Source: Tubulanus polymorphus | Taxonomy: Eukaryota > Nemertea > Palaeonemertea > Tubulaniformes > Tubulanidae | Assembly (NCBI RefSeq): GCF_964204645.1 | Contig: NC_134034.1 | Coordinates: 10,411,414 to 10,475,413, forward strand | Reading direction: 5' to 3' | DNA: 64,000 nucleotides | Shown here: in pieces, positions 1 to 64,000 of the stretch | Layout: each line of letters starts with the position of its first letter | Numbering within the stretch: the stretch's first letter is position 1 | Made by a program: the position numbers and the translations under genes | Notes under the pieces: model-generated | What the model saw: only the letters and a program-made list of their open reading frames with translations | What the model was told of the DNA's origin: nothing | The model's database searches: none

Positions 1-149
1 CTACTAAATCAATGACATGTATACCCGCGCCCCCTTTGTATCGTGAGACTATTATATATACGTTTATATAAGAATAATGCCTTTTATGTGAAGTAAAAAA
101 GTCCACTACCCATTCATAATCAACACTCAATTCAATATTTTTTACTATG

Positions 150-512
150 TATACTATCAACAAAAAATCTGTGAGTTTATATAATCTGAATTATGTAATT
201 CACTGTACGACGACCTTGTCAACGATTCAGTAAAATTGTGATTACATGTAGTTACTAATGCCGATTTTCTCATTCTCAATGACTTCGAAGATTCGGTCAA
301 ATTATGATAAGTTATCAATGACGACCTTTTCATTCTTGATGACTTCAACGATTCAGTAAAATTAACTTGAAATCGTGATTAGTTGGTTACGCATTTTATC
401 AAAGATACCTGTGAAAATCAGCAGATTGTCTGAGAGGGAGGGCAGGGTGTAGACAACAGATTGTCTGAGGGAGGGCAGGGTGTCGACAGTAGATTTTCTG
501 AGTGGGTTGGGG
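150..512. repeat. Short imperfect direct repeats
   Basis: Two imperfect copies of a block around GATGACTTCAACGATTCAGT lie at 195-365. Three imperfect copies of a GATTGTCTGAGGGAGGGCAG block lie at 420-510. No coding signal is visible. The rest of 513-1950 shows no gene or clear repeat to me. Confidence 0.55.
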
Positions 513-1974
513 TTTGGAAAGAAATCAATTTGAAATTTTGAAATTTTTTTGTCGCTCTCATTCGCGTTTTTGCAGATTCACTTATCCTCAAGTCATCGAA
601 CCGTAGCTGGTGGTACAGTGCTGGTCATATAAACACTTATATCAGCTACTACTAAAACACTGACTGAGTTCAGGCGAACACGAGCGTTCAAACAAGTTGA
701 AATAGACATTTAGCAAGTTTCCGAGAGTCCGGAAGAATAAAGGAATTGTTGATTAGAAACAGCATGCACGTCAAGAAGATAACGGCAATATTGTGGAATC
801 AATTATTTTCTTATCTGCATTTTTCGACGTCGTTTCGCTGGAGTTTTGTTTTTGTTATGCTAATTAAGGTGCGGCAGGCGGTATGACGTCACGCATCACG
901 AGGTCGCAGCTGGACTTTATCGATCGGTTTTTTGCCCAACAACACGCGATGATAATCCTGACTACTTCTTTCATAGAATACGAGAAGTCACATGAATATT
1001 TCTCATCGACTATCGGTTTGTGACTTATAATATACGCACGTAGCATTGCAACTTTTCGATTTATCGGAATTGGTCATATTTAGACGAATGCAAAGATCAA
1101 ACGGTATTATCCTGGAACAACCGTGAAAGACGATTAAGTGTACAGCGGACAAAAACATTAGCATGGCGTAGTTACATAACTAATGACAGTGAATTGCAGA
1201 CACAACATGAAGCCTTAATGGCCGTTTACAAACAGATTATAGCAATCAAAATCGTAAAATATAAATGAGATAGTACTTAAGTTAAAATTCTGGCATTTTC
1301 TACATTTTTGAGACGTCCTTTACTTATTTGTAGTCAGCGCGGAACGTTTGGTTTTGTATGAATGATGACGGCTGAAAGGTTGTCAATTCATCTAATCTTC
1401 ATTAATTCCGTAAAGTACAAAGCTTTATAGCATAAGACGGATTAATGAAGAAACAACACAACCGTCATGATAATAAACTTTACTGTATGCGCCAGTCTAC
1501 GTCCATGCTAACTACGCATTATTCAACGAAGCACTCCCGTAACAGGGGACAATGGCCGCGTAAATCAGGGTCATAAAGTTTATTGGCAACATCGGGATTT
1601 CACACGAGTCGTTGCGCTTCTAAATTGCTGGCCCTGGTTCGAATACTGCTCCGCCTGCTTTATTTTCTCTAACTTTTTTCTCCGCACTTTTTCTAAGTCG
1701 CACCCATCAGTAATAATGCCGCGTTGGCAAAAAAAGCGTTAACATAAATTGTTAACGCAACGCTATTTTGTAACGTTTTGTTAACGCATTGGCAAGATAT
1801 TATCTGGCAAATTGACTTCACAATGATCGTTGTGATCTGTGTGCTGGCCCAAAAAGCATACATAGCACACTACCTAAAATCAGACCCCAAGCTACCAACT
1901 GCTTTGCAACACACCCTCCTTCTTCTTGCATCAATAGGTTAAATATGTTCATATTTTCTTATGCTTTTAATTCT

Positions 1975-2192
<218 letters not shown>

Positions 2193-2434
2193 GGGACTGA
2201 AAGCATTAACTCGACATAAAACTTCGACAACGAAAGTCAGTAGATTTCAGTTTTCTCTTTCGGCGCGCAACGGAATGCAAACGACAGACAGTCACACGTG
2301 AATCCGTGCGCGCGAGATCGCAGCCCGCCTAACGCACGTTTTAGAAAACCCGACGTGCCCGAAACGCGTCTTCTTCTCATAATAATTAGTGACTTTCTAC
2401 ACGAGTGCACTCCGCGACTGACCAGACTTGTAGC

Positions 2435-5400
2435 ATGTACGGAACTCATAATATCGATCAACACAAGAACCTCAAAGAGATCAAGGTACGAATTAGTTTT
2501 TCTTTCTAAATCTTCTTTTCTTAATTCTGATTCTTCTTAAAGTGAAGTTTTGCTTTCGGTAATTTTTGAATGTTTTGCTTCATTTTGCCCTTTTACACAA
2601 TTCGCTCACACTATAGAACTGAAATTATGTAAGCGAATTTTTGAAACTTAATTTTCTTTCAAATCAGAGAAACTATTTAAACTATTGAAAACTATTGTAA
2701 CCGCGTTTAGCGAAAAGGAACTAATTTCTTAGTCATAATTTTTGCAAAGCATCCTATTGCATGATATCTTTTTTGCATTAAGTTTATACTTTATGAAAGA
2801 TTACCATGATGGATGAACCGAGGTTTTCTAATTGACGGCGTTCCGTGTTCGCCTAACTGAATTTGGCCTAATTAATCGGCCACGACTGTGAAATCCACGC
2901 AGACGATTCCGAGTGACACAGCGTTACATAAATTCACACACATTTAATCGTTATTGCAATGCCACGCACTTCAAAGGCAGTCATGAGTTCATATAATGTG
3001 GGAACGCGGTACCGCTTCCTCGCGTAAGCTGGCGTGTTATTTACGATCCAGGTTCAGAGTAAAAGCAAGGGGCGCGCGCAAACTTGAACAAGTAAATACG
3101 TTAAGGGTGCTTTTCCAAGTATTGCCGCGGTTTCGTTGCTCGCGTAAACTACAGAACAGCTAATAATTACCGCGACGAAATTTCGACACTTTTTTCACCA
3201 GTTCTTCGTGCATTATTTACGATTTCTCTTGAAAAGAAATTCCATCCGGGATTCTTAAGGGACCTCAAAATTCTAGGGGATCACAACTACGTTAAGTCTT
3301 TCATAAAAATCGTAAGAAAATAGCAAGAATACGATCGAGTTAGTTCGTTTAAAGTTTTCTCGATTGGGTCTAATCCGGTTCAGATTTCTGTTTTTGTTTT
3401 ACGTAACCAGTGCCATTTATTGAACGGTAACATTGAAGATCAAAAACTAGGACAAGATTGTGTCACGTACATTAACATGTATTGCCTCGGTATTCTAAAT
3501 GATGGCATGATGTCGTTTTTTTGGCTTAAGTTCATTAACTAGGACTACATCGTGTGTTCTCTTCCAGATAATGATAATGATAATGATAATGATAATTATA
3601 ATTAAAGTTATAATTATAATTATGATTTTGATTATAATTATAACGTTCAAAAAATAGTTAAACTCTCATAGACTACGCGACGAATACCGTAGTAATGGGG
3701 TACCCGCAAAACCAGCTATCCCACCAGATGGCGTGACGAGCAGTAGGTCGTCCGGTGTCAAATTTGATACATTTTCAATGAACTTTGAACTGGATTTTTA
3801 GACTCCCCAAACTTTGTTCTTTTCTCTTCATTATTGTTTCTTTCAATTACCTCCTCATATATTAAGTTCGGGTCGAACTCTTAGTAAGGGGGGAGCTATA
3901 TATTAGGCCTGGGCGGAAAACGGATAAACGGGTTCCGCCCAGACAATGCCTAATTAGTGACCATAGTTATCAAAGTCTCACATCCATATATAATCACAGC
4001 ACCTTCATACTTCTACTCGGATATCGGTATAGTTGACATAAATAATCGATTCATTCAAGAGAAAGAGTCCATTTAGATTTCATTGAAATGTAGAAGAAAT
4101 CGAACGCGGAAGACCGAGTAACTACTAGCGAACCTGGCGGATCCTCACCTGCCATAAGTGGAATCCTCGATTGCCGCAGTAACTATGCGGGTACCCCATT
4201 GATTAGATCTTTTATCTTATTTTTACTTAATTGAAAGCAAAGTTATGAGATGTATCTTCGATTCTCGATTTTAAAACGGGACCAGGGGCCGGCGGATTAA
4301 GGGGTCCTATCCTCCTCGTACATACGGCGATGGGCTATTCCTCAATGTAACGTCTCTTTCTTTGCAGAAGTCCAAAATGCTTGTATCGTGCGTTTTCGCG
4401 TTGAAGAACTCGACTCGAATGAGTGAGATTTTGTTGGCCTTGGAGGTATGTTCTTAGTCTTTTAGTCTATAGAGAAAGCGAAGGACATCATTTTCAATAG
4501 TCTATGGCTATGATTAAACTCTAACAGGCTTAAATCAAATATTAGGACAGACCCTATATTGATCGACCGACTAAAACGTCTTCTCCCGGTATAGTTTGAT
4601 TTCCAAAGTACTATTTATTGTGAATTTAGGACCGTAGTCGAGACTTATGTCCGAAAAGACCGGTATTACTCGGTGAAGCGAGGTTTGCTGAGAATTTGTT
4701 TCATAGATTTTTTTGTGATTTTGTATAGAATAACGTGACGAGCGAATTGGTTCACGTAGAGACACGACAGGGGAAGTCAGGACAACGCGGCAGTGACACC
4801 GGACGAACAGAGGCCGCGGTCTTCGTCGAGTTTATCATGTCCGACCAGCCGTCCGTACAGCACGAATTGAACAAGATCTTGGAGAAGTATGATGGCCAAA
4901 ACGTTCGCGAGGATTTGCAAGGTACGTCGCGAAAAGGGTTCAAATCTGGAAATCGAAATGAAAACAAGAAATTTAACTTCAAAAGTTTATTGACATCTTG
5001 AAAAAAATAACACATATATTGCTTTAGTATAGTCGGCAAATGATATCGAGGATCAATAAAGTATATTTGGATTTGATATCGATAATTGAATTGAATTGAC
5101 CGGGAACCAGTCTAGTCCCGATATATTGATGACGTAGTGCACATCCCCTCAAAATTAGTTATTGAAATTTCTCAAAAATGAAACAAAAGTTATGAAATCT
5201 AAATCTAATCTAATTCAAAATAAACGCCGAAATTCGCAATATTGTAATGGTTATTTTGTTAAGGAGCTAGCAACAAGATTCATTTGACCTTGGTGATTTA
5301 ACCGCAAAGGAAAGTTGTTTGAAAGTAGAAATGTTTGCAAAAGTAAAAATGTAGCGAATCCGGCGCCAACAGACAATAAGGTATAAAAATAAATGTCTGG

Positions 5401-8400
5401 CCTGTCATCGGCAAAAAATGACTTTTACTTTTTATACGCGCGTTTTATCGGATTTGCGCGATGGCCCTGCGTAAGTAAATACAAACACTCGTACATAGTA
5501 AATATCGAATTGACGACATGGAATCTACGTAAGATATTCGTATTTAGAAAAGAAAATCATTCGCATTATACGTATTTGATTGTAGGAATATTTTTATTAA
5601 TCATTTTGTATGGGTGAGGGACCCTGTGTTGTCATCCGTGTCTCCTCTGTTGCCCTCGGCCTGGCTTTTATAGAAACAGGTTTGCCGACGGTTTTCTGCG
5701 CCGAAATTCTATTTCGTCATGTTGATTAATAGGTCTGAAGAATGGCCGGCGATCTGCGAAGGCATTCGATTCAATTCGGGAATTTCATTCATAACTTTTA
5801 AACGTACAATATTCGCGTGGAGCTTGTTGGAACACATTTCGAGACATGTGTTATATAAAGTAGTCGGAGTCACCTTGAAATCGTGAAACTCGATTTAGTT
5901 TTAGCTTTTGACGTCATCGACGTAGACAAACCGTCAAGTAGAACTATTCGTTTGGATCGCGGCGAACTATCGGCAGTCCCAGCGCTAAAGAATTCCCTGA
6001 TTATCAACTCGGTCAGGGTGCCACCACTTACCTGAAATTCAGAAAAAAAGTCAGGGAATTGTTCTATTTTTTATCCGTTAAAAAGGCCAGGGAATACTCA
6101 GGCTATTTTGAAAAAAACTAAAAATCAGGGAAATTTATTGAGATTGCTAGTTCGCGCGTGAAAACAAACAGTTTCCGTCTATGTCTTACGTTTTTGACTG
6201 TGTTTATTCATTGAATTCTTAGCAGATCAAGTCTAGGAAAAAATAAACTTTGTCAGGGGAACGGGCGAAAGAATAAAAGGTGCCACCGGTGAAATCAGTT
6301 CCCGGCAGCCAATGAGAAAAGCGCTACATCAATCTCGTGCTAAGTCGGGCTTTTTCGTGACTGAACAACTCGCGCTTCCGACTAAAAAAAAGGGTTTAAC
6401 GGAATTGGTATTACGCTTATTTCGATTTTCGGAAAGCGGTTGTATTGTCCCTATAGTTCTCTACGATCCGAACGTCGACGATATACGAATTTCACTGATA
6501 ATTATGCTGTTACATCGAATGACTATAGAATGCGTTGTTGAATATTTCAGACTCACAGACTGATGACGTCGACGAGAATGAACGAGGCGAGGCTCGCATC
6601 AATTCCATCGTCGATCTCGACCGTACGTCTAAAAAGGTTCTCATGTACGGAGCTGAACTGGACGCCGATCACCCGGTATGGCAAGCGAGGATCCGCATGG
6701 TGTCGCTAGTAGTCACTCGGTCTTCCGCGTTCGATTTCTTCCACATTTCAATCGAAACCTAAATCATTTTTTTTCTTGTGGTTATCTTTTAAAGGGATTC
6801 AAAGATGCAGAATACCGGAAGCGCCGGAAATATTTCGCCAAAATCGCCTTCGAATACAAACAGTACGTACTTACCCAAGCGCTACGAGCAATCATCTCAG
6901 ATTGAGACGATTGCTCGTAACACACCTGTTATGTTGCATATGACATTTGAATGAATTAGATAAGTCAGTATGATATAGTAATGATATACACGATATTCAC
7001 TTACGAAATAGATATTGTAGAATTAGAATAAGAAGCCAGACGAAGTTGAAATATAATTTTTGACCTATAATGCCCAGTCCTCCAAACATTCACACCCTAT
7101 TCATACCTACCGGACGTATATAGTATTCAGAAAACCCACAATTGAAATCATGTGTATTGATTCGATAGAACTCATTCTTCCTCGATCGGGATTCGATGAT
7201 TCGGGATTGATGGCATCGCTAGACTCGTCTCGAGACCCTGCTACACTAGATCGAGATCGCGGCTTAAATGATGTCATAGTTATCCGATCGGAAATCATGT
7301 TTTATTTTTAGCCCGGGTTTTTCCGCTTATAGTTTATCCGTGAAATTCGCCTCAGCGATTATACAAAGGGCAATCTGATTTGTGCCGCAGGTTTTCTTTT
7401 GGGCAATCTGGTTTGCCGCAAGTTTTTCTTGCGGGCAAATATGCGCACCCGGTTTAGTGTCGCATAGTTTCGTGCCGTCGCCGAGTCGAGCGATGCTATC
7501 AGGTTCGAATCCCTACCAAGGGAGCACCGGTAGAACTAGGCATTAATTAAGGGTTGATCGGGGTTGATATTTCAGAGGAGAGCCGATTCCTCGAGTTGAA
7601 TACACCGAACGCGAGATCAGTACGTGGAACGCCGTTTACTCGGCGCTGAAATCGTTGTATCCGACCCACGCGTGTAGAGAGCACATCGCGAATCTAAAAC
7701 TGCTGGAAGAGTCGTGCGGTTACCGCATCGGAAATATCCCGCAACTCGACGACGTCAGTCGTTTTCTAAAGTGTAAGTTTTGATATAGTTGTTTGTTCTT
7801 GCCTTACGGCCTTTGAAATATTTTCCAAGACATCGGATTTTTCATTTAGTCTCACGGATGGGACCCAACAGCTATCAGTGCTCAGTGACAAGTGGGTTCG
7901 AGTCCAGCCGGCTGCTCGAACTGTGCGGGCAACACTTACAAGACCGTCCCGTCGTGTCAAGGACTCTAAAACGATATAGCCCCCATTATCCTGTTAAATT
8001 TTTCTTCGTTGACATTTTGTAATATCGTCCAATAATGTACTAACATTCTAATGAAAATAGATTTCAATTTCAATATATAACAACAGATATCTGTTTGACT
8101 AACTCTAACGTTAATCACAAATTTTCGCATATCGATCTGTTATTTACATATTTCCAGCCAAGTCCGGTTTTACGTTACGGCCAGTCGCCGGTTACCTGTC
8201 GTCACGTGACTTTTTGGTCGGTTTGGCATTCCGCGTTTTCCACTGTACCCAATACATCAGACACCACGAAGATCCGCTGTACACGCCGGAACCGTGAGTA
8301 GAACCGGATCTCAAACTAATCACCTCTACTACAGCAACACTCGAGTCATAAGCGATTCTCTTGACGTAAATTTCAGAGATTGTTGTCACGAACTGTTGGG

Positions 8401-9846
8401 TCACATGGCTCTTTTGGCAGACGAAGATTTCGCGGCGTTTACGCAAGAAATAGGATTGGCTTCAATCGGAGCATCTGATGACGATATCAAAAAATTGGCG
8501 AATGTAAGAATCTTAATAAAGCGTAAATCTAAAATGCATCTAACGCATTTTTAACGGCTTTTGACAATTCGCTGTCTGTACCCGCCCCTCGGACAATCAC
8601 CTTTCCCTAACCCAACCTTAATCCAGGATCCGTTAAATTTGACTCGAGTTGAATGAAAAAAAATGAAAAATGACCTAATCTTAACTCAGAGTTTACTCAT
8701 AAGGCTGGGTTCGACTGAATGTTTCCACCAGTCGATAGACTATCAGCATCAATACATCGCCTAGTCTGATTACTGGATGATCTACGGGTTCTCTTCAACA
8801 ATGGCTAGGCAGCCGATTCGACTAGACAGGTCTGCTGTTTCCTGTCAGGTATCGATAGCTTCACTAGTGGAGATTTTTGATATCTTCTGCAAACCTCTCA
8901 TAACCTGTTATTTTCCGAGGATCGCTTTGTACGACTGCGAAGTGGTGCCAGTCGAGTCATCACATCACATTAGAATCCAAACAATGTGATATCTAAATTC
9001 TATATAACTTCGCTGCTTTGCGGCTATATTATGTATTGTATTTTTTTCATGAAACCCCGTTATTGCTGCTTTCTGGCAATATTTATTGTATTTTTTTCTG
9101 AAAACCCCTTATTGCTGCTTTGCGGCTATATTAACGTTTTCTATTTCGTTTTGCAGTTGTACGTGTTTACGGTCGAATTTGGTTTGTGCAAACAGGACGA
9201 TGAACTACGAGTTTACGGCGCCGGACTACTGTCCTCTGCTGGCGAGTTGAAACACGTGCTTACAGACAAGGCCGTCAGACGACCTTTCGATCCGCTTGAG
9301 GTCACAACCGCGCCATTTATCATCACCGAATATCAAAGTCAATACTACTATACGGAAACGATAGAAAAGGCGAAGCAAAAATTGCGGTAAGTTTCTCAAA
9401 AAGGAAAATATGCTCGGTCGCGTGAAGATCGAAATAGTAGAGGGCTCCTCATCGCGCAGAGCGACCATCACTGAGATCCACGTTCCCCGGGAACTCTCAA
9501 TTCGGGTGGGTGAAGATCGTGATAATAGAGCGTTCCTCGTCGCAGAACCCGGGTATAGTTTAATAAGCCAGCCATCTTCTCTAGAATCGCCCAGTGCTCT
9601 AAGCCTCAGGCCGCTAATATCTCAACGGATCTCATTTCAAGCCTCGTTTAGTAAATTTGTGGTTTTCTTCGCAGGGAATACACGAAAACCATCGCTCGGC
9701 CGTTTGAGATCGAATACGACCCTTATTCGCAGACGATTCGCTACATCGACAGTAAACCACAAGCCGTGCAAGCGATCAAAAATGTTCGACACAAAATCAC
9801 CACACTTTCGACGTCCATCGAACGATTGCTTGAATACGTTATTTGA
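2435..9846 (+). CDS. TPH: Tryptophan hydroxylase, complete ten-exon gene
   Basis: Iron- and tetrahydrobiopterin-dependent hydroxylation of tryptophan, the first step of serotonin synthesis, is the expected role. Exons: 2435-2485, 4368-4445, 4729-4921, 6551-6675, 6795-6862, 7576-7772, 8158-8293, 8377-8503, 9157-9386, 9675-9846, all GT-AG and phase-compatible, giving 458 residues (human TPH1 has 444). An in-frame TGA at 2390 lies 5' of the chosen ATG. The ACT regulatory domain covers about residues 20-95; the catalytic domain starts near [17 protein letters not shown] (about 136-152). HELLGH (287-292) and Glu332 supply the iron ligands and match human H272, H277 and E317 at a constant offset of 15. 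Ile381 sits where TPH1 has Ile366 and tyrosine hydroxylase has Asp, and the C-terminal part (REYTKTI) is TPH-like. Oddity: residue 328 is Val, where TPH has Phe and PAH/TH have Trp. Exon 1 is the least certain exon, since its 17 residues have no conserved motif. Confidence 0.93.
3567..3655. repeat. GATAAT/AATTAT microsatellite in intron 1
   Basis: Five tandem ATGATA-type units pass into an ATTATAATT-rich stretch, immediately 5' of the inverted-repeat element in the same intron. Confidence 0.7.
3694..4200. mobile_element. MITE-like element with 15-bp terminal inverted repeats
   Basis: A 507-bp segment in hydroxylase intron 1 starts with AATGGGGTACCCGCA and ends with its exact reverse complement. 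Its internal part (about 3765-4130) is clearly similar to 41640-41885, including a shared GAACGCGGAAGACCGAG block. No transposase ORF is present, so it would be a non-autonomous DNA transposon. The target duplication could not be defined. Confidence 0.65.
5020..5165. repeat. Dispersed repeat, copy 1 (hydroxylase intron)
   Basis: Shares a long diverged stretch with 59855-59995, including GGGAACCAGTCTAG against GGCAACCAGTCTAG, followed by CCCGATGTATTGATGACG-like sequence. Both copies are noncoding and point the same way. Probably an old interspersed element. Confidence 0.6.
7172..7530. mobile_element. MITE with tRNA-like inverted ends, intronic copy
   Basis: Lies in the hydroxylase intron between exons 5 and 6. 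The left end reads CTTCCTCGATCGGGATTCG and continues to GATGGCATCGCTAGACTCG. The right end carries GCTATCAGGTTCGAATCCCT, which resembles a tRNA B box. The interior (AGCCCGGGTTTTTCC, GATTATACAAAGGGCAATC) matches the reverse complement of the elements at 16497-16835 and 33645-33938, so this is an inverted and more decayed family member. Confidence 0.6.
9008..9136 (+). repeat. Two to three direct repeats next to exon 9
   Basis: The motif TATTGCTGCTTTGCGGCTAT recurs with a linking TTTATTGTATTTTTTTC stretch, about 59 bp apart. The array ends 20 bp before the exon 9 acceptor at 9156/9157, so it sits where the branch point and pyrimidine tract should be. Confidence 0.7.
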
Positions 9847-9980
9847 ATTCGAAAAAAAAAAATCGAAAATACACAAAGCCCAACGCACAAGACGCAGGGA
9901 AGCCGGAAACTAGGATAACCCGGAAACACTGAAAAAAAAACATTTTAGATCTCGGAAACGAAATCACGTTTCTACTAAAC

Positions 9981-10052
9981 GCACACGACACAGGGAAACA
10001 CTCGGAAACATAATCTGTCCACTGTTTCCGAGTGTTTCCCTGCGTCGTGTGC
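9981..10052 (+). repeat. Hairpin just downstream of the hydroxylase stop
   Basis: Arms of about 29 bp (GCACACGACACAGGGAAACA... and ...GTTTCCCTGCGTCGTGTGC) flank a loop of roughly 14 bases, with about one mismatch. A related direct fragment (GCACAAGACGCAGGGAAGCC) lies at 9885-9905. If the 3' UTR reaches this far, the mRNA would carry a strong stem-loop. Confidence 0.75.
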
Positions 10053-10938
10053 ATTCGGCATTAAATCCCCGTGATAAATACATAAACAATTTGTAAATGA
10101 GAATACCGGTAACTCTAACCACGGATCCAGTTCAATAGATTAAAAAAAACTGTTTTCCGTTGATATCTAAGTTAGAACAGGTCGGGTTTGAATTGTAATT
10201 CTATGAAGTTAAACATGACCAAGAACTGTAGACTCCTAGCACTGCTCCCATAGACATGGCTTAGACTTTAAGACCAGTCAAAAACCATCTTTGTTCTACG
10301 GCCGATCTAACAACTTAAGAGTCTTTTTTGGACTTTGGTCTCGGCTACGGCCCCTAGACTCACCTAGATAATTAGTAGTACTGTGGAAATCAAACTATAC
10401 CGGGAGAAGATGTTTTAGTCGGTCGCACAAATTAGGGTCTGTGCTAAGATTTGATTTTTAATATTTGAGTTAGAGTTTCAGCGAAGTAGATTTGTCCGAA
10501 TGCCTCTCGTATCGGTTACAACCAACGGGAGGCATTATATGCCTATTTCTCTCATTGATTGCCGTTGTACAGTTCCACAGTCTGCGCATTGTGTCCAGAT
10601 AGCCCGTAGTTTTACCCGTTGTGGATTGAAATCAGAAATACCTGGTTCTACCTCGTGTGCCAGGGTACGCTCCGTTACCATCCGTCCGACCAGTTTTCCG
10701 ACCTGTGATATAGAAAATAATGTTTACACATTTAAAGGAATTGCTTAATTATTTAATGATAATCGCAAAACTGAAAAATAATTGTGTTAAGTTTTTAGAA
10801 AAATCTAGTAAATGAATGAAATTTTTATTGTCATTTTGTATCCGTAGACATTTCAGGGCAGCATTTGCACAAGAGTCATGTTCACGTTAGACCTAATGCA
10901 CAGTACTTATATATTTTGTACAGATTCTTGAAGACGAT

Positions 10939-10944
10939 AATAAA
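10939..10944 (+). promoter_or_regulatory. Candidate polyadenylation signal of the hydroxylase gene
   Basis: This is the first AATAAA I find downstream of the TPH stop codon, about 1.1 kb away. It would give a long 3' UTR that includes the hairpin at 9981-10052. Transcript data are absent, so this is a positional guess. Confidence 0.25.
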
Positions 10945-12024
10945 TTCTGAATAAGAATACTATTTTTCATAACGTTAAACGAGTATTTTTTTTTTTCGTT
11001 AGCAGACACATTTTTTATGAAGTTTATTATTTGATCGTAACTTAATTCGCACAATAGGCAGCGACGACCGCAATTTCGACACGTGTGCGCGGGATGAGAA
11101 GGCGCGACGCGGCAAACACCAGTTGCTTTCGAGTGTCAAATATTCAACAACGAGTCGAACCCCGATCGGACAATAAGAACAGATGCGTCAGCGACACACG
11201 GAATGTTGGTGGTCCGACCGGGCAACCTGTTCGTCGTCCCGCTGTCCCGCGACGAGCCTTTTCATTTTCTGACTGACCCCTAAAAATCAGACTCGCTCCA
11301 CAATCGTCGAAAGTCTGGCGAGCATCGAAAGTTTATTCAATGGTTAACGATTCGGTTAATAGGACGTTAAAACCTACCAAAGCGCCCCCTACCGCGCGGT
11401 GACAATAGACCACGTGTTCGATACTGGCCGGACAGATGTCGTCTGACCCGGGGATCGATTATTATATTGTATGGTCGTTAAACATGGCTAGCTTGTCGCG
11501 TACCGGTTATTGTCAATGATTGATGGACCACGCTCTCCGCGGGAAGCGATACACGACTTTCACCTTGCTAATCGCAGCCATACTTCCAAAAGCTATTATG
11601 GTAAAACACCACCAACCACTGCTTCATAGAAATACGAACCGAAGTCGGTCGTGCAGACACCGCTTAATCACCAGCGCCATCTATCGACTGTAATACACAT
11701 CACAGACGACCGGTGGACATCTTCGCCTAAAGCCTGACGAATATCACAGACACATAAACTGGTCCGCAAATAAATTGTTTTGTGGTATAGCCCGACCGAC
11801 ATGTTTGTATGGGTTTATGCTAAATGTATCACTTTTCATGACTTATAGACCAAAAATTAACAACATTTTTGATACAAACTGAAAAAGTATCAAAGCATTT
11901 GGGAATGCGGTATTTCGAGTTTTCGAATACTATATTCAACGATTTGTTTCTTTTCAAATTTCGCCGACAATAAAATGCGGAGTCTACCGTTTAATCCGTT
12001 TCATCAAGACATATAGGTATACAT

Positions 12025-12375
12025 TCGCTTATCAAATGCTTTCAAGCAATCTACAGTTTGATATCAGATGCTTCCAAGCGATCAACAGTTTAAAATCAAA
12101 TGCTTCCTAGCGATCAACAGTTTAAAATCAAATGCTTCCTAGCGATCAACAGTTTAAAATCAAATGCTTTCAAGCGATCAACAGTTTAAAATCAAATGCT
12201 TTCAAGCGATCAACAGTTTGATATCAGATGCTTCCAAGGGATCAACAGTTTAAAATCAAATGCTTCCTAGCGATCAACAGTTTAAAATCAAATGCTTTCA
12301 AGCGATCAACAGTTTAAAATCAAATGTTTCCAAGCGATCAACAGTTTAAAATCAAATGCTTTCATGCGATCTACA
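12025..12375 (+). repeat. 32-bp tandem repeat array
   Basis: About eleven head-to-tail copies of a unit containing GCGATCAACAGTTTAAAATC followed by AAATGCTTCC, with CTTTCAAGC and CTTCCTAGC variants alternating. A modest open frame runs off its 3' end (12324-12698), but it starts inside the array and has no recognisable domain. Confidence 0.85.
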
Positions 12376-12689
12376 AAAAGAAATTTTCAACAAAAAAAGT
12401 AAGAATTTCGTATCGAGATGTATACAAAAATGTCGAATTTGTTTTTACAGCGTGCGTTTGCTGTGAGATATTAAATAACCGATCGGGATCACGCGATGCC
12501 GTATCAATCATTTATGGGCAGATACACACCGAAAATGAGAGATATATTAAACCAATTCATCTTGTTCGACGGAGGGTCTCTAATTTACTGAATGAGACAC
12601 ATTGTCAGACCGGAGATAGACGAGGTCCCAGTCGCTACGTTGGTCATGGATCTTCAACATTTCTCTACCCCATCGTATCCCTCATCCTC

Positions 12690-12930
12690 ACCATCTAACC
12701 CTCTGCTTTTTTCACTGCTATGCCTTTCCCTCATATCTTCACCTCATAGCTAATCCCCTTTCTTTCACCGATTTCCTCAACCCCCCTCTCTCAGCTTACT
12801 ATTCCCTCCATATATCCATTTCTCTCTTTCCACACGCCCGACTCTCATTCCTCTTCTCTCTCTCTCTCTCCCCCGCATCTCTCCTCTCTCCCTTCGTTCG
12901 TCTTCTTTTCTTCCCTTTGTCTCACTGCCT
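12690..12930 (+). repeat. Pyrimidine-rich tract
   Basis: CT-rich low-complexity sequence with runs of TCTCTCTC and CCTCCCC. Coding frames across it are low-complexity artefacts. Confidence 0.6.
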
Positions 12931-13321
12931 CGCCAGCTCTCACCTCCCCTTGCCTTTTACCGTTACTGTCCCCTCCCCTATCTCCACATATCCACAGTTC
13001 ATTAATTGATCCAGTTCGGGAGAAATACAATGCATCGAATATCTGCTATACGGAAACCGTAACCTGGATTTTGCTACCGACATGAAATCAAATGAAATGG
13101 TCTCAAACTTTATCTTCCTAAATTATAATTCATTGTAAACCTCGGTGTCCATCGCAGAAACGCAGTTTCCATCATGAGCACATTTGCCGAAATGTATTTG
13201 AGCCCAATCAGGAAGGAAGCAATTTTCATTTTTCGCAATTATTGTTGTATACACGTAGTAAACCATTGATTACTGTTTTTTATCGGCCATTTAATTTTCT
13301 AATCTAATTTATCCTTTGCAT

Positions 13322-13515
13322 ACACTGCCATTTAGGAGCTTTGCGAGGTTGATCTGTTGTTTGTATTTGCTTTGTTTGTTTTTCTAATAAAGATGAATGC
13401 TTAAAAAGACGTATTAAATCGATATTTTTCCTTGTGTACAATGCCACTTTAGGCGCTTTGCGAGGTTAAACTTAAATTTCGCTTTCCTTTTCCGAATAAA
13501 GATAAAACATGGTTG
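13322..13515 (+). repeat. Tandem pair ending in AATAAAGATAAA-like motifs
   Basis: Two diverged copies about 120 bp apart. Each carries TACACTGCCATTTAGGAGCT- or ACAATGCCACTTTAGGCGCT-type sequence, then GCTTTGCGAGGTT, a T-rich spacer and TAATAAAGAT/GAATAAAGAT. No ORF covers them. The function is unknown; the shared polyadenylation-like hexamer suggests copies of a retroelement 3' end. Confidence 0.5.
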
Positions 13516-15120
13516 AAAAAATAATCCAATTTTGCTCTGCTGTGACGCTGGCCCTGACTTTTCCGCGGCACCATATGGTGGGTTGGTAGGGTCTCCGATG
13601 CATATATTCCCATCTAAACAAGAATATCTAATTGGATTCTTTTTTTATACCGCGGATTTATTTTGCACTAATGGAATTTCTCTCCGGAACAGACGAGACT
13701 CGCCTGCCAGCCGCTAATGCAGCATCAGCCTCGACATTTCTCTCGGGGATTAAGCTGACATGTCGCTACAAATCTCCCAATTAAATATAACTAAGCTACC
13801 GTGTGTGCGCCGATCTAATATCAACTAGAAGAAGGGTAGAGGGAGAGAGAACGAAATGAAACCGACGCCGACGGGACGTAAAATGCCGCCTGTTTACTGT
13901 TTTATCAATTTCATCACGAAATGTTCTTGCCGCCGATACGCGAGCAACTAATTCCGAGCCGTACTCTTCTATATAGTTTGAAAGACCACGAATATATGCC
14001 CAACTTATGTCGAAAGTTATGGAGGACATCAATTCATATCATCTAAAGAATCAGTGTACAACCGATGAAATGTAATTCATCACGATTATAACTTTTTTTA
14101 AAGTCTAGGAAAGTTTACGAGCGATTATTCAATCAATTTTGGGCCGTGCTCTTTTCAAAAGTAGACAAAAAGATGGTTTACATTAAAAAGATAGATTACA
14201 TTATTATATCAAAATATAACAGGACCTACATAAGTAGCATTTGAAATAATATCTGAAGGTGGTAAGAAGAAATGTCAAGATTAATTTCGATATTCTATAT
14301 TCGGATGTTTTAGCTGCAGTGGTGTTTGCCAAAAAGGTTGCAGGTTCAAGACAACAGATTGATACCTGCATTAGCCATTTTGAATCTGCTTAGAGAAAAA
14401 AAAACATAACTATGCCTACACCGATCCAGCATATTGAGTTTACTAACGGGAGCTGTTTCCTTTGACAAGGGGGTCGCGGCACGGCTTCTAAAACGCGCCA
14501 TTGTTGACAGAACACTCCAACCGCCATTATCGTTACCCGGATGACGATGACAGACGGCACAGTGAAGTGGTATATCTCGCGCGCGTGATGGATGATCGAA
14601 AGAGAACTCTTGAAGACGTACCCACCAACCAAACCCGCAGCGAAAACACTTGTCGGTTTTCGTGAGCATTTCTTCGTAGATAAAGATAAAAGAAAATCTC
14701 GGGCGTCAGCCGGAAAATCGGCTTAAAAATTTCGATAGCGCTGCGTCGTTTATAAGTAACTGATGCAACACCACATGCTATCCCTCCAGAAGGCGTGACG
14801 AGTCGTACGTAGTCGAAATTAGTTCATCAACTTGATGTTAAGACATGATCCAAACATCTGAAGCCAAATCAGCATTCAACGTTTAAAAAAACTAATAGGA
14901 TGACATCAACCAATGGGTCTAAAACTGTTAACTTCTAAATTGATGCTTTCGGTTATTAGTTCCGACCACTAGACGACTATAGTTTCGAAAACCGAAATTG
15001 TTTCGAAGTTCCCTTACACTAGAATAAACCATTTTACAGTTGCTAGTCGCCATTTCGTTAGGGTATACTTTTGTCCTGTATTTTGGGTCGTTTTTTTTTT
15101 TGTTCCTATCGGTGGGTTAC
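13516..15120. other. Intergenic DNA, no supported gene
   Basis: Small open frames on both strands have no recognisable domains or consistent splice context. A short CCAGAAGGCGTGACGAG block near 14790 resembles one inside the element at 3694-4200, so part of this stretch is likely decayed transposon. Confidence 0.5.
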
Positions 15121-15126
15121 TTTCAG

Positions 15127-15268
15127 ACGGATTCATTTCGATTTGACCGGAGCTGAAGTAGTCGTCGCTCATACGGACTCAGAACACGTTCAAGCGAACC
15201 GACAGAACGAGATTAGCGAAAAATCACGCCGACAAATTGCCACGAAATCGAACCGTAAATTGGAATAG
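15127..15268 (+). CDS. Possible orphan terminal exon, low support
   Basis: A good acceptor (TTACTTTCAG) is followed by an open frame of about 46 codons, RIHFDLTGAEVVVAHTDSEH onward, ending at TAG 15266-15268. The peptide is charged and free of low complexity, with codon choice like the real exons nearby. I found no partner exon upstream in the intergenic region and do not recognise the peptide. It could be a pseudo-exon or the last exon of a lineage-specific gene. Confidence 0.15.
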
Positions 15269-15399
15269 CAGATACTGCTAAACGAAATCACCGATTGCTT
15301 TTCCGATTTTGCGAGAACGATTTTCGATATTCCGACACAAGTCGTTAGATACAAGTCATTAGATCTTGATTGTATAAGTTATGAGGACATTTCTCAGTA

Positions 15400-15620
15400 A
15401 GAGAGAGAGTATTTCACAAACTCGTACTCAGTATTTTGACACCAACTCGGGGTAGAATTTTACCGGTCTCAATTTTACCGCAGTAAGAGACAGAGTCTTC
15501 TGTATTTCACAAACTCTTACTCAGTATTTTGACACAAACCCGGGGTAGAATTCTACCAGTCTCAACTTTTCCACACTAAGAGACAGAGTCTACCGCAGTA
15601 AGAGACAGAGTCTATACTGC
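15400..15620 (-). repeat. 92-bp satellite, locus 1
   Basis: Imperfect copies of a unit containing CAGTAAGAGACAGAGTCTAC, TTTCACAAACTCTTACTCAG, TTTGACACCAACTCGGGGTA and CCAGTCTCAACTTTACCG. The same unit recurs at 19258-19680, 31160-31460, 31865-32165 and 61503-62040. Strand is arbitrary; 19 kb and 61 kb run opposite to this one. Confidence 0.85.
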
Positions 15621-16496
15621 ATTTTGTAATGTAACTCGCTCTAACACTTTTCACCGCAGCTGTCAACTTTGTCATGGTTAGGCAGCAAGTAACTCCATTT
15701 TCCTAACTCTTTACCCGAACTGCCTCCACCACTCTGAACCTCCGAACTATTGAGAAAAAGTAATTCGACACCGCCGAGTATGCGTAATAGGTTTCATATG
15801 ACAACGTTTTAATGGCGCCGTGTAACGTAATTCTACTCGCGAAAAAAACGCACTAAACTCCGCGTGTAATACTTTCTTCGTCTCTGGAATAAAAACGATA
15901 CGGTCGGCGGCGTTTCGATATCGACGCTCATTTCTAACAAAATGTGTCAAGTGAAAAACAAGAGTAAATGACGAAATAACTCGAGCTATCGTGCAATACT
16001 ATATTATTCGTATATGGCACTCGACTTTTGCATCAGTCGAGACTAAAGATGTTATCAAATATTGTCTATACGCGACATGTGTTTGCTTCTCACCGGCGCG
16101 TAAACTGTAAATCCCCGTACAAACTCGCACGGCAAGATATGTGTGCGGCCGATATAGATACGTGTGCGACTGATATAGATACGGATATGGTAGGCGCACT
16201 TCCATTTCCAGGCATCATAAAACAAAATGGCGGCCGTTTCAAAATCAGGGCGAATTTCGGTTTTCGCACTCTAGATCGGCCGGAACGTATTTCACAGTGT
16301 CGGCCATCTTGGAATTAGATCGAAAACTACAGCGACTGCGCCGCTTCATCTGCGATTGATTTTGGTTGAAATGATAGTAATCTAATTGTGCATGGTGTGA
16401 AAATGAGGGGACACAAATATGAAATTTCAGGACTGTATCGTGATGTTGAGAGGTTTAGAGACTACTAACAACGTGCCGTCAAAAGTATGGTCGGCG

Positions 16497-16835
16497 CATC
16501 CTCCCTCTGCAGGGACTCGAACCTGATGGCATCGCTACACTCAGCCACGGCACGAACCCCTGCATCAGTAGACCGGGTGCGCAGGTACATGCGCAGCTTT
16601 CCGAACGAAAACTGGCGGCACCAATCAGATTGCTCGTTGTATAATCGTTGAGGCAAATTTCAAGGAAGAACTATAAATGGGAAAACCCGGGCTAAAATAA
16701 AACGGGATTTCTGATTGGCTAAAAAACACATCATCTGAACTGCGCATGTATCTGCGCACACGGTCGATTATGGCAGGGTTTCGTGTCGTGGCAATCTCGA
16801 TGCCATCAGGTTCGAATCCCTGCCGGGGGAGGATG
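16497..16835. mobile_element. MITE with long tRNA-like TIRs and 8-bp TSD
   Basis: A 339-bp element starts CATCCTCC and ends GGAGGATG, flanked by direct copies of GGTCGGCG at 16489-16496 and 16836-16843. Inverted ends extend for about 60 bp and contain GCCATCAGGTTCGAATCCCTGC on the outward-reading strand, a good match to a pol III B box. An 8-bp duplication fits hAT-type or P-type transposition. No transposase is present. Best-preserved of the family members at 7172-7530 and 33645-33938. Confidence 0.8.
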
Positions 16836-17499
16836 GGTCGGCGAACTTTGAAATCTTGGAATTCTTGGCCACATTGGGCAATTTTGAAAATTCGAGATCG
16901 TATCGGGCAACACGAGCAATAGGGCCTCGGTCCTATGCACTTGCCGGACTATTTTCACAACCGGTAGAAGACGCCTCTTGATATATCAGATTGGAAATCG
17001 CGCCGATATAGCGCCTGCATCACCCGCAGCTATGGAAGCTTAATTTCCGTTAAATCTCATCCCGCAGACGAAGATATCAAAAATGAATCCGTCGTCAGAT
17101 ACACGTCACCGGCTCAGAAGGGCCTGCGGCGTTTTCATTTCAACGAATATTATTACTTTGTGACTGTGCGCGTTTTCGTTCGAATCGTCGTGTGTGGTTT
17201 GCGTTGTATGATGTTCGGCGCGACCGCCGCGACGCCGAATCAAAGCAGAAACCGTCGATTAATCACCGATAATCTCCTTCTCTTCTGCTCGTCGCGCAGA
17301 CGCGATTGTGTAAAATTTTGAATCGTAACCGCCGCCGCGATTCATCGTTTCGTCAGCCAGTAACTTCCGCACTTGTCAGTTTTCATTTCGACTGAATTAA
17401 CCGATTCGCATTAATTGGAAAATGATGAAAAGCGTTTGATTCAAACTGCGTAGAGCGGGGTCAAGGTCATGTGGTGACAAGCTTCAATGTCAAGGTTAT

Positions 17500-17645
17500 T
17501 AAATGGATATTATTGGTTGTAAAACAAAAATGTCCGCCTACTGACTGGTCTGAGGTTGTTTGATTGGTTATAGAACCAAAATGAGCTTAGACTGATCTTA
17601 GATTTTCAGATTGGTTATAGAACCAAAAAAATGGTCTTATGATAA
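17500..17645 (-). repeat. 47-bp repeat family, inverted copies
   Basis: About two to three units with GATTGGTTATAGAACCAAAA and TGAGCTTAGACTG, the reverse complement of the array at 24150-24640. Confidence 0.75.
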
Positions 17646-18234
17646 GCTTTGAAAACTTAAAATCTGGTCGCATCCCGCGCTACTGACTGTGTGTGTGTAT
17701 AATTTGGCCCTCAGGAGATTTAAATCATCCGTGTAACTCGAGTCGGGCTTGTCGCATCCGCTATTCCATCTAATCAACATTACTGTCAGATAAACGTACG
17801 TGTGTCCGACTGTAAACAAACGACACAACACCTCCGCTAGTGACATCCGAAACATACTCAATTTACTCTGAAACAAATTCCCGAAAACCATCAAAGTGTT
17901 CTGCCGGTAACGAGCCATCGGAGAACCGGCGGCGAGCGGAGCCCGAGTCGGCAGCTGCATGGAAAGCGAACTATGTTAATAAAGCGATTAATATGCGTTA
18001 CGGCGCTCCATATACGTCTCTGTAATCCCCCTTCAGAGGTTTTCTATGATGTGCTCACTTCGCTTTATTATTCGCTCAGATATGTTTTCCTCTCTACTCG
18101 AATGAAAATGTCGAATGCTGATAAGTAGGTTATGTAGGAGAAAATGGTAATGATTTTGAGAATTTCGACTCGGGCAAGTTGCCGAGTTGTTAAACACTGC
18201 CTTACGTAGTTGCCATTGACACTGGCCACCAATT

Positions 18235-18545
18235 AACAATATCATAGAAAACAACAATGCATAATAGATGTACAATATTGTAGTACGTAATGTGCAATAA
18301 CATAGTACATGCATAACTAATGTGCAATAATATAGTACGTTACAATGCGTAATGAATGTGCAATAACATAATACATAACATTGCATAATGAATGTACAAT
18401 AGGCCTATTGTGCGATATGAATGTACAATAGGCCTATCGTACATATTGTGCGATAACATAGTACATAATGTACAATTTCATTGTACATTACGATGCATTA
18501 TGAATGTGCAATAACATAATTCATAACAATGCATAACAAATGCCC
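18235..18545. repeat. AT-rich imperfect tandem repeat
   Basis: Degenerate units of about 35-40 bp built from ATAACATAGTACATAA, AATGCATAATGAATGTGCA and TACAATAGGCCTAT. A 117-codon minus-strand frame across it is an artefact of the repeat. Confidence 0.7.
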
Positions 18546-19257
18546 AATGACCTTTGTTCGTATATTATGGAGGGCGCACCAAACGAAGAACACATCCGGG
18601 TTACGGCGCAGAGCAAAACCTAATTGTGCTGACTGCACCCGTAAAACCAATCATTGCAGAACAGCAATTATATTACATGCCGTCCACGCCTTGAATATAT
18701 ACATAGATAGGGCCTATTAGCGGACAGAATCTCTCGCTATTAGGCGACTAGGTTTTTACGATCTCCAATTATTGAGCGCACACTGTTCTAGGGCGTGCAT
18801 CCTATCCCCTCATATCGAATGCATGGTTGACTCGTTTAGGTTACTGTGTGAATATAAATGACGGCATTTATTCGCAGACGACGACGACGACGCGAGTTGA
18901 AGAGAACTCTGGAAACGAAGATCGACTCGGTCAGTGCTATATAGCTACAGGTGATCGAATAAGAAGGTCTCGACCAATTACCAGCGCCCCGAAGGCACAC
19001 TTAACTCGCGTTCTTGTGTGTCTTCAGTAGCGCCCTTGATGGTAACTGCGCGCCGGATGGTCAAACAATCGGTCTTCGTAAAAGCACTGTCGCCATTAAG
19101 TCGACAAGATCGGGATATTTGTTATGGATACGATATACGTAGGCATACTCCCTATATGCTGAGCAGGTTCGACCGTTTTGTACTCAGTGAAGTCGTTGGC
19201 ATTGGTAAAATCCTCGACCAAATTCGAGAAAAACGGTGGATCGGTTAAGTTGGAAAC

Positions 19258-19680
19258 TGGTAAAATTCAACCCCGAGTTGATGCTGTCAAATACTGAGTA
19301 AGAGTTTGTGAAATACAGTAGACTCTGTCTCTTACTGCGGTAAAGTTGAGGCTGGTAAAATTCTACCCCGAGTTTGTGTCAAATACTCAGTAAGAGTTTG
19401 TGAAATACAGTAGACTCTGTCTCTTACTGCGGTAAAGTTGAGACTGGTAAAATTCTACCCCGAGTTGGTGTCAAATACTGAGTAAGAGTTTGTGAAATAC
19501 AGTAGACTCTGTCTCTTACTGCGGTAAAGTTGAGACTGGTAAAATAATACCCAGAGTTTGTGTCAAATACTGAGTAGGAGTTTGTGAAATACAGTAGACT
19601 CTGTCTCTTACTGCGGTAAAGTTGAGACTGGTAAAATTCTACCCGATTTGGGGCCAAAAATACTGAAAGATTTGTAAAGC
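19258..19680 (+). repeat. 92-bp satellite, locus 2
   Basis: About four and a half copies in the GAGTAAGAGTTTGTGAAATA / GGTAAAGTTGAGACTGGTAA orientation, inverted relative to the arrays at 15.4 and 31-32 kb. Confidence 0.9.
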
Positions 19681-20214
19681 ATTTAGTCACAGGGAATAGA
19701 AAATATCAGCCGAGACAAGTGAAGTCGTGCATACATACATTTGTGATTTCTAAAACCTCCCTGACCTATACAGACCCCCCCCCCCCTCGTTGTCGATGAA
19801 CACTGTTGCAGAATCTATAATGGAAATTGATCTTTTAAGTAGAGCGTTGTTGAAATTTACAAGAAAAAAAATCTATATGCGAATGTAAACTAAGCTCCCT
19901 ATAATCAGAGAACATCTACATCGAGGTTTCAGAGAAAAATTATTGAAGCCAAGGAATTAAATAAATACCTTGCCTTAAGCTCCCCGAGTCAAAGACAAAG
20001 GACTTCTATAGCCAAACGGAACTGACAATATCCATGAAAGAAAAGCTTTGTGAAGACACGAAGACGAAAGCAGCAACAACGGTAAAAAGATCGATGATCT
20101 TTCTACAGACGAATTTGCTGTCGGAGTCAAAAAGAAAATTCAGAGATGAATCTAGCCATAGAAATGTATAGAGACTGTGAAATGTATCGGATTCCAATGA
20201 TCATGTGGTATGGG

Positions 20215-22235
20215 CACGCGATCAGCCTTAGTGAACCATGAGACTCTGTTACAGTACAAACCCCTGCCCTATAGTAGACACATCCTCCCTCGCAGGGTTT
20301 GAACCTGATGACATCATGAGACTCTGTTACAGCACAAACCCCTGTCCTAGTAGACACATCCTCCATCGCAGGGTTTGAACCTGATGACATCATGAGACTC
20401 TGTTACAGCACAAACCCCTGTCCTAGTAGACACATCCTCCCTCGCAGGGTTTGAACCTGATGACATCATGAGACTCTGTTACAGCACAAACCCCTGTCCT
20501 AGTAGACACATCCTCCCTCGCAGGGTTTGAACCTGATGACATCATGAGACTCTGTTACAGTACAAACCCCTGCCCTAGTAGACACATCCTCCCTCGCAGG
20601 GATTTGAACCTGACGACATCACGAGACTCTGTTACAGTACAAACCCCTGTCCTAGTAGACACATCCTCCCTCACAGGGATTTGAACCTGATGACATCAAG
20701 AGACTGTTACAGTACAAACCCCTGCCCTAGTAGACACATCCTTCCTCACAGGGATTTGAACCTGATGACATCATGAGACTCTGTTACAGTACAAACCCCT
20801 GTCCTAGTAGACACATCCTCCCTCGCAGAGATTTGAACCTGATGACATCAAGAGACTCTGTCACAGTACAAACCCCTGTCCTAGTAGACACATCCTCCCT
20901 CGCAGGGATTTGAACCTGATGACATCATGAGACTCTGTTACAGTACAAACCCCTGCCCTAGTAGACACATCCTCCCTCGCAGAGATTTGAACCTGATGAC
21001 ATCAAGAGACTGTTACAGTACAAACCCCTGCCCTAGTAGACACATCCTCCCTCGCAGGGATTTAAACCTGACGACATCACGAGACTCTGTTACAGTACAA
21101 ACCCCTGCCATAGACACATCCTCCCTCGCAGGGATTTGAACCTGACGACATCACGAGACTCTGTTACAGTACAAACCCCTGCCCTAGTAGACACATCCTT
21201 CCTCACAGGGATTTGAACCTGATGACATCATGAGACTCTGTTACAGTACAAACCCCTGTCCTAGTAGACACATCCTCCCTCACAGGGATTTGAACCTGAT
21301 GACATCATGAGACTTTGTTACAATACAAACCCCTGCCCTAGTAGACACATCCTTCCTCACAGGGATTTGAACCTGATGACATCATGAGACTCTGTTACAG
21401 TACAAACCCCTGTCCTAGTAGACACATCCTCCCTCGCAGAGATTTGAACCTGATGACATCAAGAGACTCTGTCACAGTACAAACCCCTGTCATAGTAGAC
21501 ACATCCTCCCTCACAGGGATTTGAACCTGATGACATCATGAGACTCTGTCACAGTACAAACCCCTGTCATAGTAGACACATCCTCCCTCACAGGGATTTG
21601 AACCTGATGACATCATGAGCCTCTGTTACAGTACAAACCCCTGCCCTAGTAGACACATCCTCCCTCGCAGAGATTTGAACCTGATGACATCAAGAGACTC
21701 TGTTACAGTACAAACCCCTGCCCTAGTAGACACATCCTCTCTCGCAGGGATTTGAACCTGATGACATCAAGAGACTCTGTTACAGTACAATCCCCTGTCA
21801 TAGTAGACACATCCTCCCTCACAGGAATTTGAACCTGATGACATCATGAGACTATGTTACAGTACAAACCCCTGCCCTAGTAGACACATCCTCCCTCACA
21901 GGAATTTAAACCTGATGACATCATGAGACTCTGTCACAGTACAAACCCCTGTCATAGACACATCCTCCCTCACAGGGATTTGAACCTGATGACATCATGA
22001 GACTCTGTTACAGTACAAACCCCTGCCCTAGTAGACACATCCTCCCTCGCAGAGATTTGAACCTGATGTCATCAAGAGACTCTGTCACAGTACAAACCCC
22101 TGTCATAGTAGACACATCCTCCCTCACAGGGATTTGAACCTGATGGCATCATGAGACTCTGTCACAATACAAACACCTGCAGGGATTTGAACCTGATGGA
22201 ATTGTGAGACTCTGTCACAGTACAAAACCCTACCC
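20215..22235. repeat. About 77-bp satellite derived from tRNA-like MITE end
   Basis: Roughly 26 tandem copies of a 76-77-bp unit containing CATCCTCCCTCGCAGGGATT, TGAACCTGATGACATCATGA and CTCTGTTACAGTACAAACCC. The reverse complement (CATCAGGTTCAAATCCCTG... followed by GGAGGATG) is plainly the terminal inverted repeat of the elements at 16497-16835 and 33645-33938. Variants (TCATGA/TCAAGA, CGCAGAG/CACAGGG) are interspersed, suggesting ongoing homogenisation. Apparent ORFs inside are artefacts. Confidence 0.9.
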
Positions 22236-22964
22236 TCTCAGACTCTGCAGTTATATGCATATATAGCTGACTTAAAAACATGTGTGAACGCACAGCACTG
22301 ATTTCGTTCGTACTAAATTGGTCCAGTCCAGGTGACCAAATTACAATGGACCACGGATGTGTCCACTGATGGACTAACTGCCGAAGCATGGAAGAAGTAT
22401 GTACGTAAAGAAAAGAATCCCAAGTTCTGATTGGCTGATATACCGGTGCCGATCTATCAGCTCAGTTACCCATCTATTAAACTGTCGGACGCTGCAAAGT
22501 TTACGAATGATTCTGTTGTTGTTGATTGCGTTGAATACATACACGATGCACCGAGCGTGTGATGACGTTATTGATGACGGTGTGTGTGGCTTTTCTTCGC
22601 GACAATCTGTCAAATAAACAATTGACCAATCAGGCAAATAATTAAACCGAACACATCAAACGACGGTAGCGTCTATTTCACCGCGCACACAGCCCCGCGG
22701 CTATACCAACCATCTTCCACTTTACCCACTCTCTATCTGTGTGTGTGTGTTTAGTTAATTATTGAAGGATCTATATCGTTTTTGTATTGATTTTTGCTGC
22801 AGTCTTGCGTACTGCTTTAATTAAATACGACGACCCGGTTTCTAAGCGATTCTATGATTCACAGTCGGTCTGAAATCGGTTCAAACTTAACTCCATGTTT
22901 CCTATTGTTTATTAACACCGAAATGGGAGGCGGCCACAACCGTGAAAAACTGATGACTCCGAAT

Positions 22965-23140
22965 TAGACCCGCAAAACCTGTGGAACTGGATTCAGAGTC
23001 AAATTAAACCCCGACAACTGTGGAACTGGGTCCAGAGTCAAATTAAACCCACACAACTGTGGAACTGGATCCAGAGTCAAATTAAAACCACAGAATTCGT
23101 AGAAATCGGATCCGGAGTCAAATTGAGTCCCCGTGTAGTA
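22965..23140 (-). repeat. 45-bp satellite, locus 1
   Basis: About four copies of CAACTGTGGAACTGGATCCA plus GAGTCAAATTAAACCC. The same family occurs at 25060-25580, 34910-35110, 36720-36840, 47885-48300 and 50990-51380. Confidence 0.85.
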
Positions 23141-23499
23141 GCGAGTATCAGAAAATGAATGTTAATTGAGAATCGGGAAACAAACCATCAGTTGATGATA
23201 GAGCGACTGCTGCTGCTGCTGCTGCGCGACTTGTTGTCGTCGCTAGTGAAATCAATTTACTGTCGTATTCGGAGTAACATTAGTTGCCGACTATTCGCGC
23301 AGTAATTCACGAGGATCAATCATATCATTTCTGGCCAATTAACTAACATCAAATGTCGCCGTAATTACGACGATATACCCGGTCCTCTGGGCTGTACCGA
23401 TAAGATAATAGGTCTAATGTCTAAATGGCTGATAGCTGATCGCGGTTCTGCATCAAAAGTTGAATAAAAACCACGCGAAGCAATTATTAATTTTTCTTG

Positions 23500-23930
23500 C
23501 GTAACGAGTTTCCCTACTTCCCCTCCCCCCCCCCCTACATCGCCGGGACTCCCTTTCTTCATCTTGTTCTCTCTCTCACCCTTCCACCCTCCCCCCTTCC
23601 TCTCCCTAACCCATATTTCTCCCAATTCCTTTGGCTCAATCTTTTACTCCACTCCCCTACCTCAACCCTCCTTTCCTCCCCCCCTCTCCTACCTCCCCAT
23701 CTCCTCCCTCCCTCCCTTTCCCTCCCTCCCTCCCTTCCTCCCTTCCTCCTTTCCTCCCTCTTCATTTTATTGTCTCTTCCTCTTCACCACTTTCGCTTCC
23801 TGATCTTTATCCATCTCTCCCCGAACCTTCCTCCAATCCCTTCACCTCACCCCCTCCCCCCTCCCACCACTTTCTCTTTCTCGGGTCATTTCCTCTCTCT
23901 CCTCCACATTCCATCCCCCACCTTCTTATG
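23500..23930 (+). repeat. 430-bp polypyrimidine tract
   Basis: Almost pure C/T on the plus strand (CCTCCCTCCC, TTCCTCCC runs). Open frames of 79-153 codons here are Pro/Ser/Leu-rich or Arg/Gly/Glu-rich low complexity and are not proposed as genes. Such tracts can form triplex (H-DNA) structures; that is inference. Confidence 0.85.
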
Positions 23931-24149
23931 GCCGTTAGGCGCCTCACCGACTGATTAGCGATTCGACGAATGACGGTATTCAATTAGGCAGGTTTTAGCC
24001 GTTTGGTTGTAATCAGACTTTTAGCAGAAGTTTCTGATTAGATACAAAAGGCAGCAGTAATTTGTCGTCACCGGTGCTGAATATCTTAACACTGCAGTTC
24101 GAGCTCGTGGTCAGTGTTACACAGACGATATTTAGATTCATGAAGACCA

Positions 24150-24640
24150 ATCTGGGTTCTACCCGTTTCCTGTCTAAAACCAATCTGATATAACAACTTA
24201 AGACCGGTCTAAGCTCATTTTGGTTCTATTATCAATCTAACAACTTAAGATAAGTCTAAACTTATTCAGTTTAATTCTATAACCAATCTAACAACTAAGA
24301 CCAGTCAAAACTAATTCATTTTGGTTCTACAACCAATCTAACAACTTAAGACCAGTCTAAGCTCATTTTGGTTCCACAACCAATCTAACAACTTGAAACC
24401 AGTCTAAGCTCATTTTGGTTCTATAACAAACCTGACAACTTAAGACCAGTCTAAGCTCATTTTGGTTCTATAACCAATCTGACAACTTAAGACCAGTCTA
24501 AGCTCATTTTGGTTCTATAACCAATCTAACAACTTAAGACCAGTCTACGGTCATTTTGGTTCTATAACCAATCTAACAACAAGACCAGTCTAAGCTCAAT
24601 TTGGTTCTATAACCAATCTAACAACTTAAGAGGTTATATG
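24150..24640 (+). repeat. 47-bp tandem repeat array
   Basis: About ten copies of AACTTAAGACCAGTCTAAGC TCATTTTGGTTCTATAACCA ATCTAAC. Family members also lie at 17500-17645 (inverted), 37855-38245 and 46690-46790, and weakly at 10240-10330. Confidence 0.9.
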
Positions 24641-25059
24641 AAATGGTCTTAAGAAATTCAACATTTCACTGTTGATGCTGAGACCTGAACTTGTCCTTCC
24701 ATGATTCTAAGTCTATACTCGCCGCTAGGTGTCGCTTTAAGGGTATGACATGCAGCTACCTGAACGCCAGGAGAGTCCATGTTTAACGCTCACGCTTGCG
24801 TCATCTCACGTCACGTACGGATAAGCATCAGCTTAATGTCGTGTCATCTACGTTTTTACGGTGGTGACTAGCGCGCGCAACGACATCAACGTGAAAACGC
24901 TCTCGAGTCATTTATACGTGTTCGACGTGCGTTGATGCATGCATGTTGCTACGCACAGTACATGAGTTGTCGTAAGAGTTCCATCTGGAATATACTGAAA
25001 GAGATCGCGACAGTAAGTCATATTTATTTTCTTATTTCAATCTCAGGTTCATTGGCTAA

Positions 25060-25580
25060 CAGGGTGGATCCTGAGTTGCACAGTAAGAACGGGTTTAATT
25101 TGACTCTGAACTGAGTTCCACAGTTGTGCGGGTTCGATTTGACTCTGAACCCAGTTCCACAGTTGTGTGGGTTTAATTTGGCGCTGGACCCAGTTCCACA
25201 GTTGTGTGGTTTAACTATAGACTCTAAATCCAGCCCCACAGTTGCGTGGGTTTAACTATAGACTCTGAATCCAGTTCCACAGTTGCGTGGGTTTAATTTG
25301 GCTCTAGACCCAATTCCACACAGTAACTGTGTGGAACTGGGTCCAGAGACAAATTGTTGGGGGTTTGATTTGACTCTGGATCTAGCCCCACAGTTGCGTG
25401 GGTTTAACTATAGACTCTGAACCCAGTTCCACAGTTGTTTGGGTTTGATATTTGGGTCAGAAGGATTCATTTTCACGGGTATAATTTACAACTCTGGATC
25501 CAGTCGGATATTATTGTCTGAGTCTTATTTTGTCTCTGGATTCAGACTCTCTAATTTCTCTCTGGTCCCCATGCGGGTCT
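25060..25580 (+). repeat. 45-bp satellite, locus 2
   Basis: Nine to eleven units of CCAGTTCCACAGTTGTGTGG plus GTTTAATTTGACTCTG. One unit around 25320-25350 is inverted (ACTGTGTGGAACTGGGTCCA), making a local palindrome. Confidence 0.85.
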
Positions 25581-26019
25581 AATTTGACTCTTAAAAGTTA
25601 AAAACTACGTGTATTCATTTGAAACATATATCGCATTCGATATTGCTATCATGGGCTTTTTTCTCAACTCACAAATTTTATGCACAGACAGCGTTGCAGA
25701 ATTCGGCCCTAGGCCCATTTTGAATTTTCGACACCGCGAGCCAAAAATTTTTCCAATATATCGTGTCGGAAATTTCCTTTGCTTTCTTGTCTTTTTTCGA
25801 TTGACACTCCCCTAGGGTCGAGAGGGGTGACGCGTCGATGAATTAAACGCGTAAATGAATACACGATTAGGACAAACTCTCGCATTTTCTCGCCTCGAGT
25901 ACGAGATCGTAATCGGTAACGTGTGTTATTTGATTGAATACAAGTCGATCTGCATTTTGGGGATTGCTAGGAGTTTGGTGTAATCTTTTTGGGCCGTTAT
26001 ACATTTTTAATGAATCATT

Positions 26020-26970
26020 TTACTCTCAAGTCAAGTGATCCGACTTGAGCGGAGTCTACTGTACCATCCAATTTAGATATCACTCTCAAGTCAAAAGATC
26101 CGTTTTGAGCGGAGTCTACTGTACCATCCAACTCAGCACTCTCAGGTCAAAAGATCAGACTTGTGCGGAGTCTACTGTACCATCTAACTCAGATATCACT
26201 CTCAAGTCAAAAGATCTGACTTGAGCGGAGTCTACTGTATCATACAACTCAGATATCACTCTCATGTCAAAAGATCAGACTTGAGCGGAGTCTACTGTAC
26301 CATCCAACTCGGATATCACTGTCAAGTCAAAAGATCAGACTTGAGCGGAGTCTACTGTATCATCAAACTCAGATATCACTCTCAAGTCAAAAGATCAGAC
26401 TTGAGCGGAGTCTACTGTATCATCCAACTCAGCACTCTCAGGTCAAAAGATCTGACTTGAGCGGAGTCTACTGTACCATCCTACTCAGATATCACTCTCC
26501 AGTCAGAAGATCTGACTTGAGCGGAGTCTACTGTATCATCCAACTCAGATATCACTCTCAAGTCAAAAGATCTGACTTGAGCGGAGTCTACTGTACCATC
26601 CAACTCAGATATCACTCTCCAGTCAGAAGATCTGACTTGAGCGGAGTCTACTGTATCATCCAACTCAGATATCACTCTCAAGGCAAAAGATCTGACTTGA
26701 GCGGAGTCTACTGTACCATCCTACTCAGATATCACTCTCAGGTCAAAAGATCAGACTTGAGCGGAGTCTATTGTATCATCCAACTCAGATATCACTGTCA
26801 AGTCAAAAGATCAGACTTGAGCGGAGTCTACTGTATCATCCAACTCAAATATCACTCTCCAGTCAGAAGATCTGACTTGAGCGGAGTCTACTGTACCATC
26901 AAACTCAGATATCGCTCTCAGGTCAAAAGATCAGACCTGAGCGGAGTCTTCTGGGACCATCCAACTATAT
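26020..26970 (+). repeat. 60-bp tandem repeat array, about 15-16 copies
   Basis: The unit is GATATCACTCTCAAGTCAAA AGATCTGACTTGAGCGGAGT CTACTGTACCATCCAACTCA. Because 60 is divisible by three, the array creates 79- and 217-codon open frames with a 20-residue period (SGVYCTIQLRYHSQVKRSDL). Two units have lost the ATAT segment. No signal peptide, promoter or splice context supports coding. Confidence 0.92.
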
Positions 26971-27184
26971 ATATATCCAAACAAAAATCCAATGACACTA
27001 AGATTTACGTCATAACTCATTTACACGTATATACATTTAACTCGTTCGCCCGGCGCCTACTCAAATATAATTTTTATCTCAAATCAAATCAAGGAAACCT
27101 GCGCAGATAGATATATATATGTACGCATGAGACGCACGTTAACGAGATAACCGATGAGTTACCTATAAATAGACGTCCTCTGTA

Positions 27185-27292
27185 GAGAGGCAGAGAGACA
27201 GAGAGACAGAGACAGAGAGAGAGAGGCAGAGAGACAGAGAGACAGAGAGACAGAGGGAGACAGAGAGACAGAGAAAGAGAGGGAGAAATGTC
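27185..27292 (+). repeat. GAGACA microsatellite
   Basis: Purine-rich GAGAGACAGA repeats of about 105 bp, low complexity. Confidence 0.85.
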
Positions 27293-27868
27293 GCGTTTTC
27301 ATTCAGTATTTTGAATGACAAGAATGACGTCAGGTCTCCTTCCGTCGTTAGCCGTCTGCTCAGCGCCCACACAGTCAGTCAACACACGAGAATCGCGCTG
27401 AAGTAAAACTTAAATATTTAATGTGTAGAGAAAAGGAAGAATTCTATTGTTAGAACATAATATTCTAATATTAGAATAACATGAACAGCTAACATTTGAA
27501 ACTGATGGCGACAGTCATCTTTTAGAGAAGAGACCGATTCCTGTTGATGTCTAGGTTGGAACATCTCCACGTTTTCGAGAAGGATCTAAACGATTCGCGA
27601 TGGGAAGCCATTCAATGAGACAGCCATCTTTTCGAGAAAGCTTCAGGTCGATTAGATCTTGATGATATCGTATACGTAGGGGGCCATCTTTTCACGATCG
27701 AACTGTAGATCGATTTACTAGGTAGGTTGATGACGGAATAGGGGCATTGCGACAGCTCTGGATCGGTTTTTATAGATCAAGTCGTTGTAGTTCATTCTGA
27801 TGACGTCATAGGTGTGATTCACGGGGCAGCAATCTTTTCTAAACCGGTCTAAGCATGTTTTAGCCCGC

Positions 27869-27936
27869 CGCACACGGCACCGAAAAAAAAACTCTTTTCT
27901 CGTGAAGAATGTTTTCGATGTGTTATGCCGTGTGCG
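27869..27936. repeat. Short inverted repeat
   Basis: CGCACACGGCA at the left is matched by TGCCGTGTGCG at the right, with a 46-bp spacer. It resembles the CACACGAC hairpin at 9981-10052 and may be a small fold-back element. Confidence 0.55.
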
Positions 27937-27999
27937 TTGAACGTTTTTTTCAAAACATTCACTCAAATGTATCTCATTTACGTTAGGATATAAAATGTT

Positions 28000-29500
28000 T
28001 TATGAGAGCCGGCGTAGTTTATCTATCACGTGATCAAACACGTGTCCTATCACTTAGTCCACTGAGTAACCTCGTGGCGATTCAGTCCGTCTGAATATCC
28101 TAGACGCATATGTGTTATCAAAAATTTCTTTTTTATTAGAAAGTTCTATCGTCTGACGAGGATTAAGAATCAATTAGGAGGTTAGGTGGTCAACCTGTTT
28201 TCTGATTTGGTGAATACAAGTGTAATGCCGGTAGTGTGCGATGGGCTGTACGCGTAAAGATATATACGTGTAAAATAAAGCGTTTATTTTCATGCGTCTC
28301 ATTTATTTTCTGAGAAATAGCAAAACGGTTTTCGTCAATAGTTCCCCTGCACACAGACCGAGTTCGCACTTTTACAAGTCTCGCAAATTGGCCGCTAATT
28401 GGAGCCTAATTGGAATTTAAATTCAATCAACACGTCGCCAATTAAGACATGCTATGCAGCCGAGCTCGAACCACGAGGGGACTAAAACTTAATTTGAAAC
28501 GGGAGCACGTTCCCTGTTGGAAGCTTCCAATCTATATTTGTAATTTGAAAGAGGCGCCAGATGGACCGAGGCAGGCATTTGGGGCCAAAGTCAAGGCTGA
28601 GAGAGACTAATATGTGCGTTAGTATATATACTGAGTTTGTTTGAGGAAAACATATTACTAAGCTTTGTGTTTTGAAGTATTTTGGGATTCGAACATGGCA
28701 CCGGGCTGATCATTTCGGAATTGTTACATTCACTTCATAACATACGCATTCTTTTTTGGATTTGAGAAATATCCGGATTCTGGATCGAATTTCGGCTAAA
28801 AATTCGGTATAAAGCGACACCCGTCTATTAGGTTTGAGAAAAAAACTGATTCCGGATTCAATTCCGGGAATGTGTGTGCGGAGCACGGCAATTGGGTTTG
28901 ATAACACCGCGGATTCTGGATTGAATTCTGGTCTGTATAGTGTATAATGTAACCGTGTCCGGCGTTCGGGATTCAGGAGAGTAGTGTTTATCGTCGACTG
29001 AAAATGAAATTAGCTCCGGCTCTTCGCCGTGAAATTGGCGGGAAATTGACGCGCGGTTTACTAATGACCGAATAAAACGGTTTCCAGTCGCTGTTCGTGG
29101 CGGTCGTCGGCTTGTCACCGGATAGGTAATGGCTTTGTCTGCGAATCGCTGGTGAAACGCATCTCGACTGATGGGAAAATTAGAGAACGCAACATGTTTC
29201 CGCCTTTCCTCGGTCGTCTGCGGCGAGAGCCGTCAAGAGGAATCATCGGTTTGTTTTTACTGAGCGTAAAATCTAGATCGTGCGTCGAATTGACAGAAAA
29301 TTGTTCGAAAGTCATTCGAGGATTTAGAATTCGAATTTTTTCAAGCGGATTTTTTCCGATGTTCCGAAATTAGGAACTTTACTCACAAATAGTTTGAAAC
29401 ACCTTCCTGGGCTGATAGAAGAATTATAATTAGCTGTTAGAGGATGGATCGCTTTTATGCGCTTAGAACCTCATGAAAGAGTACGCCTCGTCTAAGTTTA
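28000..29500. other. Intergenic DNA, nothing recognised
   Basis: Open frames of 60-86 codons occur on both strands without domain, splice or codon-pattern support. No repeat family described elsewhere in this window is obvious here. Confidence 0.5.
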
Positions 29501-29512
29501 AAATCCAAACAT

Positions 29513-29606
29513 TTGAAAGATTAAAAACTAATTTTCTATCTACAAAAAAAAATCAAAATACACGACGTTTCCAACGCTCACTAGAGATCATCGCTAGGTG
29601 TTAGGG
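29513..29606 (-). mobile_element. Decayed copy of hammerhead-bearing fold-back element
   Basis: On the minus strand it reads ACACCTAGCGATGATCTCTA, then GTGAGCGTTGGAAACGTCGT and GTATTTTGATTTTTTT. It aligns with the right arm of the insertion at 35689-35969 but the catalytic-core equivalent is altered (CTAGCGA instead of CTGACGA) and stem II is weakened. Only one arm is present. Confidence 0.5.
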
Positions 29607-31050
29607 TATTTCTAGAAACGAGGGGACTAGGGAGAACACGTTGATTTCATTTTTTGATAAATAATCTTTTAAATTCTGTATGGGTTTTGTGCCGCGCTCC
29701 GCGTCAGAGCGTACAGGCTTTTTTACCACAACTAAATTACGTTTTAGTTGCTTTTAATAGTAGCGGAATTTGTAAACAGGTTGAGGAGTGATCACAATTC
29801 TTTTCGAGAAAAAAGAACAAAACTTTCCCTGATACGGGATATTTTTCTATAAGCCGTTCTTCCCTGTAAAACGGAAGATCATTACAGGCAGTAAAAGGAG
29901 GGATGCACAGAACCTATAAGTATCCCAGCCTTCTATATTTTCGTTGAAGTTCTTGTGACAGATTTAAGGGAAATTTTTGTATCAACAATTAAGGCGTCTC
30001 CAACTGAGGATTCGCCGATGAGTCAGATGCGTTTACAGCATTTCCAAGTGGAAACAATTCACCAGGCAGAGAAGTTAATAAGATCCGTTCGGGGCAGTTA
30101 AAAGTTGTTATTGGTCCATCCAGTAGAGGGCAACTCGAAACATTTCTTAGATTCTTGCACAAGGCCCGAAACACTCCCTACTAGATCTGCACATGGAATT
30201 TCCGATTGTTTTTTGGCTCGCAAACAATTTTTTGACAAATATGACTCATCAATGAAAATATGATGGGAAACCCTTCTGACGTCATCATCCAAGTTGGCAA
30301 GAGGTGGCAGCACATGACGGGGATAGCATCGAAAGTGCGGTGGCAGCACATTACGGTGCAGTGACTATACACGCCACAAGGAGTACTCCGCCTTCTATTA
30401 TATTTCTTATTTCTAACGAAAGATCATCTGGATAGTTCTCGAGCGTTTCGATTTCGAGCTGACGCAATATTCACCACGGGTCCACGCGACTTGCAGTCCG
30501 TCGTTTTACCGACAAAGCCTCAATCGCAAAAGTTATAGAGCATCGTAATTGGATAGACGATACCCTTGAACTTCACCGTAGTAGTTTAATAAGCCATTGA
30601 CAGAGATTACGAACTAACTCACGTACGCCGAGCTTAATTGTCTGCGCGAATTCGGTCTCTAGTGAATGCGAAATAGACTCTGGGCTTTTGTCGGCCGTTA
30701 ATTCAAATTTGTCTCGTTGCAGAAGACATCGCGTGCGCAACGTTCGAGTCGAGAACGCATCGCTTTTGGGATTTCTCGTTCATTTGGAGTATTGTCCGTC
30801 GGAGTAGATGAGCGCCATCGTTAGTCATATAGAATATCGATTTTCCACCATCGTATTACATCTTTCTTCCAGATTGTCACGTGACCGGGAAGGTCCCCGT
30901 ATTAGTTCGCAATCGTTTCGACCGGAGAATCAGTCACCATTTTTCTTTTTCTTTTTTCCTTTATTCATCGTCGACCGGTTTATCTTGTCGAGTCATGTCT
31001 AACTTGTCTCAGTCGATGTCGCGAAATCCGTGTGTTATTGGAGCGATGTC

Positions 31051-31754
31051 ACCCGGGGTGGTGACCAGACCTTAAGCGTTTATCATGAAAATAAGAACTC
31101 AACATTCAGCTTCTTACAGACTCAATCGCGGTCAAGCAGACCAAGAGGCAGAGGCAGATATGTTAGGAAACAGAGTATTTGACAAACTTTTACTCAGTAT
31201 TTGACACCAACTCTGTGTAGAATCTTACCAGTCTCAACTTTACCGCAGTAAGAGACAGGGTCTACTGTATTTCACAAACTCTTACTCAGTATTTGACACC
31301 AACTCGGGGTAGAATTTTACCAGTCTCAACTTTACCGCAGTAAGAGACAGGGTCTGTAATTCACAAACTCTTACTCAGTATTTGACACCAACTCGGGGTA
31401 GAATTTTACCAGTCTCAACTTAACCGCAGTAAGTGACAGAATCTACTGTTGAGACGGAGACAACTGTATTACACAATTTCTAACTCAGTTTTTTCAATCA
31501 ACTGAATCCATCTTGACTCCATCTTGATTCGATATTTTGCCTTCCCCGGTTCTAGTTACTCGTAAACTTTAAAGCACATTTTCTGACACGTATATGAATA
31601 GATCAATTAGAGATGTACTCATTAATTAGTTTCACGTTAATTAATTGGTATGTATATCTGGTTGCATACACGAGCGAGTGATCGTGTTTCAACACAGGTG
31701 AGGCGCACACACACACACACACACAGCCCGCAGGTGACACGGCTTTGATAGATT
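31051..31754 (+). repeat. 704-bp tandem duplication, copy 1
   Basis: Starts ACCCGGGGTGGTGACCAGAC and ends TTTGATAGATT. By eye it is identical to 31755-32458, including a run of CA repeats of the same length. It contains a three-unit 92-bp satellite array (about 31160-31460). Confidence 0.9.
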
Positions 31755-32458
31755 ACCCGGGGTGGTGACCAGACCTTAAGCGTTTATCATGAAAATAAGA
31801 ACTCAACATTCAGCTTCTTACAGACTCAATCGCGGTCAAGCAGACCAAGAGGCAGAGGCAGATATGTTAGGAAACAGAGTATTTGACAAACTTTTACTCA
31901 GTATTTGACACCAACTCTGTGTAGAATCTTACCAGTCTCAACTTTACCGCAGTAAGAGACAGGGTCTACTGTATTTCACAAACTCTTACTCAGTATTTGA
32001 CACCAACTCGGGGTAGAATTTTACCAGTCTCAACTTTACCGCAGTAAGAGACAGGGTCTGTAATTCACAAACTCTTACTCAGTATTTGACACCAACTCGG
32101 GGTAGAATTTTACCAGTCTCAACTTAACCGCAGTAAGTGACAGAATCTACTGTTGAGACGGAGACAACTGTATTACACAATTTCTAACTCAGTTTTTTCA
32201 ATCAACTGAATCCATCTTGACTCCATCTTGATTCGATATTTTGCCTTCCCCGGTTCTAGTTACTCGTAAACTTTAAAGCACATTTTCTGACACGTATATG
32301 AATAGATCAATTAGAGATGTACTCATTAATTAGTTTCACGTTAATTAATTGGTATGTATATCTGGTTGCATACACGAGCGAGTGATCGTGTTTCAACACA
32401 GGTGAGGCGCACACACACACACACACACAGCCCGCAGGTGACACGGCTTTGATAGATT
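31755..32458 (+). repeat. 704-bp tandem duplication, copy 2
   Basis: Second head-to-tail copy of 31051-31754. Only a 2-bp AC is shared at the outer junctions (GTC-AC before copy 1, ATT-AC after copy 2), so no obvious homology mediated the event. Either very recent duplication or an assembly artefact. Confidence 0.9.
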
Positions 32459-32564
32459 ACACTCATTATCAGGATCATTCATTTCCCCGGGAGAAACTTA
32501 TCTTTCGCTTTATCTCACTCAAAATACAACCAGAGACACAGAGAAAGAGAGCACGGTTTTTTTC

Positions 32565-32795
32565 GAAGGCATCGCCTAGTGGTTGAAATTTGATAAAAGC
32601 GCCCTCTACTGGTTAAAACGTGTCCAAAATTACCCCCTGGTTGAAAGGTTTTCAAAAGCGCCTCCAGGTGGTTTAAATTTAAAAGTTTTTGAAAGCGCCT
32701 CCTAGTGGTTTTAATGCTTTAAAAAGCGCCTCCTGGTGGTTATGTAGTTTTCAAAGGCACCCCCTAGTGGTAAAAATGTTTTAAGCTCTTCTAAG
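32565..32795 (+). repeat. Degenerate tandem repeat of about 40 bp
   Basis: Five or six units around AAAGCGCCTCCTAGTGGTTT with variable A/T-rich spacers. A further GGCGCCCCCTAGTGG block lies at about 32920. Confidence 0.7.
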
Positions 32796-33489
32796 GCTGT
32801 GCCTGCATACAATTCTCGAAAGAACGAAATATCAAATGCGATCCTTTCAATGCTGTGTGCGCATGCCGGAAATAAGCCATATATCGATGTATAGATTCGC
32901 TACCGCAATATCCGTTCTGGTAGGCGCCCCCTAGTGGGCGGGGCAATTACCAATTCCGCGAGAGTCATCGACAGTACACGCAAAAAACTTTTCATATCGG
33001 CGGAAATGAATGAGAGATGTCGACCGACCGATATAGATTCGGTTCCCTTACTACCAATATCCGTTCACATATCAATACACCATTACACGGGCTTTATCGC
33101 GAAGCGCTATTTTTTCTGATGATACAATATCCGGTTATCGAGTACTGAAGGTGAATCGACCTCCGCCGCGAGTTGTGGCAACTTTTTAAGCAAATTTCCG
33201 GCAGTTGTCGATCGGGTCGCGCACGCGCGAGTAAACGGCGTTAGAACACGTGACTGATTAGCGATTCCGGCGAGCGAGTAGTGTATAACATCTCGCGTAG
33301 TAATAACTCGACTCCTCGGTGGCCGATTTACCGCCCGCTCGTTCATTCTAGCTACGCGATTTGATACAATCGATAAATGATGATGGTGAAATTAACAGTT
33401 CATTCGATCAATGATCTCATTACATATTCAATTCAATCCACTTAACTACCACTAAACGATGTATATATATACCGCGTTAGGAATGAAAA

Positions 33490-33938
33490 TCTATCATCCC
33501 TAGGCAGGGATTCGAACTTGATGTCATCGTAAGACTCAGCCAAATTATACCCGACTAAAACGTCAAAACGTCGGACCAGGCCAAGCCTAGCGCGTGTAAG
33601 TTAAAGCCCAGGCGCGGGCCATGACTCGAGCCTTGTCCGGGCCAGCTCCCCCGACAGGGATTCGAACCTGATGGCATCGCTACACTCAGCCACCCTGCCA
33701 CACTAGACCGGGTGCGCAGGAACATACGCACGAAGATTTGCGGCACCAATCAGATCGGTCGTTGTATAATCGCTGAGGCAAATCTCTCTAAATGGCGGTC
33801 TATAAATGGAAAACCCAGAATGAAAACAAAACGGGATATTTGATTGGCTAATAATAACTAAACTGCACGCTCGTTCTAATGTGGCAGGGTCTCGTACCGC
33901 GGCGAGTCTAGCCATCAGGTTCGAATCCCGTTGAGGAT
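33490..33938. mobile_element. MITE with tRNA-like TIRs, partly nested
   Basis: Left end near 33645: CCCCGACAGGGATTCGAACC then TGATGGCATCGCTACACTCA. Right end 33885-33938: GCCATCAGGTTCGAATCCCG TTGAGGATG. The interior shares GGCACCAATCAGAT, TTGTATAATCG and AAACGGGATATTTGATTGGC with 16497-16835. A second, partial left end (GGCAGGGATTCGAACTTGAT) at 33500-33545 indicates an earlier insertion of the same family. No clean target duplication is visible. Confidence 0.7.
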
Positions 33939-34909
33939 GAATATTCTGCAGACGAATCTAAGGAAGACTCTGTGGTGATTCCCGGGAATTTGACGGAAGA
34001 TTTTCACGGGATTCCCATGGTTTCTAGAGAAGACTCTCACTGGATTTAAATGCGGATTCGATTAGGAAGCTTCTCCGAGGGCGATTCGAAGGAATTTCAT
34101 TATTACGGCAAGATATATAACTGTAGGAGACGGCCATTCAACTTTTGAGTTAAAAAGATAAATTACACTTTTGTTTTTTTTTCATATACACTCAAGTAGC
34201 TTATGCGACGAAATCTCGGCAATTCACGCGAGAATCACACTAGTCGAGTGTTATTGTCGGCATACCTCGCTTTTTGAATTCGAGTAGTATAGATCATGTC
34301 ACGCCATTAGTGTCATAAATCATTCAACGCGAATTGTGTCCCTGCTCAATGTGGCGCTCCATAGCGTTATCACCGGCACACAGAAAGCGCCGAGCTCTTT
34401 TTGCATCGCGCTCAACGACACATCAAAACTCTTTTTTTCGCCGATCCGATCGCGAAAAGATCGGGGATTTTCCTTTTCAGATTCATCGTACATCGGTAGC
34501 TGTATAAATCCCTTTTTTATATAAAGACGTAATACGAAAATATTGACTCGCTATTTCGAGTAAAAGACGATTTGCGTAAAATGCGAAGTTTGACCTGGAT
34601 CGGCGGCAAGGTTTTTGATCCGCCCAGTCACTGCTCTCTCAATAATTGTTGCATGAAAAAACCTGAGAATCACCGACAAATATCTGCATTTCATCCCCCT
34701 TAAAATGGTGCATAAATTTAGTTTATCAAGCAATGGACCGCAGAGCTAATGGAATTCAATGAAAACTTATGTTTCAAAAAAATCTCGAGGGACCGCCACA
34801 AAATGGCGCCTAGAAACTGGAAACTTCTTTATTGGGTCGGTTAGGGAATGCTAGCATCGGAAGATAACTCCGAGATGAAATCAGGTCGTTTTCAATGTTT
34901 TATAACTGT

Positions 34910-35110
34910 TCCGAGTTAAAATGTGGAACTGGATCCAGTGGGCCAGTTCCACAGTTAGAGTTAACTCTTGAGGAAAAATCAGTTCACTCAAACTGGAACC
35001 AGGGTCCAGTTCCACAGTTGTGAGTTAAGATTCGAAGAGTTAACTCGTTGAAAATGAACTAATTTAAGTCAGAGTCAACTCTAACTCACAACTGTGGAAC
35101 TGGGCCTGCC
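34910..35110. repeat. 45-bp satellite, locus 3, mixed orientation
   Basis: Units of GGAACTGGATCCAG and CCAGTTCCACAGTT occur in both orientations, with GAGTTAACTC linkers that are themselves palindromic. Confidence 0.7.
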
Positions 35111-35688
35111 CTTGGGAATTTGCAAACTTCCGATCGAGAGTCCATCGTGCAAATCACTTCATACTGCGCTTGACCGCCCAAAACGGCATAGCTCTACCGA
35201 AGGCGCGCGCGTGGCCCGATAAGAAGACTTTCGTAGCATAATAAATGCTAGCAGTGTAGGAAGACATCATTTACGGCATCTTTGAGCCTTCGCGCGGTGT
35301 ATCGTACTGGTATACACTAATACATCTACATTTACGTTTCTGCGCGCTATGATAAGACAAATTACTTTTGACGGATTTATATGATGGATAAGGAAATCTT
35401 CATAATAAGCTACTTTTCCCGTTGAATGACGCGAGAGCGGAGTGTGTATTATGATCTCGAGGGGCACATACTGCAGGCTAAAGCGATGATGATTACGGAC
35501 ATATTGCTCCCTGGTGATTCGATCGCGGCCATTATGAATCGGCTAGCGTCGAGAACGAGCACCTGCCGCGCTAGCTGTTATGACGATGACGGTCACGAGA
35601 TCGTATACAGCAAGTCGTCGCAGATGTCGTGAAATTAAGTACGACGGTGAACGGCTCAGCTGAAGAAGCTGAATTTACCTACCCTGTA

Positions 35689-35969
35689 GAACGATAACCA
35701 CACTCAGACGTGGTGAACGGATAATAAGATAAAATCCCACTATTTACTGATTAAAAGAATTTAAAAACCAGAATTTATTTATTCAATCAAAAATATATAA
35801 AAGACTCGACGTTTCGATCTCACCCTAGAGATCATCGCGTCTTATTTGACACCTGACGATGATCTCTAGGGTGAGATCGAAACGTCGTGTCTTTTATATA
35901 TTTTTGATTGAATAAATAAATTTTGGTTTTTAAATTCCTTTAATCTGTAAATAGTGGGATTTTATCTTA
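35689..35969 (+). mobile_element. 281-bp fold-back insertion within LINE remnant
   Basis: Flanked by a 14-bp duplication of LINE sequence. After about 34 bp of unique sequence it consists of two arms of about 113 bp (35724-35837 and 35857-35970) that are near-perfect inverted copies around a loop of about 19 bp. Arms contain AAAATCCCACTATTTACTG, TTTATTTATTCAATCAAAAA and the hammerhead-like segment. No ORF. Inverted arms with a hammerhead fit a Penelope-like element terminal repeat or a retrozyme-like unit; a plain MITE is the alternative. Confidence 0.7.
35848..35891 (+). ncRNA. Hammerhead-ribozyme-like motif
   Basis: Reads stem I GACAC, core CTGACGA, one extra T, stem II GATCTC-TAGGGT-GAGATC, GAAA, a minimal A-C/G-U stem III, cleavage triplet GTC and stem I GTGTC. 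Stem I (5 bp) and stem II (6 bp) pair fully. Short-stem-III hammerheads that work best as dimers are known from Penelope-like retroelements. The extra U between core and stem II is a deviation from CUGANGA, so activity is uncertain. The mirror arm on the minus strand lacks the CTGA. Confidence 0.5.
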
Positions 35970-36544
35970 TTACCTACCCTGTACTACCGGAGGGCCAGGG
36001 GTGACATGATAATGGTTTTCAACATCATGCGCCAAAACTACAATATTGATGGTAACACCATACTTGAGGTAGATAAGCGGAGACGTCAGTTGAGAGGTCA
36101 CAGTCAGAAACTTTTAAAGCCAAGGTGTAAGAAGGAGCTTTACAGCAAAGCTTTTTCTCGAATCGAAGTGTCAAAAAATGGAACAATCTGACGGAAAATA
36201 TAGTCACAGCTCCATCAATAAATTGCTTTAAAAGTACACTCGACAATTTCTGGGAAGACCAGAAATATCTTACCTCGTAAAATAGATTTTTTTTGTCAAT
36301 TCAAATCAATGTCACAAATTATAATAATCGTTTGTTTATTATTAAAATTTACTTTTATTCTAATTTTTTACTAATCAACTAAACTGAACTAACATCGTAT
36401 TAATCAATCCTGGGTAAATTTGCGGAATGGTGCTCCTGGTGTTACAATGTCGGTTGGTACCTCCATAGAGGTTGCCGATACGATCACCTTGGGCCACACG
36501 CACCTTATTTTCCTTTTTAGTATAACAATAACAACATTTGACCG

Positions 36545-36588
36545 AATAAATCCTTGGCGGTGGCGGTGGCGGTGGCGGTGGCGGTGGC

Positions 36589-36650
<62 letters not shown>

Positions 36651-36690
36651 TGGCGATGGTGATGGTGATGGTGGTGATGATGATGATGAC
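36545..36690 (+). repeat. GGC/GGT/GAT trinucleotide expansion
   Basis: About 40 uninterrupted GGYGGC units pass into GGCGAT and GGTGATG repeats. The frames read poly-Gly, poly-Arg, poly-Ala, poly-Pro or poly-His depending on strand and phase; none has gene context. G-rich on the plus strand. Confidence 0.95.
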
Positions 36691-36719
36691 AATGCAACAT
36701 TCAGCTTGAAAATTTCCCT

Positions 36720-36840
36720 CAGGGTCCATCCAGTTCCACAGTTGAGAATAAACTCTGAGTTAACTCATTGAAAAAAATGAACTAACTTTAACTCAGAGTT
36801 AACTCTAACTCACAACACTGTAGGACTGGGTCCAAGTTTC
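36720..36840. repeat. 45-bp satellite, locus 4 (fragment)
   Basis: CCAGTTCCACAGTTGAGAAT and GAGTTAACTCTAACTCACAA, as at 34910-35110. Confidence 0.6.
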
Positions 36841-37854
36841 TAGAAACTGTATGAAAATGCAATGGAATTTCTTTAACTTTCCAGACTCTATCATTTCGCT
36901 CGGCATGCTGCGCGGAAATGTGTCCTTTATTAACCGCGAGCGCCCTTTTCATTTCGTCGTGCTAAACGATCAAAATCCCGTCCCTGTCGGAGAAGAGATT
37001 TCCACAGTACCGCCTTGGAGTAATCGTTTGACGAATAATTACTCCAAGGTATCGCGAAGAAATGTAGAGGCAGCAGTTTTTTTTTTATCTTAAAATAGGG
37101 ATTGTCCCTGTTGTTTATTTGGTTTGTAAATGTCGTTAGACTTTTTGATTGAGTGTCCCTTACAGACCCACCACACCTGCCGGGAGGGAAACAGGGGGTT
37201 TGATTTTGAAATCGGAAATCGAAGTACAGATATAGTTGTTTGCTCGGTGGTCTAATTTTTAGCGTACAACACATATCTTCCCTCGTCGGTTAGCGCGTGA
37301 AATCGAGAACTCCCCAGGCGCGGATGAGACGCAATGACACTGCGCGTTATTTCGCTGTTACATCTTGTAATCCTGTCACCTTCGTTTCTCCGCCGTTGCT
37401 GCTGCTGTCGAATCAACGCGAACATTTTGTTTGTGTGTTTTTTTTTTTACTAAAGAGATATCTACGGATATGTCATTCGTGATACTGACGCGCTGAGTTG
37501 AGCCAGGTTATCATTCTTTCGAGTTATTTTTTCTACTGTGTTGCTGTTGGGGGATAGAGGGGGACTGGGAGAGGAGAGAGAAGGGGGAGGGAGTGTTGAT
37601 GTACGGTATAATTCTGTCAGCCGCTCTGATTTTACGCTGTACTCAATGAGAAAGTAACATCAGGAACATGTGCAAAAAAATAGAATAAATGCGAGATTCC
37701 GATTTCACTGACGACGCAGTTGTTAGAAACCCGGGAATAAGATGTTACACGGTTGATGGTTGCATTTAACGACCACATTCTTATGTTCTATGGCCGACCT
37801 GGCTCTTTCATAATATCACGCCAGCTGTATGGTTTAGATTAATGACCAGTGTTA

Positions 37855-38245
37855 ATCCATCTTTAGTTCTATAGTCAATCTAACAACTTCAGACCATCGG
37901 TCTTCGTGTTACCTTGGTTTTTTAACCAATCTAACAAGACCAATCTAAGACCATCGTTTAGTTCTGTATAGTCAATATTACAACTGAGGACCACTTTTGG
38001 AGTTTGTTTACGACTATGCAACTGATATTGGTTGGTTCTATGATCTCGGGGCTTAGACTTATAGGACCAGTGGTGTATGCTCATTTTGTTTGGTTCTATG
38101 ACCTTTCTAACAACTTAAGACCAGTTTAAGCTCACTCTGGTGTTTATTAATCTAACAGCTTAAGATCAGTCTACGCTCATTTTGGTTCTATCACCAATCT
38201 AGCAACCTAAGACCAGTCTAAGCTCATTTTAGTACTTAAGATCAT
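37855..38245 (+). repeat. 47-bp repeat family, diverged array
   Basis: Five to seven degraded units with CCAATCTAACAACTTAAGACC and GTCTAAGCTCATTTTGGTTC. More diverged than the array at 24150-24640. Confidence 0.8.
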
Positions 38246-38249
38246 TCCT

Positions 38250-39325
38250 TAGATTGAAGATCACTTCTTCATTTTAAGTCTCGTCTGTGGAATCGACCCC
38301 TGGGAACACGCAGTCAAAGCTCAGATTAAGCTCATATCCGTTCAGCCTTACCACTGATATAAGATCTATAATAGTAAAGCCGTTTATGATCATGTCGGTT
38401 AGATTTTTTAAAATACAAACGCCCTTGACCCCTATACGCCGCCGTTGAGTCCACGAGACATATGCAATTACCAGTCACCGAAATATTATTTAGATATCAG
38501 TTTGAACGTATAATTAAATCGTGCGGATGACGAATCGAGCGGGATATGATTTCACATATTTCATATTTTTTCGCTGATTTCCTCCCGCGGGACTTCAACT
38601 TAGTTTCACATATGACACACGGAGCGAGGAGTGACGTCGCGTCGTCGTATTGACAGTGATTTATTTGTCTATTTGTCGCAGTATCGGCGGCCATTTTGTC
38701 ATGTTCACGTCAACTCGGTAATGGCTCTTATAGATTAACGAGGCCATGTCGACAAACCTAATCGCGAATAGCAATTTAAGACGGTTTCCCCTCCGCTCAG
38801 CTGCGGAGCGACGGAGAGAGCACAATCAGAAATAGAGTGAGAGCTCCGTTAGACAGACGATCAGCCAGCGAGCCGCAGTGACCCGGATGATTAGAAAATG
38901 GCCGCTGTAAATAGCCACCGCTCTGACCTGTCACGTGGAAAATCCTTAAAGACAGAGTTGCATATGAATAACTGATCACGAAATGAAATGGAAACAAAGG
39001 AATTTCAATAAACTAAATATATTTAAAGAAGTAAATGACTGAAAATAATAGAATACATCATGAAATAAAGGGTCCTAAACATTTAGAATTGGGAGCCTGA
39101 AGGATAGTCCAAGAGAAAACTATGCCTTATCGAGGTTTGCTGAGGTAAGCGCCTGGTACGTGGAATGGTCGACGAAGCACCGCGTCGATCTAGATAATTG
39201 GTTCCCGATTATATAGAACTCTAAACAACCCTTCGATACGGCTTCGATAACGCGTCCATTAAGCTGGAAAGATTGAATTGATCGTTGATCTTTCGTGGAC
39301 TTTGGTCCTTACCAAAAACCAAAAA
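38250..39325. other. Intergenic DNA, nothing recognised
   Basis: No open frame with domain or splice support and no copy of the repeat families described here. Confidence 0.5.
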
Positions 39326-39327
39326 AT

Positions 39328-39535
39328 ATAAGGCTATAGAAAAAATTGATACCTTGTTCGTCATTTCTGCCGAGCTTAAAAGTTGCCCTGTACATTACTT
39401 TAAAAAAATCATGATCAGGCTTTACAATAACAGACCCGGCAGTTATAGAAACGAACCGATTAAGAATTTTATTGCAGTTTACAAAATGACCCGGCCTATT
39501 AGGAGACAAAAGATATCATTTTTTAGCCTAATTAT
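39328..39535. mobile_element. Fold-back MITE, copy 1
   Basis: Ends read AGGCTATAGAAAAAATTGATACC and GATATCATTTTTTAGCCTAA in inverted order. GACCCGGC occurs in the interior. Related to 57908-58130. An 87-codon frame across it is incidental. Confidence 0.6.
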
Positions 39536-40435
39536 CCAAAACCGCTGAAACTATTCGGCTCAATCGGTGGACTTTTTACTCAAACCATTAATTTGGTAAA
39601 ACATTCTAGTTCCCGATTTATTAGTTACAAATCGAATCTTCTTTCGGAACAGGAATTATTGTCCGACTTTGGGAACGCATTTAACATTGCAAACGTTTAG
39701 AAAATGTTCGAAAAACATTGAATATGACTTACACTAAAATTCGCCTTGAAAAATCTTAAACTTAACCGGGCTTATAGCAGGTCATTTTTCATTAAGAAGA
39801 AATGCGTCACGAGCAATTTTCTAGCTCAGAAAGTTCAGATCAGTGCGAATTATGATACAGCACATAATAGTTCGCCTCTTAGCGTTTATAATTCACTAAA
39901 GACTGCAATCAATTTTTAAGTGGTTTTGGTACCGGCGGAGACGAGCCAAGAAGATTTTTCTCTTTTAGCAGTTTCTTTTATCTGCGCTGGCTTTTGTCTG
40001 AGGATTCGACTCTGTATGACAAAATGAATAGAGTGGCTTCCCTCCCTCTCTCCCGCTCTTCCTCGGTTTCTTTATAGATAAAAGCTATCGCACGGGAAGA
40101 CTTTATTCGTATGAAAATGATGGACGTTTTCGGCTGTGCTGTACAGTCTTCTGTTATGTAGATCCGTCGCACAAATCCTACGCTATCAGACGGTAATGGA
40201 GACGCTGAGAGAAAAACGTCCAATAAACATCTTGTTGTAATCAGAGAACGATGGGGTGTTCATTGTTAATGAATTGAATATTTGACAACCTGACTGGTCA
40301 CCTTGGGTGCTTCCGCGATGATGAACAGAAACAAAATGATGGTCACCGAAAAAAACACACAGGGTCTGCACGCTGGAGGTTCGAATTTACCATTTTACCA
40401 ATTTACCATTAGGAAAATTGATAATATTTTGTCAG

Positions 40436-40676
<241 letters not shown>

Positions 40677-41639
40677 CTTCTATTTGAGAAATGACAGTTG
40701 CATCTTTACTTCCATAAATGTTTATGCAATGTATATTTTCATGATATACACGTATAACGTTTTATAACGTAGTTGCTCAGCGCGGCGAGCTCTATATATT
40801 GCAGTTCTAACAATTCCCCGTCGCGTTTCACGAGCATTTTATGCAACATGTATCTCGCGGAAGCAATAATCTTTCGCCCGATATATTCGTCCTCTTCGCT
40901 TTCGGATTATTTTGTCAACGGTAGATTTGCGCGGAGACTTATTGCCGGGCTATCAACTACGGGATAAGTACGTTACGGTACATTGATTCGACATGTACTC
41001 GTTACGCTAAGCGAGTATATACCACTAGACCGCTCTCTCCCTCCTCTCTCCCTCTCTCTCTCTCGCTACCTCTTCATCGGCTGATTCGATTTTCTAATAA
41101 AAATCCCGATCTCTTTCGCCTCGGCGACGATATATTTGCTTATTTAACGGGCTGAAAAGCTGGCCAACGATTTCCGCGAAAGGCGGTTACAAAAAAGCGA
41201 TGTCTACGCACCCGACTATACTAACTATATCGAAATGCATTTTACAACCAATGGCCGGAGTAAACAGGAATAAAAGCTAAGTAACCCGTGTAGCTCAGAT
41301 ATACAGACGGGCGCTTTCGTCGTTGGCAATGCTGCGAATAACGGCGGATTATTTTTTCATACATTTCCGATTGCTTTTATGCATCCGCACGAGTTACGAT
41401 CCGCGCACTCTCGACTCCGGGGGGAAAAAATCACCAACATCATCAACATCATCATGACTAAAAGCGTGCGCGCGCTGCGCACGGCTAAATCATCTCTCGT
41501 AAAATGCTTTTTTCATACAATAACGAATTCTCTTTTCGCGTCGGTTCGGCTACTATCTCAGATCTGAGTTTGTTCGGACGACTATAGCTGAACCCGGGTT
41601 TCTTTGTAAGAGAGCGGGTTCGACGAAAACGCGGTATAT

Positions 41640-41885
41640 AGTATGAATCGACAATCGTTTTCAAGAACTTTGAACTGGATTTTCAGTATCTCGAATCCAT
41701 ACGTTTATCACAGCGCCTACAGAATAGACGATACATGTATTTCCTCTATTCGGATATCGGTTTAGTCTTCATGAATAATCGATTCATTTATGAGAAACGT
41801 TCATTCAGATTTAATTGAAATGTTGAAGAAATTGAACGCGGAAGACCGAGAGACTACTAGCGACATCTGGTGCATCGTGCGCAAG
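41640..41885 (+). mobile_element. Copy of the interior of the 3694-4200 element
   Basis: Shares GAACTTTGAACTGGATTTT, TATTCGGATATCGGT, AATAATCGATTCATT and GAACGCGGAAGACCGAGAGAC with the intronic element. The GGGTACCCGC ends are not seen, so this is a truncated or older copy. Confidence 0.65.
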
Positions 41886-42734
41886 CGCGCTAACCAGTAG
41901 ACCACTAGTCTTCTTGGCCAGTGGTTATACATGCATCAGACTTGGCTTCGTGCAGCCTTTTGGGCCTCAATGGGCCTGCAAAATGTATAATCTGTATTGT
42001 ACTGTACATCTATGAATGCAAATGCATAGCAATGCAATGCAACACAATGCAATGCAATGTATTCAGGCACGGATCCAGGGGGCAGCACCTGGGGCACGTG
42101 CTACTCTCTAGATTTTCAGTTGGCCCCGGAAAATCTTACCCGTAAAAAATTCGGTACCGTCTGAGGACGTCTTCAAGATTGTAAATGTGATTTTTCTTTG
42201 GTTGGAACAAGCTCAAGTCCTCGGAAATGGCGTCTGCAGGGGCTTATTTTTCAAAATATTCCCGGAGAAGGGCTTCCAGACCACTTTTCGCTACTCGTGG
42301 ATGGTGATAATCTTCTTGATAATTATTGCCCTTTTCATCAGGTGCGACCAAGCAAAATAAGCTCTGGAACCACCTCTGGTATTGTATGTGATTCCTACAA
42401 CACCCCCTCCTTACTCAGTTACTTTCGAAGATTATGAACAGAATTTAAATCTAAGAAATAATCGGCAATGTACGCTTGATGCAGCAACACCTCCCTGTAT
42501 ACACGTAATCGGATGAAATCGTACCAGGCCCCTGACCTATCGTTTAGAAGTAATCGGATAACACCGGATGAAATGATGCGTACGTGGCGCGCTGATGAAA
42601 TATCTGTCAGGAAAGCGTAGCGTGCGAAGTCATCGATTGCGCCGAGGTGCGTTCTAGAATTTCGAGCCTATCGAAAAAAAACTACACGAAGTTTCGGACG
42701 AAGAGCGTTGAAACTAATTAAAGCATCGACCGCG

Positions 42735-43400
42735 GTTTTGAATACGAATACGAATACGAATATTTATTACACTCGACCAACCATTCCCATGGTATATGGA
42801 GGAGAAAACAATATTTACAATTATCTACAAAAACAGTAGATAAAAGCACTTTGGAACATAACAAACGTTATTTACAACATACTATTTGCACATACTACCG
42901 GAGGGATCTATATACATCTAGACCTAATTTGATAAATTTAGCTACGTTAAAAGTTGGATTTATTAAAACATCAAGGTTCCGAAAGGTATTTGAATTTAGG
43001 TAGCTTTCACGGAATTCGGTAAGCAATTTACAGTCAAAAATGAAATGTAGTTCGTCGCCTAAAACGTTACAGGTGGGGCATAATCTATCGGTTCTCGGTA
43101 GATGGAGGTTTGACAATTTATTTACAGGTAAAAGATAAAATCCAATCCTGAACTGGAATACACTGGTCACTGAGTCGTCATCAAGTCGATTTATATAGTT
43201 TTCAAATTTAATATCCTTTTTATATTGTCTAAAATTAATGTAAAACGGGTTATTATTTAGCCTAAATTCTGTCTCTTGCACATGATGATCACGGAGTATA
43301 CGGTGTAATTGTTTTACTGATTCAACACTAGCGCCACCTGGCGGAACCTCCTGGCGATATTCCGTATATTCCGGAATACAGTTATTCGAAAACAAATGTC
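42735..43400 (-). pseudogene. Non-LTR retrotransposon 3' end with CCHC motif
   Basis: An open frame of 166 codons (43395 down to 42895) contains CPTC-x7-H-x4-C, the zinc-knuckle-like C-terminal motif of several LINE ORF2 proteins, after RTDRL. It is followed on the minus strand by a 3' UTR and ends in tandem ATTCGT units (42738-42762). Microsatellite-like tails are known for CR1, L2 and I-type LINEs. The RT domain is missing, so this is a 5'-truncated copy. No frameshift in the remaining part, so it may be fairly young. Confidence 0.7.
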
Positions 43401-43599
43401 ATTGTAACATTGGTACATCGATTGCCACAGTAGCCTTGACGGTTTTCGGCAAATGTCTTATACTCAACCGGCTTCGAATCGAGTGAGATTCGAATTACAA
43501 AAAGCGGGTGGAATTTCTTTCGTGAATAATTTAGTTTCAACTGTTCGCCGGGTGAATCGAACTGCGGCACGCGGGGAGTATGCAGCATTCCTACCCGCG

Positions 43600-45970
43600 T
43601 GTGCCTAATAAAGCGCGATACAGAACGCTAAGAATCCCAGCGATTCCCCGTGATTTATGTAGATTAGAAAGGCAATTTGTCGCGTTTTTAGCAAAAAGAA
43701 CGGTTAAAATTCTTTAAGTAACTTCGCTCATTCTCTCTACCGGTAAACTACGTGCGACTTTAAAAATCAGCAGTTTAGAACTGACCGTTGAGGAATTTGA
43801 AATTTGATTTGATTATCAGATTTCGGCTCATCAACATAATTTATGCCGAGTCGCTTAAAATCGCAATTTGCGCGTGACAAAAACTGAATTCCTACAACTT
43901 TAATTGAACTAAAACGTTTATCAGAAGCGGAAATATTTCGGGTATAGTTACTACTGCTCTTCTATAAGTCTCAAATGGTATCAAAAGATATCATCGTCAA
44001 TGCCGCTATTTTTCAGGGGCTGCAGTTCCCTGGTCAAAAATTGGTTAAGGCTTAAACCAGTGGATAGATGACACAGTGACGATTATAATAAGTTCATTGT
44101 TACTGTAGCATTTATCCGCCGGTTACCTTTAACCAACTTTTGAGTAACTGCGGCGCCTGGAGTATTTTCAGGGGTGAATCTAGGTCTGATTCAGGGACTG
44201 GGAAACAACCCTAGATAGGATAATTAAAAGGGCACCCCGAAAGGAAGCTATTCGGAAAACGTTATAACTCAATTATAGCCTATGAATTTAGATTTTTTTA
44301 TCGGTTTAATATTTTGAATTTATCCATACAATTTCAGGGCAATCTGATTTTGTCTTTGGTTTGGGCATTCTGGGCATTCGGTCTTTCTGGGCAGTCCTAG
44401 TTTGTTTCATAATCTGGACTTGTCGTACACTAATTGGCGGTAGTTTTAGCGGAACAAATTTGGTGAACTCCTGTAGGTCCCGTAGGTCCTTGAGAGGTCT
44501 AGTCTGGTACGAATACAGTATATGAAAAGGAAATCGTGATTATGGTAACATGTCGCCTCGCCTACTCGACGCATGACCGGAAATACTTTTCGCTCGATTA
44601 GATAATCGGTAACCCGGACAACCGAGATGACGCGCGCAACAAACCATCCAGAGAAAAACGACTTTACAAAAAGATATAAGAAAAAATAGAGAGATTCCGA
44701 CTGTCAAGTCGCGGGGGTCTCTGATTGACAGGAGAGTCTGACGGGGATGGCCAGATCAAATTATTAAGAAAGAAAAAAATACTGGCCAAGTTATGAAAAA
44801 AAAAACGAAATATATGTAGTCATAAACCAAATCAGCTTACCTAACAAACTTGTCGAGTCGAATCGTTAGACCTGTTCTTTTTAAAAGAACTTAGATACCC
44901 AAACATTCCTCAAGCGTGATTACACCGTGACTAAACAGTTAAAGCTAAGAGGGCTCGTAGGGAAAATGAATAATCTATAGACGGAAAATTGCAATCAAAC
45001 GCACAATCACCGAGCACTTCGAGCTTTCTATATTGAATTACGAAAGCTCGGCTCAGTCTCTGTGAATCCGCGACTGAAGATACATCTTTACACGGTGAGT
45101 CGACCTTCAACATGGCTGCGAGCCGACGCGATCATCGTCCCTACATGTTTTACCATAGACCGTTAAGTGTCTGATGTGCCGCAGACACTACTAACGCACG
45201 GCCGATTGGTTCGAAGACCTTTGGCCTAAAACCTACGTCATTGATTTAAATGACAATGAAATAATTAAAACGAAGAGAGATTATTTTAATAGAGAGAAAT
45301 GCCTTATAGTCGAAGACGTGAATAACACCTTAATTACATCGATGACTGCATTGATACAAAAGGAATAGAAAACATGCATACAACTACGCCCTCTAATGAC
45401 AAGTAATGTCGTTTTACACAAAATTATGACTACGGGTATACAATCGGTTCGTAGAGTCACTCTACGAACTTATGACGGAGATCACTGTGGATACAACCAC
45501 TTCCGCAGGACTGGGCGAAACCGAATTAGAATTGAGCTTTTAAGTCGTCAAGTCGTTCTTATGTCATACTTTTGAGTGTCTTGAGCGAGATTGTGAGTGT
45601 GTTAGTGGTGTGAGGGATCTTACACTAGAGTAAAAGTCTTTTTGGCTTTTCTTCAATTTTTCGCATGAATCATCGCTACACTAGACTATCATGTAATAAC
45701 TATCATGTTCTGTTATGATTTCTGTACCAATTATCAAAATGAAATCCTTGTACTTGTTCCGTAACGTTTTTATCATCATTTGTATTTTTAGGACCATCCC
45801 GCAGCCGGAATAACCATGTGAAAGAAAGTGCAAAGTTGAAGAACAGAAAACTAGCAAAATACGATCGAGGATCACTCAATTAAGTGGTCAGACTTGAACG
45901 AACTTTACCGAACAACTCCACTGATAGCGGTATTCGTCGATTTCGTTCTAACCCATCGAAGGATTAGAAC
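43600..45970. other. Intergenic DNA upstream of the GPCR
   Basis: No supported gene. A small palindrome GTTCGTAGAGTCACTCTACGAAC lies near 45448. A GACGGAGATCACTGTGGA block at about 45474 recurs at 50248 beside the LINE tail in GPCR intron 3. The promoter is presumably within the last few hundred bases but no TATA box stands out. Confidence 0.5.
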
Positions 45971-45973
45971 ACA

Positions 45974-46147
45974 ATGAGGCAGGATGCCTTACGGACCTCC
46001 AGATCAGAACGAAATCGCCGCCATGCAGCGACCGGAAGACGACATGTCCGACGCTTCCGGTATTGTGAGCCTCGTTCTCGAGGCGTTGATGGTGTTCGCG
46101 AATATTTTCCCGATAATGGTCGTGTGTCGATGGAAGAAACCACGTGA
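45974..46147 (+). promoter_or_regulatory. Upstream ORF overlapping the GPCR start
   Basis: An ATG at 45974 opens a 57-codon frame that overlaps the receptor start at 45984 in another phase and ends at TGA 46145-46147. If the 5' leader includes it, it would reduce initiation at the receptor start unless leaky scanning occurs. Its context (ACACAATGAGG) is moderate; the receptor ATG (AGGATGCC) lacks a purine at -3 if counted strictly, with G at -3 marginal. Confidence 0.4.
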
Positions 46148-49100
46148 CCGCCTGTCGACCGACGAGATCATAGTTGCGTTGAGTATCGCCGATATCCTGT
46201 CGGTGATCGTGCCCACGCCGCTAGGGTTGATCTCGTTTTTCAGCCGACGATGGTACGGCGGTTTCGAAACGTGCGCATTCTATCAGTTAACTCTAGCCTG
46301 GTTTCAACTGGCGTCGATGAGTCTGATCACCTACATGTGCATAGACCGTCTGCTGACCGTCAGACTGGCGCTCAGTCATCGCGTCGTACTACCCGGACCG
46401 TACAAAATCAAAATCATCATCTTGCTCATCTATCTGATCACGTTGTTTTTCGCGTGTATGCCCCTGATGGGTCTGGCGCCTAGACTACTGTCGAAGTCCG
46501 GGCGGGTCTGTCAATCTTGGATCGTAGCCACGCCCAGTATGTCGAAAGAACACACTTTTTATATCGTTTTTGTAACGTTAGGATTCGCTAATTTACTCGC
46601 TGTTATCTTTACCAACTTCAGAGTAATTTGGATTTTAAGACTGTTCATTAAAGGTAGGTACAACTCGAAGCCTTAAAAGGCCTTGGGGTCAGATGCATAG
46701 TGCTACGATCTGACCACCAGTCTAAGACTATCTAAGTTCTAGATTCCAAGCTAACAACTTAAGACCAGTCTTAGTAGTTGATGCTACTTTTGTGACTTCA
46801 GCCACGTCTGTACGACACTGGGCCTTATAGAACATGACTTCAGATCATCAAGATCCACAGCCAGTCGCATTTCGAGTCGTACACATTGTAATTAATTTAC
46901 ATGACAGATACAAGTGATCTCTAAAAATCGTCATTTTGTTAAATTTTTGTAAGTTTTGTTTCAGAATATTACACGGTATAACACAGTATTACAAAATTAA
47001 CAGCAATAACAAAATAAAATTGAATTAGAGTAAAATTGGAGAGAAAAAAATCAACATTATCAAAGTTCTTAATATAAACGTATGCGGGTTCTAGAATGAA
47101 ATAGAATAGTTCATTTCTCTCCAAACATTGTACCATAGAGGTTACTTTGTCGAGTGACCTGCGCCCTCTATCGGGAAGTATATCGAACAACGATGACGTC
47201 ACGTACGCCTGTTCCCCGTAATCGATCTTACCAAAAAGTACCGGAAACGGAAGTAAATTCTGATTTATTTACCGAACGATTCCGTTATATCATCAATCCA
47301 CGACGGCGATCCCCACGAGAGAATTGATACCGAATCGCTCAGAGTGCTCTGTAAAGGTTCGGCTCTCGTTTCATTCGTTCTCTCGTTCTCTCGCGCGAAT
47401 CAACGTTATTTACACTTGCTTGCCGTGGCACGGGTTGAATATTTGCATTCATCTCGATTTGCACTCGGCGAAGCGAGAAATGAAGTCAGTCAGTCGCTCG
47501 GAGAATATTCCATCTCGGCATTCAATGTAAACCGTGTAGATATATATACACGATCATTTATACGCGAAATGGGGATATAAAAAGATGTACTTTACGAAAC
47601 CGCGTGCACCGGCGACTGCGTTACGATCGATAGGTCGCAGGTTCGAGTCCCATAACTACGAAACTGGATGAAATACATCGGTACGCCAGACTGGCTCATT
47701 CATCCATGGTTGGGCAACGGTGCGGCGAGGATAAAATCTTGAAAAGGCGAGCTGGCGTGATCTAGCGTTCGGAAGATATTCACAACTGACAATGACTATA
47801 GTTTACGACTATAAGTTGATGACTAGTTAATCAAAGTAGCTGATCCTTCCTCGAGTTCTGAATCTCACAGAAACCGCATGAGAACATGTACCAGGATTCA
47901 GTTCCACAGTTGCGAGCTTTTGCAAGTTAAAATTCAAAGATTTTCACGAGTTAATCATAAGTCGAATCCTCGCTTAGGACCCGCTGTTCTACAGTTGTGA
48001 GTCAGAGCTAACTACTGAATTTAGTTTACTTTCATTGAGTTAACTCTGAGTTAAGATTAGGTCTTTTTCAATAAGTTACCTCATAGTTGAAATTATTTTA
48101 TATTCATTGGGTTAACTGAATTGAAATTATTTCATTTTCAACGAGTTGAATCTGAATTGAAATAAGTTCATTGCGATGAGTTAAATCTGAGTCAAATCTC
48201 AACTGTGTGGAAGTGGATACAAAGTTGGAGTTGAAATAAGTCGATTTCGAGCGGGTAACCTCGGAGTCGAATCTCAGAACAACGCCGCGGAACTGATTTA
48301 TCAAAGTTGAATAACCCTCGACAAACTTTGAAACCTCGCTACACTGTACCCTCGCCTGCCAGGGGTCCGGTAACGCTCTCGAACTCGCTTCAACCTTTTG
48401 GGGAACGGCTTTGGCTTAGTGAGTTCGAATCCCTTGACGGGTGAAGATGGCTATATTGAAGCCCCAGTAAAATCGCACTTAGCACGGGACACATTACATA
48501 CAACTCTCATGGGTATAAAACTATAAAACATAAACGCGCATTTTAAGCACGTAAAACATCCGGCGCTATGTATAACTAAGACGGGTTGCCGGGTTACCGT
48601 CTGCGCCACCAACTGCGGCACGTTTTCACTTTGTTTTCGATGTAACAACCCATCAACGATTAATTGTTTCTGCGATCCAGCGAATGACGATCCGCTGATG
48701 TAGCCTTTGATGTCGTTGAATTCGTTAGTAACGAAATGAACTGCTCTTTTTCCTTTTTTTTCTAAATTTCATTCTCCTTCTTCGTTTCGTTTTTTTTTTT
48801 TTAGGAATTGAAATGCCTGGGGAGAAAAGTAGCATGAAAATCTCGAGCGTTTCGGTCGATAGGAAAACTGTTGTTGACTGCACGAAAATGGTCATAACGA
48901 TAACAGTTGTAGCCTATCTAGCCTGGCTTCCAGCTTTAGTAAGTAATTCTATTCTGGGTTTGAATAACGTATAACAAATGATGCGTGGTATCGAATATTC
49001 CAATGAAACATTTGTAGCCGAATTAAACCCAACGGAATTTTTTTTCAAAAATGGTTAAGGCACTTAATGAACTAAACGCATTTGCCCCACAAAAAAGTAA

Positions 49101-50967
49101 GAATTGGTCCCTCAGAATAGACAAGAACAGACACGATATGATGGACCCTTGGTAAACACCCTCTCCTTATTGGTTCGGAACGGCATGAGAGGACAATAAA
49201 ATTTCTGGACCCCCTTCACTTCGTCAGACAGAGTACTCATAGACCCCCTGCTGAAAATGAGTACTCATATCCCCCCTGCTTAACCCCCTCCCCTCACAGC
49301 TGAGATAGGAGAGCAGCGAGTAGAACAGACACATTGGTTCTAAGTGAACCACTCTCCTCACAGCTGTGGTTCTGAGAGCATGTAGTTAGTAAAACAGGTA
49401 CAATAGGCTATTGGTGAACCTCCTCTAGCGCAGCATAGCCGGGTACACTTTTGAAATATGCCTGGAAACGTATAATTTGTGGAATATTCGGCTTTTTGCA
49501 GGTGATGATTCTACTGCTGAGGTTACCAGTACAAGGAGAGATCTCAATCCCAGCCGTCCTCTACGCTATGTCCAGTACGACCTTGACCGGTCTGTTCAAC
49601 CCGATCATTTACGGCATTTTCTCCGCCTCGTATCGTAACGGTTATCGAGGGGTCGTCCGAAGTTTCTTCCATCTTCTCTGCGGATGTCGTCGCGAGGACT
49701 TCGACATGATCGACGGTGAGTGTATGCCGCGCCTGTTATCGGCATCCTCGCTAACCAGCGTTTGATTGCCGATTTCTTTCGCGGACAGGTTCCCACTCAG
49801 CGCCCACCAGTCTATATGTCTAGCCAATCAGATGCTGTGGAATTTATAGAATAGGATAGGATAGGATAGGATTGTAAATTTCTATTGCGCCTTGTAAATA
49901 GCAGGACTATTATCAAAGGCGCTCTCCAGACGAAGATGATGACTTGAACAGAAATGTCTTGAGCTGTGCTTTGAATGCTGGCAGAGAGTCAATATCACGG
50001 AGAGGTTGCGGAAGGGTTAGAAGTTTATAGAGCAAACTTGCCGGTAAAAACAATGGGCTGATTGACTATGAATATAGACTGGTGGGTGCTGAGCGTTAAC
50101 CTGTCTGCCCAAGAAATTTTGATAGAATCCGATAGAATATAAAGTCCCCTCAATGTTTCTCTCAATCCTCCCAAGCCTTGAAATGAACCCGCTAAACCTG
50201 GCTTCACCAAGAACCTTAGTGTCTGGTGGGTACACTAGGATCGCAGAGCGACGGAGATCACTGTGGAGACAGCCACACTACAGGACTGAACTTCTGGCCT
50301 GAATATATCCGCTAACTGTAAAGCTGTTATGAAGTGTATTATGAGGCTTCGAAATATCATTTCAGATGTTACAACTCGCGCCAGGCGAATGAGATCCGCC
50401 GAAAATACGAGTGTAAGCAGTCGGTCGCTAGGTGGCGTTATGAGTCCATCCGGTACACTGACGTCTAGCAGCAGCGCACACGTGCGCGAAATCCTATTGG
50501 TCGACGATCAGCAGGACGAGTATCAACCGGTAGCCAATCAGATGATGAGCTTCAACAGTCAGTACAGCTCGCTGTACGCCGCTAACGGGCGAAATGCCGG
50601 ATCGTTTCAAAATAAACCGAAAATATCAGGCGGCGGTGTACACGTTGAAAGCGCAATCGAGGAAGAAGCACAGGATTCGGTGGAGAATTCGCCCCTGACG
50701 CCGAGGCGATTCGCAAAATTCAGCAAATTTCAACACTACATATTCAGCCAGAAGCGTTCCAAGTACAACAATGCGAATAATAGACGGCGCCACCATCGAG
50801 AGATCGAGTCGAATTCGAGTCTGTTGACGTGTACGTCAGACGATGACGAGGCTAGCGATGATATGAGTTACGATAGCGACGGCGTAGACGGCTGTACCGA
50901 CAAAAAACCGAATCGTAACGGAAAATTTTCTAGCGACAATATTCAAATAGAAGAGAGCGAAATATGA
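45984..50967 (+). CDS. Class A (rhodopsin-like) GPCR, orphan, prostanoid-receptor-like
   Basis: Exons 45984-46653, 48805-48938, 49502-49715 and 50366-50967 join in phase to 539 residues. Seven membrane segments are visible: TM1 near 26-48; TM2 with ALSIADILS; TM3 starting after FETC and ending CIDRLLTV (DRL for DRY); TM4; an ECL2 cysteine in GRVCQSW; TM5; TM6 with LAWLPAL (CWxP variant) in exon 2; TM7 with NPIIY in exon 3. The last exon adds a 200-residue Ser/Asp-rich tail. TM2, TM3 and ECL2 recall prostanoid receptors, but the prostanoid TM7 arginine position holds Ser and DPWVY is replaced by NPIIY, so the ligand is unknown. Candidate polyadenylation signal ATTAAA at 51652. Reading through the exon 3 donor gives a shorter form ending LTSV at 49765. 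Confidence 0.88.
46690..46790 (+). repeat. 47-bp repeat family, fragment in GPCR intron 1
   Basis: GACCACCAGTCTAAGAC and GCTAACAACTTAAGACCAGTC, about two degraded units. Confidence 0.6.
47885..48300. repeat. 45-bp satellite relatives in GPCR intron 1
   Basis: Repeated GAGTTAACTCTGAGTTAA, CAGTTCCACAGTTG and GGAACTGATT-type blocks; degenerate and of mixed orientation, as at 34910-35110. Confidence 0.65.
48348..48449 (+). mobile_element. Short SINE-like element, copy 1
   Basis: About 102 bp: CCCTCGCCTGCCAGGGGTCC to GAGTTCGAATCCCTTGACGG GTGAAGATG. Matches 51791-51893 (inverted) and the outer parts of 58301-58625. Flanks GCTACACTG and GCTATATTG look like a decayed target duplication. Lies 355 bp before GPCR exon 2. 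Confidence 0.65.
49768..50240. mobile_element. Retroelement tail in GPCR intron 3, inverted pair
   Basis: On the minus strand 50240-49850 reads toward LTLPQPLRDIDSLPAFKAQL and FLFKSS, the end of a LINE-type RT, then ACAAGGCGCAATAGAAATTT and CCTAT units. The segment 49768-49845 (GACAGGTTCCCACTCAGCGC, CCACCAGTCTATA) is an inverted copy of 50040-50119, and 52636-52680 is a third copy. The interpretation as a LINE 3' end rests on the short RT-like peptide. Confidence 0.6.
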
Positions 50968-50989
50968 CGCGGCCTCGTGGAATGGAGAC

Positions 50990-51380
50990 CTCCAAACCAG
51001 AGTTGTGAATCCCGAGGTGGGTTCCCGGGGTTCGAACTCAAAGTTGTGTTGGTTAAATCTGATTCTGTTCCCAGTTCCGAAGTTATGTCTGGTTGCAATT
51101 TGAGCCCGGACCCAGTTCCACAGTTGTGTGGGTTTAATATTGCTCTGCCCCAGTTTTACAGTTGTGTGGGCTTAGTTTTACCCCGAACCCAGTTCTACAG
51201 TTGTGTGGGGTTAATTTGACTGTGAACCCAGTTCCTCAGTTGTGTAGTTTTGATTTGGCTCTGGAACCAGTTCCACAGTTGTGTGGGTCTAATTTGACTC
51301 TGGATCCAGTTCCACAGTTGTGTAGTTGTGATTTGGCTCTGGAACCAGTTCCACAGTTGTGTGGGTTTAATTTGTAACGT
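50990..51380 (+). repeat. 45-bp satellite in the GPCR 3' region
   Basis: Eight or nine units of CCAGTTCCACAGTTGTGTGG and TTTAATTTGACTCTGG begin 20-30 bp after the receptor stop. If the 3' UTR extends to 51652, the satellite is transcribed. Confidence 0.85.
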
Positions 51381-51744
51381 GTAACAATGTTTTCTCGTCC
51401 CCCGCCCCCATAGTGTTTAAGAAAAGTATTTTTTTGAAATAACGAGAATAACGCCAAGGAACTTGTCTTACATTCGCCTGCGTTTTTCGTCATTTTCGTG
51501 TGGTGACGTAGAACGTACATTTACATGACGTATCGTCGTTGTACACTAAATACGGATCTGTGTACTGTAAACTCGATGTACTGTAAATAACGTGTGTTTG
51601 GGTAGAATGAATTTATACGAATCTTTTAGAGATAAGGAATAACACTTAAAAATTAAATATAATCAAAATTGTGTTCTTTTTCTTTCATTCAATTCGCTTT
51701 TTTATTCGTTTTCGTTCAAAATGTGCACGTGCTTCCCAAACTTA

Positions 51745-52330
51745 AGGCAAAATCGAAATCACCGCCGGCAGACGACGCACTGTGAACCGTATCTTCACCC
51801 GCCAAGGGATTCGAACCCACTACGCTAAAGCTGTTCCCCGGACTGGTGGAAGCGAGTTCGGGAGTGATACCGGACCCCTGGCAAGCGAGGACGTGTGAAC
51901 CGTTAAATTGGAAAAATTAAACGAATGCCTCGGTGCGGGTCATGACGTGTCGGAGATTATTCGACCGAATATCAGAAATCATTTAGAATTTGCCTCGTAA
52001 TGCTCGACCTCTCTGCAGCGACCGATTCATCTATGACAAAGCCAAACGGATTTGTAACATGAACGCGACTCCTATTTTGCATGAAAGTGATATGCGCAAG
52101 GCCCGTCTTCACTCTGCAGAAGGTTAGCAATAACGATGGATTAAACTATAAACATCAAATTCCTTTTTCTGTTTGGGTGCTTAAATTGTCAATTCAAAGT
52201 ATATCTCATTAAGTGGTGAGTATCATACGTAAAGCAGAGTTTTTTTTATTCTCACTCACTTGGTTGTGTTCGTTTTCGTCCGTAACGAACTGCTATGGGT
52301 ATCGCCTGGCACGAGTATTCCAGAGAAGCG
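51745..52330 (+). pseudogene. Broken copy of the six-cysteine secreted gene
   Basis: Corresponds to 54050-54560, including 3' flanking DNA (TCATACGTAAAGCAG). It keeps ECLG-, IIRPNIR- and CDRFIYDKAKRICNM-like coding stretches. It lacks the signal-peptide start, has a stop at the second-cysteine region (GCCTCGTAATGC) and a changed Cys codon (GAATTTGCC), and is interrupted by the 103-bp element 51791-51893. Evidence for tandem duplication followed by decay. Confidence 0.8.
51791..51893 (-). mobile_element. 103-bp SINE-like insertion with 10-bp TSD
   Basis: Exactly bounded by TGTGAACCGT at 51781-51790 and 51894-51903 and absent from the paralogue at 54008-54340, so insertion is directly demonstrated. 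On the minus strand it ends TAGCGTAGTGGGTTCGAATC CCTTGGCGGGTGAAGAT: an A-box-like TAGCGTAGTGG directly abuts a B-box-like GGTTCGAATCC. No poly-A tail. Confidence 0.85.
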
Positions 52331-53003
52331 TACACATTCGATTCGCTGTGCAATTTTTAATTTCAGTATTATTGATTTCACGGAAAAGAGCGGAACAATT
52401 AAAATCAGAAACAAAATTTCAAAAACATTAACAACAAATTTACAAAAATTTTGTAGCGCGCTTGTCCGCGTGGGCTTTGCAAAGCCTTGTAGGCCGCTAG
52501 CACAGACACCTAATTAAAGAGAAAGGGTTAAGAAAGAGGTGACAGGAGAGAAAATGAAAAAATAGATGAGCTCGTTTCCACGCCCACACAACCCAGGGCG
52601 CAGTTCCTTCATTGGTTTATTACACCACCACCAAAGATTTCTTCGGCGAGCAGATTGCCACTCGGCGGCCACCAGGCATTTCCGGTGTAGCTATCAAAGT
52701 TAAAAGTAGTGACAACAATACATCTGGAAAAAGGAGGCCTACTGCAAAGGGTTAATATTTTTTAAAAAAACAGAAAGAGCCTAGATACTAATTAGGGATG
52801 AGTGATTTTCTTAATCTATGTCGTGTGGCTTTATTTCAATTCTGATTGCATAATAGAAAAAAAAACCCAGTACCTTCTGGGTTGACTTTAAAAAAAAAAG
52901 CTAAATGGTGACGTCACTGCACCGTTTCTATGAAACAGTAAGGCAGGCAAAGAGAGACACCTTTGACGGGTGTAGTCATCATATTTCTCGATAACGGACA
53001 AAA

Positions 53004-53390
53004 ATGGCGCATATTTTGTATAACTCGTATTTCGTCTTATCGATGATCGTCTTGTTCGGCTACAACGGCCGGGGAATTTTCGGCAAACTGGTTTTAACGG
53101 AGAGCGACTTCACACGTGGGTATGTGACGAACAAATTCGTGTACGCCGGCACTTGCCAATCGACCATCACCGGGTTGCTGACGGTTATACCCGCAGTGAG
53201 AAGCCACGTAGAGTGCGCTAAATTCTGCGTTCAACTAGGCGAACGTTGCCGATACAAACTCTACAATCCGGTCGATAAGAGGTGTAGGATAATCTCGCCA
53301 GATGGCGTTAGTCAAAATTGTCAAGGCGTCATTTCCGTTTCCGGTAAACGCCTGTATGTGAAGATTGACAATCGAGGATTATCTAGTTAA
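53004..53390 (+). CDS. Secreted six-cysteine PAN/apple-like protein A
   Basis: 128 residues, intronless. Hydrophobic N-terminus (about 1-26, LSMIVLFG) is a likely signal peptide. Cysteines follow C-x19-C-x3-C-x6-C-x11-C-x11-C, with VRSHVECAKFC at the second and third. The S-x-x-ECA-x-x-C core resembles PAN/apple modules, which bind proteins or carbohydrates; exact function is unknown. Start context AAAATGG is strong. AATAAA at 53468 follows the stop by 78 bases. The 3' flank has three GGCACCACCTACC-containing repeats, similar to those after protein C. First intact member of a cluster with 54008-54340 and 56032-56349. Confidence 0.75.
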   Translation: MAHILYNSYFVLSMIVLFGYNGRGIFGKLVLTESDFTRGYVTNKFVYAGTCQSTITGLLTVIPAVRSHVECAKFCVQLGERCRYKLYNPVDKRCRIISPDGVSQNCQGVISVSGKRLYVKIDNRGLSS

Positions 53391-53467
53391 TGATCACAAC
53401 GAACTATAGGTGGCACTAGAGTAACTGATCCGTTTTCGTTGAACGTTGGAATTGCAAATGGCCAAGG

Positions 53468-53473
53468 AATAAA
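53468..53473 (+). promoter_or_regulatory. Polyadenylation signal of protein A gene
   Basis: AATAAA 78 bases after the TAA stop, in AAGGAATAAACTATTC. Confidence 0.55.
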
Positions 53474-53574
53474 CTATTCGCAATTTAAGGAATATCAAGA
53501 TATCAAAAATATCAAGACAAAACAACCATAACAAAGTGATAAAATGTGATAAATCTATACTGGATCCCCAAGAA

Positions 53575-53690
53575 ATGAAGTTATAGCGGCACCACCTACA
53601 CCTGCGGAATAAACTGGCACCACCTACCGACGAAATGAACTAGTTATAATAGAACTCTGGCACCACCTACCCACGAAATGAAACCTACAA
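53575..53690 (+). repeat. GGCACCACCTACC direct repeats
   Basis: Three imperfect units of about 40 bp with CGAAATGAA-type linkers. The same motif appears at 56445-56465 after protein C, supporting shared ancestry of the 3' flanks. Confidence 0.7.
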
Positions 53691-54007
53691 CTGTAACCTC
53701 TCGGTTATGATCGTCTCTCCATAGAAGATGAAGAAAATCCTGGTATTGCATTTTTCATTATTAATGAAATTATGATGTCTGTGTCTTCAGGGGCTCAATT
53801 CAAGCGGCAGGATTATCAAAACAAACTAATCAAGTATTCCCACGGTGGAAAATGCGTAAAGATATCAGTAAGACGCTCGCTTCAAAGCATAACGGAGTTT
53901 TTTATGATAAACAGAACACTCGAGATTTTGAAAAAGAAAATCTACCCTTTCAGATTGGAAGGGTTTTCGACACACGACGGACGGTGTGGTGAACCAGATA
54001 CAAAAGG

Positions 54008-54340
54008 ATGTTGCTCGGTGTCGCGCTAGTCGTGTGCGCCACGTTCGCACACAGTTCATCTACGAAATCACCGCCAGCAGACGGCGCATCGCGAACCGAT
54101 AAATTCGAAAAATTAAGCGAATGCCTCGGTCCGGGTCATGACGTGTCGAAGATTATTCGACCGAATATCAGAAGTCGTTTAGAATGTGCCGCGCAATGCT
54201 CGAAACTGCCCTCTCTCTGCGACCGATTCATCTACGACAAAGCCAAACGGATTTGTAACATGTACCGACCGGATGTCGGTATGAACGTGATATGCGTTCC
54301 GCTCGTCTCTGTTCTGAAGAAAGTTGGCACGACTAGATGA
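54008..54340 (+). CDS. Secreted six-cysteine PAN/apple-like protein B
   Basis: 110 residues, intronless. Signal peptide about 1-15 (MLLGVALVVCATFA). Mature part has C-x20-C-x3-C-x6-C-x11-C-x12-C, with IRSRLECAAQC at the centre. The spacing equals that of proteins A and C, although sequence between cysteines is little conserved. The upstream 230 bases are open in another frame without meaning I can see. Candidate ATTAAA at 54443. A decayed duplicate lies at 51745-52330. Likely extracellular; partner unknown. Confidence 0.75.
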   Translation: MLLGVALVVCATFAHSSSTKSPPADGASRTDKFEKLSECLGPGHDVSKIIRPNIRSRLECAAQCSKLPSLCDRFIYDKAKRICNMYRPDVGMNVICVPLVSVLKKVGTTR

Positions 54341-54442
54341 ATCGAACTATCGAAATTGTATTACTATCATAATCACTGATCAAATCTTTTCCCGCTGTTT
54401 GAGCGTGTTTTTCAATTCGAAGTTAGATACGTCGTTTATCTC

Positions 54443-54448
54443 ATTAAA
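54443..54448 (+). promoter_or_regulatory. Candidate polyadenylation signal of protein B gene
   Basis: ATTAAA 103 bases after the stop. Retained (CATTAAGTGG, altered) in the pseudogene flank near 52207. Confidence 0.35.
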
Positions 54449-55399
54449 ATGGTAAGTTTCATACGTAAAGCAGGTTTTTGTTTTCTCTGTTGATGTTTGT
54501 TCGATTTTTGCGATGGGAATCCCCTAGCATGAGTACAGGTATTCCAAAAGCCTTTTGCTTTAACCCAAAAATGCTGAATCGTAGAAATTACGTTGCGTCG
54601 AAACGCCGCCCCGCTGGTCACGTGATCAAGTAACCAAGACGACGACCAGCTAATTTACATAACAATTGCACCTCCGCCGTTTTCAATTTCACCATTATAT
54701 TTAAATGTTGTATGACGTACTCGGGCTAGCGTGTAGGAACTAATCCTAATTAGCTATGTTCAAACTAGTAAGCCCGAAGGAATGCTGTAGACAAAAGGAG
54801 ATCTTATTAGGATATGATTTTTAATGAATATGACACATGAGCTGTGTTCCAACTAGCCCGAGGGGTTGAGACACAAAAACGACCCATTACAAGGACATAA
54901 TCTTTCATGAAGATTTAACATGATGTGCGTTCAACTAAAAAGGGATGTTTCAGAGAATTGGCGTAAAGGCAATTCTGCGGATAAATACCAAAGATGAGCT
55001 ATCGATCCGCCAGGTGTCACACTAGTGGTTATTTGTTTTGCATTTGCACTCATCACTATCAACTAATCGACTAATTTGATCATTTTCGGATTTGGAAGCC
55101 TTAAAATCGAGTTCAAATTTCGTTAAAAATGAACTGATTTTCACTCCGAATGAACCGGGGTGTTGTTGCACCATCTTCTGGTGGTGCCGGTATCCCATTC
55201 AACGGAAACTCCCGAAAGAAAACTCATCGGAAAACTTTAAAGCTTTTGAATTTAAACTTTCTTTATGTATCAATTTTAATATTTTTCATTTTCCCGTGGA
55301 ATTTCAGGGCAACTTGCCATTTTTGGGGTAAAACGCCCCCTGCACTCTCCCCTTGGTTCGCCCTGCCTACTATGGTTAAAGGGGATTCCACTTGTTGCG

Positions 55400-55615
55400 A
55401 GTGAGGATCCACCAGGTGTCGCTAGTGTACAGTAGGACATCGACTACTGCGGCAGTAAGGGATTTAAGTGAGGATCCACCAGGTGTCGCTTGTGTACAGT
55501 AGGACATCGACTACTGCGACAATAGATGATTCCATTTATGGCAAGTGAGGATCCACCAGGTGTCACTAATGTGCGGTAGGACATCGACTCAAACTGCGCT
55601 TACAGATGATTCATC
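55400..55615 (+). repeat. Three tandem repeats of about 75 bp
   Basis: Units start AGTGAGGATCCACCAGGTGT CGCTAGTG and contain GTAGGACATCGACTACTGCG. A related GGCGGATCCTCACCTGCCAT block lies inside the 3694-4200 element in inverted order. Confidence 0.8.
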
Positions 55616-56031
55616 TTGAAATTCATGAAGATAAGCGATACCGACATCACTGGCGCGTTATCGTACAGACTATACGGAACTGGCTAAAGATAAAACGACT
55701 GAAGATCATTTGTCACTGACGCGAACCAGCAGAATTTACATCTTTTATATGAACAGCACCGTTTCGAATTTCTATATTTGGTTTCAAACGGTATTGGTTA
55801 GAAATACAGGACTCGAGGGTTACGTGTAGGAATTAATCCCGATTAGTGCTTCGTTTAACTGGTCCCCGAGGTATTAAGAATCTGACGCGTAAACCAATTC
55901 GGAAAGTCTCTTTTTTATGCAGCGAAATAAAAGAACCGAAAAATACGCGAAGGAAGAAGATATAAAACGATTAGGGAAGAGTTAAATCGTCATTGTATCG
56001 TGTATCTGCAGTCGCCTAAGATCGTCAAAAA

Positions 56032-56349
56032 ATGATGCGTTTTTGGAATGTGTATATCGTTCTGTCGGCTGTGAGTCAGATTGTGATAGGCCTGAAGTCT
56101 GGCGACGGTGGGTTCGCCGAGGCCAGGTACAGCTTTACGTACACGTGTAGACGTGCTACTGACGGCAAACTGTTGAAGGTTGTACACGATGTTAGAAGCC
56201 GCCTCGAATGCGCTCATTTGTGCACTCAGCAAGGTGTAAGATGCCAATATATGGATTATAGTTCCACCCGTGGAAGTGATTGTATGTTTTACTCGCCAGG
56301 TGGCGCGAGTCGATATTGCAAATCGGGAAGCCAGTACTATCGAGAATAA
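56032..56349 (+). CDS. Secreted six-cysteine PAN/apple-like protein C
   Basis: 105 residues, intronless. N-terminal hydrophobic segment (about 1-21, WNVYIVLSAVSQIVIGL) is a likely signal peptide; either of two adjacent ATGs could start it. Cysteines: C-x20-C-x3-C-x6-C-x12-C-x11-C, with VRSRLECAHLC at the centre. YSPGGAS before the last cysteine parallels ISPDGVS in protein A, so A and C may be closer to each other than to B. No polyadenylation signal close by. Confidence 0.75.
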   Translation: MMRFWNVYIVLSAVSQIVIGLKSGDGGFAEARYSFTYTCRRATDGKLLKVVHDVRSRLECAHLCTQQGVRCQYMDYSSTRGSDCMFYSPGGASRYCKSGSQYYRE

Positions 56350-57907
56350 TCGTAATCGTTAACGAGGTTCGTGATCGGCTGTAACCAACGAGGAATCCAG
56401 CCCAATAATTGACGCCACCTATCGGGATTTAGCGCATATTGGCGGCACCACCTACCGAAGAAAATAGCAGGACTCGAACCCGCTTGTTCTGATCTTGGTT
56501 GCCCGTGAACCCTATTGGATTATTCATTAACCTTACAACGGGACCGCGACCTTTGCAGTTTTGCCCGCGCACTGTAAGCAGCTGCCAGGTGGACTGGAAC
56601 CCGGATGTCACTGAACACTTTATACTGAGCTGCCGTTAGTGAATGCAACAGCATCACATTTTTATGCCGCTGAACTAACCGAGGTCATCGGGCATTCATA
56701 GGCGTCCCCAAGGGGGTGCGGGGTAGCGGACGCACCCCCTTTTCGAGATAGCTAACTTCTCAAGTTACTATGTAATCAATGTTCAAGATTTTTCTTGCCA
56801 ATTTGACTAGTCTTTTAACTCTAAATGATTCATTTAGAGCCTGGAAAACGTCTCTAAAGCCTCCAATTTTCAAAAAGTTTTTTGGGGGAGGCCCACCAAA
56901 CACCAGACATTGTGCTTGGATGCCGAATGGATGCTATTCGAACCGCCTATGAAAATTCCTGGGGACGCCTATGGTATTAACGAACAGATCGCACCCGACT
57001 GGTTAAATCGAATAGAATTGATATCCCTGTCTAATTATCTTTTCTATCCAGATGAAATCCTGGTTTCGGGCATGTATTTTCAATGTGCAGAATAAAAGCA
57101 TATCATCAGGGTGTAGAATGAATGATGATTAGTGGGATTATTAGCAACCTTTGAATACAATAGAGATACGTCATCGTAGCGCCAGGAACGTAATCTCTGG
57201 TGAGTTTGAATCCCACTTAATATCAAAAACTATCACAGAGATTTAAGAATTTGAAGAATTCTATTTAGAGGATAGTTTTTTGTAGTTTATGACTCGTCAA
57301 ACTTTTCATTTTTCCCCGTCAAAACTGAACATCAAATTTACTCGTTATATTATTCTTCATCAAATTTACTTTGTCAGTTCTACGTCAAATGCTCGGCGCA
57401 TTTGATGAGAAATCGGAACTCGGCTATGTTGTTAAAATCAAATCGCCAAAAAACCCAAAAATATCAAATCGCCAGCGTAGATATACTGTCAAACCTGAAT
57501 ATCCATTTGACGCGTCAAAATCGGCATCAAAATTAAGAATTCATTTATGACAGTCGCCAGTCAAAGTTTCCTATTTAAATCGATGTCAAATATCGTTTTT
57601 ACTCGTGGAAAGACGTATTTAGGACTGGGCATTTACTCATCAAATAACGTATTCGGACTGAAATCCGGAATGTCGGTCCGATTACGTCATATAACTCGAA
57701 AATGATGAGTCCAAGTAGGCCTACGTGTTTTAACGGGAAAACATGGTGGTTGTTCTTGTTGACAGTATCCACGATACTAAGATATGGACGTAGATGTAAG
57801 AATTATATGTTCGTATTTATTCGTCGAACGTGTAAGTAATAAAGTTGAATTTTCACAGTATGTCTATGCAGTGATGAAATATTTTGCTAAACTCACACTG
57901 CGTAGCT

Positions 57908-58130
57908 AAGGCTAAACAAAAATGATACCTTGTTTCTCCGCAGCGGCCGGGTCATTTTTGTAAAATATGATAAAATTTGTAAACAGTTCATTTCTATAGC
58001 GGCCGGGTCTGTTATGGTAAAATTTATCACGATTTAAAAAAAAGTAATGTATAGGGTAGATAGGCGGCCGGCCGGGTCAACATTTAAGCTCGGCAGAGCG
58101 GAGAAACAAGGTATCAATTTTTTTAGCCTA
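57908..58130. mobile_element. Fold-back MITE, copy 2
   Basis: Ends AAGGCTAAACAAAAATGATACC...TTTCTCCGC and GCGGAGAAACAAGGTATCAA TTTTTTTAGCCTA are inverted copies of about 35 bp. Four GCGGCCGGGTC-type blocks are spread through the interior. Better preserved than 39328-39535. Confidence 0.75.
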
Positions 58131-58300
58131 AATCCAGCATACTTTTTGAAAAGGAAACTCGTCGCTAGTGGAGTTGATTTGTGTCGAGGTGAAGTCGAGA
58201 TCTTTTGTTTTTCTCAAAGTTTAAGGATTTTTGTGTAATTTGCTCAAATCAGAGGAGTTTCAAGCAGCTTTAAAATAATGGGGTTCATTGCGACACAAGT

Positions 58301-58625
58301 CATCCTCGCTTGCCAGGGGTCCGGTATCACTCCCGAACTTGCTTCCACCAGCCCCCTGGCCTCACGAAGCGTGATTTCATTACTGGCGCTGTAGCTGTGA
58401 CATCATATATCGATTTGCGAAATACTTCCTTGTTCGGTAAAACGTTCGCTGATTGGTCAATTTAACGGGAAACCAACAGAAGTCTTCTGACGGTTTGTTA
58501 CAAGCGCTGTGATTGGTACGACCGGATTCCGGTCGGCTAGTAACGACTCCAACGACTCGTGAGGTCAAGGGGTTCGGGGAACAGCTTTAGCGTAGTGGGT
58601 TCGAATCCCTTGACGGGTGAAGATG
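58301..58625 (+). mobile_element. SINE-like element, split by a second insertion
   Basis: Bounded by GACACAAGT at 58292-58300 and 58626-58634. The outer parts (CATCCTCGCTTGCCAGGGGT and GTAGTGGGTTCGAATCCCTT GACGGGTGAAGATG) match 51791-51893. The middle (about 58352-58571) is an insertion whose ends GGCCTCACGA (58358) and TCGTGAGGTC (58557) are inverted repeats. A nested pair of mobile elements. Confidence 0.8.
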
Positions 58626-58829
58626 GACACAAGTACACTATCCCTTGCAAACATGAGTGGCGCCACCTTCCGCCAATTTACACATTCCAGACCCGTCCAA
58701 GGAAGGGTGGGGGTCCACGTCAGTAAGACAAAGCGGCGAAGGCTCGAAGTTTTGATGCGAGTTTAGCTCGCGTTTGGTTTCAATATGATCAATAAGCGAG
58801 TTGTGATCTCCGTCACTCTCCACGCTGCT

Positions 58830-59850
58830 AAGTCGAGGAGTGTCGAGCGGCGTCTTTCCGCGTCAATTTCGATCGACAACCGCGAAGAAAAGATGAATCA
58901 ACTCAAAAATCATTTAATTATGGAAAAATTTTAATCATTTTTTATTATTTCTACAATTTATCATCGATCCATTTACCACTTATTTTACAGAGATGAAGTA
59001 TCTATTTAAATATGCACTTCGTTATTTCGTTATTTCTTTAATACAAAACACATTCCAAAACAGCAGCAGCAGCAAAAATTGCTATTGACCAAAAATTCTA
59101 TTTCCTCAAATCATCGGCCAGCAAAACTGCGCCGACGGTATCGATCAAGCGGAAGTTACGTATTAAAATCAAGCTAGCTTTCATACAGTGCCACCTAACG
59201 TGTGGAATGTAAACTATGCTATCTCATCTGGGCAAACTTCGGACTTCGTTTGTTAGTCGTCCAAGCTAACATTCGAACGTACTTCGAACCGGGGCCGACA
59301 CTACAAGTAGCCGACATAGAATTTCACCAAAACCAGATTCTGCAATCCTGCACTCGCAAACTCTATGAATCAGCCGACATGTCACAAGATTGATAAAGTG
59401 GAAACTCGTTATAATAACGAACTCGGATACAACGATTCATCGGATACAACAAATATAGAATTCCGTCTCCGAGATAATTTGATCAATTTCATACAGGATA
59501 TAACGAACATATTATCTTGTCCGGTGAAGTTCGCTGTAACGAGGTTTCACTGTAGTTCTGGGCATGTCATTTTAAATACACGAAGTTCGGCGACTCGAGG
59601 ACCGGTTTATTGGAAATAAACGCTTCATTCAACTAAAGTTCACAAGCAGCATCTAAACGTGTTTGTTGTTTCGTAACTAAAAGCTATGATGACAATTTAG
59701 AACAAAAGCCGTCACCATCTCCCAAAACCCACAGGGGGGATTGTCGCATTAGATGCGGCCGAAAATCAAGGGTTTACTTCAGTGTCCTACTAAATACCAT
59801 CTAGATATTGCTTAATATCGTCATAACATGATACCAACAAAACATAATAT
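58830..59850. other. Intergenic DNA, nothing firm
   Basis: Frames of 63 and 84 codons at 59202-59393 and 59365-59619 overlap and show no domain, signal peptide or splice structure. I do not propose them as genes. Confidence 0.45.
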
Positions 59851-59854
59851 CAAG

Positions 59855-59995
59855 GATCAATGAAGTTATTTTGAATTCGAACATATCGACAATAGAATTG
59901 ACCGGCAACCAGTCTAGCCCCGATGTATTGATGACTGACGATGACGTAGTTCACATCGTCTCAAAAATAATTATCAAACAGCGCCGTCAAAATTT
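59855..59995. repeat. Dispersed repeat, copy 2
   Basis: Counterpart of 5020-5165; shares GAATTGACCGGCAACCAGTC and GATGACGTAGTTCACATC with diverged flanks. Confidence 0.6.
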
Positions 59996-61349
59996 ATTGA
60001 TTACATAGAAAATATATGAGTCATCAATTCGTTTAATAATTACAAAAAAAAACGCCAATCATATTCACAATTGTGAGCGATATTTTGAAACGCTACAATA
60101 TTGATGACGTAGTACACAGCGACGAACTCAGAACGAACCGTCAATAACGCATACCCGGTCTCGATGTATATTATAAACATTATTCATTTGAACCGTTTTT
60201 ACGCCTTCAAAATTTCAAATATCTGGTGTTTCACAAGGCAACATTCTGTCTCCCACACATAGCACACTTTCAAAAAATCAAATAGTTATCAGATACATAC
60301 TGCAAGTAATATCCTTGATTTTGGACCCCGACCTTTACGTGACAAGCCCTTGATGCCGAAACCGAAAGATATTTATGAAAAAAAATTTTTTAGTCGATTA
60401 CGCAAGAGCAGCAAAACAAAAACTTAATCGAGCAAAACTTAAAACGTCCATAAATAAGCATTGGTTCATTCTATGTACAGTACACAATCATAAGGTCCAA
60501 CTTGACAATTTTCTTCTTTTAAATAACATTCAATTACACTATATACAAATTTTACATTTCTCCAGTCGAAAATTTAGTACATTTATTGAATGAAAAAAAA
60601 AAACCTCCAACCATCGACATTTAATCTATATTAATAACAATAAACATTATTATTATCATCATCATAATTATCATCGTCAATTTTATGAAATATAAAGCGC
60701 ATTATTCAAACTTATCCATTAAAACAGCACCAATACAGACGAATTTGAAACAAGGAAAATTTACGACGCGAAACATTTCTTACTTAGAAGTAAAACAATT
60801 TATTCTAAGCAAATCATTTTTCAAGAATCGAAATTCTTGAAATACAAATGATGAAGGTTAAATCCGCGTCATCCGGATTATCTGGGATGCTCAATCCGAT
60901 TTCGCATTATCTATCGGTAAAATAGGCTAATCCAGTGATCCAGATTAAATTTGGGTTTTGAATGATCTTTTTTTTCTTAAATCTGAATTTGTATTTCGCG
61001 AAAGACAATGTTAGTTGAATAAACCTTCTACAGTCACTCGACAATACCACCGCCATCAATCTGCAGCTTGTTGACCCCATAGACCCCTTAGCCTGTTGAC
61101 CCTATAGACCCCTCAGCCCGGACTCAATAGAGCCCTCAGATGAATGATATTTCAAAAGTACACTTCACATGTGTTCAGTACTCCACATGAGGCATTTCTA
61201 ATTGAAAATGAACTACAAATACCACTGTACATTAGACATTTTGTCAGCACACTTTCAAAAACTTCAGGGTTGGTGTCGAAGCGGGTTGCAGACTGATGCC
61301 AGTTGAAGCGCGCTGTGGAGAAGGTCGAACGAAGAGACTTGGATTGGAA

Positions 61350-63031
61350 TCACACAACAGAACAATAGCTACATGTTCGTTTACTGCTGTCCGTATGAGT
61401 ACCACCGACCGTCACTCCGTTTCTGCCGTCCGTCTCCCACAAACCTGGCGTCTGAATTATCTGTCAATTGAAACGAGAGTATTTAGTTTATCAGTTTGCT
61501 GAGAATTGCAGTAGACTTTGTCCCTTACTGCGGTAAAGTTGAATCTAGTAAAATTCTCATAAGTTGAGTCACTGTCAAATAATAAGTAAGAGTTTGTGAA
61601 ATACAGTAGATTCTGTCTCTTACTACTGCAGAGTTGGGACTGGTAAAATTCTACCCAGAGTTGGTATCAAATACTGAGTAAGAGTTTGTGAACTACAGTA
61701 GACTCTGTCTCTTACTGCCGCAGAGTTGAGACTGGTAAAATTCTACCCAGAGTTGGTATCAAATACTGAGTAAGAGTTTGTGAAATACAGTAGATTCTGT
61801 CTCTTACTGCCGCAGAGTTGAGACTGGTAAAATTCTACCTCGAGTAGGTGTCAAATACTGAGTAAGAGTTTGTGAACTACAGACCCTGTCTCTTACTGTG
61901 GTAAAGTTGTGGTAAAATTGTGATTGTGAGTTGTGGTAAAATTCTACCCTGAGTTGGTGTCAAATACTGAGTAAAAGTTTGTGAAATACAAAAGACTGTC
62001 TCTTACTGCAGTAAAGTTGAGACTACTCCGAGTAGGTTTCAAATTCTGGATAAAAATCGTACTCACTTTTTCGACAAGTTCCTCAAACGCGCACTGAACG
62101 CCTTCTTTAGTTTTCGCGCTCGCTTCGATAAATAAACATTGGTGTTTTCTGGCGAATTTCAACCCTTCGTCGCGGGATACCTCTCTTTTATCCTGCAACG
62201 AAAACATCATTCCTTCTAACTCGATTTAACATAACATAGAACTCTCTGTTTATAACGAACAGATATTCCAGTGCCCTGAAGATCGTTGTTCTGCCATATA
62301 TAAGGCGCTTTTACGAAACTGAATCTTTGTAAATCGATTTAAGTTTCACGTTTACGGCACGCGGTTTAGTGAATCCGATTTGGTAAATCGACGTGTTTGT
62401 GGAAACGGTTTAGTAAATTAATTTACTAAATCGACTAACTTGCTCGCCGAGCAAGTTAGTGGCGATTTAGTCAGCTAAATCCAACATGGCGTCCTCTTCG
62501 ACCGCGGGCTAAAGACATCTATTGCAGACCATCATCTATCAATAATTCGGTCACAATTGACGCCCATTTTCTTTTGAATCGCGACCTTTAAATCGATAAA
62601 TTGATTCGATTCATTTACGAAAAATAATTCGATTTACTAATCCTTTTGGTTTCCGACATCGAATTGGATTTAGCTAAACCGAATCAGATTCAATTTCGTA
62701 AAAGCGCCTATAGAAATATTAATTATAACGAACAGATTTTCTGGTGCCCTGAAGAAACGTACAGGGTGTAGCCCTGGACCTACCGTCACTTTTTTCAGTA
62801 AAGCTAAATTTGACTCAAAAGCGGAAATGTATCTATTCTAATTTTTACTAGTCTCCAACTGGGACGTAGCCCGTATATTTTTCAATTCGAAGGTGGTCCA
62901 CTTCATACTTACGCTATCTATTTTATTGCCGACTAACATTTTAATGATATCGTGTTTCGTGGAGAATGTTTCTAACTCGCTGAGCCACGCCTCTAATTTC
63001 TGGAACGTCTGTTTACTAGTTACATCATACA
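61350..63031 (-). CDS. RAB18: RAB18 small GTPase, 3' three exons (partial)
   Basis: Ras-superfamily GTPase linked in other animals to ER, lipid droplets and membrane traffic. Exons on the minus strand: 63031-62913, 62192-62067 and 61460-61350, phases 2, 0 and 0. They encode VYDVTSKQTF...MLVGNKIDS, then DKREVSRDEGLKFARKH...FIEASAKTKEGVQCAFEELVEK, then IIQTPGLWE...CSYCSVV-stop. NKID (G4) and EASAK (G5) are intact, and IIQTPGLWE is what I know from vertebrate RAB18. The end CSVV is a CaaX-type prenylation site with a second Cys three residues earlier. G1-G3 (P-loop, switch regions) are missing and must lie beyond 64000. The two introns hold a 92-bp satellite and a MITE. AATAAA (minus) at 60804-60799 is a possible polyadenylation signal. 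Confidence 0.93.
61503..62040 (+). repeat. 92-bp satellite, locus in RAB18 intron
   Basis: About five to six units with GAGTAAGAGTTTGTGAAATA, TCTGTCTCTTACTGC and TTGAGACTGGTAAAATTCTAC. It fills almost the whole intron between the last two exons: 42 bp from the last exon and about 27 bp from the preceding donor. Confidence 0.9.
62303..62709. mobile_element. 407-bp MITE with 23-bp TIRs in RAB18 intron
   Basis: Left AGGCGCTTTTACGAAACTGA ATC and right GATTCAATTTCGTAAAAGCG CCT agree at 22 of 23 positions. The interior also has inverted symmetry (GTTTAGTAAATTAATTTACTAAATC, ACTTGCTCGCCGAGCAAGT). Flanking TA suggests a Tc1/mariner-type target, not proven. No ORF. Confidence 0.8.
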
Positions 63032-63504
63032 CTGAAAAAACAAATAGATTACGCATTATTATTAATATTATATTAATTTAGGCCGAGAATATTATATACT
63101 CAGCCGGAGCAAAATCTAAAATCGAGCAATTCGCTGCTGCTTATGCAAATTACTACATAATTAATTCAGAGTAAATTACATAGCAATTGAATTTGCATAG
63201 GCAGCGGCGGTCGTGGGGGTCTTAAACAAGATTTCCGTTAGAGACCCTCAAAATTTTAAGCGCCACCTGCGGGATGTGAATTTGTATGAAATTTAGCTTA
63301 CAAACAAATGTTTTTCATCCCGATTATAGCCAAAAAGGCTTTATCTGGTTCAGTTTAATCCAGATTTCAATTTCAATGTTTAATTATTATGCCCGAAATC
63401 CAATAGATGTCGCCAGGGTCTTCATTCAATACAACCATGGCAGCTCTTCGGGTAAGGCGGAATTTTTACAAGTGAAAAACCGGCAATTCAAATCTACACC
63501 TTCA

Positions 63505-63945
63505 AAAATCAGCCGCCTCTTATAGAATATCTGCTGCCCCTACCAGAGTGGATGTGAATATTCTATCAATAAGGATATTTGAAATGTATTGAGCTAATGT
63601 AAAAAATAGAGATTCAACCAAAATTAAGCATAGATTGTCTGTATTTTTTGGGGGATTGAAAGACATTTAAGTGAGTCGATGCCAAAAATCAGCCACCCTG
63701 TGTAAGATATTTTCTGCCCCTACCCGAGAATGGATGTCAATATTCTATCAATGCTGATAATTGCTTTGAAATATATCAAGCTAGTGTGAAAAATAGAAGA
63801 TTACACAAAAATTAAGGTTAATTGTCTGTATTTTCTGGGGGAATTGAAAGCCTTGCTATTTCAGCAATGTGAAAAGTAGAAAATAACACCAAAATTAAGC
63901 TTAATTTTCTGTATTTTTGGAAGGGATTGAAAGCCTTGCTTCTTC
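63505..63945. repeat. About 180-bp tandem repeats in RAB18 intron
   Basis: Two diverged copies start AAAAATCAGCC (63507 and 63687) and contain CTGCCCCTACC, ATATTCTATCAAT and TTGTCTGTATTTT plus GGGGGATTGAAAG. A third, partial copy starts near 63866. Confidence 0.75.
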
Positions 63946-64000
63946 AGCAGCCATGATGTCATATACACTTTACAATGAATGCAGCGCCTTTAAAATTCCA

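Follow-up and report, generated by a model that had tools for sequence, protein, structure and literature searches.

The 64-kb window, the whole stretch of DNA analyzed here, belongs to an animal-type genome and probably harbors (we put the probability at roughly 0.6) a small tandem cluster of stand-alone secreted PAN-module proteins, each encoded by a single coding exon and represented by three intact genes and one pseudogene. PAN is a widespread extracellular binding fold, and genes A, B, and C constitute a modest local cluster of a known kind rather than a new system. The features of the array and its flanks are as follows.

51754-52129, plus strand: pseudogene of B, with similarity at 51754-51789 and 51897-52129 and a dispersed repeat between
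51791-51891, no strand given: dispersed repeat of ~101 bp inside the pseudogene
53004-53390, plus strand: gene A, ATG-to-stop frame of 128 aa, putatively secreted single-PAN protein
53468-53473, plus strand: AATAAA polyadenylation-type signal, 78 nt past the stop of A
53588-53671, plus strand: three copies of GGCACCACCTACC downstream of A, the first with one mismatch
54008-54340, plus strand: gene B, ATG-to-stop frame of 110 aa, putatively secreted single-PAN protein
55961-55967, plus strand: TATAAAA box-like site, 71 nt upstream of the ATG of C
56032-56349, plus strand: gene C, ATG-to-stop frame of 105 aa, putatively secreted single-PAN protein
56444-56456, plus strand: copy of GGCACCACCTACC downstream of C, also found in the A flank

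Reading frames, flanking signals, and the pseudogene

An in-frame stop ends 9-15 nt upstream of the ATG of A, B, and C alike, and each frame then runs intact from Met to stop and includes all six module cysteines; together with a degenerate copy derived from B, these frames agree with the three intact genes and one pseudogene of the preliminary description. The genes had also been called intronless, which holds for the coding part and not beyond it; for B, an acceptor-like sequence can be recognized by eye near 53791, which makes a 5'-UTR intron possible. It is very improbable that the array is relic coding sequence, with all copies decaying or untranscribed; one of the four copies is clearly dead, but the other three retain frames and cysteines as just described, and a TATA-like box precedes C, the AATAAA signal follows A, and an ATTAAA lies 103 nt past the stop of B. 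Exact copies of GGCACCACCTACC number 11 genome-wide, three of which are in the array (two after A and one after C). Rfam and tRNA scans of the 64-kb window returned no match.

The pseudogene lies about 2.2 kb from B and aligns to it without gaps in stretches of 111 nt (91% identity) and 47 nt (96%); in a gapped alignment, 199 of 240 positions are identical. It is damaged by in-frame stops, indels, the loss of one core Cys, and the inserted dispersed repeat, which has the short direct repeat GTGAACCG on both sides (51782-51789 and 51895-51902). This ~101-bp element occurs in at least 45 places genome-wide when the pseudogene insertion is counted, a figure obtained by scoring 40 of 1514 first-look candidates.

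The cysteine module and its assignment to PAN_1

The six cysteines are separated by 19/3/6/11/11 residues in A, 20/3/6/11/12 in B, which has one additional Cys in the leader, and 20/3/6/12/11 in C, exactly the spacing originally proposed; the R-S-x-x-E-C-A-x-x-C core is likewise present in all three, and the signal peptide claimed for them is matched by a hydrophobic leader in each (Kyte-Doolittle). The six-cysteine pattern occurs three times in the six-frame translation of the window and in none of 200 windows simulated with a first-order Markov model. Within it, A, B, and C contain the four-cysteine PAN core C-x3-C-x(5-9)-C-x(about 11)-C, here with x3, x6, and x11/12.

The assignment of these modules to the PAN family has profile support in A and B. 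PAN_1 (PF00024) is the sole Pfam family near its cutoff in the three proteins, with A (24.0 bits) and B (26.2 bits) above the gathering cutoff of 21.4 and C, the nearest relative of A, under it at 15.6 bits. A three-protein profile searched against PDB chains ranks PAN-bearing chains first (Kelch domain-containing protein 6ryv, E 1.1e-6) and finds HGF 3hmr at E 3.5e-4; an NCBIfam search with the array proteins gave no match.

The 268-Mb genome contains at least 102 PAN_1 matches, from 150 of 214 candidates scored, and the best-scoring 70 of these serve as the comparison set, in which divergent stand-alone genes may for this reason be under-represented. The same kind of four-cysteine core is found in 66 of these 70 other PAN loci; spacing counts are given over these 66, the four loci that lack the core pattern being left out, and are not independent since near-identical copies occur within the set. 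The C3-C4 loop is six residues in A, B, and C versus three of the 66 other PAN domains. C6 lies 11-12 residues past C5 in the array proteins, and the commonest C5-C6 distance among the other domains is 26 (15/66), with 25-27 in 21 of the 66.

Kinship of the copies and the ends of their coding sequences

Whole-genome searches carried out separately with A, B, and C link A to C at E about 1e-7 and also recover the pseudogene from B; the A-B link reaches only E 0.05-0.06, and a B-C link is absent from these searches. Judged by sequence, A and C are paralogs, and B and the pseudogene are duplicates. In a tree computed from 73 rows less four identical ones, A and C join with support of 92/90, which is under the tool's strong-support mark, and they also have GGCACCACCTACC, rare genome-wide, in common in their 3' flanks; A, B, and C cluster together in 28% of the bootstrap replicates. 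In a small set of pairwise comparisons, with E-values computed without composition correction, B matches A at 9e-8 and C at 6e-4, and is nearer to four other PAN loci (L022, L060, L038, and L066; 1e-6 to 7e-5) than to C. We infer that all three genes belong together, although the sequence link of B to the other two is weak and its kinship is argued chiefly from spacing and position. The gene order raised the possibility of a single two-gene block duplication (pseudogene of B and A giving B and C), which we reject on the far greater divergence of A from C than of B from the pseudogene and on flanks that are common only in short pieces.

The same genome-wide searches find no further close copies, the only places outside the array being four at E 0.06-0.35; the many lineage-specific paralogs anticipated in the preliminary description did not materialize, and a large lineage expansion is rejected. 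Strong divergence within the array is evident (identity to A is 25% and 35%), and this low identity is the sole support for the label "fast-evolving." It is unlikely that these are fast-evolving reproductive or defense proteins under diversifying selection, such as gamete-recognition, seminal, or antimicrobial proteins, a description that their small size, putative secretion, cysteine richness, tandem arrangement, and low identity between the cysteines would suit. Against this, the A-C comparison gives a dN of 0.60 and a dS of about 1.5, a ratio below 1 even if dS is near saturation, which therefore provides no evidence of positive selection, and the family shows no expansion beyond the array; dS is unmeasurable for A-B and B-C.

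In A, B, and C, coding ends beyond the module, and no good splice donor follows. The best donor past C5 scores 5.1 in A, 4.2 in B, and 4.8 in C in scans that begin at C5 and extend 60 nt beyond the stop, using an untrained matrix. This bears on whether A, B, and C are instead the initial exons of longer mosaic genes that encode a leader, PAN, and other domains and in which the apparent stop is intronic, a reading that we consider quite unlikely. Leader and PAN share one frame in 20 of the 70 other loci, all of which then have a donor-like site, at 5.7-11.4 (at least 6 in 15 of the 20), and the 3' part of A contains a candidate donor, CCG/GTAAAC, whose score of 5.1 is weak yet over the window's 95th percentile of 4.7. 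The donor-like sites of all three array genes are nonetheless weaker than those of the 20 loci, although the gap between A (5.1) and the lowest leader-bearing PAN exon (5.7) is narrow and the scanned ranges differ somewhat (in the other loci the scan set in 60 nt ahead of where the domain match ends and finished at the stop); a donor of at least 6 is missing in 25 of the 70 PAN loci. Also counting against mosaic first exons are the A-B intergenic gap of only 617 nt, the alignment of A and C past C6 and beyond the possible donor in A through a common S-G-x-x-Y end, and the lack of a credible Pfam domain in the 11 frames tested of the 36 that measure at least 38 aa on the plus strand from C to the Rab18 exon.

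Four loci of the same genome resemble the array in their short spacing. In L027, L059, L088, and L093, C1 lies 17-22 residues before C2 and C6 lies 9-13 past C5, as in the array, L027 coming close to it throughout (20/3/5/11/11); the C3-C4 loop is five residues in all four, in contrast to six in the array proteins. L027, L059, and L093 also have a leader, as do A, B, and C, but unlike the array genes they have donor-like sites (7.5, 8.6, and 10.4) close to where the domain ends, and thus look like exons of larger genes.

Predicted fold and comparison with known PAN proteins

In the stand-alone reading that we favor, the leader of A, B, and C would be cleaved, and the module would adopt the fold of PAN cores, a five-stranded sheet with a helix packed against it, secured by C2-C5 and C3-C4 disulfides. 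The PAN_1/apple domains of HGF and factor XI share with the array proteins these core positions and a C-x3-C helix with an E-C-A type motif; the array proteins differ from them in apparently standing alone. In apple domains of the factor XI/prekallikrein type, C1-C6 bridges the module ends, and C6 lies about 26 residues past C5. The 11-12 residues of A, B, and C depart from this apple-type distance, and C1-C6 would therefore tie strand 1 to a loop rather than join the module ends as in the blood-factor domains. WSC is a variant of the PAN fold in which an additional disulfide joins strand 1 to loop 5 (PMC9024836). Its C27-C86 bridge is a possible model for C1-C6 of the array proteins, which may form a third bridge linking strand 1 with the loop that precedes the last strand. 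Membership in WSC (PF01822) is itself rejected, given six module cysteines instead of the eight that accompany a CGG motif in WSC and no profile match for A, B, or C at a limit of E 10 (above about 0.1, most matches are lost to the filters).

Protein-protein or protein-carbohydrate binding is the role attributed to PAN domains (PMC9249922 and PMC9024836). The free module may be a small released binding protein with a single extracellular partner, either a protein or a glycan, and might act as an adhesive or matrix component; alternatively, it could serve as a soluble competitor of the same animal's many mosaic PAN proteins. A bolder proposal, which we think improbable, is that the array founds a distinct free-PAN class, defined by the six-residue C3-C4 loop, a strand-1/loop-5 disulfide, and a single coding exon, that arose when a leader-PAN exon became detached from its mosaic gene and that supplies soluble competitors of the animal's membrane or matrix PAN proteins. 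If such detachment is true, the array offers a simple natural means of testing the action of a lone PAN module, a question that is hard to answer with mosaic PAN proteins; if false, what is left is the ordinary annotation of a small family. Either way, this is a compact case of a widely shuffled extracellular module that is apparently free, single-exon, secreted, and tandemly duplicating.

Among the open-licence papers listed in searches on PAN proteins, we found no description of the array or of its spacing as a stand-alone family. Leech anti-platelet protein (LAPP) has a single-module architecture. It is a secreted PAN-domain protein (PMC7191736), and the preliminary remark that no described family with this spacing was known as a stand-alone protein accordingly fails for architecture. 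LAPP is absent from the PDB sequence matches of the array proteins, and this collagen-binding protein from the saliva of a blood feeder is likened to them by architecture, not by sequence. A, B, and C are most likely secreted binding modules that stand alone, resembling leech anti-platelet protein in build.

A tandem cluster of six-cysteine PAN modules

The array comprises three intact neighboring frames (A, B, and C) and a broken copy of B, in a genome of 267.8 Mb (77 contigs) whose gene content suggests an animal. The window corresponds to G000:C10:10411414–10475413. The array is flanked by a GPCR exon and by a Rab18-like exon whose top PDB match is Rab-18 (2.4e-16).

45978–46673, plus strand: rhodopsin-type GPCR exon (7tm_1, Pfam), one flank
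51754–52129: pseudogene, copy of B (gapped alignment and translation)
51791–51891: dispersed repeat of ~101 bp, separating two parts of the pseudogene
53004–53390, plus strand: gene A, Met-to-stop, leader and six-cysteine module
54008–54340, plus strand: gene B, Met-to-stop, leader and six-cysteine module
56032–56349, plus strand: gene C, Met-to-stop, leader and six-cysteine module
61947–62225, minus strand: Rab18-like exon (Ras family, Pfam), other flank

Each frame has an in-frame stop 9 to 15 nt ahead of its starting Met and encodes a hydrophobic leader (top eight-residue Kyte–Doolittle means of 3.05, 3.17, and 2.58 for A, B, and C, respectively) and six cysteines (C1–C6) with gaps of 19/3/6/11/11 residues in A, 20/3/6/11/12 in B, and 20/3/6/12/11 in C. 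A six-frame translation of the window contains three occurrences of this spacing pattern, versus none in 200 simulated windows. R-S-x-x-E-C-A-x-x-C is common to all three proteins; B and C are 25% and 35% identical to A, respectively.

Pfam PAN_1 (cut-off of 21.4 bits) matches A (24.0) and B (26.2) above the cut-off and C (15.6) below it; the sole other Pfam match is DUF3273, for A (E 0.16). Against PDB sequences, an A+B+C profile ranks PAN-bearing chains first, with the Kelch domain-containing protein 6ryv at 1.1e-6, HGF at 3.5e-4 and weaker, and, further down, factor XI at 0.045 and weaker and microneme proteins at 0.29 and 1.7; two TNF-receptor entries (0.39–0.47) are taken for chance. Searches with single sequences give only weak matches, led by the Kelch protein when A (0.044) or C (0.26) is the query and by HGF for B (0.12); those of B and C are intermixed with unrelated proteins. 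The PAN module called in the preliminary description was right.

Kinship and selection

PAN_1 matches number at least 102 genome-wide at E ≤ 0.001, of which the best-scoring 70 were compared and the sequences of ten given a closer look. Sixty-six of these 70 have a four-cysteine core, with a C3–C4 loop of five residues in 41, seven in 22, and six in just three; the loop is six residues in A, B, and C. C6 follows C5 at a distance of 26 in 15 of the 66, of 25 to 27 in 21, and of 9 to 14 in eight. Within this set, locus L027 comes closest to the array spacing (20/3/5/11/11), and L059, L088, and L093 have similar spacing.

Whole-genome protein searches with A, B, and C recover the A–C link (E 8e-8 and 6.5e-8) and the link of B to the pseudogene (4.5e-10). 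The A–B link reaches only 0.05 to 0.06, and none is found between B and C. In a small pairwise set, B matches A at 9e-8, four other PAN loci (L022, L060, L038, and L066) at 1e-6 to 7e-5, and C at 6e-4, matching those four better than C. In the tree, A pairs with C at a support of 92/90, where the tool counts 95/80 as strong, and B is left without a placement; A, B, and C are grouped together in 28% of bootstrap trees. Against this weak placement stand the rare six-residue loop of B and its location in the same neighborhood. A and C also share a rare 3′-flank motif, with three of its 11 exact genome copies in the array, which is further evidence of their common origin. The A–C and B–pseudogene pairings are certain, and all four copies are probably one family. 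Beyond the array, the whole-genome searches reach four places at E 0.06 to 0.35; the expansion anticipated in the preliminary description is not seen, and the array is a local cluster rather than a large expansion.

A and C differ with dN of 0.60 and dS of ~1.5, and overall selection on this pair has therefore been conserving, subject to a dS near saturation; the expected adaptive evolution is not seen. For A–B and B–C, dN is 0.82 and 0.75, with dS beyond measure for both.

Gene structure, pseudogene, and nearby repeats

Each frame could be a stand-alone gene or a first exon. Leader and PAN share one frame in 20 of the 70 PAN loci read (best-scoring of 102), and these have a donor-like site scoring 5.7 to 11.4 near the domain end (≥6 in 15 of 20; 45 of all 70 loci have a site ≥6). 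In their 3′ parts, A, B, and C reach donor-like scores of at most 5.1, 4.2, and 4.8, respectively (window 95th percentile for GT sites, 4.7). These weaker donor-like sites, the extension of the A–C alignment beyond C6 (S-G-x-x-Y), and the finding of no credible domain in 11 tested of 36 plus-strand frames of ≥38 residues between C and the Rab18 exon favor stand-alone genes, by a narrow margin and with an untrained donor matrix. TATAAAA lies 71 nt upstream of the C ATG, AATAAA 78 nt downstream of the A stop, and ATTAAA 103 nt downstream of the B stop; the stretches scanned hold no TATA-like site for A or B and no AATAAA/ATTAAA-type signal for C.

The pseudogene is identical to B at 199 of 240 positions (main gapped block) and is damaged by in-frame stops, indels, and loss of one core cysteine. 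In the first ungapped block, differences from B number 4/5/1 at codon positions 1/2/3, consistent with an unselected copy, though the counts are small. Likeness resumes downstream (52202–52253 versus 54437–54487), and flanking DNA was therefore copied along with B. The ~101-bp repeat, found in at least 45 places including this copy (40 of 1514 first-look candidates scored), is bounded on both sides by the short direct repeat GTGAACCG. It is SINE-like in look and contains the tRNA B-box-like GGATTCGAACCC; Rfam and tRNA scans both returned no match.

The CTCF-like motif CCRCCAGGTGKCGCTAG is strongly enriched (20 sites with ≤4 mismatches in the window versus 0 to 3 in 10 simulated windows) and has 784 exact copies genome-wide versus none of the reversed pattern. 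Sites lie at 55409–55571, 43328 and 41857 (both minus strand), 53295 in gene A, and 56293 in gene C, and three of the copies belong to a 67/77-bp tandem repeat located between genes B and C. Outside the window, G000:C6:1063838–1738352 has at least 14 exact copies, all on the minus strand among those listed; six of the 13 gaps between these measure 31 to 35 kb and another two come close to 67 and 100 kb, a pattern that points to ~33-kb units in a large tandem array. A 39-bp tandem repeat at 51111–51374 (five overlapping 108-nt copies reported) lies immediately downstream of a long frame, 50290–50967. A 167-residue frame at 42898–43398 (minus strand) ends in a C-x2-C...H...C pattern resembling a retrotransposon reverse transcriptase tail, and has no Pfam match at E 0.1. 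The minisatellite-like repeat at 26188–27110 translates into repeated QVKRSDLSGVYCIIQLRYHS-type units.

Putative fold and role

PAN cores are reported to contain four to six cysteines, paired in two or three bridges, and to act in protein–protein or protein–carbohydrate binding (PMC9249922). In the related WSC variant, the helix is held by two core bridges, and a further bridge, C27–C86, joins strand 1 to loop 5 (PMC9024836). Given the short C5–C6 gap in A, B, and C, spacing makes a WSC-like bridge from strand 1 to loop 5 appear more likely than one joining the two ends of the module, as in apple domains. Such a free module would best be read as a secreted protein that binds a single extracellular partner in matrix or mucus or, alternatively, one that competes with mosaic PAN proteins.

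The tandem cluster is real and small, and its PAN proteins, apparently stand-alone, are of a known kind and slightly unusual in loop length and gene structure. Leech anti-platelet protein (LAPP), a secreted, collagen-binding PAN-domain protein (PMC7191736), provides a precedent for secreted PAN proteins that work as binders.
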